DNA of 64,000 nt from an uncultured Methanobrevibacter sp. (GCF_902784195.1 NZ_CACZTX010000001.1:310001-374000), one strand, 5' to 3'; positions 1-64,000 are shown, counted from the first letter of the stretch. Numbers and translations are program-made. The notes: generated from the sequence alone by a model not told the origin.

Positions 1-3000
1 CAATATTTGGCTTAACTCTCTTTCTAACCTTAACAGAGTCATAGTCAATGAATAGGAAATCATTTTCTCTAATTAAAAGCAAATGATTTTCATTTCTATC
101 AATTACTTGCAATATGGTATTTTTAAACTTAGTACCTGCACGGGATAATCCGCAACCTTCTCTTAATCTACGGATAACTGTGTCTACATGAACAGGACCT
201 TCAGCAGCTACAATATCCATAATAGCAGTTGCCAATTTCTTTTCATCTTCATAGATTTCAGATGGGGATTGAATAATTAAGTTCTCAATTTCCTTATAGT
301 CTTCAATATAATCGCTTAATTCACCAGTAGGAGTAAGTCTTGTATTATCTACTGCTCTAAGAACATTAGTTTCCTTTATTCTTTCATCTTCCATGTCTTG
401 ATAACCTTGTCCAACACCAGAGATGATATCTTCAAATTGTTTATCATCAATTTCTATATCATCTATATGTTCAAACTCGTCATCAGAATCAATTAATTTT
501 TCGCCTAATTCCTCTAAAATAATAGATTCTTCTGTCCTATGGTCAGGAATAGATTCATTGCTTTGAATATAAGTTTCTGAATTGGTTTCATAAATGTCAG
601 TTTCCTGATTAATTGATGAACTTATAGGTATAATAGGTTCTGTTTCTTCATCAATATAATCAAATTCAGGAATTTCATCTAAAAATGAATCAGCAGAATC
701 TCCTAAATAATCATTAGAAGATTCATTAGTATACTCTTCAATTTTATCTAAATATTCATGTTTTTTAGATGTAAATAATGAATCGTAACGCTTTTCTTCT
801 GATTTTTGAGTATTATCAATTACAGTTGGCTCTTGATATGGGTCATATGGATCTTCAAAGAATTCATCATCAGCATTACGGTCTATTACATAAACTGTTT
901 CCCTTTCAGTCGGATTTTCTATTTCATCCATAGACGCTTTTAAGTATAACATTTCATTTTTAAGGCTGCTAACTGTTCCAGCAAGGCCTGTCTTATTTCT
1001 ATCATTAGTTCTAGGATATTGAACAGCATTCTTTTTAAGAGCATTATCTATTCCCACTGCACTATAATAATAAGGACTTTCCGGATTATTAGGGTCATGG
1101 AAAGATTCATCTTGAGCTTGAGAATGATCATTTGATTGGGCATTGTCTATTTCATTGACTGAATCTTTAGATTCCTCATAAAACTCTTCAAATTCATCAT
1201 TATCGATTGGAGAAATATAATCTCCATCTTCTCCATAAGAATTATTATGATTATTATTTCTAATTTCAGCGCTAATAGGAACAATAACATCTGGAGCATC
1301 ATCAAATGCATCATCATCTTTCTTTCTTCTAGGAGCTTTATATTCTCTCATGTTTTCAATACCTTCAGATTCATTAGTTTCTAAATCTTCTTCATTTAAC
1401 TCTTGAATAATATCTTCTGAAATATCCTCTATGTCATCTTCGATATCATCTTCAAGGCTGTATACAATTACATCATCATCTTCGTCTTCTTCATCAAAAC
1501 TGTATACAGGTGCCCCTTTGATATCCTCATCAATTTCATCTTCGACTTTTTCTTCGAATATTTCTTTATTATCCTCTTTAATGTTTTCTTTAATATCCAC
1601 TTCAAGATTTTCTTCAGTAGTATATTCTATATCATCATCACTAATAATACTTTCCTTTTCTTCAAATTCATTCACATTCTCATAAGTTTGATCATGAATG
1701 TTATTTGTTTCTAAATCAACAGGTTCCTCTTTAAGCCGTTCTCTTTCAATTGATTTTTTCTCAATAGGCTTATTTTCCTCTTTTTGAGGAATTGTTTTTT
1801 CAACTTGTGGTTCATTAGACTTTTTAATTTGCTCTTTTTTAGATTTTTGAGCTTTTTCAGACCCATCTATGTTTTGAGAACCATTATTTTGCCTATTATT
1901 TACTAATTCATCCCCTATATTCCTTAATCTATTCATAAGAGATTTTGCCATAGTATTTCCATTATTCCTATTCTCCTTTGGAGTATTATTTGCTTTATTA
2001 GAACCAGCAAAATTCTCTTTTACTTTAAATTCACCATCAAGAATGCCTTTTTTATTTGAAGAATTATCTTTAGATTTAGTTTTTTTATCTTTTGAATTTC
2101 CTTCAAATTTAGAGGAAACATCATCTTTAGATGAATTGAATTTAGTACTTCTTTGAGGTTTTAAATTAGATTTTTTCTCTTTTTCGTGCTTTATATGAGT
2201 ATTTGATTGTTTGTTTTGAGATTTTTCCTCTTTTTTGATATTTCTTTTTATAGGAATATCAGTATTTTCATCTTTTTCATTGCTTTTATTCTTATTTATA
2301 TCCTTATTAATGTCCTTATTTCTAGGAACATTAGGATTCTTATCCTCTATTTTTATATTGTCTACGGATGGAATATCGATTTCATTTTCATCATCGATAA
2401 GATCAGGAATATCATCAATGGAAGTTTTATCCTCATTGGAAGTGTTTTTAGTAAATTCATCATCAAACCCTTCTAAATATTTATTGATTAAATTCTCTTT
2501 TTCCTTATCCTTTTCAGTCTTTATATTGATTTCCTCTTTTATAGATTGAATATTTGCCAAATCATTATCCATTATTTTATCTTCTATACTATCTGAAATA
2601 TTATCAGAAATATCCATGTCATTTTCTTCGTTATTCTCTATGAAATCATCGTTGTCCTCTTCATCATCGTCTTTTCCAAGGATGACAGTAGTGACTGGAT
2701 TGATTTTCATTGATTCAACATCATTGATCTTTTTCTTCAAGTCTTTAACTTTAGTGTTGACAATAGTTGATTCAATATTTTCCAATAATTTAGCTCTTGC
2801 TAAGTCTCTGTTTCTATACCAATCAGTAGACCATATATGATAAATATTCCAACCTAAACCATTTAGGACTTGTTCTCTTAATCTATCCCTATCTCTTGCA
2901 ACCTTACTTGAAGCGTAATTATGACCATCACATTGAATTCCTAAAATGTATTTTCCAGGATTATCAGGGTCTTTAATAGCTAAATCCACTCTAAATCCTG

Positions 3001-6000
3001 CACAACCAACCTTTTTATCCACTTCATATCCATTTTCAGCTATGAAGTTGCAAATTGCATCTTCAAACGGAGCTTCCTCATAATCATCATATTGAACTGA
3101 TTGGTTATAATGCAAGTTTTCAGCATATTCCAAGAAGGCTTGCAATGATTTTACACCAAATGGAGGATTTGCAGTCAAATGAATATCATGAGCTCTGAAG
3201 TTGGTAAATACAACACATTTTTCTCTTGCCCTTGTAACAAGCACATTTAAACGTCTTTCTCCACCGTCTTGGTTTAATGGACCAAAGTTTAAAGACATTT
3301 TACCTTCTGTGTCATAACCGTATCCAACACTGATCAATATGACGTCCCTTTCATCACCTTGTATTGTTTCAAGGTTTTTAACAAAGAATCTTTCTTCCTT
3401 ATTTTCTGAAAAGAGAGCTTCATATTCAGGATGTGCTTTTCTTTCAATCTCCAATTCCTCTAAAATTGCATTCTTTTGAGCTACAGAGAATGTACCTACA
3501 CCTAAACTCTTCTTATCACCATATTTTGCAAAGTGCTTAAATATCTCTTTCACTACATCCTTTGCTTCAAGAGGATTTGCTGAGCCTTCTCCTCTGTGGT
3601 ATTGTGTATTAGGATTATAATGGAACTTAAGCCCTAATTCAGGATCTGTGTGGGATGGAGATGGATAAACCAATAGTTCATTATCATAAAACTCCCTGTT
3701 AGAGATATTAATTAAAGACTCATGACGGCTTCTGTAGTGCCATTTAAGCATTTTAACTGGGAATGATAATTTACATAAATGCAATATGCTTTCCATATCC
3801 AAAGCAGTTGCCACTTCTTCCCCACTTTCACTATCAGTCATTTGGTCAAAGAAGCTTGTAGGAGGCAATTGTTGAGTGTCTCCCATTACAACAGCAGTCT
3901 TACCTCTCATGAATGCACCTAATGCATCCTCAGGTTTCACCTGACTTGCTTCGTCGAAAATGACTACGTCAAATTGCAATTTAGGATTTGTAGGATCAAG
4001 ATATTGTGCAATGGACAATGGACTCATCATAAAGACAGGTTTAATCTTTTTAATGGTTCCTCCTGCCTTTTCAAGCAATGTTCTAACAGGTAAATGTCCA
4101 CTTTTTCTTGTAAATTCTCCTGCCAATACCTTAGCTTCTGGATCATTAGCAGCACCATAAATCTTAGGAATTTGGCTATTTAGCTTATTGAAAATCCTTT
4201 TTCTATTCAAGTTAATGATCTTTACATCCAAATCCTTGAATTCCTTGATTCTGTTTTCGTGCAATTCACCGATAAATGTTGCTAAAGTGTCATTTTCATT
4301 GAAGACAATATTGAGTAAGCTGTCTGCAAAATTACCTAAAACCATTGGTTTAACGTCATCTTTCTTAATGTTTCTTTTTTCAATGGTCTTAATGAATAAT
4401 GATGCCTCACTATTCCTGCATGCCCTTTTGGTGTTGGAATACTGAGACCATAAATGTAAGCTTGATAATTGTCCTTTCCATTTATTCAATTGATTTTCCC
4501 ATTTGTCAAATGGAACATCATCTGTTTCCCTTTTAAAGATGATTTTGCTTCTTGGATTTAATTTTGACTCCAATTTCTTAAGATTTTCATAGAATCTATT
4601 TCCCTTTTCAACATAGTCATCTATGCTGGAATCCATATCCGGAAGGAAAAGATCATTTGAAAGCATTTTTACAGTAGTTTCACTAAAAGTGCCATTTGAT
4701 ATGAGATAGACAAATTTATTCATCCAATTAGCCACTTGCTTCAAGTCATTTATATTAGCGTTTTCACTCCATAAATCACCGAAATATGCTCTTCCAAGAG
4801 CTTCGTTATCCTTTAGGCTTTGTCTGATTTTAATATGGTTTCTCACTTTAATCAAGTCATTCAATGCTTCCCTATCACTTGGAACATTGCCGTTATAAAG
4901 CTTATAAAGCTCTTCCTTATGGGAATTTCCACCAAAGAGCTTGAATTTCTTATGGGATTCCTTTTCCAAATCATATATTATTGTATCTAAATCTGCAACA
5001 AGCAGATAATCTGAGAATTTATTGAATAATCCAGACGCATGCTGATAATGCTGCAATAGCTTAATGAGTTCCAAGGATTTCTCTGGACTATTGAACCAAT
5101 ATTTGCTAAGCAAGATGGAACTATCCACTAAGTTAGCGCTTTCACTATTTAAAATGTTTAAAGCAGTGATTGAGTCTTCATATTCTTTTAAGGTATTCGG
5201 AATCTTAATACCATATACTTCATTGACAACATTCATTTCATATCTGAAATCACTTAAAGACTCTAAGCTATCCCTTATCAATAATTCAATTTCCCTTAAA
5301 TCCGCAGGAAGCAAGCTCTTTGGATTGCAATAGCTCCACGGATTGTTTTTGGAAATGGTTGAGTATAATTCTGCTAAATTCTCTAATGATATTATAATAT
5401 CATCCAATTCCTTCATTGTTAAGTCTTCAGCATTATTGAATCTGACTAATGGCAACAACTTACTTTGTCTTGCAAAATAGTCTTCTGAAGACTCTTTCAT
5501 ACCATATAATTCAAATGGTGTGAGATTTACATTAGCCATTGGAGTGTGAATTATTTCAGCATATTGATCTAATTGGTCACGTAAGTTTTCAAGCTTTCTA
5601 AGGGTTTGATCTAATTTCAAGTCTCTTGTAGCCCTTACATTAGTTGCTTTCTTAAGGTTTTTCAAGAATTGTTTTCGTCTTGTCTTGTGTGAATGCAATT
5701 CTAATACGAATTTTCCAAGGCCTACGCTATCCAATCTGCTTTTTACAACTTCAAGTGCAGCCATCTTTTCACTTACAAAGAGAACTGTTTTTCCTTCTGC
5801 TATAAGCTCTGCAATTAAGTTTACGATAGTTTGTGATTTACCTGTTCCTGGAGGTCCTTCTACAACTAAATTATGGCCTGCCTTTACGTTTTCTATAACC
5901 GCAATCTGTGATGAATCAGCATCCAAGACTTGATACATTGTTTTATAATGGAGTTTTTCATCAACATCCTCTTCCTCAAATGTATCCTCATAGACATTTT

Positions 6001-6820
6001 TGCTTGGATTAAATATTGATTGAATAAGTTCATTTTTAGTTAAATCAACATCTTTGCTCCAACTTTCAGGATTCAAGTCATTATACATGACAAATTTAGT
6101 AAATGAAAAGAATCCTAAAGCCACATCATCCTTAACATCCCATTTGCTAAATGGTCTGATTGCCTTTTTAACATCTGCTAAATATTGGTTTACACCTTCA
6201 ATATAAGAAGTTTGCTCAAATTTAGGAAGCTCTATTCCCGCTTCACGCAATTTAGCTTGAATTGAGATGTTGTTTTGAATGTCTTCTCCAGTCCAGGATA
6301 ATGAAAATGAATTTCCAACCTTCTTACGTTCCATAGCTACTGGAATAAGAATAAGTGGGGCTAAATTCTTTTGTCTTGGTTTCTTCTTGTCAATCCATTC
6401 TATAAAACCAAGAGCAATATACAAAATATTGTAACCTTGTTCCTGAACCATTGTCTTAGATTGCTGGTCAATATAAAATAGTCTTTTTTGAAGCTCACTA
6501 GGTGTCAAATCTGCTTTTAAGGTTTTATCGCTTTCAGATGATAAGAATTCCTTGGTTTGATCTATGAAAGTGTGAGCTCTGGATTTCTTGGTCTCTGCCT
6601 TATTAGGAGAGAAATACATTTTCTTATTCTCTAAAACAAGGATCTTATATGCATTCATAGGTGTTTGGTTAATGATACTGAGATTTCTGTTCCTTGCCTT
6701 GAAGCTAAGAAGAGGGTTTCGTAAGGTTAAATCCAAGAGTTCCTTTCTTAGATTCTTAAACTCCTTCTCAATATCCTTATTAGATATAGTGTTATTTTTT
6801 GATGGTGTTCTGAATTGCAT
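1..6820 (-). CDS. DUF4011 / superfamily 1 helicase / Vsr-like nuclease / DUF3320 giant protein (Hhe-like), 3' end outside window
   Basis: An uninterrupted frame of about 2273 codons runs from ATG at 6820 off the left edge. Residues about 20-210 look like DUF4011 (HEPN-related). The helicase core has Walker A GPPGTGKSQT near residue 325 and Walker B FDEASQ near 955. A Vsr/DUF559-like nuclease fold follows at about 1250-1340 (FRVDLAI, then GIQCDG, with Q where many relatives carry E). Residues about 1370-2160 are an acidic, Asn/Ser/Lys-rich low-complexity stretch, followed by DUF3320 at about 2185-2240. This domain order matches the single-gene anti-phage protein Hhe (HEPN, helicase, Vsr). I infer a nucleic-acid-targeting defence or repair role; I am sure of the domains, not of the function. 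I checked the frame at several points and found no frameshift. It is transcribed away from the divergent aldo-keto reductase gene. Confidence 0.88.
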   Translation of the reverse strand, partial: MQFRTPSKNNTISNKDIEKEFKNLRKELLDLTLRNPLLSFKARNRNLSIINQTPMNAYKILVLENKKMYFSPNKAETKKSRAHTFIDQTKEFLSSESDKTLKADLTPSELQKRLFYIDQQSKTMVQEQGYNILYIALGFIEWIDKKKPRQKNLAPLILIPVAMERKKVGNSFSLSWTGEDIQNNISIQAKLREAGIELPKFEQTSYIEGVNQYLADVKKAIRPFSKWDVKDDVALGFFSFTKFVMYNDLNPESWSKDVDLTKNELIQSIFNPSKNVYEDTFEEEDVDEKLHYKTMYQVLDADSSQIAVIENVKAGHNLVVEGPPGTGKSQTIVNLIAELIAEGKTVLFVSEKMAALEVVKSRLDSVGLGKFVLELHSHKTRRKQFLKNLKKATNVRATRDLKLDQTLRKLENLRDQLDQYAEIIHTPMANVNLTPFELYGMKESSEDYFARQSKLLPLVRFNNAEDLTMKELDDIIISLENLAELYSTISKNNPWSYCNPKSLLPADLREIELLIRDSLESLSDFRYEMNVVNEVYGIKIPNTLKEYEDSITALNILNSESANLVDSSILLSKYWFNSPEKSLELIKLLQHYQHASGLFNKFSDYLLVADLDTIIYDLEKESHKKFKLFGGNSHKEELYKLYNGNVPSDREALNDLIKVRNHIKIRQSLKDNEALGRAYFGDLWSENANINDLKQVANWMNKFVYLISNGTFSETTVKMLSNDLFLPDMDSSIDDYVEKGNRFYENLKKLESKLNPRSKIIFKRETDDVPFDKWENQLNKWKGQLSSLHLWSQYSNTKRACRNSEASLFIKTIEKRNIKKDDVKPMVLGNFADSLLNIVFNENDTLATFIGELHENRIKEFKDLDVKIINLNRKRIFNKLNSQIPKIYGAANDPEAKVLAGEFTRKSGHLPVRTLLEKAGGTIKKIKPVFMMSPLSIAQYLDPTNPKLQFDVVIFDEASQVKPEDALGAFMRGKTAVVMGDTQQLPPTSFFDQMTDSESGEEVATALDMESILHLCKLSFPVKMLKWHYRSRHESLINISNREFYDNELLVYPSPSHTDPELGLKFHYNPNTQYHRGEGSANPLEAKDVVKEIFKHFAKYGDKKSLGVGTFSVAQKNAILEELEIERKAHPEYEALFSENKEERFFVKNLETIQGDERDVILISVGYGYDTEGKMSLNFGPLNQDGGERRLNVLVTRAREKCVVFTNFRAHDIHLTANPPFGVKSLQAFLEYAENLHYNQSVQYDDYEEAPFEDAICNFIAENGYEVDKKVGCAGFRVDLAIKDPDNPGKYILGIQCDGHNYASSKVARDRDRLREQVLNGLGWNIYHIWSTDWYRNRDLARAKLLENIESTIVNTKVKDLKKKINDVESMKINPVTTVILGKDDDEEDNDDFIENNEENDMDISDNISDSIEDKIMDNDLANIQSIKEEINIKTEKDKEKENLINKYLEGFDDEFTKNTSNEDKTSIDDIPDLIDDENEIDIPSVDNIKIEDKNPNVPRNKDINKDINKNKSNEKDENTDIPIKRNIKKEEKSQNKQSNTHIKHEKEKKSNLKPQRSTKFNSSKDDVSSKFEGNSKDKKTKSKDNSSNKKGILDGEFKVKENFAGSNKANNTPKENRNNGNTMAKSLMNRLRNIGDELVNNRQNNGSQNIDGSEKAQKSKKEQIKKSNEPQVEKTIPQKEENKPIEKKSIERERLKEEPVDLETNNIHDQTYENVNEFEEKESIISDDDIEYTTEENLEVDIKENIKEDNKEIFEEKVEDEIDEDIKGAPVYSFDEEDEDDDVIVYSLEDDIEDDIEDISEDIIQELNEEDLETNESEGIENMREYKAPRRKKDDDAFDDAPDVIVPISAEIRNNNHNNSYGEDGDYISPIDNDEFEEFYEESKDSVNEIDNAQSNDHSQAQDESFHDPNNPESPYYYSAVGIDNALKKNAVQYPRTNDRNKTGLAGTVSSLKNEMLYLKASMDEIENPTERETVYVIDRNADDEFFEDPYDPYQEPTVIDNTQKSEEKRYDSLFTSKKHEYLDKIEEYTNESSNDYLGDSADSFLDEIPEFDYIDEETEPIIPISSSINQETDIYETNSETYIQSNESIPDHRTEESIILEELGEKLIDSDDEFEHIDDIEIDDKQFEDIISGVGQGYQDMEDERIKETNVLRAVDNTRLTPTGELSDYIEDYKEIENLIIQSPSEIYEDEKKLATAIMDIVAAEGPVHVDTVIRRLREGCGLSRAGTKFKNTILQVIDRNENHLLLIRENDFLFIDYDSVKVRKRVKPNI

Positions 6821-7168
6821 ATTATTATCCCTTTTTAGGTGAAATTATAATTAATATTTTTAAGATTTATATAAAATATTTAATAATTTTTTGATACAAT
6901 TATATTTATATTTATAGTAATTTATAAAGTTTTGTAAATAGCAATTTTTATATAAATCTCTAAAAAAGATTTAATTTAAAAAATAAGAATTTTTTAATCT
7001 TTTTTAATGAAATAAAAGAAAATAATTGGAATAAATTTTAATAGTTTTTTCATATAAAAACATTTATATATACAATTAATTAAAAGTATTTTTATATATA
7101 CAATTATATTAATTTAACAAGGTTTATAGATTAAAAAAAACTGATAAAAAAATATTTGGAGTGAAAAA
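6821..7168. promoter_or_regulatory. AT-rich divergent intergenic region with duplicated TATA-like element
   Basis: This 348-base spacer separates the giant helicase (-) from the aldo-keto reductase (+). No gene or RNA is visible. Near the reductase a 16-base element, TTTATATATACAATTA, occurs exactly twice, at 7063-7078 and 7091-7106. Each copy contains a good archaeal TATA-box candidate. The downstream copy would place transcription start near 7125, leaving a leader of about 40 bases that contains the GGAG ribosome-binding site. Confidence 0.55.
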
Positions 7169-8308
7169 ATGGAATATAAATCAAAATTTGGATTTGGATG
7201 CATGAGATTGCCTCAAACTGATGCAAATGACCCTACTAAAATTGACCAGGAATTATTTAATGAAATGGTAGACCTTTATATGGAAAAAGGATTCAACTAC
7301 TTTGATACCTCATTTGCTTATCATAATGGAGTTAGTGAAGTTGCAATGAAAAAAGCAATAGTTGATAAATATCCTCGTGAATCCTACCAAATATGTGATA
7401 AAATGCCTACATGGGCATTGACAAGTGAAGAAGATAACGATAAATTTGTTAATACCATGCTTGAAAGGCTTGGAATTGACTATTTTGACGTATTTTTTGT
7501 ACATAATATCAATGTTCCATGGTTAAAGTTAGCTGAAGAGCACAATACCTTTGAATATGTAAAGAACATGAAAGAAAAAGGCATAACTAAGAAAATAGGT
7601 ATAAGTTTCCATGACAACTCTGATTTGCTTGAGAAATTCCTTGATAAGTATGCAGATATTCTTGATATAGTCCAATTGGAACTTAATTACTTGGATTGGG
7701 AAGATCCAGCTATTGAAGCTCACAAATGCTATGATTTATGTGTAAAGCACGGTCTTGACGTTTATGTTATGGAACCACTTAAAGGTGGTGTAATTGTAAA
7801 TCAGCCAGAAAGCATCAATGATGATTTTAAGTCATTCAATCCAGATAAGTCTATTGCAAGCTTTGCAATGAGGTTCTGCGCTTCATTGGAACATGTAAAA
7901 ATGGTTTTAAGTGGAATGAATAAGATGGAAGATTTATTGGATAATATAGATACCTTTGAAAACTTTGAGCCATTAAGCGAAGAGGAACATATGTTCTTAT
8001 TAGAAGAAGCAGATAAATTAAGGGGAAATCTTGCTGTACCATGCAGTGAATGCGGCTATTGCCTTAAAGCTTGTCCATTGGAAATCCCAATTCCAGAGTA
8101 TTTCAGATTATATAATCATCATAGTGTACAGAAACAGTCCAATATATACAGATTGTATTATGATAAATTAGGTGAAGAAAAGGTTCCTGCAAGTGATTGC
8201 ACCCAATGTGAAACCTGCATTGATTACTGTACACAAAAAATAAACATTCCAGAAAAGTTAGAAGAAGTATGTGAGCATTTCCAAGAAGGATTCAGCCCTT
8301 ATGGATAA
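7169..8308 (+). CDS. Aldo/keto reductase with C-terminal 4Fe-4S ferredoxin domain
   Basis: The 379-residue protein starts at ATG 7169 after a GGAG ribosome-binding site. The N-terminal two thirds is an aldo-keto reductase barrel with the expected catalytic residues D46 (FDTS), Y51, K78 (CDKMP) and H112 (FVHN). The C-terminus carries two four-cysteine clusters: C292, C295, C298, C302 and C344, C347, C350, C354. These should bind two 4Fe-4S centres and pass electrons between ferredoxin and a carbonyl or related substrate. This oxidoreductase type is common in anaerobes and its substrate cannot be read from sequence. The gene is monocistronic, convergent with the M42 peptidase, and shares a terminator region with it. 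Confidence 0.9.
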   Translation: MEYKSKFGFGCMRLPQTDANDPTKIDQELFNEMVDLYMEKGFNYFDTSFAYHNGVSEVAMKKAIVDKYPRESYQICDKMPTWALTSEEDNDKFVNTMLERLGIDYFDVFFVHNINVPWLKLAEEHNTFEYVKNMKEKGITKKIGISFHDNSDLLEKFLDKYADILDIVQLELNYLDWEDPAIEAHKCYDLCVKHGLDVYVMEPLKGGVIVNQPESINDDFKSFNPDKSIASFAMRFCASLEHVKMVLSGMNKMEDLLDNIDTFENFEPLSEEEHMFLLEEADKLRGNLAVPCSECGYCLKACPLEIPIPEYFRLYNHHSVQKQSNIYRLYYDKLGEEKVPASDCTQCETCIDYCTQKINIPEKLEEVCEHFQEGFSPYG

Positions 8309-8387
8309 GAATAAATGAAAAATAGTAAAAAAGACTTCTTTAAAATTTAAAAAAAATAACAAATAAAAAAAACAAAAAGAGAATAAA

Positions 8388-8416
8388 TAGAATAATAATT
8401 ATTTAAAATTATTCTA
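8388..8416. terminator. Bidirectional hairpin terminator between convergent genes
   Basis: A 9-base stem (TAGAATAAT paired with ATTATTCTA, loop of 11) lies between the stops at 8308 (+) and 8457 (-). T-rich tracts follow it in both directions, so it could end both transcripts. Confidence 0.5.
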
Positions 8417-8456
8417 ATTTTATTCTTATTATACTAAATTCTAATTTTATTCAATT

Positions 8457-9506
8457 TTATTCTAAACTGTTAATAGCAGCTACAATCAACTGGATAGTGT
8501 TTTCAACATCTTCCATGCTAGCTACACTAACAGTTGTGTGAATGTATCTGGTTGGAACAGATAAAACACCTGTTGGAATACCTTCTCTAGTAAGGTGAAT
8601 AGCTGTACCATCAGTAGTACCACCATCACTTACTTCAAGTTGGAATGGAATTTCTTCTTTTTCTCCAGTGCCAATCAATAAGTCTCTAATGATTTTAGGA
8701 GTGATGATTCCTCTTCCACTTGCATCAATCATGATTACAGCAGGTCCTTTTCCAATGACTACAGGCGCTTCTTCTGGTTTGATTCCTGGATGGTCACCTG
8801 ATAATGTTACATCTAAAGCAAATGCCATATCAGGGTTTAATTTATAGGAAGTTACTTTAGCTCCTTTCAATCCTACTTCTTCTTGAGTTGTTCCAACACC
8901 ATAAACGGTTGCTTTGGAGTCTACTCTTTTTAAAACTTCCATCATCACATAGCATCCGAGACGATTATCCAATGCCTTACACATTACCAAGTTATTAGGG
9001 AATGCTTCAAACCATGATTTGAAAGTGATTGGATCTCCAATGGAAACCATTTCTTCAGCCTGTTCCTTGTCCTTTGCTCCAATGTCAATAAACATTTCAT
9101 CGTAAGGAACAACTTTCTTACGCTCTTCAGGTTTAGTGACATGAGGTGGTTTAGAACCGATCACACCAGTTAAATCGCCATTTTTAGAGTGAATTACAAC
9201 AGTTTGATTCATTAGCATTTGGTCATTTATTCCACCAATGGTTGAGAATTTTATGTAACCGTTATCATCAATATATCTTACCATCAATCCAATTTCATCC
9301 ATATGAGCTGCAAGCATAACTTTTGGCCCTTTTTTAGAGGAACCTTTTTTAGTAGCTATTACATTACCCATTAAATCTGTCTCAATATCATCAGCTACAT
9401 CTTTTAATTCTCTTTTAATAATCTCTGCAATCTTTTCTTCATGTCCAGAAATACCTGGAGTCATACAGAGTTCTTCTACTAATTTAATTTCTTTTTCAAA
9501 AGACAT
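8457..9506 (-). CDS. M42 family metallopeptidase (glutamyl/deblocking aminopeptidase type)
   Basis: The 349-residue protein has the normal length for M42 aminopeptidases. Metal-binding signatures are AAHMDEIG (H68, D70), KALDNRLGC near residue 180, TQEEVGLKG near 211 (catalytic Glu and metal Glu), [12 protein letters not shown], and the distal His in RYIHTTVS near the C-terminus. It should be a dinuclear-metal cytosolic aminopeptidase that trims peptides after proteasomal or other cleavage. The family forms large TET-type assemblies. The start follows AAGGTGAA, as usual in this genome. Older annotations call such proteins endoglucanase or cellulase M, which is incorrect for the family. The gene is downstream of, and codirectional with, the MobA-like gene. 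Confidence 0.93.
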
Positions 9507-9544
9507 ATTTTCACCTTTTATATATTATATAATAAGTATAAAAT

Positions 9545-9635
9545 TTTATAAAACACTTTCGTATTCACTGTAACATTAATAATAATTTATAAATTAATAA
9601 TTGAACTTTATAAAATACTTTCGTATTCACTGTAA
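9545..9635. repeat. Direct duplication of the 3' end of the MobA-like gene
   Basis: A 29-base segment occurs at 9545-9573 and 9607-9635 with one mismatch (28/29). The second copy is the last codons and stop of the MobA-like gene (ending SEYESIL). The first copy lies in the spacer just beyond the stop, with 33 bases between the copies. It looks like a local tandem duplication that left a spare gene end downstream. Confidence 0.85.
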
Positions 9636-10276
9636 TGATTTATATTAATTAATTCATTTGGATGAATCTCCTTAACTCCATAAAAATCAAATCCATCTGC
9701 AAATATCTCTCTTAAGATAGGATTTAAATTATCATCCTTACCATTTAGATATTTAATCAATTCCAACCTATTAGCTGCAAAAGGCATTCCTAATCCTTCA
9801 GCAGTGTGTAGTTTTCCAGTCTTTCGTCTTCTGAGAATGGAAATGGTCTTTTCAGGATTTTCTGAGTTAAAAAGAGTGTTTAAAATATTATTGAAAGTTT
9901 CTGTAGTGACTGTAGGTTGATCTCCAGTTACACATAATGCAATATCTGAATTAATATTTTGAAGACCATTTAATAAAGAAACAGATAGACCTACCATCAC
10001 AGGGTCATTTTTAATAATTTTCAATCTATCATCATGAATATTATTAATAAAAGGCAATATTTCATCACAGTAATGGCCAAGAACCACGATACATTCATCG
10101 ATATTTTGAGTATTCAATACATTATGAATTGTAGTTTCAATGATTGTACTGGAATTTTCCCCATTTTTTAATGGAAGTGTAAGTTTGTTTTGTAGGGGAA
10201 TATTCAAGTTTTCCTGGTCTTTTCTCATTCTAGAATTTTTTCCAGCTGCAGTTATTACTGCTGAGACTGTAAGCAT
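9608..10276 (-). CDS. MobA-like NTP transferase domain protein
   Basis: The 222-residue protein opens with AVITAAGKNSRM, a version of the nucleotide-binding loop of the MobA/GlmU nucleotidyltransferase fold. It continues with VVLGHYCDEI and CVTGDQPTV, the D of which probably coordinates the metal. The length matches MocA/MobA-like proteins that attach CMP or GMP to the molybdenum cofactor, but other sugar or cofactor nucleotidyltransferases share the fold. A lysine would normally follow the loop; K24 or K31 could serve. AAGGTAAT precedes ATG 10276. No molybdopterin genes are nearby, so the substrate is open. Confidence 0.75.
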   Translation of the reverse strand: MLTVSAVITAAGKNSRMRKDQENLNIPLQNKLTLPLKNGENSSTIIETTIHNVLNTQNIDECIVVLGHYCDEILPFINNIHDDRLKIIKNDPVMVGLSVSLLNGLQNINSDIALCVTGDQPTVTTETFNNILNTLFNSENPEKTISILRRRKTGKLHTAEGLGMPFAANRLELIKYLNGKDDNLNPILREIFADGFDFYGVKEIHPNELININHYSEYESIL

Positions 10277-10377
10277 AATATTACCTTAATTAATAAATTA
10301 TTTTTAATATATTTTAATAAATTTTAATAAATTTAATAATTAATCAATGAATTTTCAATAATGAACTAATCAATGAA

Positions 10378-11622
10378 TTAATTGTTTGTGCTGTTTGTTG
10401 AATTAGTACTATTAGTATTGTTAGCAATATAACTATTAGGAATCATTTCATAAACGTTAGTATAAATTCTCATTCCCGCACCGGAACCTTCAGTCCACAT
10501 ATTAATCTTAATTGGATATTTAAGAGTGTTATTGATTTTAATTCCAGTGGAAGGGCTGAAACCATAAAGCACAGCATCACGTCCAGAATCCATACCAATA
10601 GGCAAACTGAATCCTAAAGATAAAACAGCATTTCTAAGTGACCTTGCAGGAGGACATACTCCATGTGTAGCCATACCGGATTCTGCATCACTTTCAGGTA
10701 CTGAACTGAATCCAACACCTTCTCTTCCACAACCATATGCATTTGAAGGGATTATAGTACCGTTCCAAGCTTTTACAAACTGTTTTGCATTGAATTCTCT
10801 GTTTCTATCATTGTATTGTGGGTGAGAATCCAAATAAGTATATGTGCTTGCCACTTTGGTTTCTGTATAGTTTTCACCATAAACAATAACTGGAGAACCT
10901 CCAGGATATTTGAGAGAATACTCATAAGCTTCTGGGAACTTTTCTTTTAACATATCTGGAGTAATATAAGACCTATTGTCATTAAAACCATTAATACAGT
11001 AATCTAAATTGTATTTGGAACCTTGACCATAATGGTTGTACCAATACTTTAAGGTTTCCACATTTACCCTTTGACCTGGAATTGTATCATTAGTCATGGT
11101 TTTTGGATCAATATGACCTACTGTTTGATTGGTTTTATTATTGAAAATGTCTATTCCATCAGGAACAATTTTTGCTTGCAAATATGGGCTGTTATATCCC
11201 CAAACAAACTCTCCAGGAGGATTTACAGTAATCTTATCATTATCTACAACAACGTATCCAGGTCCTTCAAATTCATCCACTACACCATCAGTACTTACAT
11301 TTCCATAAAGCAATTCAGATGATGGGGTAGGAACTGCCCCTGTGGCAATTGAGAAAAAGGCATCTACAAGTTCTCCATCTCCTATTTGGGTTAGTAGAGA
11401 ACCAAAATTGGAAACTATTGGATATTTATCTATCTTGTTTTTATCTATTACATTATCTCCTGCAAATACAGTGCTTCCGTTTTCATACTTTGCTATTTCA
11501 CTCATATTCTGATGATGAGTGGTTGTAGTTGCAAGGGAGACAGGTATTAGAATAATAATTATTGCAATTAATGCAACAAATATTTTAAATGAATTTCTTT
11601 GAGTTAATCTTCTTGAACTAAT
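10378..11622 (-). CDS. Exported or membrane-anchored VanW-like protein (start codon abnormal)
   Basis: The first ATG is at 11505 (375 residues). The open frame continues 39 codons upstream and encodes a basic stretch followed by a hydrophobic segment (FKIFVALIAIIIILIPVSLA), clearly a signal or anchor sequence. No ATG, GTG or TTG occurs in that extension. The best candidate start is ATT at 11622, five bases after AGGAAGTG (11628-11635). The C-terminal third resembles a divergent VanW domain (GRDAVLYGFSP, then KINNTLKYPIKI), and the protein ends in an NST-rich tail. It probably acts outside the membrane, perhaps on the cell wall. It lies between the MobA-like and Mur ligase genes on the same strand. 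The VanW assignment rests on motif resemblance only. Confidence 0.6.
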   Translation of the reverse strand: MSSRRLTQRNSFKIFVALIAIIIILIPVSLATTTTHHQNMSEIAKYENGSTVFAGDNVIDKNKIDKYPIVSNFGSLLTQIGDGELVDAFFSIATGAVPTPSSELLYGNVSTDGVVDEFEGPGYVVVDNDKITVNPPGEFVWGYNSPYLQAKIVPDGIDIFNNKTNQTVGHIDPKTMTNDTIPGQRVNVETLKYWYNHYGQGSKYNLDYCINGFNDNRSYITPDMLKEKFPEAYEYSLKYPGGSPVIVYGENYTETKVASTYTYLDSHPQYNDRNREFNAKQFVKAWNGTIIPSNAYGCGREGVGFSSVPESDAESGMATHGVCPPARSLRNAVLSLGFSLPIGMDSGRDAVLYGFSPSTGIKINNTLKYPIKINMWTEGSGAGMRIYTNVYEMIPNSYIANNTNSTNSTNSTNN

Positions 11623-11679
11623 ACTTACACTTCCTTTATTTAAATCTTATATTTATTACAATATGATTATGATATTTAA

Positions 11680-13005
11680 TTATTCAAATAATAACTTATC
11701 ATCCTTAGAATTAAAGGAATCACAAATCTGCTTTAATCTATCTTGTATCTTGATTATGTTTTCTTGACCATTTCCTCCAATTAAAATAGCGTTTTCATGT
11801 GAAAACTCTGCAACAAATGCAATGATTTCATCTAGATTGTTAGCTATTTCAATTCTTCCTTTATAATCAAGTGAATTTAATCTATATTTAGCCTGATCTA
11901 ATGTATCCTCTAATCCTGGAAAGAGAATGATTGCTTCTGGATTAGCCTTTACAACTTCATTCAAAATGTCTAATCTATGATTTTCATTATGCCTTGGAGT
12001 TCCTACAAAGATAGCTGAGAAATCAACTTCCTCTAATATTGGCTTAATTGCATCGGAATTGTCAGACTTTCCGATATATATCTCGCAATCATTTAATTTC
12101 AATACTTCCAATCTACCTTTTACAGGCTTAAAATTTTCTAAACTATCCTTTATGATGCTTTCACCAATTTTAAAAAGGTTTTTATCAATATAATTTGCTA
12201 TAGCTTCACTAAGACCTGCATTCAATTTATTGAATTTACCAAACAAGCTTAAATCATATTTAGTTTCATCATATTCAATGGTTGATCCAGCAACTTCCTT
12301 AAACTCTTCGCCAAATTCCTGATTTTCATTGATAAAAATGGTTTTGCCTCTGAAAAATCCTTTAAGTGAATCCTTATATCCTTCCATTGAACCATGAACA
12401 TTCATATGATCATTTCCCATATTTGTAAGGGCAATCAAATCAAAGTCAAAACAATAGCTGCAGAATCCAACGGTCATATCGCAGACTTCAACAAGCAAAA
12501 CATCATAATCTCCATTTTCTGCTTCCAGGATAAGGTCATAGTAACCTTCAAATCCACCACCGGCATTGCCTCCAACTAAAACTTTTTTCCCGGAATTTTC
12601 AAGGATTTCCTTTATCATAGTTACAGTAGTGGTTTTACCATTGGTTCCGGTGACTCCTATAGAGAACATATCCTTGTGTTTTGTTATAACATCACAAAGC
12701 AATTTATTTGATTCCTTATAATGTTCTGCTATTTTGCTTCCCCATATGCTAGGACTTAAAACAACAGCATCACATGAATCTATTTCTTCTTGATCGTTAA
12801 ATCCTAAATCAATGGACAGATTATCTTTAATGAAGCTGATTTTATCTTTTTGTGGTGAAATGTCAACACCTGCAAGGGATATAGGCAAATCATCCAGACT
12901 AATATTTACATTCAAATCTGTGGCATAAACTTCCCAATCATGTTTCAATAAGGAATTTAAAGCCTTTTTGCCTTCTACACCCAAACCTATAACAGCTGCT
13001 TTCAT
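11680..13005 (-). CDS. MurD-like Mur ligase family protein (candidate pseudomurein peptide ligase)
   Basis: The 441-residue protein has a MurD-like N-terminal Rossmann domain (VIGLGVEGKKAL, then DAVVLSPS). The central ATPase carries the Mur ligase loop GVTGTNGKTTT (residues 117-127) and the family motif NMGNDHMNVHGS. A C-terminal Rossmann domain contains RHNENHRLD. Mur ligases couple ATP hydrolysis to amide-bond formation. In Methanobacteriales, homologues are proposed to build the pseudomurein peptide; a related ligase (CfbE) acts in F430 synthesis but begins differently in my recollection. The gene stands alone here, so the substrate is inferred only from lineage. The ribosome-binding site is weak (TGTGA). 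Confidence 0.8.
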   Translation of the reverse strand: MKAAVIGLGVEGKKALNSLLKHDWEVYATDLNVNISLDDLPISLAGVDISPQKDKISFIKDNLSIDLGFNDQEEIDSCDAVVLSPSIWGSKIAEHYKESNKLLCDVITKHKDMFSIGVTGTNGKTTTVTMIKEILENSGKKVLVGGNAGGGFEGYYDLILEAENGDYDVLLVEVCDMTVGFCSYCFDFDLIALTNMGNDHMNVHGSMEGYKDSLKGFFRGKTIFINENQEFGEEFKEVAGSTIEYDETKYDLSLFGKFNKLNAGLSEAIANYIDKNLFKIGESIIKDSLENFKPVKGRLEVLKLNDCEIYIGKSDNSDAIKPILEEVDFSAIFVGTPRHNENHRLDILNEVVKANPEAIILFPGLEDTLDQAKYRLNSLDYKGRIEIANNLDEIIAFVAEFSHENAILIGGNGQENIIKIQDRLKQICDSFNSKDDKLLFE

Positions 13006-13304
13006 GATTTCACAATAATTTTTTTATATAATATTAGTAAATTATAGATAGTAATCTATTATATGTATTTATATATGTATATTCTAATTAATAAAAGTTA
13101 GTATGATTTGAAATAAACTTAAGATTTTTTAAAAAAAATTAGAAAAAAAATAATGATAAAATTTAAAAAATGAAAATGATTAAAAAAGAAAAATAAAAAT
13201 AATTAAAAATAGTTAAAAATTGATAAAAATAATTAAAAATAGATAAAAATAATAAAAATTGATATAAATAGAGTTAAATCTGAAAATAAAAATAGGAATT
13301 AGAA
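13006..13304. other. AT-rich spacer with U-rich 3' repeat tract
   Basis: No gene is seen. From about 13140 to 13280 the plus strand repeats variants of AAAAATAATTAAAAATAG. In the sense of the exonuclease III transcript, which ends at 13305 on the minus strand, this is a long pyrimidine/U-rich tract and probably its termination zone. The Mur ligase promoter lies at the left end, around 13030-13080, with several TATA-like stretches. Confidence 0.4.
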
Positions 13305-14057
13305 TTAAATGTCTAAAATTAACTCTATTGGAGCATGTTTAGAGCTATCAATTTCATCTAAAATTGTGCATGATTTAACTTTATCTGCTAATGATTTAGA
13401 AACAAAGAAATAATCTAAACGTGCACCTTCGTTGTTTTCACGAGCTTCTTGATTCTTCCAGGAAGTGAATTGTTTCTCTTCCTTGTTGGATGATCTGAAA
13501 GCATCAACAAAGCCAAATGATTCTAACTTATTTAGAATTTCCCTTTCTTCATCGGTGAAAGTAACTTTAGTATCCAAGTCAGAAATATCCTCTTCTTTAT
13601 GAGCAATATTAAAGTCACCAGCAATGATAACATCCTTATCCTTAGCCAATCCTGCAAAAGATAATAGGTTATTAAGATAATCAATCTTTTCATTTAATTT
13701 AGCTTTAGTACCAGTTCCTACAGGAGCATAAACATGAATTAAAGAGAAATTTTCATAATTTAAGATAGATGCCCTTCCTAATGCATCAGCAGATTCCATA
13801 AAGAATCTTCTAACTATACAAGGTTTTTCTTTGGTAAATGTAGCTAATCCGCCAGTTCTAGCGCTTTCTCCTTTTAAGAAATAATATTCATAACCACATT
13901 TATCCAAGAATTTTTTATCCATTTTTTCATAAGATGTTTTTGTTTCTTGGAATAATAAGATATCAGCTTCTTTTTCTAAGACTGGATTTACATCCTTGTT
14001 TTTTATACGAGTCCTAATACCGTTTACATTCCATGAAATAATCTTTAATTCACTCAT
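13305..14057 (-). CDS. xth: Exodeoxyribonuclease III / AP endonuclease
   Basis: The 250-residue protein has the standard length and motifs of the ExoIII/APE1 family: SWNVNGIR (N10), LLFQETK (E38), IHVYAPVG (catalytic Tyr), AGDFNIAH (Asp and Asn), RLDYFFVS and SKHAPIELIL (catalytic His). It should cleave at abasic sites in base excision repair. The homologue in Methanothermobacter (Mth212) additionally cuts directly at deoxyuridine, compensating for the lack of a uracil glycosylase. That property could be shared but is not visible in sequence. The gene is transcribed alone, away from the divergent DUF169 gene. Confidence 0.93.
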   Translation of the reverse strand: MSELKIISWNVNGIRTRIKNKDVNPVLEKEADILLFQETKTSYEKMDKKFLDKCGYEYYFLKGESARTGGLATFTKEKPCIVRRFFMESADALGRASILNYENFSLIHVYAPVGTGTKAKLNEKIDYLNNLLSFAGLAKDKDVIIAGDFNIAHKEEDISDLDTKVTFTDEEREILNKLESFGFVDAFRSSNKEEKQFTSWKNQEARENNEGARLDYFFVSKSLADKVKSCTILDEIDSSKHAPIELILDI

Positions 14058-14283
14058 TATATTGCTTCCCTAAATTAAATAATAAAAATAAATACAATAT
14101 AAATTAATTTAAGCCCAAATTATTAATAAATTAATTTAATAAATATTCTTGTTTATTAAAACTATAAACAAATATAATATTGACTTTTAAATCATATAAA
14201 CTTATTGTAGAATTTAAATTAAAAGTATATAAAAAAAATACAAAAATTTTCATAAGATAATTAAAAAATCTATTAAAACAAAA

Positions 14284-14354
14284 TTCATAATGAATAATAA
14301 TTCATAACTTTAATATATTATAATTTAGAAATAATTAATTAAATTCATTATGAA
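14284..14354. promoter_or_regulatory. Paired palindromic operators around the DUF169 promoter
   Basis: TTCATAATGAA at 14284-14294 and TTCATTATGAA at 14344-14354 are 5-1-5 palindromes differing only in the central base, exactly 60 bases apart. A TATA-like stretch (TTTAATATATTATAATT) lies between them near 14311-14326. The second palindrome sits at the expected transcription start, just before the GGTGAT ribosome-binding site. The layout suggests repression by a dimeric regulator, possibly with looping. Confidence 0.55.
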
Positions 14355-14372
14355 TAATTAATCGGTGATAAT

Positions 14373-15050
14373 ATGGATTATAAAAAGGAAGATAATGAAA
14401 AAACTGCAGAAGTTTTAAAAGAGAAACTTAACTTAACTAGACTTCCAGTAGCTATTAAGTTTTTCAATGATGAAAGTGAAATTCCAGATGGTGTTGAAAA
14501 AATAGTTGAAACACTTAGACACTGTGAAATGGTTACTAAAGCAGCTGACGGGGCTATATTCTATTCAACTGCTGCAGAACAAAAATGTAAAGGCGGATCA
14601 AGTGCAATGGGATTGGAACCTCTCCCACCTAAGATCGCTTCTGGAGAATTCTATTATAATTTAGGTAGGTTTGATAGTGTTGAAACCGCCAAATCAGTAA
14701 TAGACAATATTCCAAGAAAAGACGAGCAAAGCTTAGGAATCATCTATGCACCTTTAGAAAAAGCTGATTTTATTCCAGATGTAGTTGTTGTTATCACACT
14801 ACCTAAATTCGGCATGTACATTTCACAAGGAATTGTCTACAATCATGGAGGCAAAGTGGAATCCAGCTGTGCAGGAATTCAATCATTATGTGCAGATGCT
14901 GTAAGTGGCCCTTACGTAAGCAATAAGGTTAACACTACTTTAGCATGCAATGGTTCTAGAGGTTATGCTGGTATCGAAGATGAGGAAATCATCATAGGTT
15001 TACCTTGTGATAGTCTTAAACCATTACTGGAAGCATTTGAAAATATATAA
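14373..15050 (+). CDS. DUF169 domain protein
   Basis: The 225-residue protein fits DUF169 in length and in conserved features: LTRLPVAIKFF near the N-terminus, CEMVTKA, CKGGSSAMGL with its cysteine, and a C-terminal SSCAGIQSLC...GPY...CNGSRGYAGI region. Conserved cysteines (C50, C70, C173, C179, C199) hint at metal or cofactor binding. The family is widespread in anaerobes and methanogens with no established biochemical role that I know of. The start is fixed by GGTGAT three bases upstream of ATG 14373. Paired palindromes in the promoter suggest tight regulation. Confidence 0.8.
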   Translation: MDYKKEDNEKTAEVLKEKLNLTRLPVAIKFFNDESEIPDGVEKIVETLRHCEMVTKAADGAIFYSTAAEQKCKGGSSAMGLEPLPPKIASGEFYYNLGRFDSVETAKSVIDNIPRKDEQSLGIIYAPLEKADFIPDVVVVITLPKFGMYISQGIVYNHGGKVESSCAGIQSLCADAVSGPYVSNKVNTTLACNGSRGYAGIEDEEIIIGLPCDSLKPLLEAFENI

Positions 15051-15153
15051 TTTAAGTAATAAAATAAGTTTAAATTTAATATTAATTAGTATAATTCAAT
15101 ATAATTAAATTAATGTTATAAGAAATTATACTAACTCTTTTTTCATTTATTTT

Positions 15154-16458
15154 TTAAGGAATTGTAAAAACTTGCTTATTTTCTGATTCTTGACCTTTTT
15201 TCTTATTGCAGAATGTTCTAAAGTCACATGCACTGCAGGTTCTATCCTCAGCTTCAGCTTTCCAGGCATCCTTAATCTTGCAGCCATTCATTTCCTTTAT
15301 CAAAGAAGACTCTATATCATTAACGACATTATCAAATTGATATAGGGAATTATCTATCAAATCCTCTTCGACATTAATTATTCTAATGGATCTGTCCATC
15401 TTGAACTTGTCTGACAAGTCCCTATGGATAGCTATTTCAGAGTCTTCATTCCAATTCCTTAACCTTAGCCAATCATCTTCACTAATTTGATTTATGGAAA
15501 CATCAGTTTGATTATTCAATAAATCTTCCTTGATTGCCTTCAAGTCATCATTTGATGGAACCAATTCATTTAAGTAAAAAATAATTCCTACAATCGGCTT
15601 ATCTGAATTTTCCTGATTTCTCCTAAGCCAAGCATAAGTTAAAATCTGCCATTCATGTTGAATCCAAACCTTATACTTTTCATATTCCTCAGAATCAAAA
15701 AGCTCACCATTTTCCATTAATGATTGAATTTTCAATAATTCTTCTTTAGATGGTGCGCTTGGCCTTCTCATTCCCTTATAATCAATGATTATTTCATATT
15801 CATTTAATTCATCATCCAATAATCTCTTAAACTCATCATTATTATATAGGTAGCTGATTATGCTGTTAGTTTGGGAAAGATCGAAATAGTCATCTAAAGT
15901 TTGTTGTAATGGATTATTATTTGTTTTTTGATAAAACCTATCAACCATTTTTGAACTCAATACATCAACAACACCATTTATGGAATAGTAATCAGAACGG
16001 CCATTTTCATCATTCATAGACCTTAATCCTTTTATCAACACTTCCGTATCTTCAATTAAAGGGAATAGATGAGGTCCCCAAAGGTTAATTGAACGCTCTA
16101 ATCTTGCACTATATATATTATCTTTTGGACCGTAATTATTTACATATTCATATGGAGGGTTTAAACCTTTTACCTTTAATCTTCCGGTAATTAAGTCTTC
16201 AATCGGCTTTATTTCCTCTTCCCAGTCCCAAGGGAATGCTAATTGATCTGTATTTGAATACTTTTTCCATTTTAAAAATGCCTCTTCCAATGCCCCATGA
16301 ATGAATTCTCCAAACCACAATTGAACAGGCATTGAAGGTGGAAGATTTCCCTTGTTTTGATAACGATACTGTAAATTACAAGTTAAAAATGATAATAAAT
16401 CACCAGTTAAGCTATATTCCGGTATGATATATTCCCTTGATCTAGTTGATAATTTCAT
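15154..16458 (-). CDS. PD-(D/E)XK nuclease with predicted Fe-S cluster (AddB/Cas4-like)
   Basis: The 434-residue protein has a PD-(D/E)XK exonuclease fold: WFGEFIHGALEEAF (His motif) near residue 50, INGVVDVLSS (metal Asp) and EIIIDYKGMRR (D-x-K). A cysteine early on (C27 in FLTCNLQYRY) and three near the C-terminus (CSACDFRTFC) form the 4Fe-4S arrangement seen in AddB, Cas4 and Dna2 nucleases. It follows the UvrD-like helicase gene by 128 bases on the same strand. The two probably make a helicase-nuclease that resects DNA ends, functionally like AddAB or AdnAB. A processing or defence role is also possible. GGTGT precedes the start. Confidence 0.85.
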   Translation of the reverse strand: MKLSTRSREYIIPEYSLTGDLLSFLTCNLQYRYQNKGNLPPSMPVQLWFGEFIHGALEEAFLKWKKYSNTDQLAFPWDWEEEIKPIEDLITGRLKVKGLNPPYEYVNNYGPKDNIYSARLERSINLWGPHLFPLIEDTEVLIKGLRSMNDENGRSDYYSINGVVDVLSSKMVDRFYQKTNNNPLQQTLDDYFDLSQTNSIISYLYNNDEFKRLLDDELNEYEIIIDYKGMRRPSAPSKEELLKIQSLMENGELFDSEEYEKYKVWIQHEWQILTYAWLRRNQENSDKPIVGIIFYLNELVPSNDDLKAIKEDLLNNQTDVSINQISEDDWLRLRNWNEDSEIAIHRDLSDKFKMDRSIRIINVEEDLIDNSLYQFDNVVNDIESSLIKEMNGCKIKDAWKAEAEDRTCSACDFRTFCNKKKGQESENKQVFTIP

Positions 16459-16586
16459 TTTTACACCAATCTAATAAATTTTATAATATTTTAATTATCT
16501 AAAATTTTATTTACCAATAATATTTTTAATAAATATCAAATAATTTCATATAAAGTTTCATATAATTTACTTAAAAGAACGATTAA

Positions 16587-19100
16587 TTAAATTAAAAATA
16601 TATTGTCAAAACCTATAAATTCTTCATCCCTATTCCAACCTAATGCAACATTAGGTATTTTCATTTGTTTTTCTTTTTGTTTATATCCATCAATGTTTGG
16701 ATTTAATCCTACTAATAGCAAAACATCTTTTGCCCTGGAGAATGCAACAAAATACAATCTTGTCAAATCATCAAATGCCATGTCTTTAGAATCCCTATTA
16801 TTATTAGACAGTGCACTGTATTTTCTTATCCTATCTTGAATAATGGAAGAGGAATCAGCATCTTTAGGGAATCTTAAATTAGCATCTTTAGATAGGTTCT
16901 TCTTAAATCTTGATCCAACATCAACAATTACAAGAGGAAATTCCAATCCCTTTGCCTGATGAATGGACATGATATTAAAACGATTTGAAGGAATGACTTC
17001 AAATAAATTCTCATCAATCTGCACTCCACCAGTGGCAATTGGAACGAAGATGTTTAGCAATGCCTCATTTATTGATTCCTTTTCCGCTTCCGGTGAAGAA
17101 AAATCGATATTTGCTGAATACTTATTAAAGAAACTTGTCTGTGTAATTGTTTGAGTGATTGCCTTCAGATACACTACACCTTCATCATCTTCCTGGAATT
17201 CAGGAATCCAACTGACCAATTTATATGCCAATTCCATTAGATTTGCTTTTATAGGCCATTTAAGGTCACTTGATTCATCGGAAGAAAATGGATGTCTTAT
17301 TTGCCAATGCGTTACGAATTTCTCTAATGAAACCGGTGAATGAGGCTCTGGATTGACATCCTTAATGTATGAATTTGCCTTTCTACGCCAAACATTCATA
17401 TTCATGCTTGCAGCATTAGGCAATTTATCATTAGTCCTTTGATATTTTGAACTTGGATCTATGCATTCCAACATCAAACCGCAAAATACAGCTACACAAT
17501 CTATATTCTGCAAATCCTGACCTCTAGGGTTAAATACTTCAATAGGATGCCTAAGCCTTCCCAATTGCTTTTTTAATGCAAAGGTAAATGTACGACTGCC
17601 TCTTGCAGTTAGTTCTTTTGGAGAATAAGTTAAAAATGCAATATCTTCAGCAGAACCATCATCTCCAAGTTCAATAACTATTTCATCTTCATTTTCTGCC
17701 AAATCAAATCCTTTATCTCTATAATTGATTAAAGTTGTCTTATTGTCTGAATTGAATTTCTGATTATCATCTTTAGTTAAAACTCTTTTAATCTTACGTT
17801 TAACTATTCCATTTCTATTTAATTCATCAATGAATTTGGCCAAATCATTGGCAAGAAGCTGCTCATTGTTTCTGAACATGCCTAAAATAGGCACTTGATT
17901 TGAATCATCACCATTAATGCTTGGGACTTCAATCTTTGGCTTTTCCTTAACCCTTGCTGATTGGTATTCATCATCCAATTCAACAAAGTCATTGCATAAG
18001 TCAATGATATTTTCTGTGGATCTGTAATTGGTTTTCAGATTAACTTCCTTTGCCTCAATACCAATCTTAGCTATTCTTTCAATGAAATTAGTGAATAAAT
18101 CTACACTAGCTCCTCTAAACCTATATAAAGACTGGTCATCATCCCCTACTACTGTAATGTTTCCCCCATTTTGAATGGCTGATTTAGCAATTTTAAAGTA
18201 AATGCTCTCTTGCAATAGGTTTGTATCCTGATATTCATCAACTAAAATGATTTTTATATCATTCAAGAATACATTTAAGCTATCTGAATTCAATCTTCTT
18301 AAGAATTCAGTTTCAAGCATTGCAAAATCATAGATGTTTTGGCTTTTAAGTATTTCTGCATATTCTAAAATTAGCTTTAAAGACAATTGCTTTCCTATTT
18401 CATTAGATTGAATATTTCTTAAGATATTATTGATGTCTACCATATTGTAGTAAATGTGTTCCTTGATTTCAATCAATATGCTTGCCATCATGGTCAGATT
18501 CTTTATTTTAGGCTTTTCTTCAGTATTTGATTGCTTTCCAGTAATCTCTGCCAAATACTCTTGCAATGAGTCATGCTTATATCTGTCATCCTTAAGAAGG
18601 CACTCATTTATCATAACTGAATTTGCAACGAAATCCTCAATTAAAATAGGTTGGCTTGTTCCCGCTTGACGATGAATACGCAATAATTCATCTGCAATGC
18701 TGTCTATGGTTCCTATATTAATCTGATTGAAATCAATTCTATTGATTTCCTTTATTATGGAATCATCAGTGATTTCACCGCTGAACATCTTATCCATGTA
18801 ATTGGCTATGAGCTTGTATTTTATCTTGTCTCCCCAACTAAGAATACGTGATAACAGTTCACTTGCGGCCTTTCTTGTAAAAGTGGTTGCCAATATCTCA
18901 TTAGGTGAAATGTCATCTACAAAAATGAACTTCAATATCTTAAGCACCATTACGGTTGTTTTGCCAGACCCTGGTCCTGCAACAATGAACAATGATTGAT
19001 CTTTAGGTGATGAAATAGCTAATTTTTGGTCTTCATTTGAAGAAATATCCCTTTCTAAAACATTAACGACTATTTCTTCAAATTCATTATAATCTATCAA
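16587..19100 (-). CDS. UvrD/Rep-family superfamily 1A DNA helicase
   Basis: The 837-residue protein carries the full SF1A motif set: AGPGSGKTTV (residues 41-50), ATTFTRKAASEL, LVDEYQDTN, VVGDDDQSLYRFRGA, LKTNYRSTENII, MSIHQAKGLEFPLVIV and LYFVAFSRAKDVL. It should translocate 3'-5' on single-stranded DNA. It lacks a fused RecB nuclease domain; that function is supplied by the adjacent downstream PD-(D/E)XK gene. The start is a TTG at 19100 placed five bases after GAGGGG; no ATG lies closer to the conserved N-terminus. It is divergent from the MrfA-like operon across a 265-base spacer. Confidence 0.93.
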   Translation of the reverse strand: MIDYNEFEEIVVNVLERDISSNEDQKLAISSPKDQSLFIVAGPGSGKTTVMVLKILKFIFVDDISPNEILATTFTRKAASELLSRILSWGDKIKYKLIANYMDKMFSGEITDDSIIKEINRIDFNQINIGTIDSIADELLRIHRQAGTSQPILIEDFVANSVMINECLLKDDRYKHDSLQEYLAEITGKQSNTEEKPKIKNLTMMASILIEIKEHIYYNMVDINNILRNIQSNEIGKQLSLKLILEYAEILKSQNIYDFAMLETEFLRRLNSDSLNVFLNDIKIILVDEYQDTNLLQESIYFKIAKSAIQNGGNITVVGDDDQSLYRFRGASVDLFTNFIERIAKIGIEAKEVNLKTNYRSTENIIDLCNDFVELDDEYQSARVKEKPKIEVPSINGDDSNQVPILGMFRNNEQLLANDLAKFIDELNRNGIVKRKIKRVLTKDDNQKFNSDNKTTLINYRDKGFDLAENEDEIVIELGDDGSAEDIAFLTYSPKELTARGSRTFTFALKKQLGRLRHPIEVFNPRGQDLQNIDCVAVFCGLMLECIDPSSKYQRTNDKLPNAASMNMNVWRRKANSYIKDVNPEPHSPVSLEKFVTHWQIRHPFSSDESSDLKWPIKANLMELAYKLVSWIPEFQEDDEGVVYLKAITQTITQTSFFNKYSANIDFSSPEAEKESINEALLNIFVPIATGGVQIDENLFEVIPSNRFNIMSIHQAKGLEFPLVIVDVGSRFKKNLSKDANLRFPKDADSSSIIQDRIRKYSALSNNNRDSKDMAFDDLTRLYFVAFSRAKDVLLLVGLNPNIDGYKQKEKQMKIPNVALGWNRDEEFIGFDNIFLI

Positions 19101-19135
19101 ATTTACCCCTCTTACATTTTATTAAAATTTTATAT

Positions 19136-19171
19136 ATAGTCAAAATCTATAGCCATATCCATAGTCATATC
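19136..19171. promoter_or_regulatory. 12-base iterated motif between divergent helicase operons
   Basis: Between the UvrD-like gene (start 19100, minus) and the MrfA-like gene (start 19366, plus), three units of about 12 bases follow one another: ATAGTCAAAATCT, ATAGCCATATCC and ATAGTCATATC. They lie close to the UvrD-like start, upstream of its TTG, and could be binding sites for a regulator. The rest of the 265-base spacer is plain AT-rich DNA with TATA-like stretches. Confidence 0.35.
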
Positions 19172-19365
19172 TATACTTATATTAATTTAAGAAATATTTT
19201 AATTTTTGTATTTAAATAAATAAACATAGAGCAAATGAAAACTAAAATAAAACTAATGGGAAAAGTTTTATTTAATATAAAAAGAAATATAGGATAAGTT
19301 TTATTAAATTTGCTTGACAAATATATATTATAAAACTTTTTACTTATTAATTACTAAATTCTTTA

Positions 19366-22101
19366 ATGATTATTATGACAAGTATGGCTAAAGACAAAGA
19401 CGAGATGGAAAATATCGACAAGTTTAAAAACGATATCCGTTTTAGAAAAAAAATTGAGCATGTCGAGACCATTCCTGCAAAAGAGGCTAGCTATAAAAAG
19501 GTGGATAAATTAGAGAAAAAGATATTATGCTACCTTGAGGAAAGGGAAATAAAGCTATATAAACACCAGGCTTTAGCTATTGAAAAATCCAGAGAGGATA
19601 AGAACATAATCATTACAACACCTACTGCAAGCGGAAAAACATTATCCTTCAATTTGCCAGTATTGGAAGAGCTCATTAAGGATAATGATGCTTGTGCATT
19701 ATACATTTATCCTGCAAAGGCATTGTCTTACGATCAATTGAAGGTTTTAAGGAAATTTGATGATGAATTGGACCTTGACATTCATCCAAATCCTTATGAT
19801 GGAGACACTCCAAAGGCAAAAAGGTATAAGATAAGACAAGAATCACGGGTCATTCTTACAAATCCCTATCAAATCCATTTGATCTTGCAATGGCATCATC
19901 AATGGGAACGCTTCTATTCAAATCTAAAGTATATTGTTATTGATGAAGCCCATTATTACAAAGGAATATTCGGTTCAAATGTTGCATTCCTAATCAGAAG
20001 ACTAAAGAGAATTGCCAATTTTTATGGTTCAAATCCTAAATTTATATTGTCTTCTGCAACACTTGCTAATCCTTTAGAGCTCGCAGAAAAGCTGACTGGA
20101 GAGGAATTTGAATTGATAGATGAAGACAGTTCACCAAGTGGTGAGAAAGACTTTATCCTATATAATCCATATAAGAAATTGCCAGTGCATTCTGATGATG
20201 AAAATCTCTCCATACACCAGGAAACTGAAAGGATTTTCCTTTATTTGCTACTCAAAGACATACAAACATTATGCTTCACATCAAGCAGAAAGATTGCAGA
20301 ATTAATTGCATTATGGACAAAAAGGGATATGGAGCATACTAAAAAACGCTATGTGGATAGGATTTCAGCTTATAGGGCAGGATATTTAGCAGAAGATAGA
20401 AGAGAAATAGAAGATGGCCTTAAATCAAGAAAATATTTGGGAGTCACTTCTACAAATGCACTTGAGTTAGGTATAGATGTAGGCAGCCTTGATGCTGTTA
20501 TCATTTCAGGATTCCCTGGCTCCATGATTTCAACATGGCAACAAGGAGGAAGATCGGGTAGAGGGAATCAAAAATCCCTTGTTATCTTGGTTGCTTTTGA
20601 AAACCAATTAGACCAATACTTTATGAAAAACCCTGAATTCTTCTTTGACAAACCTCATGAAAACGTTGTAATCGATTTAAATAATGAAAAGCTATTGAAT
20701 AATCATATTATCTGTGCTGCTAATGAATTGCCTCTTGCTCCAGAAGAGATTGAAGAGGTGTTTGATGTTGATGAAGATTTCATAGATAATATTGTTCAAA
20801 ATAGAGACTTGAGAAAGAGTGCTGGACTTTACATTTATCCATATGACGATAATCCTGCATTTGAATTTTCACTTGACCAGATTTCCAATGAAATATTCAG
20901 CGTAATGAATGGAAATAATCTGATTGAAAAGATTGAAAGGTCACAAATGTATAGGGAAGCTCATGAAGGAGCTATCTTAATCAATAAAGGCCAGACATAC
21001 ATTGTAACTGATGTTGACTTCAATACTCATATTATAGATGTGATTAAAAGGGATGTTAATGCACATACTATTGCACTTAAGAGAACTCAAACAAAAATCA
21101 TTAAAAAGATCAAAAAGGTTAAAATCGGAGATTTCACAGTTCATTATGGAGAGCTTGAAGTAGAGGAAGATTATTACAAATACAAAAGAATGGAGTTTTC
21201 AAAGACAATTGGAACATACATTCTAGACTTGCCTCCATTGAAATTCAAGACAAAAGGATTATGGTTTACCATACCAGACAGTGTCAAAGAGACATTGGAA
21301 GAGAGATTTAAAAATGAAAGTGAAGTCTTTGCAGGAGGTCTCCACGGTGCAGAACATGCTTTGATAGGACTGTTCCCACTTCATGTTATGTGTGATAGGT
21401 TTGATATTGGTGGGCTTTCTACCAATTATCATGAAGACACTCAAGAAGCTTCAATTTTCATTTATGATGCATACGAAGGAGGAATTGGTATTTGTGAAAA
21501 GGCTATTGATGTATTCAGCAAATTAACCAGTTCCACAAGGAATCTGCTTAAGACCTGTGAATGTGAAAACGGATGTCCTTCATGCATATACTCTCCCAAA
21601 TGCGGAAATGATAATAAGCCATTGCACAAGAAAGCAACTGAGTTTATTTTGGATTACATGTGGGAAGAGATGAATAAGTTATCTCCAGAGGAATTATCAG
21701 CATTGGAAAATCAGGATGTGGAAGATAATATATCATATAATGAAACATACTATAATCAAAAAGATAAAAGAAATGCCCATAATTATTATTCTAATGAATC
21801 ATTTGAAGAAGATATGCTTGAAAGTGAGGATAAAAGTGAGGATAATAAAGAGACTAACCCTTTAGATGAAGCATATGCGGATGCCCTTGAAGAGTTCAAT
21901 AAGGGAAACTATAGCATTGCTAAAGAAATATTAACCAATATCATAATCAAGGAAGATAGTGCTGATGCATATTATCTCATTGGAAAAATCCTTTATGAAC
22001 AAGATGATAAGTTAGGGGCGTTATCTTTTGTAAAAAAAGCCATTTCAATTGACCCTGGACATGAAGACGCTAATGAATTCTTGCTTAAATTGAAACATTA
22101 A
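19366..22101 (+). CDS. DEAD/DEAH-box helicase, MrfA/YprA (DUF1998) type, with C-terminal TPR
   Basis: The 911-residue superfamily 2 helicase has TPTASGKTLSF near residue 85, VIDEAHYYKG near 190, SSATLANP, a helicase C domain with STNALELGIDVG and QQGGRSGRG, and then a DUF1998-type region. The latter contains a cysteine cluster (C731, C733, C737, C740, C746; CENGCPSC). This is the architecture of Bacillus MrfA (YprA), which works with exonuclease MrfB in repair of mitomycin damage. Residues about 836-911 form two tetratricopeptide-type repeats, an addition to the core. The first ATG (19366) has no clear ribosome-binding site; ATGs at 19375 and 19384 are alternatives. An MrfB-like nuclease is encoded just downstream. 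Confidence 0.9.
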   Translation: MIIMTSMAKDKDEMENIDKFKNDIRFRKKIEHVETIPAKEASYKKVDKLEKKILCYLEEREIKLYKHQALAIEKSREDKNIIITTPTASGKTLSFNLPVLEELIKDNDACALYIYPAKALSYDQLKVLRKFDDELDLDIHPNPYDGDTPKAKRYKIRQESRVILTNPYQIHLILQWHHQWERFYSNLKYIVIDEAHYYKGIFGSNVAFLIRRLKRIANFYGSNPKFILSSATLANPLELAEKLTGEEFELIDEDSSPSGEKDFILYNPYKKLPVHSDDENLSIHQETERIFLYLLLKDIQTLCFTSSRKIAELIALWTKRDMEHTKKRYVDRISAYRAGYLAEDRREIEDGLKSRKYLGVTSTNALELGIDVGSLDAVIISGFPGSMISTWQQGGRSGRGNQKSLVILVAFENQLDQYFMKNPEFFFDKPHENVVIDLNNEKLLNNHIICAANELPLAPEEIEEVFDVDEDFIDNIVQNRDLRKSAGLYIYPYDDNPAFEFSLDQISNEIFSVMNGNNLIEKIERSQMYREAHEGAILINKGQTYIVTDVDFNTHIIDVIKRDVNAHTIALKRTQTKIIKKIKKVKIGDFTVHYGELEVEEDYYKYKRMEFSKTIGTYILDLPPLKFKTKGLWFTIPDSVKETLEERFKNESEVFAGGLHGAEHALIGLFPLHVMCDRFDIGGLSTNYHEDTQEASIFIYDAYEGGIGICEKAIDVFSKLTSSTRNLLKTCECENGCPSCIYSPKCGNDNKPLHKKATEFILDYMWEEMNKLSPEELSALENQDVEDNISYNETYYNQKDKRNAHNYYSNESFEEDMLESEDKSEDNKETNPLDEAYADALEEFNKGNYSIAKEILTNIIIKEDSADAYYLIGKILYEQDDKLGALSFVKKAISIDPGHEDANEFLLKLKH

Positions 22102-22162
22102 AATTGAAATAGATAATATATTTATCATAAAAATAAATAATTATATGTAAAAAGGTGATATT

Positions 22163-22462
22163 ATGGAAATCACTGATGAAAATAAGAATGAAATAAAAGA
22201 CCAAATCAATATAGACATCAACAATATCCTTGAAAAACATGAACTGCCTTACAGAATGGATGGGCTTTCCGTTATGAAAACATCTAAAGGTACCAGTTTT
22301 TTAGGAAATGTAAGGGTTCATGATCCAAACAAAGTCAAGGCAGTCAGAGCTGAGATTGAATCCTACTTGGATAAGTTTGGAAAAGTTGTAATCAATTCAA
22401 GAGATGTTGTTCCTTGCTGTGAATTGCCATATACTTACATTACATTTCATATAAATTTCTAA
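22163..22462 (+). CDS. Small conserved-looking protein between MrfA- and MrfB-like genes
   Basis: The 99-residue protein is mixed alpha/beta, soluble and slightly acidic, with a CC pair near the C-terminus (VPCCELPYTY). GGTGAT three bases before ATG 22163 strongly supports translation. It sits 61 bases after the helicase gene and only 7 bases before the exonuclease gene, so the three are almost certainly one operon. I do not recognise the family. By context it may be an accessory subunit or adaptor of the helicase-nuclease pair. Confidence 0.7.
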   Translation: MEITDENKNEIKDQINIDINNILEKHELPYRMDGLSVMKTSKGTSFLGNVRVHDPNKVKAVRAEIESYLDKFGKVVINSRDVVPCCELPYTYITFHINF

Positions 22463-22469
22463 AGATACT

Positions 22470-23525
22470 ATGACATCACGTAGAGAAGAGCATGAACCAT
22501 ATCTTGAAAAGATCCTTTCAAATTCATTATCTTCTGCAAATCCATCTAAAGAAGCTTATGAAAGAGGTAGATTGGACTCTCTCACTTATTTTAACAATCT
22601 TAAATTCGGATTGATGCATAAATACAAAGATTGGAATTTCTTGGATATTGAAGGAAGCAAAGTCATTGAAAACATCTATGGAGAGACATTGAAAATCACC
22701 AGAAAAGAAAAAATAGACTTTTCCTTAGAAAGCAAGAACAAATCAATCAAAGATGACTTAGCCTCAAACTTAAAGCTAATGCCTGGAATAGGATTTCAGA
22801 CAGAAATGAAACTTAAGGAAGAGGGATACAATACATTTTATGATTTGTTAAACCATCCCAATTATGCAAAGAAAGCAGAACGATTAATAGAAAAAATAGA
22901 AAAGGAATGTTTCATAAAGGAATTTAATCTACTTAAAAGCTTAAATAAATATCCTAATTCTAGAAACAGCACAATTAAGGCTTTAAGTTCTCTCGATCCA
23001 TTCAATCTCAAGTTTATGGATATTGAAACTCTCGGATTGTCAAATGCAGCAATAATTTTAATTGGAATTGCTGAGATAAAAGGGAATTATATTGAATCCA
23101 ATCAATATTTGCTTAGGAATAAGGAAGAGGAACCTGCACTTATTGAAAGCTACCTTTCCCATATTGATGAAGCAAGCGTTCATGTAACTTATAACGGCGC
23201 CCAATTCGATATTCCTTTCATTAAGAACAGAGCAAGATTATATAGAATGAATTGCAATCTTGATCAAACTCATTTTGACTTAATATATCCTGCCCGTAAT
23301 TTATGGAAAGACAAGCTCCCAAACTGTAAATTAACAACCATTGAAGAGCATTTATTCGGTATCAAAAGGGATGATGATGTGCCTGGAGCTTATATTCCAG
23401 ATTACTATAGAACCTATTTAACAACAAAGAATATAGGTCCTTTAATCCCTATAATAGAGCATAACCGTATGGATATCGTTTCACTTGCCCATTTCCTCAT
23501 GAGAATATATGAAGAGTCATTCTAA
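22470..23525 (+). CDS. RNase H-like (DnaQ/YprB, MrfB-type) exonuclease
   Basis: The 351-residue protein has an N-terminal helix-hairpin-helix (LKLMPGIGFQTEMKLKEEG, about residues 107-125) and a C-terminal RNase_H_2/YprB exonuclease domain. DEDD residues are visible: FMDIETLGL (D184, E186), VTYNGAQFDIPF, HFDLIYPAR and HNRMDIVSLAHFL. It should be a metal-dependent 3'-5' exonuclease. Bacillus MrfB (YprB) partners with the helicase MrfA, and this operon repeats that pairing. As I recall it, the Bacillus protein carries a C-terminal TPR; here the protein ends directly after the nuclease domain and a TPR is on the helicase instead. Confidence 0.88.
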   Translation: MTSRREEHEPYLEKILSNSLSSANPSKEAYERGRLDSLTYFNNLKFGLMHKYKDWNFLDIEGSKVIENIYGETLKITRKEKIDFSLESKNKSIKDDLASNLKLMPGIGFQTEMKLKEEGYNTFYDLLNHPNYAKKAERLIEKIEKECFIKEFNLLKSLNKYPNSRNSTIKALSSLDPFNLKFMDIETLGLSNAAIILIGIAEIKGNYIESNQYLLRNKEEEPALIESYLSHIDEASVHVTYNGAQFDIPFIKNRARLYRMNCNLDQTHFDLIYPARNLWKDKLPNCKLTTIEEHLFGIKRDDDVPGAYIPDYYRTYLTTKNIGPLIPIIEHNRMDIVSLAHFLMRIYEESF

Positions 23526-24122
23526 TTTTTTAATAATCCTCTTTTTCCCTTTTTTTATAAAATATAATTTATCCATTTCTAAATTCTAATTGAGTAATAA
23601 ATTTTTTTTAAATTGTATTAAAGTTATTTAAACATTAATTAACTTAAAAATATTGCCTTAATGAGAATAATAATTAATATTTGTTTCTAGATATCAAAAT
23701 GAATAGATAAAATTAGATTAAATAAACATTACATTTATAAATAATGAATTATAAAAAATAAATTGAAGATAACCTTTAAGGTAAGACTCTAACTAAGTTA
23801 AAGAATAAAAATTAAGTTATTTTTAAAAAAAATGATTATCCCATATAAAAAAACTAAAAATACTTAATTTTTATCTTTCTTTTTAACTGTTTTTAGATTT
23901 GATTCATATTTTCATTTTTAGATTATATCCTATTTTTCAAATAAACTTTACTTATTAACTAATCAATAATGAATATCTAACCATCATGCATTTTTTTAAT
24001 AAAAATTTTTAATTAAGTTGATTTTTATATAAAATTTTTAATATTAAGAAAACAATATAGAATATAAGAATTGAACAAATAAAAAAAAATAAAATTAACT
24101 AAAAATAAAAAGGAAGGATAAA
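23526..24122. other. AT-rich spacer, no feature recognised
   Basis: 597 bases without an open frame of note. I see no tRNA, hairpin or repeat structure. The right end holds the promoter of the TIR-like gene (TATA-like TTTTTATATAAAA near 24025) and its ribosome-binding site (GGAAGGA, 24111-24117). The length is unusual for this window, so a small RNA cannot be excluded. Confidence 0.35.
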
Positions 24123-24542
24123 ATGTTTGAAGAAGAACAAGACAATAAAATCTATAATCTCATCATAACACGTGGAATTGATCAGGAAAATGAATATGGA
24201 CAATTTACAGAGAAACTATACTCTAAACCTGACTTCCTATGGACAGAATCAATGGCAAAGGATTATGCTCCATTTGGTGAAAGCTTCTTTAAGAAAGTAG
24301 ATGTTATTGTTGTTTTATCCGGAATTTACAATTATAATCAGATGTATATCGACATTTTAATTGAAAAGGCAGAAGAATTTAACATTCCTATACTTTTAGT
24401 GCGTCCGTATGGTATGGAAATAGTTCCAGAAGAGCTTGAGAAAAAAGCAAAGGCAGTGGTTGGATGGAATGCAAACTGCATTGTAGATGACATAAGATCA
24501 ATTGTCAGTGGAGATTATGACGAATTTTGTGATGATTTTTAA
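24123..24542 (+). CDS. TIR-like (MTH538/ThsB-type) protein
   Basis: The 139-residue protein matches the MTH538 TIR-like family to which the Thoeris sensor ThsB belongs. Visible signs are a first strand NLIITRGI, FLWTESM, VDVIVVLSGIYN, the helix IDILIEKAEEFNIPILLVRPYG and the diagnostic C-terminal VVGWNANCIVDDIRSIV. ThsB proteins convert NAD-derived substrate into a signal that activates ThsA. No ThsA (SIR2/SLOG or membrane effector) gene is adjacent, so this is an orphan. Its ribosome-binding site is strong. It is convergent with rad50 and follows the MrfAB-like operon after about 600 bases. Identification is by motif resemblance. Confidence 0.75.
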   Translation: MFEEEQDNKIYNLIITRGIDQENEYGQFTEKLYSKPDFLWTESMAKDYAPFGESFFKKVDVIVVLSGIYNYNQMYIDILIEKAEEFNIPILLVRPYGMEIVPEELEKKAKAVVGWNANCIVDDIRSIVSGDYDEFCDDF

Positions 24543-24635
24543 TTAAATCAATTCCTTCTTTTTTTAAATATTAATAAAATCAGCTTTTTTTAAAGTAAAA
24601 TAAACACAATATCAAATAAAAAAAAAAAAAAATAG

Positions 24636-24662
24636 GATAAGTAAATGAATAGATTACTTATC
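24636..24662 (-). terminator. Hairpin and U-run terminator of the nurA-herA-mre11-rad50 operon
   Basis: A perfect 9-base stem (GATAAGTAA with TTACTTATC, loop of 9) lies just beyond the rad50 stop. On the minus strand it is followed after a few bases by an uninterrupted run of 14 T (complement of 24618-24631), like a bacterial intrinsic terminator. Confidence 0.65.
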
Positions 24663-24671
24663 TAAAAATAT

Positions 24672-27446
24672 TTAGCTATTGATTTCAACATTGGAAATGC
24701 CATCTTCTTTTATTACTCTAATCAATGTATCGGCAGCATTTTCCAATTCATCATCATGAGTAACTATTAGCATTTGAGGAATTACAGACATACTACGCAG
24801 TACACTAATCAATTCTTGTCTACGATAACTGTCTAAATGAATTGTTGGCTCATCCAAAAGGATTGTTTCAATATTTCCTTTAGACATTGCCTGTGTGATT
24901 CCTAACCTTAATGCAAGAGCGATAGCAATTTTTTCACCACCACTAACCATATCTATGTTAGCTTCACCTTCAGGACCAAAAATGGAAATGTTATATTCAT
25001 TGTCCAGTATAAGGTCAGAGTAGTTGAAATTGAATTTTTCAAAGAATTCCCTTGTATACTTCTGAATCAATGGTCTTGACTGGCTTCTTAAGTCGCCTTG
25101 AATACCATCCTTACCATATAATGTTCTTAATTCCTCAAGCAATGAATAATATTCCTTAATTGCAATGTACTCTTCCTTATTCTTTCTATTATTTTCAATG
25201 GTCTTTTCTATTGTACCTATTGTAGTATCATATATAGTTATATTATTATCATTAACTGCAATAAGTTGAGATAATTTATTGAATTTTTCATTCAATCTTT
25301 CAATTAAAAAGCTCATGTAATTATAGTTCTCTTCATTGTAAGGAGAAGTCTCAATTGCTTTATTAATCTCTTTTATCTCATTTTCCTTGGATTCAATATC
25401 TTTCTCATTGACTTTAATCTTTTCTTCATATTCCTCTTTACCCTTAATGGATCCAAGCAAAACATGATATTTGCTGTCTTTTTTAGTCAAGTCATCAATT
25501 AATTCATCCAGTGTTTCTTCAGTGATTTCCAATGAGAGCATTGAATCTGAGGCAATGAATGCTTTTAGCTTTTCACTTTCACTATTGATTTTCCCTGCAA
25601 TGGTGTATAATTCATCCCTGATTTTAGATTCATCTGGAGCTGATTTAAGAAGAGTAGTTGCTTCCAAGTACTTCTTGTTATGGGATTCAAGCTCTTTGAA
25701 CTCATTGTTTTTGGATTCAATAATCTTATCCAATTCCTCAAGCTCTTTGATCTTGTCCTGAAGTTCATTTATTTTAGTGTTTACAGACTCCAAGCTAAGA
25801 TTGAATTTATCCAAATCACCAACAATATGCTTATTCTGATAAATCTTTGTTTTAATTGAGTCAAGCTTCAATAAATTAGCATCTTTTAATGATTTCTCAT
25901 TATTTAATTTAACAAGTATTTCATTATTTTCATTTATCTTCTTGGAATCATTGGATATAGTTTCCTCATACATATCAATCAGTTCATTCTTCTTATCTTC
26001 ACTGATATCTGACTGACAGATAGGGCATTTATTTTCAACCTTTTGAATATCAGACAATGGTTTGTCAAATGATTTTATCTCTTGCTTTAAAGTAATGATT
26101 TGATTATTCAACTCATTTATCTCAGAATCAATACCTTCAATTTCAGTTCTGAGAGTGGTTCTTTTAGCCTCAACAATGCTGTCTAAATTAGTTAAGTCAT
26201 CATTGCTTTTTATTGGAGCTATATTTTCATCAAAGAGTGCTAAAACGGAAATTGAATCATTAGAGAACTCTTCTAAAACTTTATTGTTATCTTCAATATC
26301 CTTGATTAAGGTTTTTCTCTCATTTTCCAATTCATTTATGCGTTTTAACTCAGCAGATAATTCTGCTTTCTTATTGTTCAATGCTTTGATTTCACCATCC
26401 AATCCAATGAACTTTTCATGATTTTCCTTTTCAGCATCAATAGTTGATTTGTATCCTTCAATTTGAACTAATTTCTGCTTATTGTCCTTTTCATCATCCT
26501 TAAATTTGTTTAAGTTGTTTAAAGACTCTTTAAAGTCCTTATAGATAGGAAGCTTTTCAGTGGAAGGCTTCAAGAGATTCATTTCCTTTTCATTTCTTTG
26601 GATCTCATCATATTTTTCTATTAATTCTGCTTTTCTTTTCTTCATTCCTTCTAAATTAGTATTTTCATGAACAAGTTTTAATTGAAGAGCTTCAAATTCT
26701 GATTTTTGCTTGTCCAATTCTTCTTTTTCCTTATTTTTATCCTTAATATCCTTATCGAGAGCTTCATAGTCAGCTTTTAGAGCTTTATTTTTTTCAGATA
26801 ATTCAAATTGCTCTTGTTTAGCTTTTTTAAGCTCAAAATTAAGTTCTGATTCGCTCTGAATCCTATCTTTCAAGATAGCTTTTCTAGTCTTATAGTCTTC
26901 ACTGATCCTTGGAAGATTTTCATATGCCTTTTCCAGTTCTTCAAGCTTCAATAACTTACCGATAAGCTTTTTACGAGTGGCAGGTGTCTTGTCGATTAAA
27001 TCAGCTATTTCACCTTGCCTAATATGAATTGCATTCAGGAATGTTGAGGAGTCCATGCTTAAAATGATTTCTATCTCATTGTCAACAGCCTTGTTTCCAG
27101 AAGCAATTATCTCTTCATGGCCATTAGTAATCTTATATAATTCTGATGTGGATTTTGAGGATTTGGCTAAAGTAACACTTCTTTCCACTCTATATTCATG
27201 ATTGTTTGTATAAAAGGTTAATTTAACCATCATTTCTATCTTATCGCCTATGTTCTTATTGGATCTGACTAAATCTGTGATGGTTTTAGCACTGTATACC
27301 TTAAACAATGCAAATGTAATTGCTTCAAAAATTGAAGACTTTCCAGCCCCATTTTCTCCCACAATAAGGCTAATGCCTGGACTGAATTCCAATGTAGTGT
27401 TAGCGTGGGACTTAAAGTTTTTTAATTCTAGTTTTTTAAATATCAT
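24672..27446 (-). CDS. rad50: DNA double-strand break repair ATPase Rad50
   Basis: An SMC-like ATPase of about 924 residues. Walker A GENGAGKS is at residues 30-37, followed by long coiled coils with a zinc hook CPIC near residue 472. The C-terminal half ATPase has DMVSGGEKIAIALALRLG (signature) and ETILLDEPTIHLD (Walker B). It pairs with Mre11 to tether and process DNA ends. The frame opens with TTG at 27458, but GGGTGAT sits three bases before the second ATG (27446), the spacing used throughout this genome, so I choose 27446. The stop of mre11 is 12 bases upstream; the genes are translationally coupled. Confidence 0.96.
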   Translation of the reverse strand: MIFKKLELKNFKSHANTTLEFSPGISLIVGENGAGKSSIFEAITFALFKVYSAKTITDLVRSNKNIGDKIEMMVKLTFYTNNHEYRVERSVTLAKSSKSTSELYKITNGHEEIIASGNKAVDNEIEIILSMDSSTFLNAIHIRQGEIADLIDKTPATRKKLIGKLLKLEELEKAYENLPRISEDYKTRKAILKDRIQSESELNFELKKAKQEQFELSEKNKALKADYEALDKDIKDKNKEKEELDKQKSEFEALQLKLVHENTNLEGMKKRKAELIEKYDEIQRNEKEMNLLKPSTEKLPIYKDFKESLNNLNKFKDDEKDNKQKLVQIEGYKSTIDAEKENHEKFIGLDGEIKALNNKKAELSAELKRINELENERKTLIKDIEDNNKVLEEFSNDSISVLALFDENIAPIKSNDDLTNLDSIVEAKRTTLRTEIEGIDSEINELNNQIITLKQEIKSFDKPLSDIQKVENKCPICQSDISEDKKNELIDMYEETISNDSKKINENNEILVKLNNEKSLKDANLLKLDSIKTKIYQNKHIVGDLDKFNLSLESVNTKINELQDKIKELEELDKIIESKNNEFKELESHNKKYLEATTLLKSAPDESKIRDELYTIAGKINSESEKLKAFIASDSMLSLEITEETLDELIDDLTKKDSKYHVLLGSIKGKEEYEEKIKVNEKDIESKENEIKEINKAIETSPYNEENYNYMSFLIERLNEKFNKLSQLIAVNDNNITIYDTTIGTIEKTIENNRKNKEEYIAIKEYYSLLEELRTLYGKDGIQGDLRSQSRPLIQKYTREFFEKFNFNYSDLILDNEYNISIFGPEGEANIDMVSGGEKIAIALALRLGITQAMSKGNIETILLDEPTIHLDSYRRQELISVLRSMSVIPQMLIVTHDDELENAADTLIRVIKEDGISNVEINS

Positions 27447-27458
27447 CATATCACCCAA

Positions 27459-28751
27459 TTAAAAATCATCAAAACTCATTTGCTTGGAATTTGACTTTTC
27501 TTCAACGGTTGCATCTTTGGAATTGTCCATATTCCTATCCAAATAATCATCTAAACTATCTGACTCGGAATTTCCTAAGTCCTTGCCATTCATCTCCTCA
27601 TCATTGAAGTAATAGTCTTTGTAAAACCTATCAGAAATCATTTGAGCATCATCTATTCTGCCTACAGATAAATTATCCAATAAATCTACAGATAATCTAT
27701 TCACTTCTTCCCTACCGTATTTCTCATTGACTTTTAGATGCAATAATGACCTTGGATCCAATGTCTTATCAAGGTCAATTTCAATTTCATCAATTAGAAG
27801 CTTATCTGGCTTAAATGTTGGTCTAAGATTCAAGACATGCTCTCCTATTGTATTCTTAATTGCCTCATAAACATCAGCGCTTTCAAAATCTCCACCAACA
27901 ACACTTAAATCTATCATAGGCTTATTATCTAAAGATAGAATCTCTTCTTTTAATTCATGAATCTTCTCATCAAACTTATTATAATCGATAATTTCCTTAT
28001 AGAACTTTCTTGGGAGATCTATTTTAACTCTTTCTACTTGTGGAGTATCATAACTTAAATCAACTACGACGAATCCTTTACCAAACTCCCTATAATTATT
28101 ATTGGATTCGGAATTTCTCCATATTTCCATAGATCCTGGATAAACCAGTTTTCCTTTACCGAAATCCTCTTCAACATAATTGTGTACATGACCCATAGCA
28201 TAATAGTCAAAATTCTCTGGCATTTGGGACAATTCAATTTCATATGTGTCCTCATGCATCCATTTATCAATTCCTTGGTGAGATACCAATATTGATTTAA
28301 GGTATTTATCTGCAATTCTTGACAATTGGTCATACCTCTCTTTCAATGCCCGTCCCTGTGAGCTTGGCATATAAGGAATACCACAGATTAAAACTGCCCC
28401 TTCATTATAAAGAGGATTATCAGGACTGATTAAATTAAGTCCTATATCCTTAAATAAGACCTGTGGAGGCAAAGCGTCTTTTCTTAAAATTGAATCATGG
28501 TTTCCAGCTATTGCATAAATAGGTATTTTTGCTTCTTTCAATCTAAGCAAAGCCTTTTGAAATGCTAGCAATGCTTCTGTTGAAGGGCGATTGTTATCGA
28601 ATAAGTCTCCACTGTGAATTACAAAATCCACATCCATTTCAATTATCTTATCAATGTTTCTAGCAAATACATCATAAAAGTCCTGTTCACGTTCCAAAAT
28701 ACCAAATTGCCTATACCCTAAATGACTATCAGACAAATGTGCAAATCTCAT
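27459..28751 (-). CDS. mre11: DNA double-strand break repair nuclease Mre11
   Basis: A 430-residue calcineurin-like phosphoesterase with all metal motifs: HLSDSHLGYRQ (D8, H10), VIHSGDLFDNNRP, AIAGNHDS, LVSHQGIDKW and YAMGHVHNY. The C-terminal capping and Rad50-binding region ends in a Ser/Asp-rich tail (residues about 385-430). With Rad50 it trims and opens DNA ends, feeding HerA-NurA resection. GGGTGAT precedes the ATG by three bases. It is third in the operon nurA-herA-mre11-rad50. Confidence 0.97.
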   Translation of the reverse strand: MRFAHLSDSHLGYRQFGILEREQDFYDVFARNIDKIIEMDVDFVIHSGDLFDNNRPSTEALLAFQKALLRLKEAKIPIYAIAGNHDSILRKDALPPQVLFKDIGLNLISPDNPLYNEGAVLICGIPYMPSSQGRALKERYDQLSRIADKYLKSILVSHQGIDKWMHEDTYEIELSQMPENFDYYAMGHVHNYVEEDFGKGKLVYPGSMEIWRNSESNNNYREFGKGFVVVDLSYDTPQVERVKIDLPRKFYKEIIDYNKFDEKIHELKEEILSLDNKPMIDLSVVGGDFESADVYEAIKNTIGEHVLNLRPTFKPDKLLIDEIEIDLDKTLDPRSLLHLKVNEKYGREEVNRLSVDLLDNLSVGRIDDAQMISDRFYKDYYFNDEEMNGKDLGNSESDSLDDYLDRNMDNSKDATVEEKSNSKQMSFDDF

Positions 28752-28871
28752 ATATTATCACCCACTTATTTTTTTTAAATTTTTAAATCACTGTATAATT
28801 ATAATTTATTTTCTAATGGATACAAGAAATTGGATTAATAGTTTATAAATCTTTTTAAAATTTATAAATTA

Positions 28872-30380
28872 TCAGTATCCTCCGCCTAAACTGTTGAATT
28901 TGCTTAATTCTTCTTGTAAAGCTTTTTCTTCATCTTCCTTTTTTGATTGCCATTGCTCAATGATATTTAAGTCTCCGCCACGTTGGCGTCCTTTGAATTC
29001 ATTGATCTTTACAAGGGTTGGAACCTTGGTCATAAGGCCTAAAACCAATGCTTCCCCTATGTTAAGTGAAGGGAGCTGTTTTACCAAATCTTCACTAAGG
29101 CTTTCACTTGCTGTTTGAACATGCTTTTGGTCTTTTGGCTCCACTAATCTAAGTATAATCATATTGTTGGCTTGTGATAATGTTTCCCCATCAACAGATT
29201 TTGGAGATTGGCTAACTAAACAAAGACCTAAACCAAACTTACGCCCTTCTCTTGCTATACGTGTAATCCAATATTTACTGTCCGGATTCCTGCTTTGAGG
29301 AGCTAAGATATGTGCCTCTTCAACCACAAAGAACACTGGGAATGACAAAGCATCACTATCATTGTGCCTTACATATTGCTTTCTGCTTCTAAGAGACCTT
29401 CTAAGGACATGTGCTACAAGAACTTCAGCAGTATTTTCATCCACTTGACCTAAATCAAGCACATTTGCCATTCCAGGTTTTATTTGAGTAAGGAAGTCAC
29501 CGATATTAACATTCAATAATTTATCATATTTTACATTTAAATCCTCAATTTTATTGATTACATCCATGATATTCTTCTTATTGCCCGGGTCATAGTCCTC
29601 ATCATTATACCAATCATCTAAAATTTTGTAAAGCAATTCAATAAAATCAGCAGTGCTTGCTGTTCCTTCACGGACTAATTCCCTTGCCTTATTAAATGCT
29701 CTTCTAAAGTACCTTTCCTGAAGGGGAGCGGATCCAGGAATTTTAGCTAATTTTTTCATCTCTGAAAATTCCATATATTGAGGATTTATCATTGGTTTGA
29801 TTACATTGACATTACCATTAGTAAATTCCGCATCAACATATTCTGAGTGCATATCAAAGATTAGCATGCAACCGTTGTACTCTAAAAGACCATCAATGAT
29901 TACAGAAACTGTGTTTGACTTACCTGCACCAGTCATTGCCAGAATTGCCAAGTGACGAGAAACCATCTTATTGATGTCTACACCCACTTCCACATCTTCA
30001 TTGTTTATCAGATGACCAAGCTTAAGAGAGTTTTCAATGTGGAAGATCTTATCTAAAACTTCACTAGGAGCAGGATAAATAGGTGTTCCAGGAGGTGCAG
30101 GGGTACGTGGCAACTTTAAATTGTCATTCACATCACCAAGAATGGATATATTGCCCTTAATGTAATAGTCATCACCTTCAATTTCCCTTATCTTTGCAAT
30201 TGTATCAGGATCATATATTTCATTATTCAAGGAAACGCTTCCACGAACCATTGATTCTATCATTCCTAAAATGATTTTTCCATCATATTCAAGTGTTACG
30301 TATTCACCTACTTGCGGCATTTCTTTTGAAATGAAACTCACTTCAATAAGAGATGTTTCTCCTATGCATCTTCCAATCAT
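28872..30380 (-). CDS. herA: DNA double-strand break repair helicase/translocase HerA
   Basis: The 502-residue protein has an N-terminal HAS-barrel (about residues 1-85), a P-loop MTGAGKSNT (149-157) and Walker B LIFDMHSEYV. These are followed by FFVVEEAHIL and the arginine-finger region ITRIAREGRKFGLGLCLVSQSP. HerA forms a hexameric ring that pumps DNA into the NurA nuclease dimer to produce 3' single-stranded tails for RadA. The gene starts 108 bases after nurA ends and is followed by mre11 after 120 bases. A GAGGTTT ribosome-binding site precedes ATG 30380. Confidence 0.95.
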   Translation of the reverse strand: MIGRCIGETSLIEVSFISKEMPQVGEYVTLEYDGKIILGMIESMVRGSVSLNNEIYDPDTIAKIREIEGDDYYIKGNISILGDVNDNLKLPRTPAPPGTPIYPAPSEVLDKIFHIENSLKLGHLINNEDVEVGVDINKMVSRHLAILAMTGAGKSNTVSVIIDGLLEYNGCMLIFDMHSEYVDAEFTNGNVNVIKPMINPQYMEFSEMKKLAKIPGSAPLQERYFRRAFNKARELVREGTASTADFIELLYKILDDWYNDEDYDPGNKKNIMDVINKIEDLNVKYDKLLNVNIGDFLTQIKPGMANVLDLGQVDENTAEVLVAHVLRRSLRSRKQYVRHNDSDALSFPVFFVVEEAHILAPQSRNPDSKYWITRIAREGRKFGLGLCLVSQSPKSVDGETLSQANNMIILRLVEPKDQKHVQTASESLSEDLVKQLPSLNIGEALVLGLMTKVPTLVKINEFKGRQRGGDLNIIEQWQSKKEDEEKALQEELSKFNSLGGGY

Positions 30381-30488
30381 TTTTAAACCTCTAAACTCAA
30401 TTATATTTGTAATATTTAATTTTTTTATATTATAAACTTCAATAAAACTTAATTTCGATTATTAATTATCTTATAGGGACTATTTATC

Positions 30489-31577
30489 CTAATTTAACAT
30501 TTCACGACCTGACTTATCCAAAAATCCGATTATTTTAGACAAGCTATTCATATCCTGATTTGAAATAACAACATCCTTATGCGCTTTCTTTAGTAAAAAT
30601 GGATATCCTTCTGTTGAATTTGACTTTAAAACCTTTAAAACTTCCCTTATATCATCCAAATCTTTAGTGTAATAAGGCAATTCTATTTTAATTATGTTCT
30701 TATTGTCATCAAGTCGTGCAAAGAATATTGTAAACCAAAGCTCCCTAAAGAACTCGTTTTCGATTGGGAAATCATGCTTGGTTTTATATGTTACCTTTCT
30801 GTGATAAGGTTCACTGAATCCTTGTTTTCTTGTCATTCCATCTAAAATAGCCATATCTGGTATATTTGCATGGAATATTTCATTGCTTGATGATGTTTTG
30901 GAAATGGCTATGATTTTCTCTTTATTTTCTAAAAGATATTTTAAGGCAATCAAGTTTTCCAAACTCTCCAAGAAGGTTATTAAAGCATATTCATCAATGT
31001 TTTCATCTTCAAACAAGTCTTTAAACTCTTCTTTGAAATTAAATGAAGATAGATTTAATTCATTGGATTGTATTTCAGATTCCAGCTTTTCCTTGACTTG
31101 AGCTATTATTCTTGATTTGTATTCCGGTGCAATGCTCTTTTCTACAGGAATTGGACGGATTAAATCGCCTAAAATAGATCCATCATCCATATAATAATCT
31201 ATATCAAAGTCATTGAATGTCTTTATTGCAGTCTTTATCTCAAATATGCTCATCATATTTCTCAATCTTTCCTCCAAGAATGATTGATGAGGTATAATAT
31301 CAAGCTCTGCAGATTCAATTGCCTTTAGTTTTGATTCTGTATCATTTGGATTATAAATGAGAGATTGTGCAGCCACTGCATAGAAATTGAAGCTGAGATA
31401 TTTCTTTTTGTTATAGCTTCCATCACCAGCAGCAAGAATAGGATTTGAATCACTTGAAATAATCTCCTCTTCATGCCATTTGGATTCAATGTCTATTTCA
31501 GATTCCTTATATTCCTCCAAAGGTTCATTGATTAATCCTTTTTTTCTAATAGCCTCTGTATATAACGAATTTAACAT
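30489..31577 (-). CDS. nurA: NurA 5'-3' nuclease, HerA partner
   Basis: The 362-residue protein has the NurA fold signatures: ILAAGDGSYNKKKY (catalytic Asp 52), YYMDDGSILGDL, AILDGMTRKQG and a C-terminal PFLLKKAHKDV. Sequence is otherwise divergent, as usual for the family. It should form a dimeric RNase H-like nuclease working with HerA, whose gene is immediately downstream. It is the first gene of the four-gene repair operon. The promoter is in the AT-rich spacer to the right, and the ribosome-binding site (AGGTTTT) is weak. Confidence 0.88.
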   Translation of the reverse strand: MLNSLYTEAIRKKGLINEPLEEYKESEIDIESKWHEEEIISSDSNPILAAGDGSYNKKKYLSFNFYAVAAQSLIYNPNDTESKLKAIESAELDIIPHQSFLEERLRNMMSIFEIKTAIKTFNDFDIDYYMDDGSILGDLIRPIPVEKSIAPEYKSRIIAQVKEKLESEIQSNELNLSSFNFKEEFKDLFEDENIDEYALITFLESLENLIALKYLLENKEKIIAISKTSSSNEIFHANIPDMAILDGMTRKQGFSEPYHRKVTYKTKHDFPIENEFFRELWFTIFFARLDDNKNIIKIELPYYTKDLDDIREVLKVLKSNSTEGYPFLLKKAHKDVVISNQDMNSLSKIIGFLDKSGREMLN

Positions 31578-31752
31578 GATAAAACCTAAAAATTATAATT
31601 TTTTCTTAATTTCAAAAGCATATTTATTATATATTAAAATATTGATTTAATCTTATAAATTATTTTATTATAAATTATTTCATAATTAAGTATATTTATT
31701 AAATATATAATTAATTTTTAGAAAGAGCATTTGAAAAATAATTATTTAGTTA

Positions 31753-31850
31753 AAAAATTGTTAAAAATAGATAAAGAATAGTTATAATAGATGAAAAATT
31801 GTTAAAAATAGATAAAAAATAGTAAAAATAGATAAAAATAGTAAAAAAAG
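31753..31850. repeat. U-rich 3' repeat tract beyond the GGGP synthase gene
   Basis: A 23-base unit (AAAAATTGTTAAAAATAG plus ATAAA) occurs exactly at 31753-31775 and 31794-31816 (period 41), followed by shorter AAAAATAGATA units up to about 31850. In the sense of the minus-strand gene ending at 31871 it is a long U-rich tail and likely terminator. The rest of the spacer from 31578 holds the nurA promoter. Confidence 0.6.
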
Positions 31851-31870
31851 AGAAAAAAGAAATAGTTTAA

Positions 31871-32620
<750 letters not shown>

Positions 32621-32798
32621 ATAATCACACAATGAATTTTAAATATAGTTAATTAAAGTAAATTAATTTAGATTATTTAGTTTAATATAAGTTAATTTTT
32701 TAAATAATCTATTAATTACATATATTTATTAACTTATTAGTATTTAAAATTAATATCGCTTTTTTAAAAATTTTTATAATAATTTCAAAAAAGGATAA

Positions 32799-32950
32799 GT
32801 TAAAATTAGTAAAATTGATAAAAATAGTTGAAACTATATAATTAGTTAAAATTAGTAAAATTGATAAAAATAGTTGAAACTATATAATTAGTTAAAATTA
32901 GTAAAATTGATAAAAATAGTTATAATTATAAAATTAGTTAAAATTAGTTT
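32799..32950. repeat. 46-base tandem repeat array, about 3.3 copies
   Basis: Units begin at 32799, 32845, 32891 and 32937 with a constant period of 46 bases. Units one and two are essentially identical; unit three diverges in its last 15 bases; the fourth is partial. The unit core is GTTAAAATTAGTAAAATTGA. The array lies between rpl40e (-) and the GGGP synthase promoter. In rpl40e sense it is U-rich, so it may extend the termination zone. Confidence 0.9.
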
Positions 32951-32979
32951 TTAAAATAAGAAATTTAATATAAAAATCT

Positions 32980-33001
32980 AAAGAGAATAAAAATTCTCTT
33001 T
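32980..33001 (-). terminator. rpl40e terminator hairpin
   Basis: A perfect 9-base stem, AAAGAGAAT with ATTCTCTTT, loop of four, lies 25 bases beyond the rpl40e stop and is followed on the minus strand by AGATTTTTATATT. A second perfect 8-base stem (33013-33031, GGATAGAT with ATCTATCC) overlaps the stop codon itself. Confidence 0.6.
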
Positions 33002-33025
33002 TAAGTTTAAAGGGATAGATTGAAT

Positions 33026-33172
33026 CTATCCTCTAGGTTCTTTTGCTTTGAATCTTAAACCTTTGTAACCACATTTTCTACAAGTAGTAGCTCCAGCAGG
33101 ATTACGTGCATTACATTTTAAACAGATTTTTACATTAAACATTCTGTTTTCTGCTTCTTCAAATCTTGCCAT
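33026..33172 (-). CDS. rpl40e: Ribosomal protein L40e
   Basis: A 48-residue zinc-ribbon protein beginning [20 protein letters not shown] and ending KAKEPRG. Two CxxC pairs (CLKC and CRKC, separated by [10 protein letters not shown]) are the four zinc ligands of eL40. It is a basic component of the archaeal large ribosomal subunit. A GGAGG ribosome-binding site lies 9 bases before ATG 33172. The adjacent hairpin overlapping the stop codon may influence expression. It is flanked by tsr3, an 18S/16S rRNA modification gene on the same strand. Confidence 0.96.
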
Positions 33173-33368
33173 TAACAATTCCTCCATATCTTATTAAATT
33201 AATTGATCAATATAACTTAAATAGAAATTCATGAAAAAATTCTAGAGAAATAATTCATTAAATTCATAATAAAAGTTTAAAAGAATAAATTATGAATTAC
33301 AACAGCATGTAATCATAACTATTAATAAAATATATTAATTTAATACTATATAAATGTTAGGTTTATTA

Positions 33369-33887
33369 TTACCTTTGATGAGCCTTTAAGAACTCATTTT
33401 GTATTCGTACTACCTCTTCACTTGTTTTTACATCACTGTAAGCTTCCAATAAGTCATAATTCATTTCAATGAAGGAATGACCCCATTTGAAACCATCCAT
33501 GATATGATGTGCCTCATCTTTAAATCCGGTTATGTAAAATGTAGCTGCAATCGCTTCATTTGTAGACAATATGCAAGGCTTTCCGAAATTTACGGGATTT
33601 GCAGCTATTAAAAAGGGAAGAGATCTGTGATATCTTGATAAACTGAAGAAACTTGCAGACTTTGACACCTTATTCCAGGAACAGTCAAGTCCTACAATTC
33701 CCTTATTCTCAACAAGGGGCCTATCCTCATAGGAAACTGCCTTTTCGGAAAATGGATTAAGGACAACTGCACCACGTGGAATCTGGTGTATCTTATAGAC
33801 TATTTTGCATTTTCCTTGCTTTTCCATTTTAAATGCTGTGCATTTCCTTTTATCACATTCATTAGCATGAAAAACAGTTACTTTCAT
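33369..33887 (-). CDS. tsr3: Tsr3, 16S rRNA aminocarboxypropyltransferase
   Basis: The protein of about 172 residues matches Tsr3 (DUF367 plus RLI-like N-terminus): NECDKRKCTAFKME, LNPFSEKAVSYEDRP, GIVGLDCSWNK, RSLPFLIAANPVNFGKP and EAIAATFYITGF. It transfers the aminocarboxypropyl group of S-adenosylmethionine to a hypermodified uridine of small-subunit rRNA late in ribosome maturation. The longest frame begins at GTG 33896 inside AAGTGAT, which is better read as the ribosome-binding site for ATG 33887. The gene is upstream of rpl40e on the same strand. Confidence 0.92.
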   Translation of the reverse strand: MKVTVFHANECDKRKCTAFKMEKQGKCKIVYKIHQIPRGAVVLNPFSEKAVSYEDRPLVENKGIVGLDCSWNKVSKSASFFSLSRYHRSLPFLIAANPVNFGKPCILSTNEAIAATFYITGFKDEAHHIMDGFKWGHSFIEMNYDLLEAYSDVKTSEEVVRIQNEFLKAHQR

Positions 33888-33933
33888 AAATATCACTTAA
33901 ACTTAACCATTCATTAAAAAAAAAAGAAAAATC

Positions 33934-33961
33934 AACAGAATAACTATTTAATTATTCTGTT
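33934..33961 (-). terminator. Hairpin and U-run terminator
   Basis: A perfect 10-base stem, AACAGAATAA with TTATTCTGTT (loop of 8), follows the stop of the exported protein at 33987. On the minus strand it is followed by GATTTTTC and then ten T. Confidence 0.7.
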
Positions 33962-33986
33962 CTCTTAAATTAATTATTTATTTTAT

Positions 33987-34682
33987 TTATTGAAGTTTAC
34001 TAGGATCAATGGTTCCATTTAAAATTCCGTCCACATAATCCTTATTGAATTTAAACTCCTCATCTGACATGCCCAATAAATCAGACATTTCAGGAGCCTT
34101 TTTAGCATCTTTAAATTTAATGCTTTCAACTAAAGGACCTATGTAATCCTTATACAATGGACAGAATAAGGTACCGTCACATTCGGTTTTGTTATCATAA
34201 GCCATTACATTGATTGTATATGCAGTTCCATTGATATCCGCTTCACAGATATAGACGTTTATTGTATTGTTTGTATCGTTTCCAGATGTTTTATTATCAG
34301 TCACATTGTTGTCTGGAACAGCTTGTGAATAGAATATTTTCCAAGGTTGACCATTGTAATTCCTTACTTCAGGAGCACCTAATCCTTGCAATTGATAAAC
34401 ATCTGTGATAAAGTTTCCATCCTTTACACAGGTCATATTATAGGTTATATTATTTTCATTGTCACTATAGGAATCTGTCCAACCTTTAGTTGAACCATTA
34501 TCCTTGATTTCATTTTGAATCACTTCACCATTGAATGTGCCTGACATGAATTTATTGTCAAAATCAGTGGAAGAATCGAAAAGGTTCATTCCAAACAGTT
34601 CAAAAGCTGAAACGGCACCTAATGAACTTATGACAATTGCAAGCACTGCAATAGCAAATATTGCTGTTTTTTTACTGTTCAT
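33987..34682 (-). CDS. Exported protein of unknown function
   Basis: The 231-residue protein begins with a clear signal or anchor peptide (KKTAIFAIAVLAIVISSLGAVSA, ending near residue 26). The rest is hydrophilic, rich in Asn/Thr/Asp with several potential N-glycosylation sites (NNT, NKT, NGT) and three cysteines. It contains a repeated idea seen in other exported proteins of this window (signal peptide, YxxI/VYQL strand, C-terminal acidic helix), but I do not recognise a family. It follows the 34710 gene by 27 bases and is probably cotranscribed with it and the DUF116 gene. A strong hairpin terminator follows. Confidence 0.75.
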   Translation of the reverse strand: MNSKKTAIFAIAVLAIVISSLGAVSAFELFGMNLFDSSTDFDNKFMSGTFNGEVIQNEIKDNGSTKGWTDSYSDNENNITYNMTCVKDGNFITDVYQLQGLGAPEVRNYNGQPWKIFYSQAVPDNNVTDNKTSGNDTNNTINVYICEADINGTAYTINVMAYDNKTECDGTLFCPLYKDYIGPLVESIKFKDAKKAPEMSDLLGMSDEEFKFNKDYVDGILNGTIDPSKLQ

Positions 34683-34709
34683 AGTTATCCTCCATGAATA
34701 TTTTAAAGA

Positions 34710-35102
34710 CTAGGAATCTGCCAAAGTGAAATTAGGCCTAAATTTAGAACTTCTCTTTAAATTCTTAAGTTCCACTTTAGTAGGACATTTGTATTCCTCT
34801 AGCATTAGAATCTTATAATCGTAATCAACCTGCAATGAATCGTCTTTACCGTCAATAAGGCCTCTGAAATTTGCACCTACCCAACCGGTTCCACCTATAT
34901 CATAGTTTATTCTATCAATAGGATTGAAATTTTCAAAGAACATCTCTAACTCAATTGTTCTTTCCATAGGAGCTTTATAATGAATAGCCATGACCTTATT
35001 TGAATTCATTCTGATCTTTATGAATTTCTGGTCCATTTTCAATTCATCCCCTTCTCTTACTTTCTTAATGGTAAAAAATGGATTTATATCATTTTCAGGC
35101 AT
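34710..35102 (-). CDS. Hypothetical protein
   Basis: A 130-residue soluble, mostly beta protein with no signal peptide. Notable segments are HYKAPMERTIELEMFFENF and NYDIGGTGWVGANFRG. AGGTGAAAAT precedes ATG 35102, supporting translation. It lies between the DUF116 gene (59 bases upstream) and the exported protein gene (27 bases downstream), suggesting one operon. I do not recognise the family and the context gives little clue. Confidence 0.65.
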   Translation of the reverse strand: MPENDINPFFTIKKVREGDELKMDQKFIKIRMNSNKVMAIHYKAPMERTIELEMFFENFNPIDRINYDIGGTGWVGANFRGLIDGKDDSLQVDYDYKILMLEEYKCPTKVELKNLKRSSKFRPNFTLADS

Positions 35103-35161
35103 ATTTTCACCTCATCTACGTTTTCTTCTTTTTATAATCATAATAATCTATTCTTTTAAAC

Positions 35162-35827
35162 TTAAAGGTTTTCTTCTTGTTTTTTATAATCGTAATAACC
35201 TATTGTTTCAAGAACTTTTGAAACGTCTACCTTTGTTTCAAAGCAACCAGAGGTAGATAAAAGAACCCCTTGAGGAGCAAAATCTGATAAGGCCATCATG
35301 GTTTGATTCAAGTCCACATGACAAGCCACTCCAACAACAGACTTGAACTTGTTCTGCTGAATAATTTTTTTAACAAAACTGGAACCCGGTACGGTAAATA
35401 CCCTATATCCCATTGGTTCGGCCTTTGCCTTAATGACACCAATTGCACATTTACCGCAGTATGTGCATTGAACACCAGTTTCCTTTAAGCTAGCTTCACA
35501 ATGAGCAGACCTAAGGCAGTGTGGCAATACAATGATCTTGTCTTCAGGAGCTATCTTTTCGAATTTAGCCTTATTGACCTTGTTTCTTACTTCAATTCCA
35601 ATATTGTCAACCAATGAATCATCAAGCCCTAAAAGGTTTGCAAAACTCTTCAATGGAGAATAAAACACATTTACAATAAATATTATAACTGATGGCATTA
35701 CCAGTTTATTTCTCCTTACTAAAATTATTCCTAAAAGAAGTCCTACAATGAGTATAACCACTATCAGGAATATTAAGAGTACAACTCCTTCACCGATTAA
35801 TTGGAATGCTTGTTCATGCAATAACAT
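35162..35827 (-). CDS. DUF116 family membrane-anchored cysteine protein
   Basis: The protein of about 221 residues has one long N-terminal transmembrane segment (GVVLLIFLIVVILIVGLLLGIIL), a second weaker hydrophobic stretch, and a soluble domain typical of DUF116. The cysteine motifs are LPHCLRSAHCEA, VQCTYCGKCAIG, VGVACHVDL and TSGCFETKVD. The cysteines suggest an Fe-S or other metal centre facing the cytoplasm. The family is common in methanogens and clostridia; its function is unknown to me. The frame can begin at TTG 35836 or ATG 35827; neither has a strong ribosome-binding site and I prefer ATG. Confidence 0.82.
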   Translation of the reverse strand: MLLHEQAFQLIGEGVVLLIFLIVVILIVGLLLGIILVRRNKLVMPSVIIFIVNVFYSPLKSFANLLGLDDSLVDNIGIEVRNKVNKAKFEKIAPEDKIIVLPHCLRSAHCEASLKETGVQCTYCGKCAIGVIKAKAEPMGYRVFTVPGSSFVKKIIQQNKFKSVVGVACHVDLNQTMMALSDFAPQGVLLSTSGCFETKVDVSKVLETIGYYDYKKQEENL

Positions 35828-36003
35828 AATTTTCAATTCTATAATTTTTAAATAAATTCATTTAATACTATTTTATTTTATATATATAAAACTTTTTAAA
35901 ATAAAATTATAAATATTAAAAAAAAATAAGATATGGAATCTTAGAAAAGATAATCTATTTTTTAAAAAAATAAATAAATAAATAAAATTATTAATAAAAA
36001 TGC

Positions 36004-36468
36004 TTAAAATGGCTCAATCTTATAGTTCTTGACTTCCCCTTCAATAACAACACCATCTTTGGATTTGACTATATTCAATCCTGATAAGCTGTCACAGGAG
36101 CATAAGATATCCTGTTCAGGGTGTGTTCCAGGAACTATTCCACAGTCTAATCTAACGTTTTCACCAACAGACAATACCATTTTAAGACGTTTTGATGATG
36201 GATGATCCTTTGGAAGGACAAGTATAGGTGACTCTATATCCCTTGTAAGATAAGCAAGAGACCTTATTCCCTTTTCATACTTTTCACCTAAATTAAAGGA
36301 GGAAACAGCTATTAAATCATCTTTTTCAAGATATTGGACAATCTCATCACTGTCTGGAGTTCCTATAAACAGCATCTTATCCTCTCCAGCCTTAACTATT
36401 CCAACCATACCGCTTTCACCAAGCAAAAACAGTATTTCATCCTTTGTAAACTTGATTTCTGTTTCCAT
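36004..36468 (-). CDS. Conserved-looking methanogen protein, function unknown
   Basis: A 154-residue soluble protein. Notable segments are FLLGESGMVGIVKAGEDKML, SSFNLGEKYEKGIRSLAYL and a cysteine-containing stretch PGTHPEQDILCSCDSL. The pattern of well-formed helices and strands and the lack of low complexity suggest a real folded enzyme-like domain. I cannot place it in a family. It starts at ATG 36468 after a GGGAT element, and is followed by an AT-rich tail before DUF116 on the same strand. Confidence 0.65.
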   Translation of the reverse strand: METEIKFTKDEILFLLGESGMVGIVKAGEDKMLFIGTPDSDEIVQYLEKDDLIAVSSFNLGEKYEKGIRSLAYLTRDIESPILVLPKDHPSSKRLKMVLSVGENVRLDCGIVPGTHPEQDILCSCDSLSGLNIVKSKDGVVIEGEVKNYKIEPF

Positions 36469-36563
36469 GATAATCCCACATAATCGATTTAATAATCTAA
36501 ATCAAAATCAAACCTAAAATAATCTGCAATAATCAAAAAAAGTATAATAATTCAATAAAAAAA

Positions 36564-36594
36564 GTTAAAGAGCAAATTAATATTTACTCTTAAC
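36564..36594 (-). terminator. Imperfect hairpin with U-run
   Basis: GTTAAAGAGCAAAT and ATTTACTCTTAAC can pair with one bulge and one mismatch. On the minus strand the stem is followed directly by seven T. It lies just beyond the small zinc-ribbon gene. Confidence 0.45.
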
Positions 36595-36613
36595 ACTTAA
36601 AATAGCAATAGGT

Positions 36614-36769
36614 TTATTCTTGTGCTTCTACATTGTCACTTTGACAGGAAGGACAGATAACCTTTTTACCTAATCCTTTAAAGTCATTTCCACAATCTAA
36701 GCATTTATATTTCTTTGTTTTCAATTTTTTCATTGAAAGTTCAGCCATTGGGCCTCCAGAACTACACAT
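36614..36769 (-). CDS. Small zinc-ribbon protein
   Basis: A 51-residue protein beginning MCSSGGPMAELSMKKLK, with one zinc ribbon made of CLDC and CPSC separated by 14 residues (about residues 23-42). The ribosome-binding site is ideal: AAGGTGAT three bases before ATG 36769. The fold resembles the small zinc ribbons of transcription or translation accessory factors. The extra N-terminal CSSGGP is unusual. It is a free-standing gene with its own terminator; the exact role is unknown. Confidence 0.82.
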   Translation of the reverse strand: MCSSGGPMAELSMKKLKTKKYKCLDCGNDFKGLGKKVICPSCQSDNVEAQE

Positions 36770-36889
36770 AATATCACCTTTTATTAAAACAGTAAAATAC
36801 TGGAAATTTTTAACTATTGTTAATAAGTAATTGTTTATATGTTCATTTTAGTATTTATTATTTTATATTTGAAACTAAATAATTAAAAA

Positions 36890-37258
36890 TTAGTCATAAT
36901 ATTTCATCAATTGGCTTGATTCTTCTGTTGATTCAAACTCATCAATGAAATCCTTTAAATCCTTGATAAACTCTTCTTTTCTTTTATCTAAGTCTTCAAT
37001 AGATGAATAATCCTTTTTAATGGTTAAATTCATTAGAATATCATCGGTTTCAAGAGAAATTTGAGGAAAATTCTTGCTAAAAATAGCTTGATCATTAGAT
37101 TCGTCAAGGCCGTCTAAAGGATTGAAATCATCATTTGATATTAAATTGTCAAAATCATTAAACTCAATGGAATCATCATCAAAGATAGGTTTGCTATTTT
37201 CCAATTCCTTTTTGAATTCTTCAAATTCTTTCCTGAAATCAATATGCTCTTTTTCCAT
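36890..37258 (-). CDS. Acidic hypothetical protein
   Basis: A protein of about 122 residues, strongly acidic and helical: a charged N-terminal helix (FRKEFEEFKKELENSKP), a disordered Asp/Asn middle and a C-terminal helix (KRKEEFIKDLKDFIDEF). No catalytic motif or membrane segment is visible. The frame extends to TTG 37267 but ATG 37258 is more natural; no clear ribosome-binding site exists. It follows hmgA by 80 bases on the same strand and might be cotranscribed. I do not recognise it. Confidence 0.5.
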   Translation of the reverse strand: MEKEHIDFRKEFEEFKKELENSKPIFDDDSIEFNDFDNLISNDDFNPLDGLDESNDQAIFSKNFPQISLETDDILMNLTIKKDYSSIEDLDKRKEEFIKDLKDFIDEFESTEESSQLMKYYD

Positions 37259-37338
37259 AAAAATCAAATAAATAAAAATAAATGAATAAGTAAAAAAGTA
37301 AAAAAATAAAGAAATTAAAAAAAGATAATTAAAATCAA

Positions 37339-38541
37339 TTATCTTCCTAGCTCTTGGTGAGCTTTTGCCAAGTGTCCTGCAGATATTGCTGCAATTAAGG
37401 ACAATTCACCAGCCATAACAGTTGAAATGACAATTTCAGCAAATTTGTTTACCTTGCCGGATCCTGCACAATCGATTATCTGCAATCCTTCATTAGCAGT
37501 TTCAAGTCTTGTTCCACCGCCAATGGTAGCAATAGGCAAATCAGGCATGTTTACAGAGAAGTATAAGTCTCCATCCCTATCCTCTGCAGTTGTAATTCCT
37601 AAGGAACCTTCCACAACATGTGCTTCATCCTGACCGGTTGCCAAGAATATCGCTCCTATCATGTTTGCAAAGTGAGCATTGAAAGCCATGCTTCCTGCTG
37701 CAGCAGAACCTATTAAGTTTTTAGCGGTGTTTACCTCTTCTATTGCCTTTGCAGTTGTCTTAAGCTTTGCTCTGACAATTGCTTCCGGTATTAATATGTC
37801 TGCAACCACTGTTTTTCCTCTTCCTTCAACAATATTGATTGCTGCAGGCTTTTTGTCAACACATAGATTTCCACTTAAAGCCAAAGCATGAACTCCTAAA
37901 TCCTCATGCAATTTAGCCAATACCTTTTCAGTGGCAATTGTTACCATATTCATACCCATACTGTCTCCAGTTGAGTAAACGAAACGAGGATAAACATAAT
38001 TTCCTACAATGATAATAGGATCTATCTTAACCAATTTTCCATGGCTAGTTGTTGATTCTGCAATTGCCTTAAGCTCATCAAACTTATCTTCAAACCATTG
38101 CTTGACCTTTACAGCTTCAACAACTGAATCTGTTTTAATGGCTGGAGCTCTGGTCATCTTATCGCCGATAACCCTTGCATTAGCCCCTCCAGCTGCAGTG
38201 ATAGCTGAACAGCCCCTATTGACTGAAGCCAATAATGCGCCTTCAGATGTTGCAAGAGGTACAAAGAAATCATCTTTCGCATATTCCCCATTGACTTTTA
38301 ATGGACCTGCCACTCCAATAGGTATTTGTACAGTTCCTATAGGATTCTCAATGTTCTTTGCGAATGCAAGTTCCATATCCAAAGTATAATCAGCAATCTT
38401 TTCAAGCTTGCAATTGGAATGTCTCTCTATAAACTCCCTTCTGATGTCTAAAGCTTCTGTTGCATTTTCAGTAAACTTGTCAATTTGATAAAGCTTCATT
38501 TCACCAGCCAATAACTTTTCAATAATTTCTTCTTTATCCAT
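37339..38541 (-). CDS. hmgA: HMG-CoA reductase (class I)
   Basis: The 400-residue enzyme reduces HMG-CoA to mevalonate for archaeal isoprenoid lipids. Class I signatures are IGVAGPLKVNG, LATSEGALLASVNRG (catalytic Glu), GDKMTRAPAI, the cofactor loop TGDSMGMNM (usually TGDAMGMNM), SGNLCVDKKPAAIN (Lys), GTGQDEAH in variant form (LATGQDEAH), and the C-terminal catalytic His in ISAGHLAKAH. It uses NADPH. CGGTGAT lies three bases before the ATG. It is codirectional with sucD upstream. With GGGP synthase at 31.9 kb it is one of two ether-lipid enzymes in the window. Confidence 0.97.
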   Translation of the reverse strand: MDKEEIIEKLLAGEMKLYQIDKFTENATEALDIRREFIERHSNCKLEKIADYTLDMELAFAKNIENPIGTVQIPIGVAGPLKVNGEYAKDDFFVPLATSEGALLASVNRGCSAITAAGGANARVIGDKMTRAPAIKTDSVVEAVKVKQWFEDKFDELKAIAESTTSHGKLVKIDPIIIVGNYVYPRFVYSTGDSMGMNMVTIATEKVLAKLHEDLGVHALALSGNLCVDKKPAAINIVEGRGKTVVADILIPEAIVRAKLKTTAKAIEEVNTAKNLIGSAAAGSMAFNAHFANMIGAIFLATGQDEAHVVEGSLGITTAEDRDGDLYFSVNMPDLPIATIGGGTRLETANEGLQIIDCAGSGKVNKFAEIVISTVMAGELSLIAAISAGHLAKAHQELGR

Positions 38542-38651
38542 AATATCACCGAGAAAAATAGTTTCAATAAAAACAGCAGTTTTTGTAAATTTTAATTTTT
38601 AGATTTGTATGATTTTAATTCTAATTGAAAAAATAAAAAAAGATGGAGAGA

Positions 38652-39518
38652 TTATTCTCCACGAGCTTCTTTAATAAATTCTACAATTTCAGAAGGTTTT
38701 TTAGCTACTTTAACGCCAGCAGCCGTCAAAGCTTCCATTTTACTTTTTGCAGTACCGGAGTTACCAGCAATGATAGCTCCTGCGTGACCCATTCTTTTTC
38801 CAGGTGGTGCAGAAAGACCTGCAATATAAGCTACAACAGGTTTAGTAATGTTCTCCTTAATGTATTCAGCTGCAGCCTCTTCAGCTCCTCCACCGATTTC
38901 ACCAATCAATACTATTTCCTTTGTATCTGGGTCATTTTCGAACATGTCCAATACATCAATGTATGGAGTACCGATTACAGGGTCTCCTCCAATACCTACA
39001 CAAGTGCTTTGTCCGATTCCTGCACGAGTCAATTGGCTTGCAATTTCATAAGTCAATGTACCGCTTCTGGAAATAACTCCAACATCACCTTCAGAGAAGA
39101 TATGTGTTGGCATAATACCAAGTTTTCCCACTTTAGGAGAGATTACACCAGGAGTGTTTGGTCCAATGACAGTAACGCCTTTTGCCTTTGCATAAGCCAT
39201 GATTTCCATAGTGTCATGAATAGGTATGTGTTCAGTGATTATAATAACCAAATCCAAATGATCAATGGATTCAAATGCTGCATCCTTTGCAAAAGGTGCA
39301 GGTACAAATATGATTGATGCATTTACATCAACATTTTCCTTAGCTTCTTCAATAGAATCAAAAACAGGAACTCCACAAACTTCCTGACCGCCTTTGCCTG
39401 GAGTTACTCCTGCTACAATCTTTGTATTGTATTTTATCATTTGTTCAGTATGGAATTGACCTTGTTTTCCAGTAATTCCCTGTACCAAACATTTTGTATT
39501 TTCATTTAATATTATCAT
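38652..39518 (-). CDS. sucD: Succinate-CoA ligase (ADP-forming) subunit alpha
   Basis: A protein of about 288 residues with a CoA-binding Rossmann domain ([20 protein letters not shown]) and a ligase domain. It carries the phosphorylated histidine in [11 protein letters not shown] and the GEIGG motif near residue 208. With SucC it interconverts succinyl-CoA and succinate, part of the incomplete reductive TCA route in methanogens. The longest frame begins at 39560, but conserved sequence begins at [14 protein letters not shown], so ATG 39518 is chosen. No sucC lies adjacent. The upstream spacer (39519-39809) holds a TATA-like AAATTTTATATAAAAT element near 39600. Confidence 0.94.
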
Positions 39519-39809
39519 ATGAACCACAATCGTAATTTTAAATAATTTTTTGAATTGCAATTAATTTTATCAAGTTTAAATCTAGATAATAATTATATAA
39601 ATTTTATATAAAATTATTAATCAATAATATATTTAGTCTTTAAATATTAAATAGTTATTCATTATTTAATTGGTAAAATAATGCTGAAATATTGTATAAA
39701 AAAATAGTAAAAAAATAAATGCAATTTTAATTAAAATAACAATCAATTAAATTAGTTTTAAAAATAAAAATATTAAAAATATTAAATGTTAAATTAATTA
39801 AAATGATAC

Positions 39810-40535
39810 TTAACCTAAAATTCTTGTTTTGTTTTCAAATGGTATAGATAAATCTATCATATTTCCATTCATTAATGCAGTTACAGATACCAAGACGCTT
39901 CCTGGAAGCACATTGCATGCAGTATGCCTCTTTACAAGATAGGTGTTCTTATTTCCTAAAGCTGCTCCAATCATTGCACTTGCTACAACAGCAATCTGTT
40001 CCAGTTCATTGACTGAAACAACCACAACAGGATCATCCGTATCATCAGGTGAGACATATCCGACTCCCGGAATATCAGTTCTTGTGCCTATCTTATCGCT
40101 TAGGCCTGTGACTGCTTTCATGCCACTGGCAGCTTCTATGACAGAATTAGCAACATCCGCTACAAATGATTCACCTCCATAAGTGTCAAAGGCCATTATT
40201 ATAGCATCCTGATACTCACCATCTTCGAGGTTCGCTTCTGCATAGGAGACTCCTTCACCTCCCTTATTAGGGTCTTGTGATATTCCAGCGACATCTCCTA
40301 AGTCCTCTGCATTATTTCTTAATATTTCTACAATGCCTGCATTGACTGTTTCCAAGAGTTCATCTTCAACAAATGCAGTGATTACAACATCATCACCGGT
40401 TATATTTGTTAAAGCTGCCTTTCTTGCTCCCAATTCCAATAGTTTAGGAATATCCTTTTCAATGTTTTCAACTAATGACTCAGAAACAGAAACATCATTG
40501 CTTGAAATATCTGCACCAATAGCTACTACTTTCAT
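39810..40535 (-). CDS. Conserved methanogen protein of unknown function
   Basis: A 241-residue soluble, acidic protein without a membrane segment. Notable stretches are VVAIGADISSNDVS at the N-terminus, GISQDPNKGGEGVSYAEA, IIMAFDTYGGESFVADV, ALGNKNTYLVKRHTACNVLPG and SVTALMNGNMIDLSIP. Many Ala/Gly-rich turns and a well-ordered pattern suggest a folded domain, possibly ligand-binding. I recall a similar gene next to sucD and aroD in Methanothermobacter but cannot name its function. Its promoter region contains a 45-base tandem repeat. Confidence 0.7.
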   Translation of the reverse strand: MKVVAIGADISSNDVSVSESLVENIEKDIPKLLELGARKAALTNITGDDVVITAFVEDELLETVNAGIVEILRNNAEDLGDVAGISQDPNKGGEGVSYAEANLEDGEYQDAIIMAFDTYGGESFVADVANSVIEAASGMKAVTGLSDKIGTRTDIPGVGYVSPDDTDDPVVVVSVNELEQIAVVASAMIGAALGNKNTYLVKRHTACNVLPGSVLVSVTALMNGNMIDLSIPFENKTRILG

Positions 40536-40546
40536 AATATCATTAA

Positions 40547-40680
40547 TATCTTTTGATTTTATAGTTAATATCTTTAATTATTTTAAAATTAATCTCTTTG
40601 ATTTTATAGTTAATATCTTTAATTATTTTAAAATTAATCTCTTTGATTTTATAGTTATATCTTAAATTATTTTAATTTAA
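40547..40680. repeat. 45-base tandem repeat carrying a TATA-like box in each unit
   Basis: GATTTTATAG recurs at 40555, 40600 and 40645, period 45; units one and two match closely and the third is degenerate. On the minus strand each unit presents ACTATAAAATC, a credible TATA box for the gene starting at 40535. The unit nearest the gene would give a nearly leaderless transcript, the next a leader of about 45 bases. The remaining spacer to aroD is AT-rich. Confidence 0.85.
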
Positions 40681-40848
40681 AAAGAATTCTTTTATTCTTT
40701 AATTCGCCACCCCAAATAATTTAAAAAAAGCTCTAAAAATCAATTAAGTATTTAATTAAATAAGTTAAATATATTAATAGATAAAAATTAAAATAAAAAT
40801 TAAATTTATTAAATTTAAATAATCATTGATTATAAATGGGGAAACAAC

Positions 40849-41532
40849 GTGTACAGTGAAACTAAAATAGCTATTCCCATATTCCAAAGAAATAAGGAAG
40901 ATATCCTAAAGGTAGCTGAAGAATGTATTATTAAAGGAGCAGATATTCTAGAGCTTAGAATAGATGGAATGGATAATCCTAATCCTAAGATTGTAAAGGA
41001 AATTATTGAAGAGATTAACTTCCCAATTATAGCCACTAACAGATGCTCTAAAGAAGGAGGATCATTCAGAGGCAGTGAAGAGGATAGAATAGCTATTCTA
41101 AGAGAATGCTGTGATGTTGCAGATTATGTTGATGTTGAGCTTCAAACCGATAGGGATCTCATAGAAACAATCACAGAAACTGGAGTGACATCAATCATTT
41201 CCTACCATAACTTTAAGCAAACCCCAGATTTAGACATATTGATGGATATTGTCATTCAGGAAAAGGAGATTGGAGACATTGCAAAGATTGCTGTAATGCC
41301 TAATACCCTTGAAGACACATTGACAATATTGCCTATCTTATCCCATTTTGACAATGTTGTGGCAATCTCCATGGGAGAATTGGGAAGCTATACAAGGGTT
41401 ATAGCATCTAAATTCAATGTTCCATTTACATTTGCTGTGGTTAATGACAATACAGCTCCTGGTCAAATAGACATTGACACAATGAAATCATTGATGAACA
41501 GTGATTTAATCAATACAGATGATTTAAAGTAA
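40849..41532 (+). CDS. aroD: 3-dehydroquinate dehydratase, type I
   Basis: The 227-residue TIM-barrel enzyme of the shikimate pathway. Type I signatures are GADILELRID, TNRCSKEGGSF (substrate-binding Arg), SIISYHNF (catalytic His), IAKIAVMPN (Schiff-base Lys) and VAISMGELG. The start is GTG 40849, seven bases after a GGGG run; an ATG at 40836 is out of frame. It is divergent from the unknown gene at 39.8 kb and convergent with the adhesin gene. The 3' spacer holds an imperfect direct repeat of about 30 bases (41546-41606). Confidence 0.94.
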   Translation: MYSETKIAIPIFQRNKEDILKVAEECIIKGADILELRIDGMDNPNPKIVKEIIEEINFPIIATNRCSKEGGSFRGSEEDRIAILRECCDVADYVDVELQTDRDLIETITETGVTSIISYHNFKQTPDLDILMDIVIQEKEIGDIAKIAVMPNTLEDTLTILPILSHFDNVVAISMGELGSYTRVIASKFNVPFTFAVVNDNTAPGQIDIDTMKSLMNSDLINTDDLK

Positions 41533-41691
41533 ATAATCATCTTTTATGCTTTTCTTAAAAATAAAGAAATTCTCATTATGCTTTTTTTAAAAATAGAGAA
41601 ATCTATGCAATAATTATTAATATAATTCTTTAAAAAAATAGATTAAATTGTTAAAATTATATAAAAACTTGTTTTAAAAAAATAAAAAAAG

Positions 41692-41716
41692 AATTAAGAG
41701 AAAAAATCTCTTAATT
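41692..41716 (-). terminator. Hairpin and U-run terminator of the adhesin gene
   Basis: A perfect 10-base stem, AATTAAGAGA with TCTCTTAATT (loop of 5), begins 25 bases beyond the stop at 41741. The minus strand then reads CTTTTTTTATTTTTTT. Confidence 0.7.
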
Positions 41717-41740
41717 AAACTAATATAAATTGAATTTATC

Positions 41741-44700
41741 TTATCTTGTTACTGTTAAAGTTCTAGTAATAGCTTTAGCATAATAATAAGTAGGGCTTCC
41801 AGGTGAAAGGACTACCTTATGCTTACCTCTTTTTTGAGAAATCTTTAAACTAGCGATTCCTTTCTTATTGGTTTTGATAGTGTATGTTTTATACTTTCTG
41901 CCAGTATAAACTCTTACTTTAACTTTTACTCCAGAAAGGACCTTTTTAGATTTTGTGCTAGTTACTTTTACTTTAAAGTAGCTGTATCTTTTAACCTTTA
42001 AAGATGTAGGAGCAATCTTAATAGGTGATTTGCTTACCTTGATTTGACTGGTTACTGCCTTTGCAGAGTAACCTTTGTCAGCAGAGCTAACTACAACCTT
42101 ATAAGTTCCTGGCTTAAATGTTATTTTAAATTGGACTATACCATTAGCATCAGTGACTCCAGTTAAATTATAGTATCTGTATTTTGAAATGTATACTTTA
42201 ATATTAACTGTAGAAGCATACATCAATGCCTTATTTTTAGTATTGGTCAATTTAACCTTATAATATCTGCCAGATTTGTAATAAGTGCTTACACTAGGAG
42301 CACTGAACTGGCCTGTTGCCTTCTTAACAGTGACATATCTTGTAAGAGAACCAGACTTATAGTTAGTATCAAACATTGAAATGATCACTTTATGTTTTCC
42401 GACGGATAAGCCAGTGCTGAATCTTATAACACCTTTAGAATCTGTTCTTACCAAGAAGTTGCTTACTTTACTGGAAGTGATGTAAACCTTAACTAATACA
42501 TATGCATTTGGTACAGGATTTCCAGTTTTCTTATCTTTTACAGTAGCAACAACAGTAATTCCGGAACCATATAAAATGGTCCTATTGCTTGCACTTATGA
42601 CAGCATCCCTTTGTTTAAGAGTTATAGTCTGTTTAACAGCACTGCAAATCAAGTTGCTGTCTAATGATTTGAGAGTTAAATTATAAGTGCCTCCACTTAA
42701 ATTCAAAGGTAAACTTTTGTAGTACCCAGATGAATTAGTGGTTCCATTTATAGTTGCATCAATAACGTTAGAGTAAATTCTGAATTGAACTAAAACAGAT
42801 TGAATTGCTTCTCCAGTTTTTGAGTTGATTACCTTGAAAGTATAGTATAAATTTTTACCATCTTCATATTCTTCAATAAGTGGAGATGCTATAATTTCCG
42901 CTTGAGCCTGATTTACTTTAATTCCAACTGTATCATTTAATACTATAGAACCAGAGCCTTTAAAAGTGATATTGTATTCTCCTGTTTTTAAAAGTCCTCC
43001 ATCATAACGGATAAATTTTGCATTTGGAATTTTAATGTATCCATCTTCATCAGAAGTAAAGACACTACTTTCTATCTTATAATGTCCTGAATCCATCTTA
43101 TATCCTAAAAAGCATCCATCTATTGAAATAGTGGTATTTACTAAAGGTTTATTTTCACCAGTATAATTATCTATCAATCTAAATACAAATTCACCAGATT
43201 GATAATCTAGTGTATCATTAATAGGTATAATAGTAGCTACAATAACAGGATTTAAAGTAACAGTCTTATTAATTTTACCTAAAGTATCATTATAAAATAT
43301 GGTAAAAGCAGTATTGTTAAATTTTTCAGCATCAATAATGAAATTAATTGTATAATTACCATTTTCATCAGAAAATTTACCATGAATATCAAATGGTTCA
43401 GTAATATTATTTTCACCATTAACATATTTAATGTCTAAAGTAATGTTGTCTTCAGTTAAATTTAAAGTAGTTACATTAGTAATATTTTTACCATCATAAA
43501 TAACCATAGTAGTATGATTAATCATTATTGGTATAGACACATTATGAGTGTAGTTATTAACATTTATAATGCTATCTGAGATAATGGTATTTTTTTCAAT
43601 GAAACTAATTACTTTACTGGTTTCATTTAATGTGCCATTTGCGTAAATAATAGTCAATTTAGCATTATTTAATTGAACATCTTTTACAAAACTAATTGTA
43701 TAAATGCCATCTACATTAGCAAATTCAAAATCTTCAATTTTCTCTTTTTTAGTAGTACCATCCTTATAAGTCAATACTAAAGTAATGTTATCTTCATGTA
43801 ATTCAATTGGATTACCATTATTATCAATAGTGATTGGAATAGAAATATTTTTTGTTCCAAAGTCTACACTAATATTCTCCTTAATGTTAATAGTATTATT
43901 TTCAGCAATGATTAAATTAGCTGAACCATTAGATGGATTACAATTATGGTTACCATCATAATACATATAAATGGTATAATTACCAATTCCTTCGGTAAAA
44001 TTAAGTAATTTAATGCCGCCATTCACTTTAGTGAAGTTAATAGTTATATTTTCATTACCCTTAAGATAATAAGCATGCATTAGCGTTTCATTGAAGTTTA
44101 GAGTCTTATTAGATTCAACTTTCATAACCAGTGGAATTATTAAATCTTTTCCCAAATTAATTGTAACATCACTTGCATTGATAGTAGTGTTAGTTTTAGT
44201 TATAGTCAAATTGAGAGTTGTTTCAGATTCTGTATAATTAACACCACCGATTACACTATTTACAAATACTATTTTTATAGTGTAATTTTCAACTGGCAAT
44301 GTCTTATTTGTATCAAAATCCAACTTTATTTTAGAATCGGAATAATTATAATCTATTTCTGTATAATTTGTTGTATTTGTTTTATAATACACTTTAAAAC
44401 TATCTAGCCCAATATTAGTGATAGGTGCACTTTGATTGTCTTTAACTTCAACATCAAATGTGATATTGGAACCGAATGGATAGGTTTTATTTTCTGATGT
44501 AACATTAGTAGTGGAAACTGGAAGAGGGTCAGTTGTTTCACCTGTTCCAGGATCATCAGGGATTGGATCATCTCCACCTGTCCCATCACCATAATCAGAT
44601 AATATATCAGAATTACCCATATCATCAATTGCATCAATATCATTAATTTCTGTAGCTTGAGCAATGCTTGCATCATCGCTTGCAGCAGAAACTGCACTCA

Positions 44701-44764
44701 TGCTCAATAACAAGAACAATGATATCAATGAAATCAAAAGGATATGTGATTTCTTAAATTTCAT
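41741..44764 (-). CDS. Adhesin-like surface protein with Ig-like repeats
   Basis: A 1007-residue exported protein. A signal peptide (MKFKKSHILLISLISLFLLL plus SMSAVSAA) is followed by an acidic Asp/Gly/Pro linker and about five Asn/Thr-rich beta-sandwich repeats (residues about 80-500, each with EDNITL/NYTI-type strands). Then come Big-like domains of the form KxGxYxVxL/TDxNGIxxF. The C-terminal 250 residues are strongly basic and Tyr-rich (KSGRYYKVKLT, KRYSYFKVKVTST), perhaps binding the cell wall. It belongs to the adhesin-like proteins abundant in Methanobrevibacter. There is no C-terminal membrane anchor and no pseudomurein-binding repeat I can recognise. It is probably monocistronic. Confidence 0.85.
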   Translation of the reverse strand: MKFKKSHILLISLISLFLLLSMSAVSAASDDASIAQATEINDIDAIDDMGNSDILSDYGDGTGGDDPIPDDPGTGETTDPLPVSTTNVTSENKTYPFGSNITFDVEVKDNQSAPITNIGLDSFKVYYKTNTTNYTEIDYNYSDSKIKLDFDTNKTLPVENYTIKIVFVNSVIGGVNYTESETTLNLTITKTNTTINASDVTINLGKDLIIPLVMKVESNKTLNFNETLMHAYYLKGNENITINFTKVNGGIKLLNFTEGIGNYTIYMYYDGNHNCNPSNGSANLIIAENNTINIKENISVDFGTKNISIPITIDNNGNPIELHEDNITLVLTYKDGTTKKEKIEDFEFANVDGIYTISFVKDVQLNNAKLTIIYANGTLNETSKVISFIEKNTIISDSIINVNNYTHNVSIPIMINHTTMVIYDGKNITNVTTLNLTEDNITLDIKYVNGENNITEPFDIHGKFSDENGNYTINFIIDAEKFNNTAFTIFYNDTLGKINKTVTLNPVIVATIIPINDTLDYQSGEFVFRLIDNYTGENKPLVNTTISIDGCFLGYKMDSGHYKIESSVFTSDEDGYIKIPNAKFIRYDGGLLKTGEYNITFKGSGSIVLNDTVGIKVNQAQAEIIASPLIEEYEDGKNLYYTFKVINSKTGEAIQSVLVQFRIYSNVIDATINGTTNSSGYYKSLPLNLSGGTYNLTLKSLDSNLICSAVKQTITLKQRDAVISASNRTILYGSGITVVATVKDKKTGNPVPNAYVLVKVYITSSKVSNFLVRTDSKGVIRFSTGLSVGKHKVIISMFDTNYKSGSLTRYVTVKKATGQFSAPSVSTYYKSGRYYKVKLTNTKNKALMYASTVNIKVYISKYRYYNLTGVTDANGIVQFKITFKPGTYKVVVSSADKGYSAKAVTSQIKVSKSPIKIAPTSLKVKRYSYFKVKVTSTKSKKVLSGVKVKVRVYTGRKYKTYTIKTNKKGIASLKISQKRGKHKVVLSPGSPTYYYAKAITRTLTVTR

Positions 44765-45104
44765 AAATTTTGTATCCTCCTTAAATATTTTCAGTCAAAT
44801 ACATAAATTCTTATAATATTGAATTAATTCATATATTTCAAATTTTTTCATATAAATTTCTTATATCATATAATTAAGTGATTTTAAATTTTGGCTTTTA
44901 GTCCATAATTTTCACTTATAATTAATACATTATATAATATTTTTATAATAATATATATCATTTTTGTTTTAATATTTATAAATTAAACTTAAGATTTAAG
45001 ATTTTAAAATAAATCTGTTTTAAAAAATACATACCATTATAAGAAATAAAGCTAAAAGTATATTATGAAAATTACCTTAAAAACTTAAATTAATAGGTGC
45101 AAAA
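44765..45104. promoter_or_regulatory. Divergent spacer between adhesin and uvrB
   Basis: 340 AT-rich bases without a gene. It should contain the promoters of both genes: TATA-like ATTATATAATATTTTTATAA near 44930-44950 and, closer to uvrB, AAAAGTATATTATG near 45054. The adhesin has AGGAGG seven bases before its ATG, one of the strongest ribosome-binding sites in the window. uvrB has only AGGTGC (45096-45101). Confidence 0.45.
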
Positions 45105-47066
45105 ATGAAAGAATTCAAACTTAAATCTCCATATAAACCACTTGGTGACCAGCCACAGGCCATTGACTCCCTTGTAAACGGCATTAAGAAGGGATATCAT
45201 GAACAGACACTATTAGGTGTCACCGGTTCTGGAAAGACATATACAATGGCTAACATCATTGAAAAGGTTCAAAAGCCAACATTGATCATATCTCACAACA
45301 AGACATTGGCAGCGCAATTATACGAGGAATTCAAGGTATTTTTCCCAGATAATGCTGTAGAATACTTTGTCAGTTATTATGATTACTACCAGCCAGAAGC
45401 TTATGTGCCAAGAACAGATACATTCATTGATAAAGAGGCTTCAATCAATGAAGAGATAGACATAATGAGGCACTCAGCCACCCAATCCCTTTTGTCCCGT
45501 GATGATGTGATTGTAGTGAGCAGTGTAAGCTGCATCTATGGTATCGGTTCACCTGAAGATTATGGGGAATTTGCATTTTCCATAGCTGTAGGAGACATTT
45601 ACGAACGCAGTGACATCTTAAGAAAGCTTATCTTCATGCAATATGAGAGAAATGACATTGCATTTGAAAGAGGTCAGTTTAGGGTAAGGGGAGATGTTAT
45701 TGAAATCAATCCTGTTCATGGAACACCTCCAATAAGGATTGAACTCTTTGGTGATGAAATAGACGCAATTAGTTTAATAGACCCTGTAACCGGCAAAAAG
45801 GAAGAGCCTCTTCAAAGGTATATGATATTTCCAGCAAAGCACTTCGTTGTAGGTGCTGACAGGATGGATCAGGCCTTAAAGGACATCAATGATGAGCTTG
45901 AAAGCCGGCTTAGGGAATTGAATTTCAATGGAAAATATGTGGAAGCGCAAAGGTTGGAACAGAGAACCCGTTTTGATATAGAAATGCTTCAGGAAATGGG
46001 TTACTGTCCAGGAATTGAAAACTATTCCATGCACCTATCAGGTAGAAATTGGGGAGATATGCCTTATTCATTGCTTAAATACTTCCCAGATGACTATTTA
46101 ACAATTATTGATGAATCCCATGTAACAGTTCCACAGATTAGGGGAATGTACAATGGGGATAGGTCAAGAAAGGAAACCCTTGTGGAATACGGTTTCAGAT
46201 TGCCTTCTGCAAAGGAAAACAGGCCACTTAGATTTGATGAGTTTGAAGCCATTCAAAACCAAGTAATTTATGTTTCAGCTACTCCTGGACCTTATGAAAT
46301 GTCCAGAAGCCAAAATGTAGTAGAGCAAATCATCAGGCCAACTGGATTGGTTGACCCTAAAATCACCATCAGACCTGTTCAAGGGCAAGTTGAAGACTTG
46401 CTTGGTGAAGTGAGGAAAAAGGTGGCAAAGGACCAACGGATTCTCGTCACTACACTTACCAAGAGAATGGCAGAGGACTTGACAGATTACTATGCTAAAA
46501 TCGGAATTAAGGTAAGGTATCTTCACTCAGAGATTGATACATTGGAGAGAGTGGAAATAATCGACGATTTAAGGCGTGGAGAGTTTGATGTTCTTGTTGG
46601 TGTAAACCTTCTTAGGGAAGGGCTTGACCTACCTGAAGTGGGACTTGTAGCTATTTTGGATGCAGACAAGGAAGGATTCCTAAGGTCTGAAACATCTCTT
46701 ATTCAGACAATCGGAAGAGCTGCAAGGAATGTTGACGGTGAAGTTCTCATGTATGTGGATGACATGACAGATTCAGTAAGGAATGCTGTAGACATCACTA
46801 ACAAGAGAAGAAAGCTTCAAATGGCATACAATGAAAAGTATAACATCACTCCTCAGTCAACATACAGAACCCTTAAGGATAAGAAAATCTCCACTAAGAA
46901 GACTCCTTCAAGAGATGATCTTAAAGGAATGCCTAAGGACGAGCTCAAACTATTGATCAAGGACTTAGAGGCAGAAATGAAAGAAGCCGCTAATGACTTA
47001 GACTTTGAAAGAGCAGCTGTTTTAAGAGATCAAATAGTTGCATTGAAGAGTATTAAAAAGTTCTAA
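45105..47066 (+). CDS. uvrB: Excinuclease ABC subunit B
   Basis: The 653-residue damage-verifying helicase of nucleotide excision repair. It has Walker [13 protein letters not shown] near residue 40, the beta-hairpin region [31 protein letters not shown], helicase motifs V and VI ([26 protein letters not shown]) and the C-terminal UVR motif ([13 protein letters not shown]) that binds UvrC. Full length with every motif intact. The system is bacterial in origin and common in mesophilic methanogens. uvrC is 5 kb downstream on the same strand; uvrA is not in the window. Confidence 0.98.
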
Positions 47067-47214
47067 AATGAATCAATAATTTAAATATGTACTATGAAAT
47101 TAATATTTGAATTTAAAAAATAGTCTAAAATAAGGCATTTAAAAACTATAAATGATTAAATAAACTAATCTATAAGTTATTAAATAATCTAATCAAAAAA
47201 TTAATAAAAAAAGA

Positions 47215-47236
47215 GTTGTAGGAAAAATCCTACGAC
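47215..47236 (-). terminator. Hairpin and U-run terminator of the TPR gene
   Basis: GTTGTAGGA and TCCTACGAC pair over nine positions with one wobble or mismatch (loop of four). The stem directly abuts the stop at 47237, and the minus strand continues CTCTTTTTTTATTAATTTTTT. Confidence 0.7.
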
Positions 47237-47710
47237 TTAATTTTCTTCTTTTTCTAAAGCTTCTATGACAGTATGTCTGAATACTAGAACCGCTTCATCA
47301 TCAGGATTTAATTCCAATGCATTGTCCAAGCATTTCAAGGCATCTGCATTGTGATTTAATTGACTTAATACCATTCCCTTGTATTTCCAATATACTGGAT
47401 TGTGAGGGTCTGCATTCACTGCCTTATCAAAACAGGAATCCGCTTCATTGAAACGATTTACAGCAAATAAAGTCATTCCCTTTAAAAACCAGGTTTGCTC
47501 ATTTTCAAAGTCAAGTTCCAATGACCTGTCGAAACATTCAATAGCTTCATCGGTTTTGCCTAAAAGACCTAAAGTACTCGCTTTCATATTCCAAGCTTCA
47601 GTACGTCTTTTATCAGCTTTCAATGCAGCCTGATAAGCATCTAATGCTTCTTCATACTTTTTTTCTTTTCTTAATTGATTTCCTTTCTCCATCAATTCAT
47701 CGAATTCCAT
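47237..47710 (-). CDS. Tetratricopeptide repeat protein
   Basis: A 157-residue soluble protein of four consecutive TPR units. They begin near residues 3, 37, 71 and 105 (for example NQLRKEKKYEEALDAYQAAL, then DEAIECFDRSLELD and DALKCLDNALELNPDD). It has no other domain and presumably acts as a protein-protein adaptor in the cytoplasm. Such small TPR proteins are numerous in Methanobrevibacter. GGTGAT lies three bases before ATG 47710. Partners cannot be deduced from neighbours. Confidence 0.92.
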   Translation of the reverse strand: MEFDELMEKGNQLRKEKKYEEALDAYQAALKADKRRTEAWNMKASTLGLLGKTDEAIECFDRSLELDFENEQTWFLKGMTLFAVNRFNEADSCFDKAVNADPHNPVYWKYKGMVLSQLNHNADALKCLDNALELNPDDEAVLVFRHTVIEALEKEEN

Positions 47711-47934
47711 AGAATCACCTGGATAAGAATAATTTTAAATTTAAAAACTATTAATTAATATTTTTCCTGTTTTATATTTTGTTAACACGTGTTAATAAAA
47801 TTTATCATTATAAAGCAATGCTTTGAAAATAAAAATAGTTAAGAATAGTGATTGAATGAAAAAATAGTTGAAAAAATAGTTTAAAAATGTAAAAAAATTA
47901 GAAAATATAAAAAAAATAAAATAAAAATGTATTT

Positions 47935-48294
47935 TTATTCTTTTGGAATTAAAATACGGCCTCTTACAGGAGGTTCACTCATTGTTACAAACTTATAAAC
48001 ATCCTTATTTATTTGATGCTGATAATAGATTATATCAAGCATGTCATCTGTCACATCATTTATCTTAATGAATTTCCTAAGTCTTGGTTCATCAAAAGGA
48101 TCATCGATTTCTATTTCATCTCCAGGACTGTAATTGTTTTCCAAGTGATTATCTAATATTTCCTGTGCGGAAATCATTTTATCTCTTATTTCCTCTCCTT
48201 TTAATTCGCCTAATAGGAATTCCTGGTCTAAATCAAATGTTAAATATTCATATTGATCATTGAATTTTAAATTGCTTCCTGTTTTCATAGTCAT
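47935..48294 (-). CDS. Hypothetical protein
   Basis: A protein of about 119 residues, soluble and acidic. Visible segments are YEYLTFDLDQEFLLGEL, SPGDEIEIDDPFDEPRLRKF and the C-terminal MSEPPVRGRILIPKE. The frame extends to TTG 48306, but AGTGAT is three bases before ATG 48294, which I take as the start. Nothing catalytic is visible and I do not recognise the family. The 3' spacer (47820-47934) is a U-rich tract in its transcript sense. Confidence 0.65.
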   Translation of the reverse strand: MTMKTGSNLKFNDQYEYLTFDLDQEFLLGELKGEEIRDKMISAQEILDNHLENNYSPGDEIEIDDPFDEPRLRKFIKINDVTDDMLDIIYYQHQINKDVYKFVTMSEPPVRGRILIPKE

Positions 48295-48475
48295 GTTATC
48301 ACTCAAATCTACAATATATATTATATTGGCTATGTTTATAAATTTTTATGAATTTAAGGAAAGATGAGAGATAAAAATGAGTGGAATTAAATAAAAATAG
48401 AATAAAAAAAGGTTAAAATATTAAAAATAATTAAAAAAAAAATAATTGAATAAATTAATTAAATCATCAATCAAT

Positions 48476-49570
48476 TTATTCATAAGCGCTTACAGAACGA
48501 GTTGCCCTTGTAAATTCATCAAACAAATGGTCGATTTCATCATCTGACTCGGTATCAACTTGAGAAATGTTGAGAACCAATTCTTCAGACAACTTGTCTA
48601 AACCTTTAATAATTGAATTTAACAATAAAAGCTTGTTTTTAAGCTCGTCCTCTACTTTTGTACTGTATTCAGTACTTAATTCAAGAATATTATATCCTGC
48701 ATTCAACTGGCTATAGAATGTTTCATGAGAATCATCAACAACTCTCTTGAATCTTGAATAAGTCAATTGAGGAGGAGCAAATCTCTTTTCGATTAACTCT
48801 AAAGTGCTTTTCTCCTTTTTAGGATATAATTCCTCTAACTCCTTAAAATGCTTTTCGTAAAATTGAAATGCTGGAATGACTCCTTCTTCAACCTTAACGT
48901 TAACAGATTCTTTTTCTTCTTGTTTTACTTTAGTATCGTTTGATTTAATTTTAAATTCAGCTTCTTTACTAGGTATCTCATCCCTTGCATACAATGGTTT
49001 AGGTTCACTTGCAATCATAATTGATCTGACTATGGATACGAAATAGAAAACAAATGCTAATTCAAATGCTACAGATCTAACAGGTTGAATACCCCAAGTA
49101 ATGAATCCTATAATCCAAGGAAGAGTGTATACAAGTCCTTCTGTTATCCGAGATTTCTTTGGACTTGTCTTTCCTTTATAAGCTAATCCAACACCATTCA
49201 ATATTGGGATAAAGGAAATCAAAACCCATAATGAATCAATGACATCATTCACTTTCTCTTCAATGCTCTTTTCAATTAGATTTGATTGGTCGAGCTGTTT
49301 TTGAAGAGTAAAATCTACCATAACGCTTCTGATAATTGATACAAATGACGCTAAACTTGCAATTGTGAAAAATAATGTTGCAACTCCAAGATTTGGCATT
49401 GTCATAATACCAAGAAGCCAAGGAACTTCATATAACAAACCTTCAATAAACCAGTTGGTGTTTCCATACTTGTTTCCTATATATACAAATCCTAAACCAT
49501 TAAACAATGGAATAAAGGAAGTCAAGACCCATAAAGAGCTTGTAATCTTTGAAAAAATAGTTCGTGTCAT
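48476..49570 (-). CDS. Membrane protein with duplicated FIPxxNG module, paralogue A
   Basis: A protein of about 364 residues of unknown family. The N-terminal half has four to six hydrophobic segments arranged as two copies of one module: SLWVLTSFIPLFNGLGFVYI with a following EGLLYEVPW, and SLWVLISFIPILNGVGLAY with EGLVYTLPW. A charged linker (residues about 195-235) leads to a helical cytoplasmic domain with LIEKRFAPPQLTYSRFKRV and FYSQLNAGYNILELSTEYS. The same plan occurs at 50868-51920. The start is ATG 49570 after AGGTGG; GTG 49579 is less likely. It is divergent from the potassium channel gene. Confidence 0.75.
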   Translation of the reverse strand: MTRTIFSKITSSLWVLTSFIPLFNGLGFVYIGNKYGNTNWFIEGLLYEVPWLLGIMTMPNLGVATLFFTIASLASFVSIIRSVMVDFTLQKQLDQSNLIEKSIEEKVNDVIDSLWVLISFIPILNGVGLAYKGKTSPKKSRITEGLVYTLPWIIGFITWGIQPVRSVAFELAFVFYFVSIVRSIMIASEPKPLYARDEIPSKEAEFKIKSNDTKVKQEEKESVNVKVEEGVIPAFQFYEKHFKELEELYPKKEKSTLELIEKRFAPPQLTYSRFKRVVDDSHETFYSQLNAGYNILELSTEYSTKVEDELKNKLLLLNSIIKGLDKLSEELVLNISQVDTESDDEIDHLFDEFTRATRSVSAYE

Positions 49571-49955
49571 AACCCCCACCTACAACTTTTTCAAATTATT
49601 CTTTATTTCTTTAAATTTTTAATTAAATATTTAATTAAACTTTTAGTTTCTAATAGTTTTAGTTTATAGTTTCTAATGTATTTGCAGGATATTTTCATAT
49701 CCTAAAGTTACTTTAATATTTTTAGTATATAAGGTTTTGTATTTATTTTTCAAAAATGTATACTTTTTTTAAATTTCATCAAAAACAACAATGATTTTCT
49801 ATAGCGTTTCTTAAAAATTCTTTAATTTTCCTAAATATTTCTTAAATATCTTAAATATTTCTTAAAAGATTGAATAAATTTATAATGAATAAGATAAAAA
49901 CTTTAATTAAGAATAAAAAAATCTTATTTTTTCAATAAAATATCAGAGGCATACT
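49571..49955. promoter_or_regulatory. Divergent regulatory region with palindromes, channel/paralogue A
   Basis: This 385-base spacer holds three structured elements: a perfect 20-base palindrome at 49619-49638 (TTAATTAAATATTTAATTAA), an exact 11-base direct repeat TAGTTTCTAAT at 49644-49654 and 49667-49677, and a hairpin AGGATAT/ATATCCT at 49686-49703 (loop of four). They cluster upstream of the minus-strand gene and might bind a shared regulator. The rest is AT-rich; an AGAGG ribosome-binding site precedes the channel. Confidence 0.45.
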
Positions 49956-50825
49956 ATGGGTTTATATCAAAATAATAGGTTTAATTTCTTTTTATCAATA
50001 TTAATAGTAATCGATTTGATCTTGATTACACTAACATTGATCTCCGATGTTGGAGAGATGTACTATAGCATAGTTGTCTTTGATACCGTCTTATGCATAA
50101 TCTTGCTTATTGAGTTTTTTACTCGACTAATGGATTCAGACAATAAGAAGCAGTTTTTCCTAAAGAACTGGACAGAGCTTATAGCTGCAATACCATTTGA
50201 CTTGATAATGCTCCCATTTGTATTGAACTATACACGTTTCTTAAGATTGCTTAGAGTATTGAAATTCATTAAGGTAATAGCGCTGTTTTCACAATTCTTT
50301 GAAACAATCGACGTTTTCCTAAAGAAGACTCATTTGGATGAGATATTCGGCATAACCCTTCTTGTTGTACTTGCATCAACTCTTGGATTATACCTATTTG
50401 ACCCAAGCATAAACAGCTTGTTTGACAGCCTTTGGTTTGTTCTTTCAACAATCACAACCGTAGGTTACGGTGACATCTTGCCTCAATCCGGAGTTGGAAA
50501 GATGATAGGTTTAATTATCCTGATTGTGGGAGTGTTGATATTCAGTACAGTTACAGGAGCTATTGCATCATACTTTGCAAGAAGGGTATTGATCAATGAA
50601 GACTTCAACATTACCGAACATGACGATAATATTGAACTTTTAAAAGAGGATTTGAGTTTCAATAAGAAGAATCTAAATGAAGTTCACGCCAAAGTGGATA
50701 AAATAGATAATGATGTAGAGTCTCTTAAAAAAGAATTAAATGAGTTAAAAGAGTTAAATAAAGAATTAAAACAAGAAATAAAAAATTTAAACGATAATTT
50801 GAAAAAGGATAATTTAAATGATTAG
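49956..50825 (+). CDS. Six-transmembrane voltage-sensor-like potassium channel
   Basis: The 289-residue protein has S1-S4-like helices and a pore domain. The S4 segment YTRFLRLLRVLKFIKV has a basic residue at every third position, as in voltage sensors. The selectivity filter is TTVGYGD near residues 168-173, followed by the inner helix. After about residue 215 the protein is a charged coiled coil (heptads KKNLNEVHAKVDKID, ELKELNKELKQEIKNL), which probably tetramerises it. It should conduct potassium across the cytoplasmic membrane. It lies between two paralogous membrane-protein genes, both on the opposite strand. Confidence 0.93.
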   Translation: MGLYQNNRFNFFLSILIVIDLILITLTLISDVGEMYYSIVVFDTVLCIILLIEFFTRLMDSDNKKQFFLKNWTELIAAIPFDLIMLPFVLNYTRFLRLLRVLKFIKVIALFSQFFETIDVFLKKTHLDEIFGITLLVVLASTLGLYLFDPSINSLFDSLWFVLSTITTVGYGDILPQSGVGKMIGLIILIVGVLIFSTVTGAIASYFARRVLINEDFNITEHDDNIELLKEDLSFNKKNLNEVHAKVDKIDNDVESLKKELNELKELNKELKQEIKNLNDNLKKDNLND

Positions 50826-50867
50826 GAAATACTATTTTTTAAAAAAAAAAGATGGTAAAAGATATGA

Positions 50868-51920
50868 TTATTTATAATCCTTTACTGAATTTATCAAATT
50901 ATCCATATTTGAGAACAATTCCTGTAGGTCCTCATCTGATTTTTCATTATCACCATCATGGATAATGAGTTCTTCTATAAGATTATTCATCTCATCATTG
51001 ATTGATTCCATAATGCTTATTTTGCCTTTAACAGTTTCATCTAATCTTTCACTGTATTCTGGAGCCATCTCAATAATGCTTGTAGCTGAATCAGATTGAT
51101 GATAGAATAGCTTATGGCAACTATCTATGACTGACATGAAACGATTATGACTTAATTCACCACTTTCAAACCGTTTATTGATTAATCCAGTTATATTGTC
51201 TTCTTTTTTATCAAAAGCTTGCTTTAGATTATCAATCTCATACTTATAGGATTTAAACTCAGGAATAATATCCACTACAGCGTTTTCAACTGGCTTCGGA
51301 CTCACTTTAGGTGTCGGTGCACTTACTACAGGTTGAGGTGATGTGGTAAACACCGCATTATCCATTCTCTTTTCCTCAAAGTAAATCATGATTGTTCTTG
51401 CAATTGACAAGATCCACCCAATTACAGCTATTGCAATGAAGAAATCTATTACCCCATTGGCAATACCATATATTATTAGATATAGAATCCAAAGGAACTC
51501 AAACAATGCACCTTCTATAACCCATCTTTGAACATTTCTTTTATATCCTACAATAATTAATCCTATACCGTTCAAGAACATGATCAATGAAAATACCATC
51601 CAAAATGAACTTGATCTTTTCCTCATTTCTGTAGAACTGCCCATCTCTTTCTTATAGGTATAAGATACATATAATGTCCTTAAAAGACAAATTAACATGA
51701 ACAATATCCCAAAACTTGCAATTGTAGTTGAAATGCCCTCATTAAAAGCAAATAAAAATTGCAAAAACCAAGGCAATTCATACACTAAACCTTCAATAAT
51801 CCAGTTCTTATTGGATTCCTTTGATCCCATATAAACAAAAGTCATCCCATTTAGAAAAGGAATGAATGAAACTATAATCAAAAAAATTTTTTCTAAAGTG
51901 CTAAAAGCAGATTTTTCCAT
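50868..51920 (-). CDS. Membrane protein with duplicated FIPxxNG module, paralogue B
   Basis: A protein of about 350 residues with the same plan as paralogue A: IFLIIVSFIPFLNGMTFVYM with EGLVYELPW, then SFWMVFSLIMFLNGIGLIIV with EGALFEFLW, a Pro/Ser linker (residues about 195-220) and the cytoplasmic helical domain with LINKRFESGELSHNRFMSV, FYHQ and EYSERLD. Like A it ends with an acidic helix containing an ED..LF motif. AAAGGGGG precedes ATG 51920; the frame extends to 51968 but without a better site. It is convergent with the channel (43 bases between stops). Unknown family, candidate channel-associated or stress-sensing protein. Confidence 0.75.
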   Translation of the reverse strand: MEKSAFSTLEKIFLIIVSFIPFLNGMTFVYMGSKESNKNWIIEGLVYELPWFLQFLFAFNEGISTTIASFGILFMLICLLRTLYVSYTYKKEMGSSTEMRKRSSSFWMVFSLIMFLNGIGLIIVGYKRNVQRWVIEGALFEFLWILYLIIYGIANGVIDFFIAIAVIGWILSIARTIMIYFEEKRMDNAVFTTSPQPVVSAPTPKVSPKPVENAVVDIIPEFKSYKYEIDNLKQAFDKKEDNITGLINKRFESGELSHNRFMSVIDSCHKLFYHQSDSATSIIEMAPEYSERLDETVKGKISIMESINDEMNNLIEELIIHDGDNEKSDEDLQELFSNMDNLINSVKDYK

Positions 51921-52172
51921 ATGATTCCCCCTTTTTTTAAATTTAAACATATATTTATATGTTTTCAATTAATATATAATTTTTCAATTAAAACTGTAAA
52001 AAAAATAATGTAAAAAATAAAGTATTTTAAAGCAAAGATTTATAAAAAATAAAAATTATTATAAGTTAAGAATAATTAAAAATATTATTAGTATAACAAT
52101 TAACAAATTATTAAAAAATCAAGACTAAATAAAAATTAAAAAAATTTTCAATAAAATTATCAAGGTATAAAA

Positions 52173-54017
52173 ATGTCAACTAAAGTAAACTCACCAGATG
52201 AACTTCCTAGAAAGCCTGGAATATACATAATGAAGGACAAGAATGAGGAAATAATCTATGTGGGCAAATCAAAATCTCTTAGAAGCAGAGTGAGATCCTA
52301 TTTTCAAAAAAACCTTGATAGGCCTAAGACTCAAGTCCTGATGAGTCATTTCAATAGCCTCGAATACATTGTAACAAATACAGAAAAAGAGGCACTTATT
52401 CTAGAAGCCAATCTAATCAAAAAGCATAGGCCAAGATATAACATCAGCTTAAAGGATGACAAAAGGTACCCTTATGTCAAGATAACAGATGAGGATTTTC
52501 CAAAGATAGTCATTACAAGGGATATTGGCAAAAAAGGTTCATACTACGGCCCTTTTACAGATGTGACTGCTGTAAGGCAAACCGTAAAGTTCCTAAAGCA
52601 GTTATTTAGGATAAGAACCTGCAAAAGAATGGATGGTCCATGCTTGAACAGTCAGATTGACTTATGTTACGCTCCTTGTAACGGAAGCATTTCAAAAGAG
52701 GAATATCATGAGCATATCAAGAAGATAGACCTCTTCTTCCAAGGAAAGTACAATAAGATCATCAAGGACCTTGAATCTGAAATGAAAGAAGCTGCAAAAA
52801 ATCAGGAATTTGAAAAGGCAGCGGTCATAAGGGACCAAATCAGTTCAATTGAGGAAGTGATGAACAAGCAATTCGTTGAATTGAACAATGAGCTTGACCA
52901 AGACATAATTGCAATCTCATACACCACTCAAAATGCTGTTGTAGTGGTTATGAATATCAGAAACGGCAAAATCATTGGAAAAGACGATTTCCTAATGGAT
53001 GGTTCCCAGCACACAACCTCTGATGAGGTCATTTCCGCATTCATCAAGCAATTCTATGGAATAAATAGGCATATACCAAAAGAGATTTTAATCGAAGAGG
53101 AGATACCTGATGACAAGCTTATTGAAGAATGGCTAAGTGACCTAAGGGGAAACAAGGTGTCTATAAAAGTCCCTCAGAAAGGAAACAAGCTCAGATTAGT
53201 TAGAATGGCAGGAAAAAATGCTGACATCATAAAGAATCAAAAGCAAAAGATGGAAAACTCCATGATTGAGCTTAAGAAGTATCTCAAGCTTGAAAAGCTT
53301 CCAAGAGTTATTGAAGGATACGACATTTCAAACATTTCAGGAAAACTGGCTGTCGGATCCAAGGTTTCATTCTTGGATGGAAAGCCAAATAAGAAGCAAT
53401 ATAAGAAATTCAAGATGAACACTCCTGGCCCTAACGATTTTGCTATGATGCAGGAACTTCTTGAGAGAAGATTGAAGCCACTTAAGGAACATTACGAAAA
53501 GATAAGAATCAATGAAGAACACCTGAAAAAGAACGAGGCAGAAACTGAAAGAATCGTTCCATTAAAATTAGGGGAAGAGCCAAATCTTATCGTAATCGAT
53601 GGTGGAAAAGGACAATTAGGCATGGCTGTTGATGTATTGAAAGAATATAATCTTACACATATACCTATAATCGGTCTTGCAAAGGAATTTGAAGAAATTT
53701 ATATTCCAAACAGCAGTTTTCCAATAAGAATTCCTCAGGACAATGAAGCACTTCATTTGCTCCAGCAAGTTAGGGATGAATCTCATAGGTTTGCAGTTAC
53801 ATATCATAGGAAATTAAGGTCCAAAAAGATTGAGGAATCACCGTTGGACAATATTGTTGGCATAGGCAAAAAAAGAAAAATAGAGCTCTTAAGACATTTT
53901 GGAGATTTAGAAGCCATTAAAAATGCAAGTATAGATGAGTTAAAAGAAGTTAATGGAATGAGTGAAAAAGCAGCATCAAATGTTTATGACTATTTCCATA
54001 ATGAAACAAATGACTAG
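52173..54017 (+). CDS. uvrC: Excinuclease ABC subunit C
   Basis: The 614-residue dual-incision nuclease. The N-terminal GIY-YIG domain (PGIYIMKD, IIYVGKSKSLRSRVRSYF) makes the 3' cut. Next come a cysteine region (RTCKRMDGPCLNSQIDLCYAPC) and a UVR motif (QEFEKAAVIRDQI, matching that of UvrB). An RNase H-like domain (EGYDISNISGK, LIVIDGGKGQLGMA, and a later DESHRFAVTYH) makes the 5' cut, and a helix-hairpin-helix pair (GIGKKRKIELLRHFG, VNGMSEKAASNVY) closes the protein. The four-cysteine cluster suggests an Fe-S centre. It starts at ATG 52173 after AAGGTAT. It is complete and intact. Confidence 0.98.
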   Translation: MSTKVNSPDELPRKPGIYIMKDKNEEIIYVGKSKSLRSRVRSYFQKNLDRPKTQVLMSHFNSLEYIVTNTEKEALILEANLIKKHRPRYNISLKDDKRYPYVKITDEDFPKIVITRDIGKKGSYYGPFTDVTAVRQTVKFLKQLFRIRTCKRMDGPCLNSQIDLCYAPCNGSISKEEYHEHIKKIDLFFQGKYNKIIKDLESEMKEAAKNQEFEKAAVIRDQISSIEEVMNKQFVELNNELDQDIIAISYTTQNAVVVVMNIRNGKIIGKDDFLMDGSQHTTSDEVISAFIKQFYGINRHIPKEILIEEEIPDDKLIEEWLSDLRGNKVSIKVPQKGNKLRLVRMAGKNADIIKNQKQKMENSMIELKKYLKLEKLPRVIEGYDISNISGKLAVGSKVSFLDGKPNKKQYKKFKMNTPGPNDFAMMQELLERRLKPLKEHYEKIRINEEHLKKNEAETERIVPLKLGEEPNLIVIDGGKGQLGMAVDVLKEYNLTHIPIIGLAKEFEEIYIPNSSFPIRIPQDNEALHLLQQVRDESHRFAVTYHRKLRSKKIEESPLDNIVGIGKKRKIELLRHFGDLEAIKNASIDELKEVNGMSEKAASNVYDYFHNETND

Positions 54018-54019
54018 GA

Positions 54020-54080
54020 TTATCTTGAGATATAAAAAAAGAGTATCTGAAATATAAAAAAGAGTTATCTTGAGATATAA
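54020..54080. repeat. Triplicated short motif duplicating a gene 3' end
   Basis: TTATCTTGAGATATAA occurs exactly at 54020-54035 and 54065-54080, with a degenerate copy (TATCTGAAATATAA) at 54044-54057. The rightmost copy is the stop and last codons (YISR) of the minus-strand gene. The leftmost begins three bases after the uvrC stop. Between them lies AAAAAAGAG twice. Confidence 0.85.
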
Positions 54081-54526
54081 TCAAAAAACAGCTTCGCCAA
54101 GTTCTTATTTGTAAACATGACTTTATAGTTGGCATCATCACAGATTATATCTACTTTTTTTCCATTAATTTTATAATCTAGGATATTAGCCATACTTATT
54201 GTTATATTTTCCTTATCTTTGAATATTAAATCTTTTTTAGTTAAATAAGCATTAGTGCGAATTCTTTTTGATTCATCATTAATTTGAAGAAGGCACTTTA
54301 ATTCAAGGTTCAAGAACCAATCTGAATTCAAGAACTCGTTTACAAGCTCTGGAGTGGTATAGAACTTATTGATTCCTTTCTTATCCATAAACATGTTTAA
54401 AAGGAATCTGTCTATATTATTCTCCTTAATGATGACTTCAGCATCATTATGGGCTTTCAATACTTCTTCAGATGGTTTCTTAACCATTAGATCATTGTTT
54501 TTTCTTCTAAATCTGCTAAATAACAT
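54065..54526 (-). CDS. PH/GRAM-like domain protein
   Basis: The 153-residue protein has a basic N-terminus (FSRFRRKNNDLMVKK), a helical middle and a C-terminal beta-rich domain. That domain (NAYLTKKDLIFKDKENITIS...ILDYKINGKKVDIIC...YKVMFTNKNLAKLFFDYI) follows the strand and final-helix pattern of PH/GRAM-like modules, often used for membrane or protein binding. The assignment is by pattern only. The SseB-like gene ends 16 bases upstream on the same strand, so the two are likely one operon. Confidence 0.6.
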   Translation of the reverse strand: MLFSRFRRKNNDLMVKKPSEEVLKAHNDAEVIIKENNIDRFLLNMFMDKKGINKFYTTPELVNEFLNSDWFLNLELKCLLQINDESKRIRTNAYLTKKDLIFKDKENITISMANILDYKINGKKVDIICDDANYKVMFTNKNLAKLFFDYISR

Positions 54527-54541
54527 TTCTTTAATGTTTTA

Positions 54542-55036
54542 TTAGTGATTATGACTTGGGTCATCACAATCAGGGTCATCACATTCCTCAAAGTCATAAA
54601 GTTCAATAATAGCTTCTAAAGGAAGCTCTACAGCATTTTCATGGAATGGATTGATTACAACACCATCAAAATCATCATCCTCAATATCAGAGAGTAGCAT
54701 AGCAAGGTCTTCAGCTGAAATAACTAAACCAAAAATGTCAAAATCCTCTTCTTCAGCTAATTTTTCAAGCTCATCATCATCAGTGTAAATTGGGAAGAGA
54801 ACATTTCCATCCTCATCTTCAAGTCTCATGATTTCAAGGTCAATCTCTTCATCTAAAGCTATTTCCTCATCGGTTTTTCCTTCAAGAGCTTCAGCATCTG
54901 AATTCAATTCGGCTGGAATGATAAAGGTAGCTTCCATAAATGCATCTACAAAAGCTTCCAATTGCTCTTCAGTCATTTCTTCAGGTCTGGTTTTCATGAT
55001 TTCCTTAAGTTCTGGATTTTCAACTCTTTCATCCAT
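54542..55036 (-). CDS. SseB-like protein with metal-binding-type C-terminus
   Basis: A 164-residue very acidic protein. The core resembles the SseB N-terminal domain: ATFIIPAEL, ...NVLFPIYTDDDELEKLAEE..., DLAMLLSDIEDDDFDGVVINPF. The extreme C-terminus CDDPDCDDPSHNH has two Cys and two His in 13 residues and could bind a metal ion. SseB-like domains are found in bacterial proteins of unclear role, sometimes with secretion or toxin systems. None is visible here. Probable operon partner: the PH/GRAM-like gene downstream. Confidence 0.7.
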   Translation of the reverse strand: MDERVENPELKEIMKTRPEEMTEEQLEAFVDAFMEATFIIPAELNSDAEALEGKTDEEIALDEEIDLEIMRLEDEDGNVLFPIYTDDDELEKLAEEEDFDIFGLVISAEDLAMLLSDIEDDDFDGVVINPFHENAVELPLEAIIELYDFEECDDPDCDDPSHNH

Positions 55037-55203
55037 AAATATTTCTCCATAGATCTTTTAAAAATTTTTAAAAATTTCAATTAAATTCATAAAACAATCA
55101 AATAATTAACAATTAATTATAGTTTATAATTTATCATATAAATAGAATACAATTATATTTTTAAACTAATTTCACTACCAAAATTCATTACAAAAATCTA
55201 TTT

Positions 55204-55267
55204 TAACTATAATTTTATTAACTATAATTTTATTAACTATAATTTTATTAAACTATAATTTTATTAA
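55204..55267. repeat. 15-base tandem repeat in the phosphopantothenate synthetase promoter
   Basis: TAACTATAATTTTAT repeats four times (starts 55204, 55219, 55234, and 55249 with one inserted A). Each unit contains TATAATTTTA, a TATA-box candidate. The last is centred about 33 bases before ATG 55291, which has no ribosome-binding site, consistent with a leaderless or nearly leaderless transcript. Confidence 0.85.
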
Positions 55268-55290
55268 TCAATTTAACTATAGTATTAAAT

Positions 55291-56037
55291 ATGATACCTA
55301 AAACTCATCCACGTTATAAATCATTATTATTAAGAGATAAAGTAAAAAATGCCTTTAAGGAAGGATATTTGGCAGATTCCGGCATGATTGCCCATGGAAG
55401 AGGTGAAACATTCGATTACTTGATTGGAGAGAAAACAACTGAAACCGCTAAAAAGGCATGTGAAGCGGCTGTTGCAACAATATTGCTTGCTGAAAATCCT
55501 GTCTTGTCAGTGAATGGAAATACAACTGCACTGGCCATTGATGAAATCATAGAGCTTGCAAAGGCAACTGATTCAAAAATTGAAATCAATCTATTTTATA
55601 GGACTCCTGAACGTGTTGAAATCATTACAAGAATGTTTAAGGAAAGAGGTTGGGAAGACATTCTTGGAACAAATGATGAGGAATTGGCTTATATCGACAA
55701 TCTTAACAGTCCAAGAGCAACTGCAAGCAAGGAAGGCAGTTACATAGCGGATGTTATGCTTGTTCCTCTTGAAGATGGTGATAGGGCAGAAGTATTGGTT
55801 CAAAACGGCAAAAAGATCATATGCATTGACTTGAATCCTCTCTCAAGAACAGCTAAAATGTCTACTATATCCATTGTGGATAATGTTGTAAGGGCAGTTC
55901 CATTGATGACTGAAATAGCTAATGAATTCAAGGCATCTGGAAAAGCAGATGACAAGGAATTTTTAGAAAACATAGTCAATAATTTCTCCAATGAACAAAA
56001 TCTAAAAGATTCATTGGCTGCTATTAAATTAAAATAA
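55291..56037 (+). CDS. 4-phosphopantoate-beta-alanine ligase (phosphopantothenate synthetase)
   Basis: The 248-residue protein matches the archaeal PPS family (DUF137): IPKTHPRYKSLLLRDKV at the N-terminus, GMIAHGRGETFDYLIGE (nucleotide binding), VLSVNGNTTALA, EINLFYRTPERVE, and a C-terminal CIDLNPLSRTAKMSTISIVDN. It joins 4-phosphopantoate to beta-alanine with ATP in the archaeal route to coenzyme A, replacing bacterial PanC and PanK order. No ribosome-binding site is seen. A kinase-like UPF0200 gene follows after 178 bases. Confidence 0.94.
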   Translation: MIPKTHPRYKSLLLRDKVKNAFKEGYLADSGMIAHGRGETFDYLIGEKTTETAKKACEAAVATILLAENPVLSVNGNTTALAIDEIIELAKATDSKIEINLFYRTPERVEIITRMFKERGWEDILGTNDEELAYIDNLNSPRATASKEGSYIADVMLVPLEDGDRAEVLVQNGKKIICIDLNPLSRTAKMSTISIVDNVVRAVPLMTEIANEFKASGKADDKEFLENIVNNFSNEQNLKDSLAAIKLK

Positions 56038-56215
56038 TTTTCTTAATTTAATTTAATTTTTTTAATTTATTCTAATCTATTTCTAAATTTTAACATGATT
56101 TAAGACATATTGAATATAAATTTAAGATAAATTTAATAATAATTAAAAATATACATATACTTTTCTTATAACAAAAATTTACAATGAAATTTAAAAATAA
56201 TAATTTAATGGGATT

Positions 56216-56761
56216 ATGATGAAAGTAATAGGAGTAACCGGTTTACAAGGATCTGGAAAAAGCATTTTCTTTGACACAGCAAAGGAAAAAGGCGCACTTG
56301 TAGTTAGCATGGGAGACATCATTAGAGAAAAGGCTGCAGAAAGAGGAGAAGACACAGGTACAACAGCAAGAACCTTAAGAGAGGAATTTGGACAATATAT
56401 CGTTGCTGAATTAACTGTTGAAAAAATAAAACAACTTTTAGAAGAAAAAGGAGACATCAAAACCATTTTAGTGGATGGAATCAGAAGCCCATATGAAATT
56501 GAACTCTTTAAGGAAAACTTTGATAACTTTATCTCTGTATCAATTTATGCTAGCCCTCGTACCAGATTTGAAAGAATCTCTTTAAGAGGAAGAGAAGATG
56601 ACACAACTGATTTTGATGAATTCATGGTAAGAGAGAACAGGGAATTAGGTTTCGGAATTGGAGATGTAGTGTCCACTACCGATTACTTAATTGAAAATGA
56701 ATGCTCTCTTGAAGAGTTTAAAGAAAGAGTTGCTGAATTTGTAGAAAAAGAAATGGATTAA
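56216..56761 (+). CDS. UPF0200-type P-loop nucleotide kinase-like protein
   Basis: A 181-residue P-loop protein: VIGVTGLQGSGKSIFFD (Walker A, residues 4-20), VSMGDIIREKAAERG, ILVDGIRSPYEIELF (DG.R motif) and a lid with RISLRGREDD. The fold is close to dephospho-CoA and adenylate kinases, and the length fits UPF0200. The substrate is unknown. Its place after phosphopantothenate synthetase makes a CoA-pathway role tempting, but known archaeal dephospho-CoA kinases belong to another family (DUF359). Two ATGs (56216, 56219) are possible; a GGGATT lies just upstream. Confidence 0.82.
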   Translation: MMKVIGVTGLQGSGKSIFFDTAKEKGALVVSMGDIIREKAAERGEDTGTTARTLREEFGQYIVAELTVEKIKQLLEEKGDIKTILVDGIRSPYEIELFKENFDNFISVSIYASPRTRFERISLRGREDDTTDFDEFMVRENRELGFGIGDVVSTTDYLIENECSLEEFKERVAEFVEKEMD

Positions 56762-56829
56762 ATCCATTTTATTCATTTTTTTTATAAATTTTTATTAACT
56801 TTTTTAAAAACTTTTTTTAACTATTTTGA

Positions 56830-57450
56830 CTATTTAATTAAACTATTTTTTCTTTTTTCTAATTTTTTAGGTTCATTCAATAGCTTTGAATCCAAATCAT
56901 CTAAAATAGTCTCTATTCTTTCAAATATTTCATCTAGTGAATCATCTGCCTGAATTACATGCCAATTGTATAAAACAGGCTCTGCCTTTTGCCTTACCTT
57001 TACAAAAGATTCGTAATTTTCAAACATTTCCTCTTTTTCATTTCTCTTTTGAACACGTTCAACCAATTTTTCAGGAGAAACATCCAAATAGAAGAAATAT
57101 TCAGAAACAGGAAGTGCAAAGCATACAATCTTGTAAACAGGAACAGAAATTGCCTTGTTCAAGTAAGAAACAGCTAAAGTATATCTTACAAAGATAACAG
57201 TATCCGCCTTTCCATAATACTTTATTACAGATCTTATTGCATCTGCCCCATAGCATAATGTAGCTATAATCTTATTAAGCTTTCCACCTCTTTCGAGAGC
57301 AGCCTTTGAATTACGGCCAAAAAAGTTGTCTGATGTTGGATGAGAACGAATGATGACAGTTCCTTCCTTTTCATATTTCTCTTTTATGAGTCTAGCTTGT
57401 GTATCTTTACCAGAACCATCAAGCCCATCTATAGCAATAAACCTCTTCAT
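56830..57450 (-). CDS. Thymidylate kinase-like protein
   Basis: The 206-residue protein begins FIAIDGLDGSGKDTQARLI, a classic thymidylate kinase P-loop, and the lid and C-terminal helices also fit. Two features differ from canonical Tmk: the DR(Y/H) motif after the second strand reads FVRYTLAVSYLN, with V for the usual D, and no clear Arg-rich lid is seen. It is most likely a dTMP or related nucleoside monophosphate kinase, possibly a paralogue with altered specificity. It is divergent from the exported-protein gene and convergent with the UPF0200 gene. Confidence 0.75.
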   Translation of the reverse strand: MKRFIAIDGLDGSGKDTQARLIKEKYEKEGTVIIRSHPTSDNFFGRNSKAALERGGKLNKIIATLCYGADAIRSVIKYYGKADTVIFVRYTLAVSYLNKAISVPVYKIVCFALPVSEYFFYLDVSPEKLVERVQKRNEKEEMFENYESFVKVRQKAEPVLYNWHVIQADDSLDEIFERIETILDDLDSKLLNEPKKLEKRKNSLIK

Positions 57451-57773
57451 TGTAACATCTCACAGACAATTAAAATAAATGATTACATGATTATTTAAAA
57501 TGCATTTTAAAATAATAAGTATTAAAAATATTAAACATATTTTTATTTTAATTAATTGTATTTTCAATTCGATTTTTTATGGATTTTAGATTGAATAAGA
57601 ATGGATATGTAACCCAATTAAGTAATTATATATTTATAATACATTATAAAGTTTTATAAAAATTATTTGAATATCATAACATAAGAAAATAAATTAAAAA
57701 ATAAGTGAAAAATAATTAAAATAAGCTAAGAATAAGTGAAAAAAATAAAATAAAAAAGAAAAGGTAAATTAAA
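57451..57773. other. AT-rich spacer, no gene recognised
   Basis: 323 bases upstream of the thymidylate kinase-like gene (its promoter, TATA-like AAAAATATGTTTAATATTT near 57520-57545) and beyond the 57774 exported-protein stop. In transcript sense of the latter the last 120 bases are U-rich and likely terminate it. I see no hairpin or RNA gene. Confidence 0.4.
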
Positions 57774-58301
57774 CTATTCGATTATTACATCACCGAAATA
57801 TGATTCATCAGTTGCACCAATGAATACGAGATCACCATTTTCTTCATAAACGAACATGTACACTGGTTGTTCAGTTGCCATTAAAGAGGAACTGTCGGTA
57901 GTGTTTTGTTGAACCAAATAACCGTCATGACCATTAATGGTTTTCTTTTCATAGTCCATGCCATCTAAAACATATTCGATAACTTGATCAGTTACATTAT
58001 AATCTCTATAATCTCCAACCAATATATAGATTGCTTTTTCTTTTTTATCATCTTCAAAGCCAGCAGCAGACATGGTATAGTCAACTCCAGTGGTGGAGTT
58101 GCTTTTTTCATTATCCATCTTGTAATCTTCGTTTTCAGTAAAACCAGCAGGTATGTTAAAGTCAATACCGCCTACAGTTATTTGTTGAGCTTCGCTGTCA
58201 CCGCCGCCTAAAAAACCTAAATCAAATGCGGATGCAGAACCTGCTAAAACAACAGTTAAAATTGCCAAAATAGCTATAATTGCAATCCTATTAAATTTCA
58301 T
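57774..58301 (-). CDS. Small exported protein of unknown function
   Basis: A 175-residue protein with a signal or anchor peptide (AIIAILAILTVVLAGSASA, ending near residue 25). The mature part has a lipocalin/PsbP-like pattern: INVGGIDFNIPAGFTEN-type opening strand (VGGIDFNIPAGF), YTMSAAGFEDDKKEKAIYIL, INGHDGYLVQQN and VYMFVYEENGDLVFIGAT. Similar strand order (FNVP...Y, then IxGxxGF/GYL) appears in the exported protein at 60418, suggesting distant paralogy. Such proteins are common in Methanobrevibacter. AGGAGG lies before ATG 58301. No function is known. Confidence 0.75.
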   Translation of the reverse strand: MKFNRIAIIAILAILTVVLAGSASAFDLGFLGGGDSEAQQITVGGIDFNIPAGFTENEDYKMDNEKSNSTTGVDYTMSAAGFEDDKKEKAIYILVGDYRDYNVTDQVIEYVLDGMDYEKKTINGHDGYLVQQNTTDSSSLMATEQPVYMFVYEENGDLVFIGATDESYFGDVIIE

Positions 58302-58540
58302 TTTAATTCCTCCTTAATTCAATAAAATAATAAATCCAGGATTTATTAGATTATCTGAATTAATTAATAATAGTTTATAAAATTAGCAATAAATAATTTT
58401 TGATATTTTTTTTAAGATTTTCTATAAAAATAGCAATATTTTAAAATAAAAAAGAAGAAATAATGAAATTTAAACAAAATAAGAAAAATAATTCTTAAAT
58501 AATTATTGTAATTTAAAATAAAAAAATAAAAAAGAAAAAT

Positions 58541-58568
58541 AATTTTAGTGAATAAAGATCACTGAATT
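58541..58568 (-). terminator. Imperfect hairpin with U-rich tail
   Basis: Just beyond the stop at 58572, AATTCAGTGA and TCACTAAAATT pair imperfectly (solid AGTGA/TCACT core, loop of 7). The minus strand then continues ATTTTTCTTTTTTATTTTTTTATTTT after the stem in segments of T. Confidence 0.45.
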
Positions 58569-58571
58569 ATT

Positions 58572-59438
58572 TTAAATATTGAAATTAAAAATGCTTAATA
58601 TGCTATTGAACAATCCATCTAAGGAAAATCCATTGCCAGAAGAGGAACTATCAACAAAATCGCTGATTTGCTCTTTGTAGGCATTTGCATCATCTTGAAC
58701 AGACTGAACTTGTTCAATGGTATATGCAAGGTTTTCAATATCATTATCGGATATGTTGATATTGTATGTTGTACTGTAATCATTGATAATGTTTACAATG
58801 GTTGCATGATCGGTAATGCCTTCCTCATTCACCTTTTCCTTAACATCATCCACTAATTTATTCAAGTCATCAGCACTAACATTTGAATTGTTTAGGATTT
58901 CCGCTTGAGTAGCAATCTCTTGATTTGCTGCCTCTTTAACATTATCTGGAATTTCTACATCAGTAGCTTCCTCATAACAATCCATAATGCCTGCAAGAGC
59001 GGATTCACCGGTAGCGCTTACTGGGCTTGTTACGTAGACATGCCCTCCTTGAATACCTGCAGACTTAAGTGCTGACATGTACATTTCAGGAGTGATTGTG
59101 GTAATTGAGTTATCTACCTCTACAGTAATTTCCCCATTTTGGTTCAAGTCAAGAAGTGCAGAGGAAAATATTTGATTTGAATTGTATTGCTTTCCTGAGA
59201 AACCACCGGAAATCTTGTTTACATCTCCAGCAGTGATCACTTTTGAATCTATATCATTTATGTTCACATTAGTTTTTCCTGCAAAATAGTTGTCAACAAT
59301 TGATTTATATTGCTGATTCATATATGCAGTTTCACCATAGGTTATTACAACTTGATCTGAATTGTCTGCAAATCCAGTTGGAATAACAGCTAATGCCAAA
59401 AATATGGCAACGCATATAGCTAGAATTCTTTTATGCAT
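58572..59438 (-). CDS. DUF1002 domain exported protein
   Basis: The 288-residue protein has a signal peptide (KRILAICVAIFLALAVIPTGFA) and a DUF1002 domain, as in Bacillus YpuA: VVITYGETAYMNQQYKSIVD, FSSALLDLNQNGEITVEV, MYMSALKSAGIQGGHVYVTSPV and TGESALAGIM. It ends with a hydrophobic aromatic patch (SLDGLFNSILSIFNFNI). The family is mainly from Firmicutes, so transfer between gut organisms is plausible. Its function is unknown; it is probably a cell-surface protein. GGTGAT lies three bases before ATG 59438. Confidence 0.85.
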   Translation of the reverse strand: MHKRILAICVAIFLALAVIPTGFADNSDQVVITYGETAYMNQQYKSIVDNYFAGKTNVNINDIDSKVITAGDVNKISGGFSGKQYNSNQIFSSALLDLNQNGEITVEVDNSITTITPEMYMSALKSAGIQGGHVYVTSPVSATGESALAGIMDCYEEATDVEIPDNVKEAANQEIATQAEILNNSNVSADDLNKLVDDVKEKVNEEGITDHATIVNIINDYSTTYNINISDNDIENLAYTIEQVQSVQDDANAYKEQISDFVDSSSSGNGFSLDGLFNSILSIFNFNI

Positions 59439-59742
59439 TTTATCACCTCTTATAAATTCATAATCTTATTTTGTTGAACTAGTATATAAATGTAATCTAT
59501 TTTTTACATAATCGAAAGATTTATAAAGAAAATAACTAATTTTTTCAAAAAATTGAGAATTTATGTAATGATGTCAGTTCCTGTTTTTTAATAAAAGAAG
59601 CCTTTAAAATTGTTTTTTAAAAAAAATATCTTACCTATAAAGAAATTCCTATAAACAATAAGTTTTTATTAAAAGGATACAAAAATATTAATGAAAAATT
59701 AAAAAATGATATTTCTAAAATAAATGGCATAATGTGAAAAAA

Positions 59743-60315
59743 ATGAAATCTTCAATAAGAAAAAAGGATTATTTGAAAATATATAATATAACCAATAATG
59801 CATCTCCATTAGGCAAGTTCAATTGTGGAGAATTATGCGATTCCATTTGCTGCACTGTTGAAAATGGTGAAAGAAATGATGTGCTGGAAGAGATGGTATT
59901 GTATTTGCTTCCTGGTGAAGAGGAGATGCTTGAAAACGAGTCTGATTGGTTTGAGATGTTCTATGAAACAACTGATGAGATTGAATATCCTGACTCTTGG
60001 GATGGGGAAGTCTATTATATAAAATGCACCAATCCGCCACACTGCAATAGAAGATTAAGGCCAATTCAATGCAGGTCTTTCCCTCTTAGCCCACATTTCG
60101 ATAAGGACAACAATCTGCAATTGATTTATGATATGGATGACATGACTTACCAATGTCCAATAATAGTTGATAAAATGGATTTGGATGAGGATTTCCTTAA
60201 AAAGATTTATAAAATGTGGGAAAGGTTAACAGAGGATAAATTGATCTTTGACCTTGTTAAAATGGATTCTGAAAAAAGAGAAAAGAATAAAATAGACTAT
60301 AAAGTAGTCTATTAA
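59743..60315 (+). CDS. YkgJ-type cysteine-cluster protein
   Basis: A protein of about 190 residues with a cysteine-rich metal site. CGELCDSICC early on and later CTNPPHC, then RPIQCRSFPLSPH and YQCPI fit the CxxCxxxCC family (formerly UPF0153) thought to bind Zn or an Fe-S cluster. No membrane segment is present. The first possible start is GTG 59734; ATG 59743, with TGTGA just upstream, is preferred. The upstream spacer (59439-59742) is AT-rich without visible features. It is convergent with the exported protein gene at 60418. Function unknown. Confidence 0.82.
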   Translation: MKSSIRKKDYLKIYNITNNASPLGKFNCGELCDSICCTVENGERNDVLEEMVLYLLPGEEEMLENESDWFEMFYETTDEIEYPDSWDGEVYYIKCTNPPHCNRRLRPIQCRSFPLSPHFDKDNNLQLIYDMDDMTYQCPIIVDKMDLDEDFLKKIYKMWERLTEDKLIFDLVKMDSEKREKNKIDYKVVY

Positions 60316-60417
60316 AATAAATTAATTTTTATCTTATAATGGAATGAAAAAAATTGCTTCTATTAAATTAAATAAAAAAAGTAAACTTGTTTTAAAAAAG
60401 ATTGGTAAAAATTATTT

Positions 60418-61017
60418 TTACCATCTATAATTATAATATGATGCATCATCAAAGGAATCGTCAAAAGAGTCATCATAAGCATCAGATTCGTAATATGCAT
60501 CATCATCGAAATCATATTCATTGCTATGATAAGGCCTATAATCCCTTTGGTCTATAGATGAAACCACATTGGTAACACTTGGCCCTTTAATGTGCAAATA
60601 GATCATATCGTCTTCTGATGCGAAAACAAATGTTTTAACTTTATTTCTTTTATTGTAAAATCCAGTGATTCCTGAGATTGAAGTCTTATACAGCTTTTCA
60701 TCATTCAACTTAAATGAACTGAACCCATCCATTACATTCTTATTGAAACTTGATGAATGCCTTTCCAAACTTATGTTTACAAAATTCTTGCCCTTTTGGA
60801 AGTTCATGTAATTCAAATGGTTAACTTCATCCCATCCTTCATTAACCAATTTGTAGGAACTTGGAACATTAAATCCATATCCTCTCATATAATAAGTTTC
60901 AAAGCCCTTTGGCACATTGTCTTCAGCAGAAATGGAATCAATGATCAACACTGCTGAAAAAAGAATCATTAAAATAAGTGAAATAGTTAAAATGCTTTTT
61001 TTAAAACCTTTTGCCAT
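60418..61017 (-). CDS. Exported protein with acidic Asp/Tyr-rich tail
   Basis: A protein of about 199 residues. The hydrophobic N-terminus (ILTISLILMILFSAVLIIDS) is a signal or anchor. The body has YGFNVPSSYKLV, ISGITGFYNKRN and a final low-complexity tail of Asp, Ser and Tyr (residues about 160-199; repeated DDSFDDS). The body shares strand order with the 57774 protein. The frame opens at ATG 61032, but GGGGGTT precedes ATG 61017 and the conserved part starts MAKGFKKS. The tail may bind cations or wall polymers. No family recognised. Confidence 0.75.
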   Translation of the reverse strand: MAKGFKKSILTISLILMILFSAVLIIDSISAEDNVPKGFETYYMRGYGFNVPSSYKLVNEGWDEVNHLNYMNFQKGKNFVNISLERHSSSFNKNVMDGFSSFKLNDEKLYKTSISGITGFYNKRNKVKTFVFASEDDMIYLHIKGPSVTNVVSSIDQRDYRPYHSNEYDFDDDAYYESDAYDDSFDDSFDDASYYNYRW

Positions 61018-61124
61018 ATCAATAACCCCCATTAACTATACACATAAATAAACATTGTTTAATATAAATATTTGCAATTATTCAATATCAATCAACTACA
61101 ATTTGCTTTTCAATTATTTTGCAA

Positions 61125-61808
61125 TTATTCCTTATCAACCACACAGGCATCAGTTATATTGTATGTGCCGCTATCATGATGCCAATCTATATCTGCATCT
61201 AATATTTCAATCCTTTTTTTAAAGATAGGCCCATCTATAACCAATGTTTCAGCTTCTCCACCTTCAAAAGCAAGATGGATATATGTCTTTTCACTGATTT
61301 TCTCAAGTTCTGCCAATGATTCCTTGTCAATTAGCCTTCCTAACCATGACTCATCAAGCCCATCAGCAAAAACACCGCTTATAATAACCTTAAAGCCAGA
61401 ATCAATCACCAAATCCATATATTCCTTTGGATCTGCATGCCAATATGGTGAAATGGCTTCAATCCCAATCTCATCTGCCAATCTTTCTATTCTTGATTTT
61501 TGATAAGTGGAAAACAATGCGCCTGTGTAAATAGCTTCAATTCCAAGGCTTTTCAATTGATTGAATCCTTCCTTTAAGTCTTCAAGCTCCTCTTCCTTCA
61601 CTCCAGCAGTTGTCACTTCAATTATAGGAATTCCTATAGCAGCTGCCTGCAAATCTGTTAAATGGATGTTTGGAACATGAAACATATAGGATTCATCATT
61701 TTGGGACTTGATTGAGAGAAGATATTTAACATCATCCCCCTTATTAAGGGCATAATTTAAAGCCATTACACTATCCTTTCCACCTGAAAATAAAACAGCA
61801 GATTTCAT
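61125..61808 (-). CDS. dph6: Diphthine-ammonia ligase Dph6
   Basis: The 227-residue PP-loop ATPase catalyses the last step of diphthamide synthesis on elongation factor 2, amidating diphthine. It carries AVLFSGGKDSVMAL (PP-loop, residues 4-17), YTGALFSTYQKSRIE, SPYWHADP, ISGVFADGLDESWLG and the family signature HLAFEGGEAETLVIDGP. Length is normal. GGTGTAAAT precedes ATG 61808. It follows the zinc-ribbon membrane protein gene by 42 bases and may share its transcript. Confidence 0.94.
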   Translation of the reverse strand: MKSAVLFSGGKDSVMALNYALNKGDDVKYLLSIKSQNDESYMFHVPNIHLTDLQAAAIGIPIIEVTTAGVKEEELEDLKEGFNQLKSLGIEAIYTGALFSTYQKSRIERLADEIGIEAISPYWHADPKEYMDLVIDSGFKVIISGVFADGLDESWLGRLIDKESLAELEKISEKTYIHLAFEGGEAETLVIDGPIFKKRIEILDADIDWHHDSGTYNITDACVVDKE

Positions 61809-61850
61809 AATTTACACCATTAATTAAGTAATAAAAAAAGTAATTAGATT

Positions 61851-62417
61851 TCAATTTTCGATAAAGTTTGCAGAATCGTCGTGTCCACTATAACTTAAAT
61901 ATTCATAACTAGGATCATCATAACCATTATTGGAATCTTCAATAAAATCAGATAATCCATAACTGCTTGACCTTTCCATAAATGATGTCAATCCATCATC
62001 AGAGTAAGGCTCTGTTTGAGTAGCTTGACTTAACATGCCTATAACGGCCAATAGTATCAATAGAACAGCAAAGGCTAAAAAGCATTTATTGAAAGTTAAA
62101 TTAGATAAAAAATCGTTATTTGTTGATTTTGGCCTATTAGGCTTTGCAGTCTTTGCACTAGAACCAGCAGAGCTAATGGTTTTTTTAGGACTAGAACCAT
62201 CAGGACTTTTAGTGCTTGTAGAAGTACTAGAATCAGGAACTTTAGGTTTGGATACAGGACTATCATCTGAACTTATAGGTACAACAACACTTGAATTGTC
62301 AGATTCTTGTGATTTGATATCGCTTTCCAATTTAGAAAAGTCAAAGCCGCAATTGGAACAATAACGATTATTGTCATTATGTTGTTCAAACCCACATTCT
62401 GGACAGAATTTAGTCAT
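61851..62417 (-). CDS. Zinc-ribbon membrane-anchored protein
   Basis: A 188-residue protein: N-terminal zinc ribbon (FCPECGFEQ...RYCSNCGFDF, residues 4-27), a Ser/Pro/Thr/Lys linker (about 30-100), one transmembrane helix (CFLAFAVLLILLAVIGML) and a short external Ser/Tyr/Asp-rich tail. Many Methanobrevibacter proteins have this plan (cytoplasmic ribbon, membrane anchor, external tail). GGGGTGAT lies three bases before ATG 62417. It is 26 bases behind the 62443 membrane protein gene in one operon, with dph6 following. Function unknown. Confidence 0.8.
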   Translation of the reverse strand: MTKFCPECGFEQHNDNNRYCSNCGFDFSKLESDIKSQESDNSSVVVPISSDDSPVSKPKVPDSSTSTSTKSPDGSSPKKTISSAGSSAKTAKPNRPKSTNNDFLSNLTFNKCFLAFAVLLILLAVIGMLSQATQTEPYSDDGLTSFMERSSSYGLSDFIEDSNNGYDDPSYEYLSYSGHDDSANFIEN

Positions 62418-62442
62418 ATCATCACCCCTTAAATAAAACTAA

Positions 62443-63261
62443 TTAACGTCTCCTTCGTCTTCTGCTTCTTAATTTTTCAGACTGGTCTTTCTTAAATCTT
62501 CTAGTAAATTTGGTTAAAGGTTCAACAAAGACTCCTGCAATAGCTACAGCCACTCCTACAAGTCCTGTAATAAACATTACCACATAAGTTGGAGCCAAAT
62601 GGTCTTCAAAATAATGAACTGTATTTTGTACAGGTCCTTCTATAGAGATTATATTATAATCGCTTTCATTTAAATAATCCCTAACGTCTACCACATCATT
62701 TGCATTTACACTCACTTGAATATGAACAAATGCGAATTCAGACCCTACTCCTGCCCTATTGCTTAGCCAATTTACAAGAGATCCTAGCGTAGTGGTTGAA
62801 CTTGCAGGATTTTTTAAGTCTACTGAAACGGAATTGTTGGTTACCTTAAATGTTTCAATCTCAGGATCAGCCCTTAAATGATTTTCCACATAAATTTTGG
62901 TGCTGTTCTTAATGAAACCTGTTTTCAGCTCAAAACCGTTTGTGGAAACTGAATTTACCCCATTTAGATTGCTAATCTTATTGGTTACATCACTAATGTT
63001 AGAAGTTGATGGAATGTTCAGATTAATCACTTCACTATCCAATGTAAACAGTCCTTGAGCATTACCTATAATATATGGGCTTTCCTCATAAATAGGGTCA
63101 ATGAAGAAGTATCCTCCGATAGCGCCAAGAACAAATCCGATTATAACTATGGACACAATTTCCTTTCTACCAACATATGGGGATAAAATTCCCATGGAAA
63201 AGGCAAATACCATAATTATAAGGAATAGGATAATATATATAATTCCAGTAATTAAATCCAT
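62443..63261 (-). CDS. Membrane protein with large external domain and poly-Arg tail
   Basis: A protein of about 272 residues. Two N-terminal transmembrane helices (IIYIILFLIIMVFAFSMGIL and VSIVIIGFVLGAIGGYFF) are followed by an external domain of about 140 residues with two ferredoxin-like subdomains (ISNLNGVNSVSTNGFELKTG, IQVSVNANDVVDVRDYL). A C-terminal helix (VVMFITGLVGVAVAIAGVFV) leads to a basic tail ending RSRRRRRR. I do not recognise the family; the duplicated small beta-alpha subdomains resemble sensor modules. The start is ATG 63261 or 63264; the frame extends to TTG 63270. First gene of the operon with the zinc-ribbon protein. Confidence 0.75.
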   Translation of the reverse strand: MDLITGIIYIILFLIIMVFAFSMGILSPYVGRKEIVSIVIIGFVLGAIGGYFFIDPIYEESPYIIGNAQGLFTLDSEVINLNIPSTSNISDVTNKISNLNGVNSVSTNGFELKTGFIKNSTKIYVENHLRADPEIETFKVTNNSVSVDLKNPASSTTTLGSLVNWLSNRAGVGSEFAFVHIQVSVNANDVVDVRDYLNESDYNIISIEGPVQNTVHYFEDHLAPTYVVMFITGLVGVAVAIAGVFVEPLTKFTRRFKKDQSEKLRSRRRRRR

Positions 63262-63542
63262 CATAATCAACTCTTTTAACGATTTTAGATATAAATTTAT
63301 CTTAATTCAGTTTTAATTAATTAAATAAATTTATAAACAAATATTACATTAAAATAAGTCCTAATTTTTAAAATAAAAGAAAATAACTAAATTTATTTAA
63401 GATTTTAAACAATTTTATTATAAATATTTTAAAATTAAGAATTATTATTCTACTTATTATATATAAAAAACTTAATTTATATATTTTATGAAAAGAGTAT
63501 TTTTTAAAATTAAAAAAGAGAATTTGAAAAAAATTAGAGAAA

Positions 63543-63995
63543 TTAAATTAATCTGTTCACTTCAATCATATTTGAATCCTCATCCCATATTACTGTAATT
63601 TTATTAAAGCCCTTTGATAAATGAATATTTTCATTTAAACCATTATAATCAAAAGAGCTGGTGATTTCTTTTGAATTATCTGATAGATTCAAATCAATTG
63701 ATGCAAACCCTTTATTGCCATCATTATAAAGTCTAATATCCACATTTCGATTTAAATCAACATATACAATTCTTTTTGATCCCTTTCCAGATGCATAGCA
63801 AAAGTCAATGGCATCGGTTATTTTAGACAATTCGCTTTTAGCGTTGATTGCATCTATAATATCATTTGAATAATCCATTGCAGCCAATAGAATTGGAACA
63901 GAAATCAAGGTGATAATTAATATCACTATCATGGAACTTAATACGTATTCAAGTGATAATTGGCCTTTATTGTCTAAAATCATATTTCTCATCAT
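63543..63995 (-). CDS. Class III signal peptide (archaeal type IV pilin-like) protein
   Basis: A 150-residue protein with a class III signal peptide: a short charged leader (MMRNMILDNKG) followed by QLSLEYVL and a hydrophobic helix (SSMIVILIITLISVPILLAA). The QxSxE pattern is the site of the prepilin-peptidase EppA, so the mature protein should assemble into a pilus-like fibre or pseudopilus through its N-terminal helix. The remainder is a small beta-rich head (IVYVDLNRNVDIRLYND). ATG 63995 is five bases from the window edge; ATG 63986 is also possible. The 3' spacer 63271-63542 is AT-rich without features. Confidence 0.85.
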   Translation of the reverse strand: MMRNMILDNKGQLSLEYVLSSMIVILIITLISVPILLAAMDYSNDIIDAINAKSELSKITDAIDFCYASGKGSKRIVYVDLNRNVDIRLYNDGNKGFASIDLNLSDNSKEITSSFDYNGLNENIHLSKGFNKITVIWDEDSNMIEVNRLI

Positions 63996-64000
63996 TTCCT

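Follow-up and report, generated by a model that had tools for sequence, protein, structure and literature searches.

TelA is a stress protein of bacterial resistance to tellurite and to peptides that attack the membrane. In the XpaC-TelA/YaaN operons of Bacillus and Listeria, a partner gene (PF10112) adjoins the TelA gene (PF05816). The xpaC-yaaN genes of B. subtilis belong to the core sigma-W envelope-stress regulon (PMC3498285), and disruption of the Listeria TelA homologue lmo1967 is reported to raise susceptibility 4-fold (nisin) and 2-fold (tellurite) (PMC12791056). In the account of Ter/TelA stress systems by Anantharaman, Iyer and Aravind, as summarised in PMC7824862, TelA is proposed to build sub-membrane structures together with membrane components. 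Here we describe two protein families, found in methanogenic archaea, that stand to TelA in a comparable genomic position, and we put both families, not described before, forward as partners of TelA.

The window analysed is a stretch of 64,000 nucleotides (GCF_902784195.1, NZ_CACZTX010000001.1:310001-374000) from a Methanobacteriaceae genome; contigs of the same genus carry the public label Methanobrevibacter, M. olleyae included. The gene order is uvrB-TPR-ORF123, P0001 (minus strand), a potassium channel (plus strand), P0002 (minus strand) and uvrC. P0001 (48476..49570, likely starting at the ATG at 49570) encodes a membrane protein of 364 aa with orthologues in at least seven other genomes of the genus. 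The channel gene, P0003 (49956..50825, 289 aa), is followed by P0002 (50868..51920, likely ATG at 51920), a second membrane protein, of 350 aa, identified from its reading frame, its paralogy, profile matches and an AlphaFold2 model. The original prediction of two paralogous membrane proteins of shared plan, flanking a channel of voltage-sensor type, holds well: both reading frames are in place, the two proteins share 30% identity from end to end (E 2e-58), and the arrangement is retained in six other species, several of the comparison genomes being incomplete metagenome assemblies.

Each paralogue consists of two N modules (membrane segments of 89 aa) and a single C domain (137 residues) that the alignment places at the very C-terminus, an order that we abbreviate as N-N-C. 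Profile matches, all with E 1e-30 or better, number two per protein for the N module, as foreseen, and one for the C domain. In P0001 the N modules cover residues 3-91 (49298..49564, minus strand, E 4e-38), alignable with single N-module genes adjacent to TelA, and 104-192 (48995..49261, minus strand, E 3e-35), and the C domain residues 227-364 (48479..48892, minus strand, E 4e-53; also supported by alignment), a four-helix bundle with an RFAPPQLTY turn. The corresponding segments of P0002, also on the minus strand, are residues 3-91 (51648..51914, E 4e-33), 96-185, with a degenerate motif (51366..51635, E 7e-31), and 214-350 (50871..51281, E 7e-57, with a predicted structure). A cytoplasmic KRF...RF..V pattern followed by an acidic end had also been pointed out. 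The pattern is indeed found, within the helix-turn-helix hairpin of the C domain, but the acidic stretch precedes the last helix, and the actual protein end is a conserved S-V-x-x-Y, which also terminates nearly all C proteins at TelA loci and whose final Tyr is invariant in the C-domain alignment.

The full-length AlphaFold2 model of P0002 shows confident modules joined by a flexible linker (mean pLDDT 80.9, pTM 0.44), and the C domain modelled alone is a predicted four-helix bundle (pLDDT 84.8, pTM 0.80). No Pfam or NCBIfam model covers either the N or the C part of P0001 and P0002. Foldseek searches with full-length P0002 and with its C domain gave no significant match among PDB or viral proteins; the best one, to Chlamydia IncA (E 0.17, TM about 0.5), we discarded as a common helical-bundle shape. 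The inner-membrane domain of MscS (PF12794) scores 12.3 bits in P0002, below its cut-off of 28. A known family such as TM2 (PF05154) had been suggested as the check on novelty, and the N module resembles it in being short and hydrophobic with an early N/G-rich kink; nevertheless, TM2 has no match in the genome of the window even at E 0.01 and single N modules have no Pfam match, and we rejected this assignment. PADLOC found no match for P0001, P0002, TelA or the zinc-ribbon C protein, and identity with a known anti-phage defence family was set aside too.

The channel, on the other hand, is by its sequence nothing unusual: it belongs with the KvAP-type Kv channels of archaea, and has a coiled coil added at its C-terminus. 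It matches Ion_trans (E 2e-16) and Ion_trans_2 (E 1.5e-14) as well as the KvAP structures 6uwm, 2a0l and 1orq (E 2.5e-23 to 8e-22), and carries an S4-like arginine helix. Voltage sensor, pore and TTVGYG filter are those of KvAP-type channels; the difference is the coiled coil of ca. 65 aa (about residues 222-285, 50619..50810, plus strand), outside the KvAP-matching region. Weak matches of coiled-coil type are confined to this end, and so are the PADLOC matches to the channel. The initial description, a voltage-sensor-like channel with a C-terminal coiled coil, thus needs no change.

The distribution of the two domains points away from the channel and towards TelA. Within the phylum, C domains are limited to Methanobacteriaceae (94 of 152 genomes), and in a collection of named genomes all 19 confirmed matches were from Methanobrevibacter, Methanosphaera or Candidatus Methanovirga. 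Every genome with N modules also has C domains (18/18, p = 2e-7). In relatives, C domains have companions other than N modules: zinc ribbons, further kinds of membrane segment, and UvrD helicase and PD-(D/E)XK nuclease domains, to which they are fused. In the genome of the window, a TelA gene (toxic anion resistance, PF05816, E 4e-64) lies ca. 27 kb upstream of the window start, and is absent from the P0001/P0002 locus itself; its cassette consists of a gene for a zinc ribbon plus C domain, and then TelA.

We collected TelA loci from 60 genomes of the family, 24 of them with flanks long enough to be read. A C-domain gene was found beside TelA in 21 of the 24 (20 strong matches and one weak), and the three exceptions all belong to one genus, with C genes elsewhere in the genome. 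With a search profile built solely from N-N-C proteins, single N-module genes (103-178 aa) were detected directly after TelA and on the same strand in seven genomes (E 1e-21 to 1e-29); this strict profile and the alignment both show that the N modules of P0001 and P0002 are shared with these genes. Three of the seven have the tight order C > TelA > N, with gaps of 17-21 bp between C and TelA and of -1 to 22 bp between TelA and N, while in the other four the interval from C to TelA leaves room for an extra gene of ca. 600 bp, which in the two cases read codes for a zinc-ribbon protein with one membrane segment. An intact N-N-C gene is part of the TelA cluster in L045 (genome G013), and on the Methanosphaera plasmid pNP174 an N-N-C gene, coding for a 410-aa protein headed by a zinc ribbon, stops 15 bp short of TelA. 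Adjacency to TelA is seen for N-N-C relatives in L045 and L167; it is not at the window locus.

Presence and absence across the 60 genomes tell the same story: C domain and TelA occurred together in 25 genomes, neither in 29, only TelA in one and only the C domain in five (p = 1.2e-10, a value that overstates the case, as the genomes are related and their presences and absences not independent). The sole genome with TelA only is 63% complete and its TelA is broken; among genomes at least 90% complete there was no TelA without a C domain (19/0/3/23). In genera g3, g5, g6 and g10 the two are jointly present or absent, with one exception. Against the link stand G012 and G015, in which we found the trio of P0001, channel and P0002 and no TelA, but these genomes are 86-87% complete. 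Searches of viral contigs and annotated phages gave no TelA homologues or very weak ones.

Since C genes lie beside TelA and N genes directly after it, P0001 and P0002 are, in domain composition, N-N-C fusions of two genes that bracket TelA in relatives. As in the XpaC-TelA/YaaN operons, the partner gene of the archaeal C-domain relatives adjoins TelA; in contrast to them, archaea have separate C and N genes on either side of TelA, or an N-N-C fusion at a distance from it. The C domain itself is not XpaC: PF10112 was not among the families listed for 36 scanned C domains, and in 45 family genomes nothing exceeded its cut-off, with no C or N locus even among the weak matches. The analogy is one of genomic position and not of family membership. 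Similarly, the archaeal loci share with the Ter/TelA stress systems the recurrence of helicase and nuclease fusions, and differ from them in that the N and C families are outside Pfam and NCBIfam and found only in Methanobacteriaceae.

A few observations on the neighbours of TelA may be added. The proteins L096:2616-3197, L090:667-1311 and L038:4109-4744 combine a zinc ribbon, one transmembrane segment and a probable extracellular domain; in one genus a gene for such a protein separates the C gene from TelA, and in G018 a relative (30% identity over 147 aa, E 2e-17) is encoded 35 bp upstream of the P0002 orthologue, which adds a third partner to the link with TelA. Another protein near TelA, of 88 aa, at first matched as an N module and was dropped when the match was lost under the strict profile. 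The Vibrio alfacsensis plasmid pSEA2 carries, directly upstream of TelA, an unannotated protein (L165:2973-3746) predicted to have two transmembrane segments and a helical cytoplasmic part. Its plan resembles that of the archaeal C proteins and it matches the C profile weakly (E 0.005), but an hhalign probability of 1.8% does not show homology, and the likeness is kept as an analogy only.

Because of the gene content, the domain architecture, the fusion and operon links and the co-occurrence, we consider that P0001 and P0002 are probably adaptors, anchored in the membrane, of a TelA-based envelope-stress system in archaea (Methanobacteriaceae), and most likely they belong to the TelA system first and only secondarily to the channel. 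The paired N modules would sit in the membrane and, where it is perturbed, might assemble or respond to the change. The C domain would bind TelA, or a TelA-like assembly beneath the membrane whose genes lie elsewhere in the genome, and in this way bring it to the membrane. By analogy, P0001 and P0002 may be receptors or anchors in the membrane to which TelA, alone or as an assembly, attaches. The channel would be a plausible local effector, with a potassium flux opened or closed on stress, perhaps through its coiled coil. A role in membrane stress had been among the first guesses for the locus and fits the association with TelA; channel regulation, proposed along with it, is not supported as the defining function. 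The C and N domains are found apart around TelA, fused together and, in the case of C, fused also to helicase-nucleases. This bears on how TelA works and could be approached with small constructs, the soluble 137-aa domain and TelA. It also suggests that rumen and gut methanogens carry a TelA-based envelope response, which may act on a potassium channel.

How the channel came to stand between the two paralogues is a separate matter, and the probabilities that we attach to the TelA reading and to the two readings centred on the channel answer different questions and are not intended to sum to one. Channel orthologues (identity of at least 62%) were found in 12 genomes of the genus. An N(N)C gene is directly beside the channel in nine, two more (G006 and G018) fit as far as contig ends allow, and G007 could not be read; no N(N)C neighbour was seen at any of 16 Kv-like channels that are more distantly related. 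In the oldest arrangement, that of G011 and G008, a lone N-C gene and the channel are divergently oriented. In the tree the single N-C protein of G011 sides with the P0001 clade, and a G011 copy located away from the channel belongs to that of P0002, so that P0001 looks like the older channel neighbour and P0002 like a separate and less stable one. By sequence the two are old paralogues, and the link between channel and N(N)C genes is one ancestral association in one genus, which has been retained.

The intergenic spacers bear on this point as well. Palindromes and a hairpin had been noted in the divergent spacer between P0001 and the channel (385 bp, 83% A+T). The number of hairpins, eight against a mean of 4.1, was reached by 24 of 200 dinucleotide shuffles and is within chance, but one of them, the imperfect palindrome GGATAT-N4-ATATCC at 49687-49702, does lie in a conserved block of 101 bp (49670..49770, minus strand) that six other species share at 93-98% identity. 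The block also contains a TATA-like element (49725-49731, read on the minus strand) and a 25-bp near-palindrome, GTATACATTTTTGAAAAATAAATAC (49739-49763). It persists, at 88% identity, in G010, whose locus has neither channel nor P0002, and therefore reads as the promoter region of P0001 rather than as an element shared with the channel, and provides no evidence for a channel unit. A shared operator was considered and abandoned: the hairpin occurs at one other site in the genome, and among the fetched loci the near-palindrome is found only upstream of P0001 orthologues, with none at TelA loci. The block is near-invariant across species amid a drifting A+T-rich spacer, a conservation in excess of what a core promoter needs.

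One explanation, compatible with the TelA reading, is that channel and paralogues are chance neighbours that share the conserved uvrB-uvrC interval with no functional link. We find it quite possible, if somewhat short of probable. The flanking genes show the same degree of conservation across the genus, G012 has the channel inverted, G010 lacks it at the locus, and the promoter block is P0001's only; yet wherever flanks were readable no channel orthologue was without an N(N)C neighbour, G011 included, where the region is no longer beside uvrC and the neighbour has been kept. These last facts, along with the lack of such neighbours at the 16 more distant channels, the divergent N-C gene of the oldest arrangement and the coiled coil in which the channel terminates, speak for P0001 and P0002 as accessory subunits whose C domains would bind that coiled coil and gate the channel on membrane tension or osmotic stress. 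Such a regulator seems to us rather unlikely, as the association goes back to a single event within one genus, P0001 and its promoter survive in G010 without a channel at the locus, N-N-C genes also occur without it in G013, G011 and Methanosphaera, and the reading frame of P0002 is broken in G016 and G004 (assembly error being possible) while the channel stays open. Besides, the C domain recurs with TelA and helicases and not with channels. The idea that the duplication around the channel defines a functional unit is therefore not borne out, and the co-occurrence check proposed with it singled out TelA, not the channel, as the recurring partner of the family. We regard as improbable an intermediate version, in which an archaeal TelA envelope-stress complex would control the channel directly: P0001 and P0002 would tie it into an assembly beneath the membrane that is linked to TelA, and would alter potassium flux on membrane damage.

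It is likewise doubtful that the C domain serves a defence or DNA-processing network as its general adaptor, with P0001 and P0002 as membrane effectors, instead of an adaptor in envelope stress: there are C domains fused to a UvrD helicase and a PD-(D/E)XK nuclease near TelA, and in another genus C proteins share a cluster with an AAA protein of CbbX type and a helicase resembling XPD, but most carriers of C domains have neither nuclease nor helicase, the PADLOC searches of the paralogues, TelA and the zinc-ribbon C protein were negative, and the helicase part resembles those of DRT and Gabija only through the common UvrD fold.

These fused and clustered forms deserve mention in their own right. 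The helicase-nuclease proteins, from Candidatus Methanovirga and a relative, end in one C domain (L049:10265-14053, 1262 aa) or in three (L050:9779-15745, 1988 aa; no Pfam match in its first 480 residues), and are a possible defence or DNA-processing arm. In another genus of Methanobacteriaceae (L168-L180 and L184-L186) a conserved cluster pairs a zinc-ribbon plus C-domain protein (ca. 360 aa) with a CbbX-type AAA protein that also bears a zinc ribbon, to which most of the clusters add an XPD/DinG-like helicase with a TPR end. Finally, the genome of the window contains a further membrane plus C-domain gene (G000:C2:210330-210682, L044:5779-6474), apparently broken, with its C domain spread over two frames; the copies of this gene in G005 and G013 (L181 and L182) are open.
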